A DNA stretch of 23,082 nucleotides from a virus. Shown here in pieces: positions 1 to 23,082 of the stretch. The stretch lies in the IMG/VR virus record IMGVR_UViG_3300025154_000393, positions 1 to 23,082 of that record; one strand, given 5' to 3'. Under the pieces are notes generated by a model. The model was not told the DNA's origin. It did no database searches and was given only the letters and a program-made list of their open reading frames with translations. The number at the start of each line of letters is the position of its first letter. The first letter of the stretch is position 1. The position numbers and the translations under genes were made by a program.

Positions 1-86
1 GGCACCATCGAAATAGCAGAGGTAAACAGCCACGTTAGGGGGCCGATGATAAGACAGATTAATAGTAGTGTTGTTATTCGCTGCAT
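1..86 (-). CDS. Small membrane or exported protein, N-terminal part only
   Basis: Seen: an ATG at 86 on the minus strand opens a frame that stays open for 28 codons to the window edge. It starts MQRITTLLLICLIIGPLTWL, so a basic N-terminus is followed by a strongly hydrophobic stretch, either a signal peptide or one membrane segment. An AAGGA-type ribosome binding site lies about 6 bases upstream. It is the last gene of the leftward operon visible here and follows the repeat element at 109-164. Function unknown. The C-terminus is outside the window. Confidence 0.55.
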   Translation of the reverse strand, partial: MQRITTLLLICLIIGPLTWLFTSAISMV

Positions 87-108
87 TGTTATCCTTTAAA
101 AATTGATA

Positions 109-164
109 AGTTATGCATGGCCGCAACTTTGCAAAGTTGGTCTAATACCTGGTTCTCTGCCCGC
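109..164 (-). repeat. attC-like element, left copy (inverted relative to the copy at 6826-6876)
   Basis: On the minus strand this begins GCGGGCAGAGAAC (164-152), the exact reverse complement of a 13-mer at 285-297 that can be read as the start of the preceding unit. It continues as a 46-bp element (154-109) from AACCAG to ATGCATAACT. That element has the same length as, and matches at 35 of 46 positions, the sequence at 6831-6876. Both copies contain ACTTTGCA, then AGTT after one variable base. A perfect palindrome AACTTTGCAAAGTT lies at 125-138. The resemblance to integron attC sites is an inference; no full attC hairpin is obvious here. Confidence 0.45.
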
Positions 165-177
165 GTGGAGCGGGCGG

Positions 178-492
178 CTATCTACATTCATGTGTTGAAA
201 TAGCATCGAATGATGGTAGCATTGCCCCACAGCTTACGCACTTGATAACTACGCCGCCCGGTTTATCTGATAGAAGCGGGTCTGGCGGGCAGAGAACGGG
301 GGCGAGTTGAGAACCTGTCCCCTCGAAAGCCGAGTCTGCCTGTGAGGCGGGCAGAGAACCTCTCGTTCGAGGGGACGAGGGGCTTTCGTTCGGCTCAGGC
401 TTATGAACTTTTACGTTACCAGTGCAGGTTACTTCTTCGCATATACCATCTTTATTCTGAGCACAGAAATCGTATTCGCATTTCTCGTTCAT
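178..492 (-). CDS. Cys-rich hypothetical protein, possibly a fusion across repeat DNA
   Basis: 104 aa from ATG 492, with an AGGA-type site upstream. The N-terminal part has several cysteines (C5, C10, C18, C23 region) and the C-terminal part has a CVSCG zinc-knuckle-like motif, so a small metal-binding protein is plausible. The central 45 residues or so are Pro/Ser-rich and are encoded by DNA full of inverted repeats (295-376). This suggests that two short coding pieces are joined in frame through a structured DNA element. It sits between 531-854 and the left partial gene in the leftward operon. No family recognised. The protein could be real, or the frame could be partly accidental. Confidence 0.5.
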   Translation of the reverse strand: MNEKCEYDFCAQNKDGICEEVTCTGNVKVHKPEPNESPSSPRTRGSLPASQADSAFEGTGSQLAPVLCPPDPLLSDKPGGVVIKCVSCGAMLPSFDAISTHECR

Positions 493-532
493 AATCCTGA
501 TCCTCTCTTTCGCCCCTCAACTCGCCCCCGTT
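295..532. repeat. Perfect 17-bp inverted repeat enclosing nested hairpins
   Basis: Arms 295-311 and 516-532 are exact reverse complements. On the minus strand the outer ends read AAC ... GTT, the polarity of integron R''/R' boxes. Inside lie a perfect 11-bp inverted repeat (317-327 and 366-376) and, nested within that, a TCTGCC/GGCAGA hairpin. The 13-mer GCGGGCAGAGAAC occurs directly at 285-297 and 347-359 and inverted at 152-164. Much of this DNA is translated as the low-complexity middle of the gene at 178-492. Confidence 0.6.
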
Positions 533-854
533 ATACTTCGCAAGCGTCCAAAAAACGCTTTATCAATTCCATTACGCGAGAATCGCCGCCCGCCCTGCGG
601 TCTTCATATCTCGATTGGCTGTAATGCTCATCCGCGCCATGACGGCCCTTTGTGTACCGTAGTTCATTCGGCTTTCCCGGTACGTCTTCAAATCCGCTAC
701 AGCCCCACCATGTTGGTTTCCCTCCGCCGATTGCCTGAATTGTAAGCGATTTTCCACAGACCCGGCACGGCGGAATTTCTGACGGCCGATATCGCTCTGT
801 CAATACCTGAATGAGTTCGGCATCTGAATATTCATGAGCTTCTTTGTATTCCAC
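531..854 (-). CDS. Small phage zinc-finger-like protein, unknown function
   Basis: 107 aa. The start is GTG at 854, preceded by a purine-rich AGGGGGTG site. The N-terminal helix (about residues 8-22) is followed by CRVCG at 30-34 and a WWGCSG motif near 49-54, which looks like a small zinc-binding fold of the kind common in phage early regions (the Lar-like restriction-alleviation proteins have a comparable layout). That comparison is from memory and is not a firm assignment. The C-terminal part is charged and probably helical. The stop codon lies in a TATAAC sequence that begins the inverted repeat at 295-532. It belongs to the leftward early operon. Confidence 0.65.
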   Translation of the reverse strand: MEYKEAHEYSDAELIQVLTERYRPSEIPPCRVCGKSLTIQAIGGGKPTWWGCSGFEDVPGKPNELRYTKGRHGADEHYSQSRYEDRRAGGDSRVMELIKRFLDACEV

Positions 855-887
855 GATTCACCCCCTGCGAATGATAACCAGCCGGGT

Positions 888-932
888 CCACAACGACGCG
901 GGGAAGCGCCGCGTGTGACCCGCGTGTTAAAT
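888..932 (-). repeat. attC-like hairpin after the gene at 927-1241
   Basis: On the minus strand: ATTTAAC (932-926), then ACGCGGG (925-919), a 16-base loop region, CCCGCGT (902-896), one base, and GTTGTGG (894-888). ATTTAAC fits the R'' consensus RYYYAAC and contains the stop codon of the upstream gene. The outer AAC and GTT pair. It is shorter than typical attC sites, and the start of its unit does not carry the matching GTTAAAT, so it may be degenerate or only similar in form. Confidence 0.4.
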
Positions 933-1241
933 CCCCGCGCTATCCCTCAACCGTTTTTTTAGTGCATCAATAGCCTGTTCGCAGCGTTCCATGTAATTGA
1001 CAAGGTTTTCTCTCTGTGATTTGTGTTCTTTGAGAATGAAAAGGTAATTTACTACAGGGGTAGGGCCATTAAAAATTATGTGCTGCAATTCTGCTCTTTG
1101 ATCTTTTGTCAGTGGCCGGGAAAGTTGTTGCTTGCAAAAATCGTGGGATTCTGAGTCAGGATGAGATGTTTCCCATTCGATCCATTCTACACAAGGGCCA
1201 TTCTGGCTGCAATTCTCGTTATCTAATCGGCTGCAAGACAT
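927..1241 (-). CDS. Hypothetical protein of the leftward early operon
   Basis: 104 aa from ATG 1241, with a very strong AAGGAGGAGG ribosome binding site 5 bases upstream. The N-terminal third has four cysteines (around residues 3, 11, 17 and 36), a possible metal site. The second half is hydrophilic and helical with heptad-like spacing (about residues 70-100), so a short coiled coil is likely. The stop codon lies in ATTTAAC at the beginning of the hairpin at 888-932. No family recognised. The strong initiation site and operon position support a real gene. Confidence 0.65.
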   Translation of the reverse strand: MSCSRLDNENCSQNGPCVEWIEWETSHPDSESHDFCKQQLSRPLTKDQRAELQHIIFNGPTPVVNYLFILKEHKSQRENLVNYMERCEQAIDALKKRLRDSAGI

Positions 1242-1462
1242 TTTACCTCCTCCTTAAACATTGCTCGCACGAGACTTCTTTTTTATTTGGCGCATTCCAA
1301 CTAGCAGATACGGCTATCCGCTTTTTCACATGTCCGCATAGGGTTATGCAATAATTACGGTCTATGTTGCGAGATAGTTTGCACATAAGATTTAAAGTTT
1401 GCCGCCTATCATTTCACGGCTGATGGGTTAACAAGCTGTAGCGGGGGAGGAACCGCTAAATT

Positions 1463-1528
1463 TGGAGCCGGGTGCAGGACTCGAACCTGCGCCTTGTCGT
1501 TTCTCCCTACCAACTGGGCGAACCCGGC
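1463..1528 (-). tRNA. tRNA-like gene with a truncated anticodon arm (tRNA relic or mini-tRNA)
   Basis: Minus strand, 66 bases including an encoded CCA. The acceptor stem is perfect, GCCGGGT (1528-1522) with ACCCGGC (1473-1467), then discriminator T and CCA. The T arm is GCAGG-TTCGAGT-CCTGC and the D arm has CCC AGTTGGTA GGG. Between the D and T arms only about 13 bases remain where a normal tRNA has about 23, so no standard 5-bp anticodon stem with a 7-base loop fits and no anticodon can be assigned. It lies between two leftward genes in the same orientation. It could be a decayed tRNA, a processing signal or an old attachment site. Confidence 0.6.
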
Positions 1529-1538
1529 ATATTTTTGG

Positions 1539-1606
1539 TGGCCGCCCTACCCTCATGTCGTGCACATGCTGTTGAGGTCGTCGGGCGGCCATGTGTTATA
1601 AAATAT
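1539..1606 (-). repeat. Stem-loop after the stop codon of the gene at 1596-1868
   Basis: A perfect 9-bp inverted repeat, TGGCCGCCC at 1539-1547 and GGGCGGCCA at 1583-1591, encloses a second stem, CCTCA 1551-1555 with TGAGG 1573-1577, around a GTGCAC palindrome. It directly follows a TATAAC sequence that contains the stop codon of the upstream minus-strand gene. There is no T-run on either side, so it is not a standard terminator. Its position matches the attC-like stems after the other left-arm genes. Confidence 0.5.
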
Positions 1607-1868
1607 CAGTCTCCGTGCGTTCTGCGCTCACAAGGTCGAAGTCCCGATAAGCCCAATAAATCCGCTTGCCGTGCGTCTTGCTCTCTTCGTCATCGTCGAT
1701 GAATGAAAAATCCTTGAACTCGTGTTTAAGGGCCTTCTTAAATGCTTGATCGAAGCTGTTTGCGCCGATCTTGCAATCCCGTTTTTCGGTATCAACAAAT
1801 TCGGTTTCTTTGCCCTTGATTGAACCAGAATATGACGTTGCTTGAACTTTCATTTTATAGATGTTCAT
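1596..1868 (-). CDS. Hypothetical protein of the leftward early operon
   Basis: 90 aa from ATG 1868, with a good AAGGAGGG site about 5 bases upstream. The protein is acidic and hydrophilic, begins with a probable beta-rich segment, and has an aromatic patch (RIYWAYRDFDLV) near residues 69-80. No signal peptide or membrane segment. Its stop codon lies in TATAAC, as for its downstream neighbours. Function unknown. Confidence 0.6.
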   Translation of the reverse strand: MNIYKMKVQATSYSGSIKGKETEFVDTEKRDCKIGANSFDQAFKKALKHEFKDFSFIDDDEESKTHGKRIYWAYRDFDLVSAERTETDIL

Positions 1869-1893
1869 TATTCCCTCCTTATAGTTAAGAAAT

Positions 1894-2016
1894 TTATAAA
1901 TTCCACAAAAACCACGCGATCATATATAGCAGTGTCCATGCGGTAACTCCGAGAGCCCCGCCGAGAATGCAACCCTTGAAAAATCTTATGCCGTCATCAT
2001 TAAGTTTTTCATTCAT
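1894..2016 (-). CDS. Small single-pass membrane protein, 40 aa
   Basis: A frame from ATG 2016 to a TAA at 1896-1894 encodes MNEKLNDDGIRFFKGCILGG, continuing into a hydrophobic segment of about 22 residues (from roughly residue 14 to the end) rich in Trp, Leu and Ile. An AAGG-type ribosome binding site is 7-8 bases upstream. It fits between the genes at 1596-1868 and 2072-2455 without overlap and in the same direction. Small membrane proteins are common in phage early operons, for example in exclusion or host-interaction roles, but nothing specific can be assigned. Confidence 0.5.
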   Translation of the reverse strand: MNEKLNDDGIRFFKGCILGGALGVTAWTLLYMIAWFLWNL

Positions 2017-2071
2017 TGTGTTGACCTTGTCTTACCAACTTTAGTTTTTCTCAAGGTTAAAAAAAAGAGGC

Positions 2072-2455
2072 TTACTTCTTTTTAATAAGCGCCTTCATCA
2101 GCTTCAAATTTTCCGCTTCCTTCTTGATCTGCTTTTCTTTCTCGTCGATCTTGGCTTGCAGTCTTTCCATATCAGAAGGGGCTGGATAGATGTTAAATGC
2201 AGTCATAAGCTTTTCATCGAGGGACCAGGACACAAGCGCCGGGAGAAGATCCACCGGAAAGTGCTGTTCTCCCCCGATGTAGCGGTACAGGGATCTTGCG
2301 CCCAGTTCGTAAGGCTTTCCAGTAAATGGATTTATGCGTGTTGTAAGAAATTCCAAGAAAGAATTGACGCGGCCAGATTCCTGTAGCTCATCCCCATAAA
2401 TGAAGATGCGTTGCAGGTGCCCGCTGATCCCCTCGTTGTTTTTCAGTTGAGCCAA
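2072..2455 (-). CDS. Probable phage DNA-binding regulator with C-terminal coiled coil
   Basis: The frame opens at a TTG at 2473, but the better start is the TTG at 2455, which has AAAAGGGG at proper spacing; the earlier TTG sits directly on its purine run. The middle region (LGARSLYRYIGGEQHFPVDL and on) resembles the helix-turn-helix core of phage CII-like or Cro-like regulators, in which the second helix is followed by a YxxGE turn and a hydrophobic helix. About the last 35 residues are Lys/Glu-rich and predicted to form a coiled coil, suggesting oligomerisation. It is the second gene of the leftward operon, after the Cro-like gene, where delayed-early regulators usually sit. Family assignment is inference. 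Confidence 0.6.
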   Translation of the reverse strand: MAQLKNNEGISGHLQRIFIYGDELQESGRVNSFLEFLTTRINPFTGKPYELGARSLYRYIGGEQHFPVDLLPALVSWSLDEKLMTAFNIYPAPSDMERLQAKIDEKEKQIKKEAENLKLMKALIKKK

Positions 2456-2530
2456 GGTTTTCCCCTTTTGCAACCTTCTGTGTGACGCAAAACTCCGCTT
2501 TTACGACAAATCACATTTCCGACCAGGACA

Positions 2531-2578
2531 AATTAAAAGCCCAAGTATTGAAAAAAAATGAATTTCCTACTTAGGCTT
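2531..2578 (-). terminator. Probable intrinsic terminator or attenuator after the Cro-like gene
   Basis: On the minus strand, arms AAGCCTAAGTA (2578-2568) and TACTTGGGCTT (2547-2537) pair at 10 of 11 positions, with a 20-base A/T-rich loop, followed by TTTTAATT. The stop codon of the Cro-like gene is inside the first arm. Placed between the first and second genes of the leftward operon, it could limit read-through into the distal genes or be the target of an antiterminator. Confidence 0.55.
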
Positions 2579-2798
2579 TATTTGCTACCTTACGCTTATG
2601 AACAGTGTTCAACTCAGGATGTGCGGCAAGAGCAAGGGCCTTTATCTTCGGACGCACAAAATCAATTGGCTTTCTTCCGGTGAGCGCCGCCATGTCCTTA
2701 GCCAAAAGCAAATTATCTGTATATTTGCGGTTATGCCGAATGTGAGAGATTAAAGTTTCGTGGACTTCATATTTGTTTGCGAGTTCTATTGCTTTCAT
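2571..2798 (-). CDS. Cro-like helix-turn-helix regulator, 75 aa
   Basis: The short product from ATG 2798 (MKAIELANKYEVHETLISHI) is preferred over the longer frame, because the upstream part would be read from promoter DNA. Residues about 1-50 have the pattern of a small helix-turn-helix domain (ELANKYEVHETLISHIR followed by a helix and TGRKPIDFV), as in phage Cro-type or YdaS-type proteins. The C-terminal tail is basic. It is divergent from the CI-like gene at 2881-3219 and is the first gene of the leftward operon, the position of cro or an early regulator. No ribosome binding site is visible; the -10 box ends 6 bases before the ATG, so the message may be leaderless. Confidence 0.7.
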   Translation of the reverse strand: MKAIELANKYEVHETLISHIRHNRKYTDNLLLAKDMAALTGRKPIDFVRPKIKALALAAHPELNTVHKRKVANKA

Positions 2799-2804
2799 AG
2801 TATG

Positions 2805-2834
2805 AGTATAAAGCATAGTTGAACCATTTGTCAA
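2805..2834 (-). promoter_or_regulatory. Leftward early promoter with operator-like sequence
   Basis: On the minus strand: TTGACA (2834-2829), an 18-base spacer, and TATACT (2810-2805). The -35/-10 block CTTGACAA...TATGCTTTATAxT matches the rightward promoter at 3489-3518 in 25 of 31 positions, and the similarity extends upstream through ACTTGA plus an A-rich spacer. This is the expected binding region for the CI-like repressor encoded immediately beside it. Transcription would start at about 2798, the first base of the Cro-like start codon. Confidence 0.7.
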
Positions 2835-2880
2835 GATTTTTCTCAAGTGTAGTTGATTGTTAAAACATAAAGGAAACAAT

Positions 2881-3219
2881 ATGATACTATTAATGAACAA
2901 AACAAAAACAAAAGCAGTAACCCCGGAAGAAAAAAAATTCAACGACGACTTCGGGCGCAGGGTCCGGGCTCGGCGCGATGAAAAGGGGATTACTTCGGAG
3001 AAACTTGCAGAAGAATCAGGTATCAGCTTTCAATGGGTAAGCGCCATTGAGAACAGCAAGGCCAAGCGTGGAGTATCTCTTTATGTAGCTCACCGGATCG
3101 CCCGATCCTTGGGGACCACCATAGAAGACCTGATTGGCCAGGAGTTAAACATTGATGAAGACGCGGCATTTGAACTGATGAAAAGGGCCAGAGAAAGGAA
3201 AAGCACAAAATCCGCATAA
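2881..3219 (+). CDS. CI-like XRE-family repressor (short form)
   Basis: 112 aa from ATG 2881; AAGGA lies 6 bases upstream. The XRE helix-turn-helix spans about residues 24-85, with the recognition-helix pattern LAEESGISFQWVSAIENSKA and the following helix ending in LGTTIEDLIG. The C-terminus is a short charged helix; there is no LexA/CI-type self-cleavage domain, so induction by RecA-stimulated self-cleavage is not expected. It is divergent from the Cro-like gene and flanked by two related promoters (2805-2834 and 3489-3518), both facing away from it, which is the logic of a prophage repressor. It could also be a general XRE regulator, but the context strongly favours the immunity repressor. 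Confidence 0.85.
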   Translation: MILLMNKTKTKAVTPEEKKFNDDFGRRVRARRDEKGITSEKLAEESGISFQWVSAIENSKAKRGVSLYVAHRIARSLGTTIEDLIGQELNIDEDAAFELMKRARERKSTKSA

Positions 3220-3238
3220 CTTATCCCAATGGGTAGCC

Positions 3239-3267
3239 TTGACAATTACAACTTTAGATGCTTAACT
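3239..3267 (+). promoter_or_regulatory. Possible promoter downstream of the repressor gene
   Basis: TTGACA (3239-3244), a 17-base spacer, and TTAACT (3262-3267). The -35 is perfect and the -10 weak. CTTGACAA is shared with the two strong early promoters, so it may be a third, weaker repressor target. The predicted start of transcription falls at or next to the ATG at 3275. Confidence 0.35.
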
Positions 3268-3274
3268 GTTTCGC

Positions 3275-3418
3275 ATGGCCGATATACTACCATTTAAGGC
3301 CCCTCCCTTAGAATTGAAAGAATCCCCCTGTAAAAAGTGTGTCTACAAATCATCCCTCTACCAAATTCTGATCCTCGCAGACGAAATAATCAATAAGCTA
3401 CCTGCCAAATCTCAATAA
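3275..3418 (+). CDS. Small Cys-pair protein, 47 aa (tentative)
   Basis: A frame from ATG 3275 to TAA 3418 encodes MADILPFKAPPLELKESPCK, then a CKKC pair near residues 19-22 and a helical, Leu/Ile-rich second half (YQILILADEIINKL). No ribosome binding site is visible, but the possible promoter at 3239-3267 would place the transcript start at the ATG, as also proposed for the Cro-like gene. It fills an otherwise empty stretch between the repressor and the rightward promoter. Function unknown; may not be expressed. Confidence 0.35.
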   Translation: MADILPFKAPPLELKESPCKKCVYKSSLYQILILADEIINKLPAKSQ

Positions 3419-3463
3419 AAAATTCAACAATAATTGAAAGTATTTGTTTTTATTTGTATTCTA

Positions 3464-3516
3464 TATAAAGCATACTTGAAGAAAAAACTTGACAATGAGG
3501 TCAAGTATGCTTTATA
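3464..3516. repeat. Perfect 16-bp inverted repeat and operator dyads at the rightward promoter
   Basis: TATAAAGCATACTTGA (3464-3479) and TCAAGTATGCTTTATA (3501-3516) are exact reverse complements. Between and overlapping them is a 20-bp dyad, ACTTGAC-N6-GTCAAGT, at 3487-3506, which overlaps the -35 box. A copy of the 16-mer with one mismatch lies at 2807-2822 over the leftward promoter. The repeated half-sites are the natural candidates for CI-like repressor operators. Confidence 0.65.
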
Positions 3517-3518
3517 GT
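3489..3518 (+). promoter_or_regulatory. Rightward early promoter
   Basis: TTGACA (3489-3494), an 18-base spacer, and TATAGT (3513-3518), embedded in the inverted repeats at 3464-3516. It would drive the early genes beginning at 3622. Near-identity with the leftward promoter (2805-2834) indicates shared repression. Confidence 0.75.
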
Positions 3519-3536
3519 ATAACTAATGATGGATGC

Positions 3537-3597
3537 ACCCCCCGCCGCTCCGTGCTCACCGTGGCGAGATGCCAAAAGCAGACCGGAGGCGGGGGTC
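3537..3597 (+). ncRNA. Strong GC-rich stem-loop in the 5' leader of the rightward early transcript
   Basis: CCCCCGCC plus TCCG (about 3539-3552) can pair with CGGAGGCGGGGG (3584-3595), giving 12 pairs with a two-base bulge, around a loop of about 31 bases. It begins about 12 bases after the predicted transcription start and ends about 14 bases before the ribosome binding site of the first gene. There is no T-run, so it is not a terminator. A role in antitermination, mRNA stability or translational control is possible, but this is inference from position. Confidence 0.45.
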
Positions 3598-3621
3598 AAT
3601 AAAACTCATAGGAGGCCCAAA

Positions 3622-3699
3622 ATGAGAAAGCCGAACGAATCAGAATATGCATGGTGGACACGGATCATCCAGGAGGCCGAACGGGAGGCTAGAGGGTAA
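3622..3699 (+). CDS. Micro-protein, 25 aa, first gene of the rightward early operon
   Basis: ATG 3622 with a strong AGGAGG site 7 bases upstream; the product begins MRKPNESEYAWWTRIIQEAE and is a charged helix. Its TAA overlaps the ATG of the next gene (TAATG at 3697-3701), which indicates translational coupling. It is either a true micro-protein or a leader that loads ribosomes onto the next gene. Confidence 0.5.
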   Translation: MRKPNESEYAWWTRIIQEAEREARG

Positions 3700-3908
3700 T
3701 GTACGCTCTCCAAGAACAAGCCGCATACAACCCAGGGCTGGAAGAGGAAGCGCCGGAAACATTTGAAGTCATCTGCGAGTGCGGCAACGTGAAAACTATT
3801 TATGTTGAAATGGTCCGCAACCTCTGCGCTCGGTACGGATCGTATATGAGGGCGGTAGATCCGAGGGATATGATGTGTGAAGAGTGCGGGGCACACATGG
3901 AATTTTGA
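3699..3908 (+). CDS. Small zinc-ribbon-like protein
   Basis: 69 aa. The start ATG overlaps the stop of the preceding micro-gene. Cysteines C26 and C28 (CECG) and C60 and C63 (CEECG) are spaced like a zinc ribbon, with the segment between them probably helical. Such proteins in phage early operons often bind nucleic acid or a host protein, but no specific family is recognised. Confidence 0.6.
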   Translation: MYALQEQAAYNPGLEEEAPETFEVICECGNVKTIYVEMVRNLCARYGSYMRAVDPRDMMCEECGAHMEF

Positions 3909-3924
3909 CATAGGGGGAGGGATC

Positions 3925-4161
3925 ATGGAATTCACAGTAATATATCTATACGCTACGAACAAAATATATTCCCCGCTCTTCCCGAACCATTGTAATGCGT
4001 TCGGATGCCTCAGGCCCCCAGAGTTGCACACGATGGGGACCATGCCGATTAAGGGATATTTCGCAAACGACGACAGTATCAGAATTGCTGTGAGAATCCC
4101 GCTCTGCCTGTCCCATGCCAACGATATGCGGATAGCGGATGCATGGAAAGAAATAGAGTAG
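3925..4161 (+). CDS. Hypothetical early protein
   Basis: 78 aa from ATG 3925, chosen over an upstream in-frame ATG because GGGGGAGGG lies directly before it and the upstream frame would overlap the previous gene. The sequence begins MEFTVIYLYATNKIYSPLFP, beta-rich, with two His/Cys residues nearby, and ends in a charged helix. No family recognised. Same direction and tight packing with its neighbours support an early operon gene. Confidence 0.5.
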   Translation: MEFTVIYLYATNKIYSPLFPNHCNAFGCLRPPELHTMGTMPIKGYFANDDSIRIAVRIPLCLSHANDMRIADAWKEIE

Positions 4162-4180
4162 AGACTGGAGGCAGAATAAA

Positions 4181-4258
4181 ATGATCCTCATAAAAATGGT
4201 TATCTGCTTTTGGCTGGATCTCGAAGACTACGGTTGGCCGGAACAATGGCCGGAATAG
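4181..4258 (+). CDS. Micro-protein, 25 aa, Trp-rich
   Basis: ATG 4181 with a GGAGG site 9 bases upstream; the product begins MILIKMVICFWLDLEDYGWP, with a short hydrophobic N-terminal half and an acidic, Trp-containing tail. It lies 22 bases before the ATPase gene. Too short for family assignment; the ribosome binding site is the main support. Confidence 0.4.
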   Translation: MILIKMVICFWLDLEDYGWPEQWPE

Positions 4259-4280
4259 TAAAAAAACAAAGGGAGGAATT

Positions 4281-5387
4281 ATGAACAAATATTTTAACGA
4301 AGAAGAATCTGCCGGTATCGCCTACGGGAAGGTTGGCATCTATGGCGATGCAGGAAGCGGGAAAACGAGAACTGCGGCTGAAATTGCAATAGGTCTTCAC
4401 AAACTCATTGGGAGTACTAAGCCCGTAGCAATGTTTGATACAGAGCCGGGAGCGCACTTCATAAAGCCGCTTTTTGCAAAGAACGGGATAAAACTCATTG
4501 ACTTTAATAAGAGCCGAGCTTTTGTTGATCTTATAGGATGGGTTAAGGAAATTTCTGGCAAGGTGGATATCGCACTTGTTGACAGCATAAGCCACGTGTG
4601 GAGGGAATTGCAACTTGCCTATCTTGCCAAGATCAACGAGAAGCGTCCTGACCACAAGAAGATAACTAGGCTTGAGTTCCAGCATTGGGGGCCTATTAAA
4701 TCAGAATGGGCAAGGTTCACGGATCTTTTCTTAACATCTCATATTCACATGATTGTTTGTGGCAGGGCCGGTTCAATCTATGAATACCAAGAAGGCGATA
4801 ATGGGAAAAAGGAACTTATAACAACTGGCACAAAGATGGCTACCGAGAAAGAAATGGGTTATGAGCCGTCCCTTCTTATCGAAATGATAAAAGATCACCG
4901 TAAAGATGGCCCGGTAAGAATTGTCAATATGTGCATCGTTGAAAAAGATCGCGCCGACATTCTCAACGGAAAAGAATTCGAATTCCCAACATTTGAAACA
5001 TTTAAGCCTCATTTCCAATTCCTAAATATCGGCGGCTCTCACTACCAAGTAAGCGATGGCACAAGCAAAGATTTATTCACTCCTGACGGTAACGATGGCT
5101 GGTCTGAGGAAAAGCGCCAGCGGGAAATAATCAACGAAGAAATTGCGGCACTTTTCACAAAGAACATGAGCGGCAAAGACGCTGATACCCTCAAGAAAAA
5201 GGTTATGCTTTTGGAGAAATATTTCGGTACAAGTAGCAAGACCAAAATAGAAAATATGAAATCTTCAGAGCTTCGCGCTTGTTATTTGGCGCTCAAGGCT
5301 CACTTTGAACCGGATGCAAATGTAGGCTCCGAAAACCTTTCGGCAGAAGAGGCACAAATTTTTGAAAAGGGGAAAATAAATGTTTAA
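4281..5387 (+). CDS. RecA-like AAA ATPase, phage recombination type (Sak4-like)
   Basis: 368 aa, ATG 4281 with AAAGGGAGG upstream. Walker A is GDAGSGKT at residues 22-29; a Walker B-like strand, VDIALVDS, is at about 95-102. These features fit the AAA_24 group of phage nucleotide-binding proteins, which includes Sak4-type single-strand annealing proteins. Known family members are often shorter (about 230-300 aa); the extra C-terminal region here (from about residue 270) is charged and helical, possibly a partner-binding tail. The stop codon overlaps the start of ssb by 8 bases, and ATPase-SSB pairing is typical of this recombination module. Likely role: annealing or repair of phage DNA during replication. 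A replication ATPase is the alternative. Confidence 0.75.
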   Translation: MNKYFNEEESAGIAYGKVGIYGDAGSGKTRTAAEIAIGLHKLIGSTKPVAMFDTEPGAHFIKPLFAKNGIKLIDFNKSRAFVDLIGWVKEISGKVDIALVDSISHVWRELQLAYLAKINEKRPDHKKITRLEFQHWGPIKSEWARFTDLFLTSHIHMIVCGRAGSIYEYQEGDNGKKELITTGTKMATEKEMGYEPSLLIEMIKDHRKDGPVRIVNMCIVEKDRADILNGKEFEFPTFETFKPHFQFLNIGGSHYQVSDGTSKDLFTPDGNDGWSEEKRQREIINEEIAALFTKNMSGKDADTLKKKVMLLEKYFGTSSKTKIENMKSSELRACYLALKAHFEPDANVGSENLSAEEAQIFEKGKINV

Positions 5388-5736
5388 TAAAGTTATATTG
5401 GTTGGGAATTTAACAAGAGATCCTGAAGTGAGATTTACTCCAAACGGTAAAGCAGTCGCAAAGTTTGGGATTGCTACAAATAGGAAGTATGGAGACAAAG
5501 AAGAGACTTTTTTTGGGGAAGTCACTGTATGGGACAGGCAGGCTGAAAATGTCGCGGAATACCTCAAAAAAGGGAGTAAGGCCCTAGTTTCAGGCAGGCT
5601 TAATACAAATAAATGGGAAGATGCTAATGGGAAAACACAAAGCAAAACAGAAATTATTGCAGAAGAAGTAAAGTTTATGGATAGTAAGCCAAAAAAAGAA
5701 AATACTCCTAGTGATGAAACAGACATCCCATATTAA
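5380..5736 (+). CDS. ssb: Single-stranded DNA-binding protein
   Basis: 118 aa, starting MFNKVILVGNLTRDPEVRFT, a classic SSB N-terminus, followed by the OB-fold motifs (GKAVAKFGIATN, ETFFGEVTVWDRQAENVAEY, KGSKALVSGRL). The C-terminus is short and ends in DETDIPY, an acidic tip of the kind used by SSB to recruit partner proteins, although the usual final Phe is replaced by Tyr. The start overlaps the end of the RecA-like ATPase gene, so the two are probably made together. It binds ssDNA during phage replication and recombination. Confidence 0.95.
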   Translation: MFNKVILVGNLTRDPEVRFTPNGKAVAKFGIATNRKYGDKEETFFGEVTVWDRQAENVAEYLKKGSKALVSGRLNTNKWEDANGKTQSKTEIIAEEVKFMDSKPKKENTPSDETDIPY

Positions 5737-5738
5737 CG

Positions 5739-5855
5739 ATGAAGCTCAAACCCTATCAAATGCTTGTCGAGAACGGAAGGATATTTATTTTCATTCCCGA
5801 TAGTGTTGAGATTATTTGGATTGGGGAGAGAGGTCTTGAGGTGTGCTTGAATTAA
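5739..5855 (+). CDS. Small hypothetical protein, 38 aa
   Basis: ATG 5739 begins two bases after the ssb stop codon; no separate ribosome binding site is seen, so translation is probably coupled to ssb. The product MKLKPYQMLVENGRIFIFIP is followed by a beta-like segment and an acidic end. Its TAA lies in GAATTAAC, the first box of the hairpin at 5850-5906. Unlike the next three units, no matching GTTAATTC is found upstream, so it is not itself bounded like a cassette. Confidence 0.45.
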   Translation: MKLKPYQMLVENGRIFIFIPDSVEIIWIGERGLEVCLN

Positions 5856-5906
5856 CGCGGCGGTCACAAGCCGCCAGGCGAGTCTTTGTGGACCGCCTGG
5901 TTAAAT
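5850..5906 (+). repeat. attC-like site 1 (57 bp)
   Basis: Starts with AATTAAC (5850-5856) and ends with GTTAAAT (5900-5906), which fits the R' consensus GTTRRRY. TTAAC pairs with GTTAA; a 2-base unpaired spacer on each side follows; then GGCGGTC (5859-5865) pairs with GACCGCC (5891-5897), and ACAA with TTGT with an extra base. Alternative local hairpins (GCGGC/GCCGC and CCAGGCG/CGCCTGG) are mutually exclusive with the long stem. There is no T-run, so it is not a terminator. Length, end boxes and bulged stem fit integron attC sites. Confidence 0.65.
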
Positions 5907-5921
5907 CATGGAGGTAATTTC

Positions 5922-6218
5922 ATGAATCAAAAAGAGCACGATAAGGAAATAGGACGTTGGCAGGAATCTATTTACGAACTGATCAAAAAAATCAGTGGGG
6001 CCGATTCAGAAATTGACGGCGGGTGCTGTGATTCGGGCGATGATCTGGATGGTACTCTCGTAGAAATCGAACAGGGATTTGAATTTTTTAAGCAACGAGT
6101 GATTGAGGCCTGCGCGAAGGTTCTTGAAGATGAGCATAAGAAACTTTCCAAAAGGAGCTATCCTCCTCCGCAAATTCTTATAAAAATGGCGAAGAAGGTC
6201 AGGAACGTATCGATTTAA
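5922..6218 (+). CDS. Hypothetical protein carried in cassette-like unit 1
   Basis: 98 aa from ATG 5922, preceded by TGGAGG at good spacing. It begins MNQKEHDKEIGRWQESIYEL and is helical and acidic, with a Cys pair (GGCCDSGDD) near residue 32 and a basic C-terminal third. No family recognised. The unit that carries it starts with GTTAAATC (5900-5907) and ends with GATTTAAC (6212-6219), exact reverse complements; the stop codon is inside the end box. This one-gene layout is what an integron cassette would show. Confidence 0.6.
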   Translation: MNQKEHDKEIGRWQESIYELIKKISGADSEIDGGCCDSGDDLDGTLVEIEQGFEFFKQRVIEACAKVLEDEHKKLSKRSYPPPQILIKMAKKVRNVSI

Positions 6219-6271
6219 CGCAGTCGAGAGGGACGGCGCTTTCCCGTTCCTCTCGACGACTTGGTTGGAAC
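6212..6271 (+). repeat. attC-like site 2 (about 58 bp)
   Basis: ATTTAAC (6213-6219, fitting RYYYAAC) and GTTGGAA (6264-6270) are the outer boxes; AAC pairs with GTT. The inner stem GTCGAGAGGGACGG (6223-6236) pairs with CCGTTCCTCTCGAC (6244-6257) at 13 of 14 positions. The single-stranded spacers are unequal (3 and 6 bases), an asymmetry also seen in real attC sites. No T-run follows. Confidence 0.65.
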
Positions 6272-6296
6272 GTTTTTTATAGAAAGGAGATGGCCC

Positions 6297-6557
6297 ATGT
6301 TTACCGAACAAGAAGCGAAAGATAGGTGGTGTCCTCATGTTCGTTTTCAAGATACAGAACCAGACTCTCAACCGGCAAACTCATGGTCTATTCATTCGAG
6401 TTGTTCAGACGAAAATAAATATGGCACGGAACGCAACCCGAAAATTTGCCGGTGCATCGCTTCCGAGTGCATGATGTGGCGTTGGGAAAACGACTTGAAA
6501 TCTAAGGGCGGCGAAGGCAGCAAGGGCTTTTGCGGACTCGCGGGAAAGATCGGATAG
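6297..6557 (+). CDS. Conserved phage-type Cys/Trp-rich protein in cassette-like unit 2
   Basis: 86 aa from ATG 6297, with AAAGGAG upstream. It has the pattern EAKDRWCPHVRF near the start, CIASECMMWRW in the middle and GFCGLAGK at the end, a set of motifs I recall from uncharacterised small proteins in many phages; the conserved cysteines suggest a metal site. Function unknown. The unit begins GTTGGAAC (6264-6271) and ends GTTCCAAC (6557-6564), exact reverse complements. The gene's TAG overlaps the first base of the end box. Confidence 0.7.
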   Translation: MFTEQEAKDRWCPHVRFQDTEPDSQPANSWSIHSSCSDENKYGTERNPKICRCIASECMMWRWENDLKSKGGEGSKGFCGLAGKIG

Positions 6558-6617
6558 TTCCAACGCTTGCGTCAACCGCAAGCGAAGCGTAGACGGTTTG
6601 GACGCAATTGTTATGCG
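6557..6617 (+). repeat. attC-like site 3 (61 bp), best structured of the set
   Basis: R''-like TTCCAAC ending at 6564; a 4-base spacer (GCTT); GCGTC (6569-6573); AACCG (6574-6578); then CGGTT (6594-6598), two extrahelical bases (TG), GACGC (6601-6605), a 4-base spacer (AATT), and GTTATGC (6610-6616). So AAC/GTT, two 5-bp stems, symmetric unpaired spacers and bulged bases on one strand are all present, as in folded attC sites. Competing hairpins (CGCTTGCG/CGCAAGCG and GGACGCA/TGCGTCC) are also possible. Confidence 0.7.
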
Positions 6618-6637
6618 TCCTTCATTGGGAGAATAAA

Positions 6638-6832
6638 GTGAATAAAATTTCTTTTGTTATTTGGATGCTGTTGTTCCCTGTAACCACATCATTGGCAGAG
6701 GCGATTATAATTGTCGCACGATCAAAAGCAGGTATCACAGCACGATCATATTCTGATGGCGCATACGCTTTTGAAGCTCTCTTTGAAACCGCTATTTGGG
6801 GCTACGTTGGCTATATGCTTTTTAACGCATAA
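6638..6832 (+). CDS. Small membrane protein in cassette-like unit 3
   Basis: 64 aa from GTG 6638, with GGGAG 7 bases upstream; the longer frame would start inside the attC-like site. The N-terminus is a hydrophobic segment (residues about 4-27, signal-anchor type), and a second hydrophobic stretch ends the protein (ETAIWGYVGYMLFNA). Probably a two-pass inner-membrane protein of unknown role. The unit begins GTTATGCG (6610-6617) and ends CGCATAAC (6826-6833), exact reverse complements, with the stop codon inside the end box. Confidence 0.6.
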   Translation: MNKISFVIWMLLFPVTTSLAEAIIIVARSKAGITARSYSDGAYAFEALFETAIWGYVGYMLFNA

Positions 6833-6876
6833 CCAGCCATGAACCCGACTTTGCACAGTTTCCGGAATGCATAACT
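6826..6876 (+). repeat. attC-like end element, right copy of the 46-bp repeat
   Basis: CGCATAAC (6826-6833) closes unit 3. The 46 bases from AACCAG to ATGCATAACT (6831-6876) match the minus-strand element at 154-109 in 35 positions with no gaps. A GTT lies at 6858-6860, but no full attC hairpin forms, so this looks like a shortened or different subtype of site. GCATAAC occurs at both its ends as a direct repeat. Confidence 0.5.
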
Positions 6877-6877
6877 C

Positions 6878-7114
6878 ATGAGAAAAACGCGGGAAGAAAG
6901 AAAGTGGGAGCGCTCTCAGAAGTCCAGCCGGGCAGCAACTATAGGATGGGAGCGTATTCATGCCGCAAAAGCCGCTGCCGGTATCGTTGAAATTTACAAT
7001 GACGTTCACGCATACGGTGCCTACGAAATCACAATCAAAAGCATCCGGTCGGGCAAGGTAAACGTCCTCTACTCCACGAAGGAGAACGAAGAGATAATTT
7101 TTTTGCTGATTTGA
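6878..7114 (+). CDS. Hypothetical basic protein
   Basis: 78 aa from ATG 6878, which directly follows the 46-bp repeat; no convincing ribosome binding site. The N-terminus is strongly basic and charged (MRKTREERKWERSQKSSRAA), suggesting nucleic-acid contact, followed by a helical Ala-rich part and a beta-like part. No family recognised. If unit 4 began at GTTTCCGG (6858-6865), its expected end CCGGAAAC is seen as CCGGAAAG at 7132-7139, one base off, 18 bases after the stop. This could be a decayed cassette end or chance. Confidence 0.4.
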   Translation: MRKTREERKWERSQKSSRAATIGWERIHAAKAAAGIVEIYNDVHAYGAYEITIKSIRSGKVNVLYSTKENEEIIFLLI

Positions 7115-7124
7115 ATGGGCAGCC

Positions 7125-8645
7125 GTGGAAGCCGGAAAGGGTGTCCATATCTGCCGTAACGCGGATTATCAGAAAAAACATTGTGAAGACCAGGAGCGGA
7201 AGGATCGTTTAGCCCACTTGACAACTATGCGCCATCTATCCTACAATAGCACCTCAACCCCCGCTGTCATCCTGGCAGACGTGCCCGGCAATGGCGGCGG
7301 GGCCTCTCCTTTCCGTCAAATAAAAAAGGATGGTAGCTATCTATCTATGGCTGGCAAGGTATCAACACGCGAGCGTTGCCCTAAATGCGGCCAGAAGTTT
7401 CAGTTCATAGGCGAAGCTGATATACTCTGCACGTCCTGCCATACTAAGCCCGAAACTTTTTATATATATCTCTATTGGCCCGATGAATATTTAGGCCGCG
7501 ATCACAAAATACCTCACGATACGGACGGGAACGCTCTTGACAGTTTCAGACGTGCTCATAGGCTGCTTGAGAAGATCCGTAACGAGATAGATTCAGGTAC
7601 GTTCATTCTTAGAAACTACCTGAGAAAAGAACGTAATCAGTTCAGGGGACGCATACTATTTCCAAGGTGGCTTGCCTTCATCAAAAGCAAAAAACGGTCC
7701 CTCAATTACACTCGCAAGCTGGAACAATATGTAAAAGATTATTTTACTCCGCTGCTAGGAGAAAAAGATTGTACACAACTTAAAACAAGTGACATTAGTA
7801 AAGTTAGAAGCTTTCTTTTAGGAGAACTAATCAGAAAGCAATGCGAAGAATGCGAACTTGCAACAACTTGCGTCTACTGCAAAGAAGGATATAGAATTAA
7901 AGCAGGGAATCATAAAGGGGGCTTGCTTGCTCCGAAGGCCGTAAAGAACATTATGGATCAGGCAAAGTCTTTCTGCAAATGGCTCATGCGAGAAGAATTG
8001 ATCGTTAGAATGCCTATATTTGATTCGGTAGAAGTTCCCGAACAACTGCCTACCATCATGCCGATTGAAGACCGAAACAAGGCGCTTGCTGCAATACGCT
8101 CTCCAAGGCTAAAGGCCGCTATTACATTTTATGTTTACCACCCCGCAATGCGACCTTCCGAAGTCGCGGCCCTCGACGTAAGGCACTTTGACCTATCATA
8201 CCGCTGCGTAAAAATTGCTCACGGTCTTGACTATGACAGGTCAATCAAGACGCGTAAGAACAAAAAAGAGTACGTAATGCCCTTAAGTAAGCATTGGGAT
8301 GATTCGTGCATTCGCGGGCGCTTCGGAAATGAGATAGCTTTCCCAAACAAAGACGGAGGTCGGTACAACGCTCACACGCTCAATGAGGGCTGGCGCACGG
8401 CTTGTAAGTCTGCAGGAGTTCCTTACGTAAACATTTATAATGCAATGAAACATACTGGAATGACCGAAATGGCCCGCAATGGAGCGTCTACAAAGCAATT
8501 GCAGACTATTGCCGGTCAAAGTTCGGCCAAGTCCCAGGAGCGCTATATTGCCCTGTCTGTCGAGTCTGTACGGCACTTGGTTGATGGAAGTATCGGGGAA
8601 GTACCGGGTATCGTGCAGGTGAAAGATAAAGTAACTGAAAACTAA
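7125..8645 (+). CDS. int: Tyrosine recombinase (phage integrase) with two zinc-binding motifs
   Basis: Up to 506 aa. The GTG at 7125 lacks a ribosome binding site; ATG 7227 or 7347 may be the real start. A zinc ribbon CPKC...CTSC occupies residues 85-105, and a second CX2CX5CX2C lies at 240-252 in the core-binding domain. The catalytic domain has R343 (MRPSEV) and the nucleophile Y474 (ERYIAL), but the usual HxxR is N439-A-M-K442 and the usual GHSS histidine is Q465, so the active site departs from the consensus. It is not like integron IntI, which is shorter and lacks these cysteines. Its 3' end is 10 bases from a tRNA-Glu-like 3' end, as expected for int-attP. It probably catalyses phage integration and excision. 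Confidence 0.85.
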   Translation: MEAGKGVHICRNADYQKKHCEDQERKDRLAHLTTMRHLSYNSTSTPAVILADVPGNGGGASPFRQIKKDGSYLSMAGKVSTRERCPKCGQKFQFIGEADILCTSCHTKPETFYIYLYWPDEYLGRDHKIPHDTDGNALDSFRRAHRLLEKIRNEIDSGTFILRNYLRKERNQFRGRILFPRWLAFIKSKKRSLNYTRKLEQYVKDYFTPLLGEKDCTQLKTSDISKVRSFLLGELIRKQCEECELATTCVYCKEGYRIKAGNHKGGLLAPKAVKNIMDQAKSFCKWLMREELIVRMPIFDSVEVPEQLPTIMPIEDRNKALAAIRSPRLKAAITFYVYHPAMRPSEVAALDVRHFDLSYRCVKIAHGLDYDRSIKTRKNKKEYVMPLSKHWDDSCIRGRFGNEIAFPNKDGGRYNAHTLNEGWRTACKSAGVPYVNIYNAMKHTGMTEMARNGASTKQLQTIAGQSSAKSQERYIALSVESVRHLVDGSIGEVPGIVQVKDKVTEN

Positions 8646-8654
8646 GAAAAAAAT

Positions 8655-8690
8655 TGGCGTCCCCAGGGGGATTCGAACCCCCGACAATGG
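8655..8690 (-). other. attP candidate: tRNA-Glu-like 3' end
   Basis: On the minus strand: T arm GGGGG-TTCGAAT-CCCCC, acceptor half TGGGGAC, discriminator G and CCA. GGGGACGCCA is the typical end of bacterial tRNA-Glu. Upstream (right of 8690) no D or anticodon arm follows, so only the 3' part is present. A tRNA 3' end directly after an integrase gene is the usual form of a phage attachment site that restores the host tRNA on integration. Because phage late genes continue on the far side, the sequence probably shows attP in the unintegrated or circular form. Confidence 0.7.
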
Positions 8691-8694
8691 TAAT

Positions 8695-8723
8695 TTCATG
8701 CTTTTAGATCAATATGTTATAAT
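8695..8723 (+). promoter_or_regulatory. Possible promoter of the two-gene unit at 8797-9239
   Basis: A perfect TATAAT at 8718-8723, with a weak -35 (TTCATG, 8695-8700) at 17 bases. It lies just beyond the tRNA-Glu-like end and faces the genes at 8797 and 8979. A separate promoter would allow expression from the prophage. Confidence 0.35.
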
Positions 8724-8796
8724 AACCAGATAAGCGAATGGAAGTATTCGGGAAGTACATATAATTTACAGTGGAAGGCGACTAAGGGGGTTGTTG

Positions 8797-8982
8797 ATGG
8801 AAAGTAAATTCTTTAAAAAAATGGAAGACTACAGGATAATTTCTCGTTTCTACGAGAATCAAGAATCATTTTCTGTTGAAGAGATATATCAAGCATTCAA
8901 AGAGCGGTTGATTGATGAATTAAAAGTAGACCTACCAAATACAAGGTTTATGGGCAAGCTGATTGATGGAGGTGGAAAGTGA
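8797..8982 (+). CDS. Small helical hypothetical protein
   Basis: 61 aa from ATG 8797, with AAGGGGG upstream; two TTG codons before it are less suitable. MESKFFKKMEDYRIISRFYE and the rest are amphipathic helix, without cysteines or membrane segments. Its last codons overlap the GTG of the next gene (GTGA), so the two are translationally coupled. The pair lies between the two tRNA-like ends, outside both the early operon and the late genes, a position typical of accessory (moron) genes. No family recognised. Confidence 0.6.
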   Translation: MESKFFKKMEDYRIISRFYENQESFSVEEIYQAFKERLIDELKVDLPNTRFMGKLIDGGGK

Positions 8983-9239
8983 AAAAGGCAAGATTTTTTA
9001 TTCTTAAAGGGTTGGATAAAATGGAAGTCGAGTGTGATGGTGTAATTCTTGAAACCAGTGATGGTCAGGCGTTTGAACTGTATTACAGAAAGTCTGACAA
9101 TGAAATTTCCTTGACCACAGATCACGGACGTTTGATTATTGTTCCATGTGCATCAAATACTGTTAGGGTTAGAAATGAATATACCCGTAACAAACCCGTA
9201 ACAGAACAGCGTGAAGGAAAAAACAAAGTTGAAAATTAA
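8979..9239 (+). CDS. Small beta-rich hypothetical protein
   Basis: 86 aa from GTG 8979, with GGAGGTGG upstream. The sequence has alternating beta-strand character (MEVECDGVILETSDGQAFEL, then EISLTTDHGRLIIVP), suggesting a small barrel or sandwich, and a charged, disordered tail. It is coupled to 8797-8982. It converges on the late operon and ends 10 bases before the tRNA-Gly-like end. Function unknown; a possible accessory gene. Confidence 0.6.
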   Translation: MKKARFFILKGLDKMEVECDGVILETSDGQAFELYYRKSDNEISLTTDHGRLIIVPCASNTVRVRNEYTRNKPVTEQREGKNKVEN

Positions 9240-9248
9240 GGTTATAAT

Positions 9249-9282
9249 GGAGCGGGCGACGGGTCTCGAACCCGCGACCATG
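9249..9282 (-). other. tRNA-Gly-like 3' end (second tRNA fragment, att-site or relic)
   Basis: On the minus strand: GTC, T arm GCGGG-TTCGAGA-CCCGT, acceptor half CGCCCGC, discriminator T and CCA, which matches the usual end of bacterial tRNA-Gly. No matching 5' acceptor (GCGGGCG), D arm or canonical anticodon arm follows to the right, so it is a 3' fragment. It lies just past the end of the late operon and is in the same strand orientation as the other two tRNA-like elements. It could be a former attachment site or an RNA-processing signal at the end of the late transcript. Confidence 0.6.
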
Positions 9283-9393
9283 CGACTAAATAATGCCCCT
9301 TCCTAAGAGGCAGCACATTATAAATCAAGAGGTTACAAAAATGCAAGCAGAAACAATCCAGCCTGAGGATACGTCACAAACACGTAACAGGCT

Positions 9394-9876
9394 TTACCTC
9401 TTTGACTTCATGACTTCTGCCATTGCAATTGTTTTTTCTGAACTACCCGAAGAACTACCAAAGAAATAACCATATAGATCTTTTACGATTGCGCTCAAGG
9501 CACCAATAAGCATCATTAAAACGTCCCTTGCAGATCCTTCAGGTATTGTTCTGGTAAATAGCGCAAAAAGACAGCCAATAAATGCTAGAACAGCTAGGAT
9601 AGCAAGCACCTTTGGGAGCCAATCTTTTTTACCTGTTTTGGCTATTTCTACTTCTCGACTCCTGGCACTGGACCGGTCCTCTGAGGTGATTTTTTGTGAT
9701 TGTATCTCAAATTCTTGGGCTTTACTTTCAAGTTCCGCAAGCTTAATTTCAAGTTCAGCCCGTTTCTCAGGATCTACCCCGGTTATAGCGGTACGAACAT
9801 CTTTAAACAACTGACCAATGCCAGAGAACAATCCCTTTGCGGCACCTTCCGTTAAGTCAGAAACAATGTGGCCCAT
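9394..9876 (-). CDS. Holin, 3TM (GTA-type) family
   Basis: 160 aa, ATG 9876 with AAAGGAT upstream. An amphipathic N-terminus and a charged coiled region (about 38-75) are followed by membrane segments near 86-107 (WLPKVLAILAVLAFIGCLFA) and 118-138, then the GYFFGSSSGSSEKT-type tail seen in GTA-like 3TM holins. It forms the membrane lesion that lets the endolysin reach the wall. It is the last gene of the late operon, directly after the endolysin gene. Confidence 0.7.
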   Translation of the reverse strand: MGHIVSDLTEGAAKGLFSGIGQLFKDVRTAITGVDPEKRAELEIKLAELESKAQEFEIQSQKITSEDRSSARSREVEIAKTGKKDWLPKVLAILAVLAFIGCLFALFTRTIPEGSARDVLMMLIGALSAIVKDLYGYFFGSSSGSSEKTIAMAEVMKSKR

Positions 9877-9878
9877 AA

Positions 9879-10325
9879 TTATATCCTTTCATAATGCGGA
9901 ATGTCTATAAACGTCTCTTCCGCAATGTCCTTATCATCATCCCAATCGGCCCCGCTCCTGATCCTTGACTTTATTTCCCCGGACAAATACATAGCATCAG
10001 CCGTTGCGAGAACGTACCCCATAAACATGTAGCTTCTGCACCATGCCCTGAACTGTTGCTTTGTTCCGTTTTTCCCATCAAGATCCGCATAGCTGTAAGG
10101 GTAAGGCATGGCGTCTATGGCGTTTGAAGGAAAACTATTATGCTTGCTCTTCGGCCAAGGGGTTTTTGAATTACCCTCTGCAACAGCCCTATCTTGCAAC
10201 TCCTTGGGCCTGTGCCCTCTCTCGATTGTGTGATCAAACCGCTCAAAAACACGCCGAAACACTTTCTGCAAGTCTTCGTGTGCTGTATTCAACTGAGCTT
10301 CAGACTGCTTACTGTATTGGTTCAT
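9879..10325 (-). CDS. Endolysin, M15-family D,D- or L,D-peptidase
   Basis: 148 aa, ATG 10325 immediately after the previous stop (TAAATG). It has the phage M15 pattern: LNTAHEDLQKVFRRVFERFD, then the ERGHRP...Q segment, SKHNSFPSNAIDAMPYP with the zinc ligands His and Asp, and DIPHYERI at the end with the second His and the Glu. The expected W-G-x-D-W loop is present in part (SGADWDDD). It cleaves peptide cross-links in peptidoglycan at the end of infection. No signal peptide, so it depends on the holin next door. Confidence 0.85.
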   Translation of the reverse strand: MNQYSKQSEAQLNTAHEDLQKVFRRVFERFDHTIERGHRPKELQDRAVAEGNSKTPWPKSKHNSFPSNAIDAMPYPYSYADLDGKNGTKQQFRAWCRSYMFMGYVLATADAMYLSGEIKSRIRSGADWDDDKDIAEETFIDIPHYERI

Positions 10326-10712
10326 TTAATTTACCAGAGCTTTTAGAATATACCCAATCATTCCAAAAGCCCCGCCTCCTACCAATAGGATAATTACCTG
10401 TTGTAGCCATGTTACTCGGTCTTTTTTGATCCCATTTATTTCTGTCCAGACATTTTCCTCAAACGTCCTTAGTTTGCTGCCTAGATTATTAAGGTCTGTT
10501 CTCAAATGATCAATCTCTAAAAATAACAGGGCTATTTTTTCCAACTTGAGTACCGCCTCTTGCAAACCATTTGCAATCTTGTTTTGGTTATCCTTAATTT
10601 CTTCCAAATCTTTTCTTAACTCTCTGTGCCTCTCAAGTTCCATCGTGGCATCTTTCGCACTCGGGCACATGGGGTAATCGCATTCGCTCACTGGTGTCAA
10701 CCCTTCTTTCAT
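10326..10712 (-). CDS. XhlA-like coiled-coil membrane protein of the lysis module
   Basis: 128 aa from ATG 10712; a weak purine run lies about 12 bases upstream. Residues about 25-95 form a long coiled coil (MELERHRELRKDLEEIKDNQ and on), followed by a C-terminal membrane segment (about 103-125, VIILLVGGGAFGMIGYILKA). This is the layout of haemolysin XhlA-type proteins, which act with a holin and endolysin in lysis. The adjacent endolysin and holin support this. A tape-like or spanin-like role is less likely, since there is no lipobox. Confidence 0.65.
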   Translation of the reverse strand: MKEGLTPVSECDYPMCPSAKDATMELERHRELRKDLEEIKDNQNKIANGLQEAVLKLEKIALLFLEIDHLRTDLNNLGSKLRTFEENVWTEINGIKKDRVTWLQQVIILLVGGGAFGMIGYILKALVN

Positions 10713-10845
10713 GTATTTTCTCGACCCCCTTTTTAATTGCCCTTTATTATGCGAATATGATACACTTGTTCTGCCTGATCTTAGATCAGGACCGGGCGGC
10801 TGGGCGGGGAGGTCGAAGCTCCTTGTTTCGCCGCTCGGACTTTGC
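10713..10845. promoter_or_regulatory. Intergenic region with a hairpin before the lysis genes
   Basis: This is one of the larger gaps in the late operon (133 bp). It has a perfect 7-bp hairpin, CCTGATC-TTA-GATCAGG (10774-10790), without a following T-run on either strand. The minus strand downstream of it is A/T-rich with a CATAAT, so a lysis promoter or RNA-processing site could lie here. Neither can be shown from sequence. Confidence 0.3.
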
Positions 10846-12315
10846 TTACTGATTAAGTAAAAGCTTTTCCAAGTTTGGGTATTTTGTTGCCTTATCCGCC
10901 TGGCCTGCCTGAAACGCTCCCATTCTCGCGGAGGCTCGTTTGTTATCCAATAGGCGCGTGCCTCTGTTCTTATTCAACAACACGCCAAGTTCGGCTTTTA
11001 CTACAGGGTTGTCCACAACGTAATTGATCGCCCCTATTATAGGGTTGCTTGATGCAGACCCTATTGAAGTTTTAAGCGATTGCAGGTCTGAGTTTTGGAT
11101 TCTGCCTATTGCCCGGTCTATGCCTTCCTGAAGCTTTATATATGCGGCGTCTTGTTTATTAAGCCCCCTTATCTCTGGGTAAAGTTCTTCAAGCTTCGTC
11201 ATTGCGGCATGTGCGAGGCCCTTCTTGCCAGATTCTGCTAACTGTCCACCGAGTGCGGTTTTCTCCGTCCCGCCATAAGTGGCCTCTTTGTAGAGTTGTC
11301 TTTTAATGCCGAGTAACTTATCCGTTGGGATCGTATCGCCATAGTCCATAAAGTCTAGTGCCTGTGCGTCCACCATCTCCCGTGCTTTCGTGGGGGCAGA
11401 AGACTTTCCTGCCTTTTCATACGTCTTTTCGAGCCCAGGTATAATGATATCTTCCAGCGTTCTCGCTACATCCCCCCGCTGTGCCCCTGAAGAAACAATG
11501 TCGTCAGCCTGTCCGCGAACGCCTTTTTCCAAAGAGCGCACCTTCTCAGCTCCGAACGGAGTCGGAAGAACGCTTTTTTCAAGACCCGCTGCAATCGCGG
11601 CTTGTCGGTCTGAAATTTCCTTCCCCGGCAAGGTTTCAACCCACTTCTTTCCAATTGGCATTTTAGTTGCACTCCCATAAAGCTTCTCAGGAAGGCTCGT
11701 TGCAGAAAGCGCCTTAACCGCGCCCTTTACCGGGAGCATTGCTATGCTGGCAGGCTCAACCGCGCCCGCTACGGATGAGGTCGCGGCTCCCGCCTTCTGT
11801 AATGCACCTACCTTGCTAAATTGCCCGACCTTTGACAGCGCCCCGCCTGACATACCTAGAAGTGTAGCTAAATCCCCTGCAATGCCTACCGGGTCATTAG
11901 CAAGGGTTTCCTTAATATTCTCCAGACCACCATACCTGTTCCCGTAATAGCCTTTTGCATTCTCAAAAGCCTGTACGTCCTCTTCCTGTAATCGCTCTTC
12001 TGAAACAGGGAGTATTTTACTTGCCCCTTTCGTAATTCCACCTGATATTAAATTCGCAAGAGATGTCCCGGTTTCTACAGGCGAAACTATGGGCTTTACT
12101 AAATTTTTGCCGTATTCTGTCGCACTAGGGACAAGGTTGCTTGCTGCGCGAGACATAACAGATGGCTTTTCAACAGGAGTAGGCGCATGAAGTTCTTCTA
12201 TCTCAACTCCCTCTTCAGCCAAGTATCCGTCAACATCGTCATCAGGCGCACCCTGATCGAGCATCAGCTTCACATTGCCTTTGATACGGTCTATGTTCTT
12301 ATCGCCAATAGGCAT
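10846..12315 (-). CDS. Probable internal virion (ejection) protein, 489 aa
   Basis: ATG 12315 with CGGAG 6 bases upstream. Starts MPIGDKNIDRIKGNVKLMLD, then an acidic stretch and a long Ala/Gly/Ser-rich helical body with several GG and AG motifs (for example GTSLANLISGG and LATLLGMSGGALSKVG). Amphipathic, Ala/Gly-rich helices like these are typical of podovirus ejection proteins, which leave the capsid to form a conduit through the cell envelope. No lysozyme motif is seen. Position between another virion-type gene and the lysis genes fits. Family not confirmed. Confidence 0.55.
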   Translation of the reverse strand: MPIGDKNIDRIKGNVKLMLDQGAPDDDVDGYLAEEGVEIEELHAPTPVEKPSVMSRAASNLVPSATEYGKNLVKPIVSPVETGTSLANLISGGITKGASKILPVSEERLQEEDVQAFENAKGYYGNRYGGLENIKETLANDPVGIAGDLATLLGMSGGALSKVGQFSKVGALQKAGAATSSVAGAVEPASIAMLPVKGAVKALSATSLPEKLYGSATKMPIGKKWVETLPGKEISDRQAAIAAGLEKSVLPTPFGAEKVRSLEKGVRGQADDIVSSGAQRGDVARTLEDIIIPGLEKTYEKAGKSSAPTKAREMVDAQALDFMDYGDTIPTDKLLGIKRQLYKEATYGGTEKTALGGQLAESGKKGLAHAAMTKLEELYPEIRGLNKQDAAYIKLQEGIDRAIGRIQNSDLQSLKTSIGSASSNPIIGAINYVVDNPVVKAELGVLLNKNRGTRLLDNKRASARMGAFQAGQADKATKYPNLEKLLLNQ

Positions 12316-12317
12316 GG

Positions 12318-13541
12318 TTACTCCGTTTTAATGCCGTACTTGGAATACCGAGATGTTCCGGTTTGAGGCGCTACAGGCTGCGGCCCTGATTGAGTCCGAG
12401 GGTCATACGCCGGTTTTGCTTTAGGAAACGCGGGAGAACTTTGCGTTTCAAGCCGTGCCTGTAAAATATCGTCAATGGCCTTCAGTGATGCCTTCATCTG
12501 AGGCAATGAGTACGATGAATTAAGAACGTGCATTTGCTGGTCTACGCCTGCCTGTGCCATAGCTCCAGAATTGACAAGCGCCCTCTGCACTTCCCGAACA
12601 AGTTCATTCCGGTAAGTATTGACTTTTGCAATCCTTGGGTCGCCTGTGTTTTGAAGAAACCAGTTGGCTCCCGCGTTCAACGGGACAATCCCACTGTTGT
12701 TAAGCTCTTCAAACGCCGTATACATATCCTGCATGGGCTTGTCAATAGCCTGAATAAGCGCATTGCTCCGAATCAAACTCAAGTCTTGCTTCTTCTTGAT
12801 ATTGGCCTGCACTTCAGCCAAGTTCAAATCCTTATAGGCAGGATTTGAGCCGAGTTCGTTGATTACCGCCATCCTCGCTGTAGACCTTGCGGGAATTGAA
12901 CTAAGTGAAATTTCCCCGTTTGCCACTTTCCATGCTGCGTTCTTTATTTCATCCTGCGAAGGCTGGTTTGTGCTGATTGACAAAGGCTTTGCAGCCCCAA
13001 TCCTTGTAACCTTACCTGTTTTAGTCCCTACCGTATTGATAACGGGCTTCCCGTTTTCCATTGTCGTTACCGGCATAAGGGTTTGCTTGAGGTTCAAATA
13101 TCTATCAGACTCCTCAGGCGGCAACTCTCCCCCGATATACCGTTCTTCAAGGGTTTTATCCATTCCCAACATTTGCTTCAGCGATATTTCACTAGCCTTT
13201 TCAACAGAATCCTTTGTTCTAGGTATGCGCGTCCAATCAGGGTTGGGCGCAGAAGTCTTTGGAAGCTCTTCAACCGGCCTCTGGATAGTCTCGGGAATTT
13301 CATCGTATCCTTGGGGCTTCTGAATAAGCTCCATTAGCGGACTTTTGCCCTTGTTCATCGGCAATGAGCTTTCCGTGGCTAAAGCGGCCTGTTCCAGCTG
13401 AGATGCCTCTAATTTACTCTTTTCCTGCTCTCTTCCGGACTGTAATTTGCTGCTTAAAAGCAGTTGCGCCAGAGAAGACAATAATTGCCCTCCCTCGCCT
13501 GAATCAGATCGCTGTAACTGCGGTATGTTAAGGACTCCCAT
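12318..13541 (-). CDS. Probable internal virion protein, 407 aa
   Basis: ATG 13541 with AAGGAG upstream. The N-terminal 100 residues are Gln/Ser/Glu-rich and helical, the middle contains a Pro-rich linker, and the last 25 or so residues are Pro/Gln/Ser-rich and probably disordered. Helical segments dominate from about residue 200. It lies two bases from the next late gene, and both resemble ejection or internal core proteins by composition only. No conserved domain recognised. Confidence 0.5.
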   Translation of the reverse strand: MGVLNIPQLQRSDSGEGGQLLSSLAQLLLSSKLQSGREQEKSKLEASQLEQAALATESSLPMNKGKSPLMELIQKPQGYDEIPETIQRPVEELPKTSAPNPDWTRIPRTKDSVEKASEISLKQMLGMDKTLEERYIGGELPPEESDRYLNLKQTLMPVTTMENGKPVINTVGTKTGKVTRIGAAKPLSISTNQPSQDEIKNAAWKVANGEISLSSIPARSTARMAVINELGSNPAYKDLNLAEVQANIKKKQDLSLIRSNALIQAIDKPMQDMYTAFEELNNSGIVPLNAGANWFLQNTGDPRIAKVNTYRNELVREVQRALVNSGAMAQAGVDQQMHVLNSSYSLPQMKASLKAIDDILQARLETQSSPAFPKAKPAYDPRTQSGPQPVAPQTGTSRYSKYGIKTE

Positions 13542-13551
13542 TATTTTCTCC

Positions 13552-13791
13552 TTATGGCCTGTTATTCAGCCAATAGTCATCAGAAGAACTTGACCAATCC
13601 TGCTCTTTGTTTTTCTTCTTGCCGCCGCCCAGATTAGCCAAAAGAGAGGCAAATCCACCGCCCCCGCCTGAGTTGTTCTGAAGTGTCGATGGGTTAGAAA
13701 GAACACTATTCTTCCTCTTTACATCTTGTATCTGTGGACTTTCACGGTTCATCATACTTCCCAAAATACTAACTAGCGCACCCCAACCCAT
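13552..13791 (-). CDS. Small Gly-rich virion-associated protein
   Basis: 79 aa, ATG 13791 with AGGAGG upstream. A hydrophobic N-terminus (MGWGALVSILGSMMN) is followed by a polar linker, a run of five glycines, then FASLLANLGGGKKKNKEQ and an acidic/Ser tail. Its position among internal-protein genes suggests a small virion or ejection component. No family recognised. Confidence 0.5.
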   Translation of the reverse strand: MGWGALVSILGSMMNRESPQIQDVKRKNSVLSNPSTLQNNSGGGGGFASLLANLGGGKKKNKEQDWSSSSDDYWLNNRP

Positions 13792-13800
13792 TTTATCCTC

Positions 13801-14715
13801 CTAGAACAACAGTCCAGACTTGCCCTGGCTGATTGTTGCCGCCCCTGTTGCCTGAGCGGTCATGATCTCGGCAAGTGCCTTAGCCTCTTCCGTAGTAAGC
13901 GAAGCTTCACCCGTTGCCAAGCGAGCCTGAAGATCCGCAAGGGTTGTTCCCTCTGCCGCCGCCAACTGAGCAAGTGCATTTGTTTCTTGAGCCGTAAGAC
14001 TAGATGATCCTTCTGCAAACCTGGCTTCAAGTCCAGAAACGTATTGTGCCTCCTCTGCTGAAAGTTGCGCTCTTGCCCCGGCTTCCTGCTGGAGCGACCC
14101 CATTGCCCCGGTCATTTCCTGGCGCTTCAACTGCTCATTGCCTATATCTATATCCCTGACTGTATTGGCCCGTTCCGCGCCTAAAGAAGCCGCCGCCCTG
14201 GCAAGGTTTTCTCCGGCCATGCCTTCTGCCGAAGAATCCCCATACATGCTGTTAAGGGAGTCCTGAACAGATCTTAACCCGGTACCATACTCTTCCCTGG
14301 CTTTTGCTTTCTGCATTTCAAGGGTTTCGTCACTCATACCACCTTTACCTAAAACACGGTTAAAAAGCTCCTGCCGGGTAGTGACCATTTCAGGGGTTTC
14401 GTAGTAGCCTTTTGCTTCTTTAAAACCTGCCCTAGCGGTATTGGTTGCCTTGCCATAACCCGAAGAAAGTTCCCTTCTTGCCCTACCATATCCTGCCGCG
14501 CTTCCACTCCTGGCAGTATCGTATCCTGCCCTTGCCGAATCTTCGGCCCTGCCATATCCAGCCCGTAATTGTTCTCTTCCCTTTTGATAAGCAGGAGCAA
14601 TCCCGGCTGCTGCTGCTGCCATTGCATTGGCATAATTCTCCTGATTCTCCCTTTTATTAATACCTAGCCCGCCCAAAGGGTCGATATTGCTTTTAACGGA
14701 ATCTAAAAACCCCAT
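13801..14715 (-). CDS. Ala-rich repeat protein, probable internal virion protein
   Basis: 304 aa, ATG 14715 with AAGGGGG upstream. Residues about 52-106 form five 11-residue repeats of the type AGYGRAxxxAR (AGYGRAEDSAR, AGYDTARSGSA, AGYGRARRELS, SGYGKATNTAR, AGFKEAKGYYE), predicted as right-handed, hendecad-like helix. A second set of shorter repeats follows near the C-terminus (SSSLTAQETNALAQLAAAEG, then TTLADLQARLATGEASLTTE). The composition resembles internal virion proteins, such as the small ejection proteins of podoviruses, but this is inference. Confidence 0.5.
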   Translation of the reverse strand: MGFLDSVKSNIDPLGGLGINKRENQENYANAMAAAAAGIAPAYQKGREQLRAGYGRAEDSARAGYDTARSGSAAGYGRARRELSSGYGKATNTARAGFKEAKGYYETPEMVTTRQELFNRVLGKGGMSDETLEMQKAKAREEYGTGLRSVQDSLNSMYGDSSAEGMAGENLARAAASLGAERANTVRDIDIGNEQLKRQEMTGAMGSLQQEAGARAQLSAEEAQYVSGLEARFAEGSSSLTAQETNALAQLAAAEGTTLADLQARLATGEASLTTEEAKALAEIMTAQATGAATISQGKSGLLF

Positions 14716-14724
14716 AATTCCCCC

Positions 14725-15111
14725 TTATCCTATTGCCAGAAAAAGATACAAAGTTCCCGACTGATTTACGCTTGTGTTGACGCCAAGGGTCACGCTACCG
14801 TTTGAATAAGCCGTAACTGCGTCGTTCACAAAACCCGTTCCAGGGATATAAGAAACTCCTATATTGGCATACAAAGAAAACACCATATCACCAGCAAGCG
14901 GGAAAGTTGTCGTTCCGGTATTAACGCTCTTCGAGATAATCAGTAAAATAGGTGCAAAGCCTATCTCTACGGTCTTGCTCGTTGTTCCATCCCCGGTGTA
15001 GCTGCCACTCAAGCTTTTGAGCCCGTCCCTGGAAATTACCTGGAGAAAGCTTTCAAGCGGAACAATGTAATTATCCAGAGGGGTTCTGAGAATAAAATCT
15101 TTTCTGTGCAT
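14725..15111 (-). CDS. Tail-associated protein, unknown
   Basis: 128 aa; ATG 15111 overlaps the stop of the preceding gene (TAATG), so it is coupled to it. Beta-rich, with a segment like SGSYTGDGTTSKTVEIGFAP that is common in phage tail and receptor-binding modules, and a Gly/Thr-rich C-terminus. Probably decorates the tail tip or the nozzle protein encoded next to it. Confidence 0.5.
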   Translation of the reverse strand: MHRKDFILRTPLDNYIVPLESFLQVISRDGLKSLSGSYTGDGTTSKTVEIGFAPILLIISKSVNTGTTTFPLAGDMVFSLYANIGVSYIPGTGFVNDAVTAYSNGSVTLGVNTSVNQSGTLYLFLAIG

Positions 15112-16937
15112 TACGGTTGCCTTCCAATAAGTTTATAAGTAACTTCCCATCCACGAATAGTCAATGTAGTTCCTACCCCGGACTCGGTGTGTTTAATATA
15201 AAGTCTATATCCAGACAGATTAAATCTTATCGTGGCCCTTCCTGAAGCCGCCCCGCAATCTACGGTTCCAATAGAAGTATACGTTCCTTCTGGATCGTCT
15301 ATAGCCCCATAGACATTTATTGCGGTTCCACTTTCAGGCTTAAAAAGAATCAACAACTCATAAAAGTTCTTTTTCTGCCCAGGCGCAGAGTCAACAGCGG
15401 GGTGGCCTCTGTCTATAACCTCACAGGCTATAGCTGATCCGTCATCAGACCCCCCCGTATCTCCTGTTAATACATATCCTGTGTACCCGGCAAGATAATT
15501 TTGATTCCTGCTTGACGAATCTTTTAACTCTGCAATAAAGTTTGCAGGAGTATTGGTAATCGGCTGAGTGCCCCATTTATCCATTAAATAGTCATACCAA
15601 ATTAAAAGATCACACTGTTCAGAAGATCCATTCGGCACAATCCATCGGCATTGATTCTTTGTCTTATGGACACTCCCAACAATCTTAGAAAGCTGGCCTT
15701 GGTTCAAAGCGTTCAGGTCAATTTCAAGCCCTAAAGCAGTTGGCGCAACGGATACCCCGTTATAAAACCAAAACCTAGCATTAGCGTCTATGAATGCCAG
15801 CACATTACGAATTGGAACGTTGACTATGCAGGCGTTATTGACCGCACCGGTATCCGGAATCATCTTGTTAAAACCGAACGTGTTCCTATCGCTTCCGTAT
15901 GCGTTCCAGATAGAATTTGTTTTGAAAACTGCTAAAAATCCCGGTCCTTTTCTTATTCCTGTGACAACATCGCCGTCATTGGCGTCTAACCCTCTTCTGT
16001 CGTTCGTATCGCAAGCATTAGGCTTATTGACCTTGGAAAACTGCACATAACTTGAGTTAGGGCCTGCCATGAAAGCGTAACCCTGCCAAATCTCAATCAT
16101 GCTGAAAACAGGCGGTACCCCGTTGCCAAAGCCGTCTATTGCTATACCCAAGCTTGTATCTGCAAGGTTATCCGTGTAAGTAGTGGTTGTGTTGTCGTTG
16201 ATCGTTGCTAGCAGGAGCCATACCCCGCCGCCTACTGTTGTTCTCCAGATTCTTCTCTGATTTATCTGTGCATCGGTAGAAACGGGAATATCCGTAAGAG
16301 CTACCTTTCCGTTCGTCGTTTTATCAACTACCGTCACATCGGCTGTAACAGAAGAAGGGTTCGATTCATGCCCCAAGGATGAATTATAGAACGTTATTTT
16401 ATAAGAATACGTTCCGTTTGTAAGATTCCCTGCCCCGACTCCGGCCAAAGCTACAGTTGCCGTAGTTACAGGGGCCGTTATCCCCATATTATAAACAGTG
16501 GTTCCGTTGTACTTCAGGTTCCCGTCAACACCGTTACCAAGGTAAAACAGATCATCAAATACCGCTGCATCGTAAAGATTATCTGCCGTCCCGGTCCTGT
16601 CACCACCTGCGCCTGTAAGAGTAAGAGAATTCCACTGATTTGCAAAAGGAGAACCGTACCGATAAACCCCGCTAAGTCCGGTTGCTGTCTGCTGTCGGGT
16701 AAGGTCTGACTTTACATAATCAAAGAGCCCAGTAAAGGTAGCGGGATTCCCGCCCTCTGTGAGTTGAACAGAGTTTAATATCTGATATCCGGCCCTCTTG
16801 GTGATAGAAAGAGCTTCATCAAGGTTAAATCCTTCAAACTTATACATGCCGTCATCGGCAAGCGAAGGGTTAACTTTCTTGTTAAGCTCGCCAAGAAGCT
16901 GCAAGTAACCGGATTTCATTTCTCTTGCTACTGCCAT
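15111..16937 (-). CDS. Large tail protein, nozzle/stabilisation type (beta-rich)
   Basis: 608 aa; ATG 16937 overlaps the preceding stop (TAATG). Almost entirely beta-rich, with repeated 40-50 residue sheets separated by Gly/Asp/Asn loops, including a fibronectin-like stretch (NGTYSYKITFYNSSLGHESN) near 175-195. In podoviruses a gene of this size between adaptor and internal proteins usually encodes the tail nozzle (gp10 / tail tubular B-like), often a beta-propeller. The assignment rests on size, secondary structure and position. Confidence 0.6.
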   Translation of the reverse strand: MAVAREMKSGYLQLLGELNKKVNPSLADDGMYKFEGFNLDEALSITKRAGYQILNSVQLTEGGNPATFTGLFDYVKSDLTRQQTATGLSGVYRYGSPFANQWNSLTLTGAGGDRTGTADNLYDAAVFDDLFYLGNGVDGNLKYNGTTVYNMGITAPVTTATVALAGVGAGNLTNGTYSYKITFYNSSLGHESNPSSVTADVTVVDKTTNGKVALTDIPVSTDAQINQRRIWRTTVGGGVWLLLATINDNTTTTYTDNLADTSLGIAIDGFGNGVPPVFSMIEIWQGYAFMAGPNSSYVQFSKVNKPNACDTNDRRGLDANDGDVVTGIRKGPGFLAVFKTNSIWNAYGSDRNTFGFNKMIPDTGAVNNACIVNVPIRNVLAFIDANARFWFYNGVSVAPTALGLEIDLNALNQGQLSKIVGSVHKTKNQCRWIVPNGSSEQCDLLIWYDYLMDKWGTQPITNTPANFIAELKDSSSRNQNYLAGYTGYVLTGDTGGSDDGSAIACEVIDRGHPAVDSAPGQKKNFYELLILFKPESGTAINVYGAIDDPEGTYTSIGTVDCGAASGRATIRFNLSGYRLYIKHTESGVGTTLTIRGWEVTYKLIGRQP

Positions 16938-17512
16938 TAAAACCTCTTGTTGAAAGTAAGTCCTACCGCTGTTGAATTAGGCATTACTCCCGCCGAAACG
17001 TCCCAATTCTGCTCAGGTCTTTGAGACTTCATTAGATCCATGATCGCGGAAAAGCCCATCATCGGGCGCACGTATTTGTTGCCGGAAATCTTTTTCATCT
17101 CGTCTATGTCGCTATTCTGCGGGTGCTCTGGAGAAGTCTTTACAAGCTTCTTGGATATTCCCGCAACCTGAGCACCTTTTAAAATTGCATTGGCAAGATA
17201 CATCGCCTCTTTTGATTCTTTGTCTTCTATGATCCTTGCAATGTCATCCTGAGCCTTGAACCCAGCGCCTTGAATGGCTATTTCATCTTCTTTGCTCTTA
17301 TCGTAAAGATTCATCCCATACTTAGATGCGTTTTCCTTATCTTTGCTGGTCCATTTTGGGGATTTAGGTCCGTTGTCTCCCCAAGATTCGGTCAGGTTCC
17401 CATAATCAACGGTCATCGGGTATCCCCGGTCATTACCTTCCCTAACATGGCCTTGGGGATGAACTGCACCGCCGCTGACGGCTAAAGCTGCTATGAGTTT
17501 TGAAATGTCCAT
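16937..17512 (-). CDS. Virion-associated protein, unknown
   Basis: 191 aa; the ATG at 17512 has no visible ribosome binding site, and a later ATG near residue 33 has GGGGA upstream, so the start is uncertain. Hydrophilic and helical (KDKENASKYGMNLYDKSKED and on), with no membrane segment apart from a short hydrophobic N-terminus. The stop overlaps the start of the nozzle-like gene. No family recognised; the position suggests a tail or assembly factor. Confidence 0.45.
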   Translation of the reverse strand: MDISKLIAALAVSGGAVHPQGHVREGNDRGYPMTVDYGNLTESWGDNGPKSPKWTSKDKENASKYGMNLYDKSKEDEIAIQGAGFKAQDDIARIIEDKESKEAMYLANAILKGAQVAGISKKLVKTSPEHPQNSDIDEMKKISGNKYVRPMMGFSAIMDLMKSQRPEQNWDVSAGVMPNSTAVGLTFNKRF

Positions 17513-17536
17513 TGTGTGTAATATTTTTTTGCGCTG

Positions 17537-18688
17537 CTACGTGTATTTTAAAAAAGAAACGTTAATAACTTGTCTGTATCCATTACCTACTCCACCAGTA
17601 TTGGTGATAACACTTTTCATTATAAGTGTACCCCCCGACGTAACAGTGAATACCCCCGTCGCATCGCCTATAAAAACTGTAGCAGAGACTTTTTGTATCC
17701 CATGAATGGAATTTAAGGCATAGCCATCCCAAACAGTCGCAGTGCCAGAAGCTTTTTCTAGCGAAGTTGAAATATAGTTTGCTGGTGTTGAACCTGCATC
17801 TACAGTAATGTTCACATTCATAATAAAAATATCACCCGTTGTGACTGTCCCAAGATCTATCGTAGTTGTCTCTGTCGTCGCTGTAGAAGATGTAGCATAA
17901 AGACACGGCCTGTATCCTTGAAGCTTATCTGCATTTAAATTGCTTACTTTTGTTGTTGATGCAATAGAAAATGGTGCAGTTCCTGTCGCGACTGTTGACG
18001 TAATTTGACCACTTGCGGCTAGCGCTCCACACTCAAACGCCTCAGAAGTACCCCACTTGCATATTTTCCCAGCCGTCTTCGTGGCCGTTGCATTCGCCGG
18101 ATCTTCCACCACAAGACTTGAACCATTCAAAGTAGCAATCCCCGAAGCACTCCCCGGATTCTTCCCGTCTACTGTTTCAGCATCAAGCCCGATCACCTTC
18201 TGACCCTGTGCGTTCGCGTGAAGGATGAACGGAGGTAAGGCGCTTCCAGGGTTAAACGTATGCTGTGCGGTTATGGTCCTTGCAGTTGTGTTATGAACGT
18301 ACTGAGTATGATCGTCTGCGTCCAAGGCTGCAAGGTTGGCATGGACGTTCGTGGCGTCAACGCGCTGATACTGAGCAATCGAAGTATCGTACATGTAAAG
18401 CTGTTTCAGGTCAGTTCTCCAGAACAAATGAAGTTTAAGCGGAGGACTGACAGGGAAAGACGTTCCACGTAGAACGCCGCCGTCGTCATGAAGATTTACA
18501 GCAAGCCTAGTTACTATGTCAGTCACGCTCCCGGCAGGGTTAACGCCTAGCTCGGTTTCAAGCGCAATGATCGCAGAGGCAAGCCCGTTGACGTGCGCTG
18601 CCACTACGTCATCGGTTGAATCGGCGATGAGAGTGCGCGTGTCAAGCGTTGCCGGGTAGCTGGTATCTTCTGTTTTTAAGTCTCCCAT
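17537..18688 (-). CDS. Tail fibre-like protein
   Basis: 383 aa, ATG 18688 with TAGGGTG upstream. The N-terminal part has repeat units typical of tail fibres (LAALDADDHTQYVHNTTART and on). A module SGIATLNGSSLVVEDPANAT near residues 182-201 recurs, diverged, in the neighbouring collar protein. The C-terminal third is beta-rich (Thr/Ser/Val repeats) and probably the distal, host-binding domain. Confidence 0.65.
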   Translation of the reverse strand: MGDLKTEDTSYPATLDTRTLIADSTDDVVAAHVNGLASAIIALETELGVNPAGSVTDIVTRLAVNLHDDGGVLRGTSFPVSPPLKLHLFWRTDLKQLYMYDTSIAQYQRVDATNVHANLAALDADDHTQYVHNTTARTITAQHTFNPGSALPPFILHANAQGQKVIGLDAETVDGKNPGSASGIATLNGSSLVVEDPANATATKTAGKICKWGTSEAFECGALAASGQITSTVATGTAPFSIASTTKVSNLNADKLQGYRPCLYATSSTATTETTTIDLGTVTTGDIFIMNVNITVDAGSTPANYISTSLEKASGTATVWDGYALNSIHGIQKVSATVFIGDATGVFTVTSGGTLIMKSVITNTGGVGNGYRQVINVSFLKYT

Positions 18689-18696
18689 GAATCACC

Positions 18697-19668
18697 CTAA
18701 TATTTGATAATGAAATTAATGCCTAAATTTTGAGGCTCAGTGCTGCTCCCTGTTCTAGGTGTTCCGTTTGTTCCGTTAGTTACCAATGCTCTTGCTAAAT
18801 TTTTTAGACCTAAATCGTCTGCCGAAGCTGTGTTCCCGTCTGCTGCAGTGCCTAATCGAACACCACCACCACCACCACCCTCCCTAACCAAGTTATGATA
18901 ATGTCCCTGGAGTTTATCTTGAGAATACGTCCCTAGTGTGGAGGTATATTGACTCCCGGCTGCGTCTACACCAGCCGCCCTTGTTGTTGTGCCTGACCCT
19001 TTCGGGAATATGCCCCTAAAATCAGGAACGCTAAAATGCGTCCCGTCCGCAGCCCCATAAGTGGTCCCGATTACTGCAAATAAATTGGCATAAGTTCCTG
19101 TTCGCTCTAGTGACGATCCGTCACAATTTACCCATCCTGTCGGGGCTGTTGCATTCCCATACATTGTGACCATTCCAACCATAGGGAGCCAACCATGGCT
19201 TAAAAGGCCGCTGCCATCGGCAATGGGAATTTTAGAGGCCGTAGGAGTAGCCGTAGCATTTGCCGGATTTTGAACAACTAAAGAGCTTCCATCGAGAGAG
19301 GCCAATCCGCTTGCTGCAGCCTTGCTGGAAACAAACGTATCAATCTGAGCATGGGTATTTGTTCCAATGTCCGTTAACGACGTGTGACTCTTGGTCGTTA
19401 TATCCGCTATACTCGAAGTCGTTTTGTCAACCTGCGCCCAAGTAGTGTTGTGAGGATCGTTTGTATCTGCTATGTGTGAAGTAGAGGCAGAAACAGCACT
19501 ATCAATCTGTGTATGGGTATTCGTCCCTTTGTCTGCAAGCTCCGTATGGCTGATTGAATTAGCGACAAAGGCCCCGGTAGTCAGATTGAAAAATGGAGAA
19601 AAGAAACTCCTGAGCAAAGTACCCCATGTGTTTTTATCAGTGCTTCCCGTTTGAGGAAATCTAGGCAT
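18697..19668 (-). CDS. Tail collar-domain fibre protein
   Basis: 323 aa; ATG 19668 overlaps the stop of the gene before it (TAATG). The N-terminal half has repeated GTNTHxQID units (KGTNTHTQIDSAVSA, then IGTNTHAQIDTFVSS). The C-terminal half has the phage tail collar motif: GWVNCDGSSLERTGTYANLF, then TTYGAADGTHFSVPDFRG. It ends NLGINFIIKY, typical of the family. A Gly run near the C-terminus is encoded by a (GGT)-type repeat (about 18861-18880). Probably a receptor-binding or fibre-tip protein. Confidence 0.85.
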   Translation of the reverse strand: MPRFPQTGSTDKNTWGTLLRSFFSPFFNLTTGAFVANSISHTELADKGTNTHTQIDSAVSASTSHIADTNDPHNTTWAQVDKTTSSIADITTKSHTSLTDIGTNTHAQIDTFVSSKAAASGLASLDGSSLVVQNPANATATPTASKIPIADGSGLLSHGWLPMVGMVTMYGNATAPTGWVNCDGSSLERTGTYANLFAVIGTTYGAADGTHFSVPDFRGIFPKGSGTTTRAAGVDAAGSQYTSTLGTYSQDKLQGHYHNLVREGGGGGGVRLGTAADGNTASADDLGLKNLARALVTNGTNGTPRTGSSTEPQNLGINFIIKY

Positions 19669-19949
19669 TAGCTATATACCACCGTGGTAGAAGTTTCAGT
19701 TGAATAAGTAACCGTTATCGCCCCATGCTCTCCTGTTCCAAAATCTCCTGCTCCAAACTCTCCGTCTCCAAAACCGCCCTCAACTGAGAACGTAGAAGTA
19801 GTTGCAGTATCGTCGGTAAACGAAGAAGCGGATTCGTTGTAATTTGTCCCCTCACCGTATTTAAACGAGCCGTATTTCATTAGCAAAATCCTTCTATGAG
19901 ACTCCATCGGAAAATAGATATTAGCAATGGGAAGAAATTTGGTCGTCAT
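19668..19949 (-). CDS. Small Gly-rich tail-associated protein
   Basis: 93 aa from ATG 19949; an internal ATG at 19880 (MKYGSFKYGEG) has a better AAGGA at 8 bases, so the true product may be 70 aa. The sequence has GEFGAGDFGTGEHG repeats and a Thr/Ser-rich beta tail. It is coupled to the collar protein by a TAATG overlap. Function unknown; probably a tail component. Confidence 0.5.
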   Translation of the reverse strand: MTTKFLPIANIYFPMESHRRILLMKYGSFKYGEGTNYNESASSFTDDTATTSTFSVEGGFGDGEFGAGDFGTGEHGAITVTYSTETSTTVVYS

Positions 19950-19963
19950 TTATATAAATAACC

Positions 19964-20614
19964 CTAAAAAAAGTTTTCCAGATACCCTTCCACAGTCTTG
20001 ATATCGTCGCTCCCCCTGCTCAAAATAGACTGAACCAATTCAGCCTTTCTAATATTGAACAGACCGACAAATTCATCTGCCGATTCTTTATTCTGCGCCA
20101 AAGCTAAAACACAGGTCCAATAAACAAGCATGTCGTGAAAATCCGAAGGTGAAGAAGGAGAATCGCCGTCTACTGCCAGATCGTCCTTACGGGAATCGTA
20201 ATAGATCCTCATGGTATATACGTCATCAGGGATTGGCTCTAGATTAAACTGTGTTCCGAATACCGTATATCTCTTCGGGATTCCCGTCTCAGTAAAAGGC
20301 CATTCCCCTTGCATTTCAGTCCGGGGAAACTTCAATTCGTCTAACTTCTCAATGTCGCTGGCATCTGATGTGCTGTATTTCTCCATACGCCGAATAAACC
20401 GGCAATCAGTCGGGAAAGTATAGGACTTCGTGCTAGCTACCGTGCTGAACGTAGCAGACAGAGTAAAGTAATCCTCTTTAGTGGCGGCTATAATTGAATT
20501 GACGCGCTGATTCGCCTTATTAATATAAGTGTTCAGGTTCGCATCTGTCCAAAATCCTTCCGTGGGCTCGTTCAGAAGAGTCCTTACGTCTGTTCTTATT
20601 TCAGAACGGTTCAT
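19964..20614 (-). CDS. Phage adaptor (head-tail connector) protein
   Basis: 216 aa, ATG 20614 with GAGGA upstream. It begins MNRSEIRTDVRTLLNEPTEG, continues through an FWTDANLNTYINKANQRVNS helix, a beta segment (FTLSATFSTVASTKSYTFPT), and a later YYDSRKDDL and DFHDMLVYWTCVLALAQ region. This pattern is that of phage adaptor proteins (gp16 / tail tubular A-like), which sit between portal and nozzle. It follows capsid-type genes and precedes tail genes, as expected. Confidence 0.75.
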   Translation of the reverse strand: MNRSEIRTDVRTLLNEPTEGFWTDANLNTYINKANQRVNSIIAATKEDYFTLSATFSTVASTKSYTFPTDCRFIRRMEKYSTSDASDIEKLDELKFPRTEMQGEWPFTETGIPKRYTVFGTQFNLEPIPDDVYTMRIYYDSRKDDLAVDGDSPSSPSDFHDMLVYWTCVLALAQNKESADEFVGLFNIRKAELVQSILSRGSDDIKTVEGYLENFF

Positions 20615-20623
20615 TTAATCCTC

Positions 20624-20666
20624 AAAAAACCGGCAGAGTGTCTTACTCTCCGTTATCCTCTGCCGG
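20624..20666 (-). terminator. Intrinsic terminator between head and adaptor genes
   Basis: On the minus strand: CCGGCAGAG (20666-20658) pairs with CTCTGCCGG (20638-20630) over a 19-base loop, then TTTTTT (20629-20624). Perfect 9-bp GC-rich stem plus T-run. It would reduce expression of the tail genes relative to the head genes. Confidence 0.85.
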
Positions 20667-20675
20667 GACTGTAAC

Positions 20676-21425
20676 CTAACGCTCCCAGAATCCCATTTCA
20701 AACTCTGCCGTAGGTGCAGCGGACATTGACGCACCCCACAGATAAACCAGAAGAGAACCGCCCGGATTTACCACAACCGGAGGTGCCGGGAAGGTCTGCA
20801 TGATGCTGGTCGTGCTGGCAAGCTGAGAAGCACTTGCTGAAACCGTGGAGGCTCCGAATGCAAGAATGTACTGGTCGTTGGCTACCGCAATTGCATTGCG
20901 GAACAGACCGCGCCCAACCTGTCTGACGTTTGCTGAAGCTGCCGGTGCGGTAATTGCGCCGACATACAGAAGGCTTGAAGTTGAAGTGCTTATGCCCATG
21001 TTGGCATTTTTGGGAACAATAGCCGTTCCCCCGGAGGTGTACCTGTTGGTACTGTCAAGAAGGATCGCATAATGAACTGCGGCCTCTGCCGTACCCGCGC
21101 CGACAATGTGAAACTTGATGTAATCAGGGATTACATTTGCGCCGCCCGTCGAATTGGCGTTTACAAGAACGACAGTGGGAGTCGTTGCGACCCATGCCGT
21201 ACAAGTTGCGCCTGTAAGGGTTATGGCAGTGCTGATCGTTGCGTTTGTCGCCACATAATACGAACCTTCCTCTGCCAAACCGTGTTTGGTGCTGGTAAGC
21301 GGAATGTTCATCAGTTCCCCACGGTTGCCAAGCCGTGCATAAGCATCGGCCCCGTCGAGGTTGCGAGACGGCATTTCCTTGTAAACCTTGCCCCGAAGGG
21401 CTTCCTGTACTATCACGTTGCTCAT
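20676..21425 (-). CDS. Structural head-associated protein, unknown
   Basis: 249 aa, ATG 21425 with AAAGGAG upstream. Ala/Thr/Ser/Val-rich and beta-rich throughout, with an N-terminal helical segment (MSNVIVQEALRGKVYKEMPS). The composition resembles capsid decoration or head fibre proteins. A terminator follows it, which groups it with the strongly expressed head genes. No domain recognised. Confidence 0.55.
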   Translation of the reverse strand: MSNVIVQEALRGKVYKEMPSRNLDGADAYARLGNRGELMNIPLTSTKHGLAEEGSYYVATNATISTAITLTGATCTAWVATTPTVVLVNANSTGGANVIPDYIKFHIVGAGTAEAAVHYAILLDSTNRYTSGGTAIVPKNANMGISTSTSSLLYVGAITAPAASANVRQVGRGLFRNAIAVANDQYILAFGASTVSASASQLASTTSIMQTFPAPPVVVNPGGSLLVYLWGASMSAAPTAEFEMGFWER

Positions 21426-21467
21426 TTCTGTTTTCTCCTTTTACACTAGAAGGTTAAATTCAATTTA

Positions 21468-21890
21468 CTACTCATCCTGAAGTTCTGGCCTGACAGTGAT
21501 AGTTACTGCTACCCTGTCCATCGTGGTCCCGCTGCCGGTTGTGGCTTGCAGGAAAAGCGCATCCCCAGCTGCAAACGCATAGTCCGAAGCCGTTGCCGAG
21601 AGCGTTCCGGTTACAATTGCATCAGAAGTCATATCCATGACCGCCGAAAGCACTGTTACCGCTGCCGCCTCAGTAGTTCCCTTGAGCACATTCAACGATG
21701 CCTCGTTTGTGCTTCCCTTTGCGCCAAGCCAGCCTTGAATGCCTGTGATCTTGCCAGCATAAGGGGCAATCCATGCCCCATACGTCCCTGCTGTCACATC
21801 TGCCGCAATCTGAGCTTTGTGAAACAGCGTTACTGTTTCTCGGGCAAAATTGCTGTTGTTCTTGTCGATGTTTCTGTCTCTAATTGCCAT
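21468..21890 (-). CDS. Putative capsid decoration or head protein
   Basis: 140 aa, ATG 21890 with a perfect AGGAGG upstream. It begins MAIRDRNIDKNNSNFARETV and continues as a beta-sandwich-like pattern (ITGIQGWLGAKGSTNEASLN and similar), acidic at the end. Size and composition are those of small decoration proteins encoded near capsid genes. No family assignment. Confidence 0.5.
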   Translation of the reverse strand: MAIRDRNIDKNNSNFARETVTLFHKAQIAADVTAGTYGAWIAPYAGKITGIQGWLGAKGSTNEASLNVLKGTTEAAAVTVLSAVMDMTSDAIVTGTLSATASDYAFAAGDALFLQATTGSGTTMDRVAVTITVRPELQDE

Positions 21891-21907
21891 TTACGGACCT
21901 CCTTTCC

Positions 21908-22360
21908 TCAATTGTTAGTTTCCCCCGCGCCTGTCGCGGATTCTGTGTTTCTGCGCCGATCGTTCACGAAAAACCCGCCTTCGTGCTTTTCGCCAACACC
22001 AGCGAACGATATTCTTTCTCCTATCCCGTATTTCAACCGGATATAAGCATCATCGTGTACGGCTTCCATCTTATTGCGGTGTTCCTGTTCCTGAGCCTTT
22101 TCAATACGCTCCTGTTCTTCGTCGATCTTTCGGTTAAGAGCTTTTGCCCCTCCCTGTTTTAAAGGAGAACATTCATACAAGTCTTGTAGAACCCAGGTTC
22201 CGAGAGTTTCAAGCTGGCCTAGCGGGATCTCTTTGATCACGTACTTGACGTTTCTCTTGTCCTTCCCGACAACTTCCCATCTAGCCTTGAGTCCGTTCCA
22301 CTCAAAGTCAAGCCGCTTGTCGAATCTCTTCAGGTCTTCTCGAAAGCTTTGTGGAGTCAT
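21908..22360 (-). CDS. Hypothetical protein in the head gene cluster
   Basis: 150 aa from ATG 22360, starting close to the end of the gene at 22366-22752. The N-terminal half is mixed alpha/beta (RLDFEWNGLKARWEVVGKDK and on), the middle is a charged helix (about 85-110, EEQERIEKAQEQEHRNKMEA), the C-terminus is Gly-rich. Probably a virion or assembly factor; not recognised. Confidence 0.5.
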   Translation of the reverse strand: MTPQSFREDLKRFDKRLDFEWNGLKARWEVVGKDKRNVKYVIKEIPLGQLETLGTWVLQDLYECSPLKQGGAKALNRKIDEEQERIEKAQEQEHRNKMEAVHDDAYIRLKYGIGERISFAGVGEKHEGGFFVNDRRRNTESATGAGETNN

Positions 22361-22365
22361 AGGCC

Positions 22366-22752
22366 CTACCTGTTGTTTATGGAGAAGTCTTCTTTTGAAG
22401 CCTTGAGCCGCATCCGGCGCTTCTTTACCGGCGCTCCGTCAATAAGCACACTGTCTTCCCCAAGGCCATCAGTTTCCTTGACCTCAGCAACGTCTTTTTC
22501 GTCCAGGGCACCGTCAGGCAACGCAAAGTCGCCGTCCTGGTCTTCAACTATGTAAAGTCTGCTCTCGACAACTGCCCCGGAACTAGGGTCCCACCGGAAA
22601 GCATGTTGCTTTATCCCAAGCTCTGCAATCTCACGAGGAAGAGTAATGCCCTTTCTTCCGGGCTGCACATACCTTTCCCTGCTATCGAACGTGATTGCAA
22701 CCTCATGATCTACCCTTGACTTCAGCGTTACGAAATCTCCAAACTCCTGCAT
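22366..22752 (-). CDS. Hypothetical protein following the major capsid gene
   Basis: 128 aa, ATG 22752 with AAAGGAG upstream. It begins MQEFGDFVTLKSRVDHEVAI, and the first 75 residues are beta-rich; a long acidic linker (about 78-100) and a basic C-terminal end follow. Downstream of the capsid terminator and in the same operon. Function unknown. Confidence 0.55.
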   Translation of the reverse strand: MQEFGDFVTLKSRVDHEVAITFDSRERYVQPGRKGITLPREIAELGIKQHAFRWDPSSGAVVESRLYIVEDQDGDFALPDGALDEKDVAEVKETDGLGEDSVLIDGAPVKKRRMRLKASKEDFSINNR

Positions 22753-22790
22753 TTTGTGTCTCCTTTCGCCCTTAGAGTAGGCGGCACTTT

Positions 22791-22820
22791 TAAAATGCGG
22801 GGGCCATCAAAGACCCCCGC
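22791..22820 (-). terminator. Intrinsic terminator after the capsid gene
   Basis: On the minus strand: GCGGGGG (22820-22814), a 10-base loop, CCCCCGC (22803-22797), then ATTTTA. Perfect 7-bp GC stem. It directly follows the capsid stop codon, a usual way to raise capsid mRNA relative to downstream genes. Confidence 0.8.
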
Positions 22821-22827
22821 TAAGTTG

Positions 22828-23082
22828 CTAGTAGCTGGCAATGTACACATTGCTGGCCGCCACGCCGTCCATACGGAAACAGGTAGAAGGCTTCGAGCAA
22901 TGGTAGTTCAGCCAACGCCTATAGAAGGCTTCCCAAACGTCCTTCCCGGAGGTCTTTGTAAGGATCGCGCCGGAATCATTGGCCCACTCGCCGTCAATCT
23001 GCGTGTACTTCTTCATGTAACGCTTGTCGAGGCCGAAGAGCATTCCATAAGGAGCGTTCTTGGATTCGATTACCGGCTTGCC
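22828..23082 (-). CDS. Major capsid protein, C-terminal part (probable)
   Basis: The frame is open from the window edge (23082) to the stop at 22828, 84 residues, and there is no internal start that must be used: the 13 codons before the ATG at 23043 are in frame and continuous. The end reads DKRYMKKYTQIDGEWANDSG, later FYRRWLNYHCSKPSTCFRMD and ASNVYIASY, the style of a phage capsid C-terminus. The strong terminator just after it and the downstream head genes agree. The N-terminal part is outside the window, so the identification is by context and composition. Confidence 0.6.
   Translation of the reverse strand, partial: GKPVIESKNAPYGMLFGLDKRYMKKYTQIDGEWANDSGAILTKTSGKDVWEAFYRRWLNYHCSKPSTCFRMDGVAASNVYIASY

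Follow-up and report, generated by a model that had tools for sequence, protein, structure and literature searches.

Integrase-free cassette arrays (CALINs) have already been described in phages, including TJE1, PH101, P12002L, and others, and five of the six phage attC sites tested were used by IntI1 (Qi et al., 2023, PMC9892861). By its attC sites, the DNA analyzed here (IMG/VR record IMGVR_UViG_3300025154_000393; its whole stretch of 23,082 nt is called the window below) very probably belongs with these phage CALINs, and it resembles those described in the main text of that study in its attC-bounded clusters of one-gene units, its lack of an integron integrase, and its bacterial-like attC sites; unlike them, it has a pair of arrays that each lie at a copy of the same attI-like element, and its genes are reversed. 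Neither the two-array element nor the reversed genes are reported in the main-text sections of that paper, the supplementary tables of which may hold a similar case.

Sedentary chromosomal integrons of Gammaproteobacteria (loci L039-L058) are alike in attC boxes, arm pairing, extrahelical base, and cassette layout, and their attI junctions are similar to the element at the start of one array (E2, below); in contrast to these integrons, the window has no intI, its genes read towards the attI-like end, and its cargo partly belongs to phage families. Off-target insertion by IntI at a secondary G/TT site (the slash marks the crossover) likewise uses a GTT target outside a bacterial integron, but at unrelated sites, whereas two copies of a conserved 49-bp element are used here. 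The account favored for the window, with a probability of roughly 0.7, is that of two integrase-free cassette arrays that were entered at an attI-like element by an integron integrase. Array 1 is composed of three cassettes (c3, c2, and c1), each consisting of one small gene and one attC, and array 2, located at about 106-932 on the opposite strand and missed by the original prediction, probably comprises two (p178 and p531). The features of array 1 and its surroundings are as follows.

5739-5855, + strand: flanking short ORF of 38 aa, read from the sequence, with a stop codon overlapping the distal crossover
5850-5906, - strand: J0, putative attC of c1 and distal end of array 1 (model R1, 23.5 bits, E 1.6e-4)
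5922-6218, + strand: c1, cassette gene, 98 aa, reversed; boxes at 6212 and 5900
6213-6270, - strand: J1, putative attC of c2 (model R1, 14.2 bits, E 0.061)
6297-6557, + strand: c2, cassette gene, 86 aa, reversed; boxes at 6557 and 6264
6558-6616, - strand: J2, putative attC of c3 (model R1, 19.0 bits, E 0.0028)
6638-6832, + strand: c3, cassette gene, 64 aa, probable membrane protein, GTG start, reversed relative to its own attC
6826-6833 and 6610-6617: R boxes of c3, exactly complementary
6831-6879, - strand: E1, 49 nt ending CTGGTT, start of array 1, attI-like by position
7224-8645, + strand: phage tyrosine recombinase next to E1, with 7125, 7224, or 7347 as possible starts

The three 8-mers and reverse complements on which the original prediction was built are exact over 8 nt and lie where it had placed them: GTTAAATC at 5900 and GATTTAAC at 6212 for c1, GTTGGAAC at 6264 and GTTCCAAC at 6557 for c2, and GTTATGCG at 6610 and CGCATAAC at 6826 for c3. 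Complementarity of R' and R'' at the two ends of one unit, as in integron cassettes, was therefore seen in c1, c2, and c3, and it is partial in p531. The stop codons of array 1 lie in or just before the end boxes, also as foreseen, and its junctions form imperfect hairpins on folding. A chain of three such units arose in 1 of 1000 dinucleotide shuffles of the whole window, which upholds the earlier claim that three in order are very unlikely by chance, at about 1/1000 for the boxes alone, with the hairpins uncounted; single box-paired units numbered 6 in the window, against a mean of 1.9 in 1000 dinucleotide shuffles.

To compare the junctions with bacterial attC sites, a covariance model (R1) was built in-house, with standard box and arm pairing and without any window sequence, from 20 attC sites of 58-70 nt from bacterial integrons aligned in array direction. 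Reference arrays were retrieved from the neighborhoods of integron integrases, which were found in 107 of 274 gammaproteobacterial genomes; the model recovers the expected attC series in these arrays, partly because some of them served as training. An unfiltered scan of the whole window gave as its top four matches 5850-5906 (- strand, 23.5 bits), 6558-6616 (- strand, 19.0 bits), 6213-6270 (- strand, 14.2 bits), and 875-929 (+ strand, 9.5 bits). The top three are exactly the junctions originally proposed, all of which thus matched an attC covariance model, the last of them more weakly. The best match in 80 kb of control phage DNA, from an unfiltered scan that allowed E up to 5, scored 12.5 bits over 35 nt, and a further 44 kb, scanned unfiltered with E up to 1, gave no attC match. 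Taken singly, J1 and 872-932 are weak (E 0.06 and 1.3), and Rfam returned no attC-like match. In their boxes, arm pairing, and bulge the junctions agree with bacterial attC sites, and they are very probably attC sites themselves. A CALIN calls for at least two serial attC sites within a few kb; three are present at 5850-6616, each with a match to the attC model (E 1.6e-4, 0.0028, and 0.061; own model R1), and no intI lies nearby within this incomplete fragment. Hairpins between genes are common in phages, and with two of the four model matches weak singly, the junctions might instead be chance repeats lying between phage genes, or signals for termination or RNA processing; this is very unlikely, given that no terminator-like site was found at the junctions and that exact box pairing across genes, the position of the bulge, and the ranking of the four junctions as the top four matches would all be unexpected.

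The direction of the attC sites departs from the original prediction. R boxes look alike on both strands, and direction is told by the extrahelical base and the strand of the model match. All four model matches are opposite in strand to the genes. With the bulge side called by a hand-made attC score that is symmetric for both arms, 35 of the 37 reference sites callable at the margin used carried the extra base on the 5' arm as read in array direction; relative to the genes it is on the 3' arm in J0 and J2, J1 has no extra base, and in 872-932 it is placed as in J0 (read by eye). The polarity assumed earlier is therefore wrong: because the match strand is opposite to the genes, each attC in array 1 belongs to its downstream gene on the + strand and not to the upstream gene. 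From the side of the extra base and the model strand, the cassettes of array 1 follow one another as c3, c2, c1 towards lower coordinates, those of array 2 towards higher ones, and every gene is backwards in its cassette. This reversed polarity is considered likely. In the reference cassettes the longest reading frame followed the array direction in 57 of 64, against 7 of 64 in the other sense; the usual, though not obligatory, agreement of gene and attC direction is absent from the arrays of the window, and since reversed genes are a bacterial minority (7/64), five of five here needs selection or another cause.

Read in this direction, the second array has the following features.

106-154, + strand: E2, 49 nt ending CTGGTT, start of array 2, with attI-like hairpin, GGTCTAAT, and GTT
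178-492, - strand: p178, probable cassette gene, the frame of which crosses the compound repeat region
284-532, + strand: attC-like region, compound or decayed, with a perfect 17-nt inverted repeat that has AAC/GTT ends and encloses a 204-nt loop
531-854, - strand: p531, cassette gene of a phage family, with relatives in phages
872-932, + strand: putative attC of p531 and distal end of array 2, fourth model match (9.5 bits, E 1.3)
927-1241, - strand: p927, flanking gene, with a stop codon overlapping the distal crossover of array 2

Despite its weak model score, 872-932 is accepted as a putative attC because its sequence is like that of J0 (their alignment scores 42, and the best of 5000 shuffles reached 23) and because it occupies a gene junction and has correctly placed boxes. 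There is a fair case that p531 and this attC form a cassette, with R boxes that match only partly. The p178 unit is not clean: the region 284-532, which also holds two direct copies of GGCGGGCAGAGAAC, gave no attC match with model R1 and is left as a compound or decayed attC. Over 178-532, the p178 frame codes for two halves that resemble zinc ribbons, with a repeat-rich stretch between them inside the 17-nt inverted repeat, and p178 may be a gene that was fused or interrupted by cassette recombination.

By attC polarity the arrays start at 6833 (array 1) and 152 (array 2), and the sequences that precede them, E1 and E2, share 73% gapless identity (score 50, against 16.8 +/- 2.8 and a maximum of 34 in 2000 shuffles). 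Their homology stops at the CTGGTT crossover (G/TT), beyond which the arrays diverge; a break exactly at G/TT, which the original prediction proposed to look for among related phages, is seen inside the window, between E1 and E2. Given the attC polarity, both lie directly before a first cassette and end in G/TT, as an attI does, and neither adjoins an intI, E1 having a non-IntI tyrosine recombinase as its neighbor and E2 having no recombinase beside it inside the window. The stretch 6834-6880, considered as a fourth attC, had no model match and was rejected as a copy of the repeated element (E1). A matrix was made from 21 reference junctions between an integrase region and the first cassette, in many of which a hairpin is succeeded by a GTCTA-like L box and this by GTT; the same order is found in E2, with AACTTTGCAAAGTT, GGTCTAAT, ACCTG, and GTT. 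Over the 811 GTT sites of the window, with a one-base shift allowed, E2 ranked second and E1 ranked 218th, which is not significant. The attI likeness of E2 is accordingly suggestive as judged from its motifs, and E1 would be attI-like by position, its L-box score not being significant.

That element E is an attI-like docking site is put forward tentatively, at slightly under even odds. The cassettes may be real and E may nevertheless be a duplicated phage regulatory element with a secondary G/TT, at which a host IntI inserted off target: E1 has no attI L-box score, E holds a palindrome, which is a potential operator, and both copies lie between phage genes. This alternative is quite possible, if below an even chance, and against it stand the loss of homology in both copies exactly at G/TT and the hairpin, L box, and GTT of E2 in the order of reference attI sites. 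No third copy of E was seen in the window, and exact patterns of it were not found in viral contigs. Eight matches to the E core in the 274 gammaproteobacterial genomes, each with 3 mismatches, were set aside as chance, their number being about that of a reversed control pattern, and no E-like bacterial attI was found.

Under the docking-site reading, the distal crossovers, which overlap the stop codons of the flanking frames (5739-5855 and 927-1241), indicate what the empty sites would formerly have been, namely CTGG/TTAATTC for array 1 and CTGG/TTAAATC for array 2; before insertion, the ORF at 5739-5855 would have adjoined E1, and p927 would have adjoined E2. The arrays might alternatively be fossils, a now passive cassette block that ordinary or illegitimate recombination had copied out of a bacterial integron, with no integrase action in the phage, which would agree with a window without IntI and with one decayed-looking junction region (284-532). 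Two arrays at copies of one element, both starting from G/TT, argue for site-specific entry instead, and genes that are all reversed are unlike bacterial arrays, and this origin is judged improbable.

The original prediction held that no IntI is encoded in the window, and this was borne out for what is an incomplete fragment, the sole recombinase of the early region (7224-8645) scoring 16.4 bits against TIGR02249, far below the cut-off of 265. Its 5' end is towards E1, the expected position of an intI, and it could on that ground be the enzyme that recombines the cassettes, in an integron-like system encoded by the phage. That is extremely unlikely: besides its TIGR02249 score, it lacks the IntI-specific insertion, its aligned catalytic positions (7347-8642) hold N, K, and Q where integron integrases have His, Arg, and His, and no such gene adjoins array 2 inside the window. 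The neighboring recombinase was ruled out as an IntI by the same score, missing insertion, and residues. No relatives of it were found in viral contigs, and from its sequence the protein at 7347-8642 may be inactive or have a variant active site. The intI with specific insertion that marks a complete integron is absent from this incomplete fragment, and it is possible that one lies elsewhere in the phage, beyond the incomplete record.

Relatives of p531 were found in an uncultured 485-kb phage (57% identical), Gordonia phages, and lambdoid phages, one of the last bearing the name ead/Ea22-like; for c2 the relative was one in Pseudomonas phage Dolphis (38% identical), c3 had one weak match, in a Vibrio phage, and none were found for c1 and p178. 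Searches for relatives of c2, c1, and p531 in viral contigs, for a concatenation of the three cassette proteins in genome contigs, and for p531 in the 274 gammaproteobacterial genomes (the last run without a positive control) found none. The array DNA had no match in phages, and no cassette gene matched known defence families. At the thresholds used, the attC model matched nothing in the retrieved neighborhoods of the p531 and c2 relatives, so that phage accessory genes seem to be packaged here as cassettes. The nearest relatives found for the window share the upstream ATPase gene, at only about 50-55% protein identity, a distance in that one protein that is too great for a comparison of single-cassette gain or loss; in the gene lists of two of them a gene for a single-strand binding protein comes after the ATPase, as in the window, without these cassettes, and no attC match was obtained in them at the thresholds used. 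The core pattern of J0-type attC sites had one match in viral contigs, in long reading frames and without model support.

The earlier proposal that genes were captured here as cassettes is partly upheld, in that the three junctions match the attC model; its polarity is reversed, and it did not foresee the second array or the shared boundary element. Under the favored account, circular cassettes would be inserted one after another by an integron integrase that most likely came from the host, the folded attC strand recombining into G/TT of an attI-like element that sat just behind a stop codon in each of two phage operons. Cassettes with genes backwards to their attC would land in the sense of the operon, be transcribed with it, and be retained. 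A broader scheme, on the unlikely side, is that the phage has its own attI-like docking sites following stop codons in two operons, which would load, lose, and exchange reverse-facing phage-gene cassettes through a host integrase and draw on a pool shared across the population. Phage genomes are mosaic, and the turnover of their small accessory genes is mostly ascribed to illegitimate or homologous recombination. If the favored account is true, site-specific cassette capture becomes a testable route to phage mosaicism, and the reversed orientation predicts a rule of retention, by which a cassette gene must match the sense of the phage operon.

Elsewhere in the window, a long imperfect hairpin with AAC/GTT ends at 1967-2062 scored moderately in a hand-made attC scan and had no covariance model match. 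A 63-nt tRNA-like sequence at 1466-1528 (- strand), uncalled by ARAGORN, matched the Rfam tRNA model at 38 bits; its anticodon arm looks short, and it may be a degenerate tRNA of the phage or else an attachment site.
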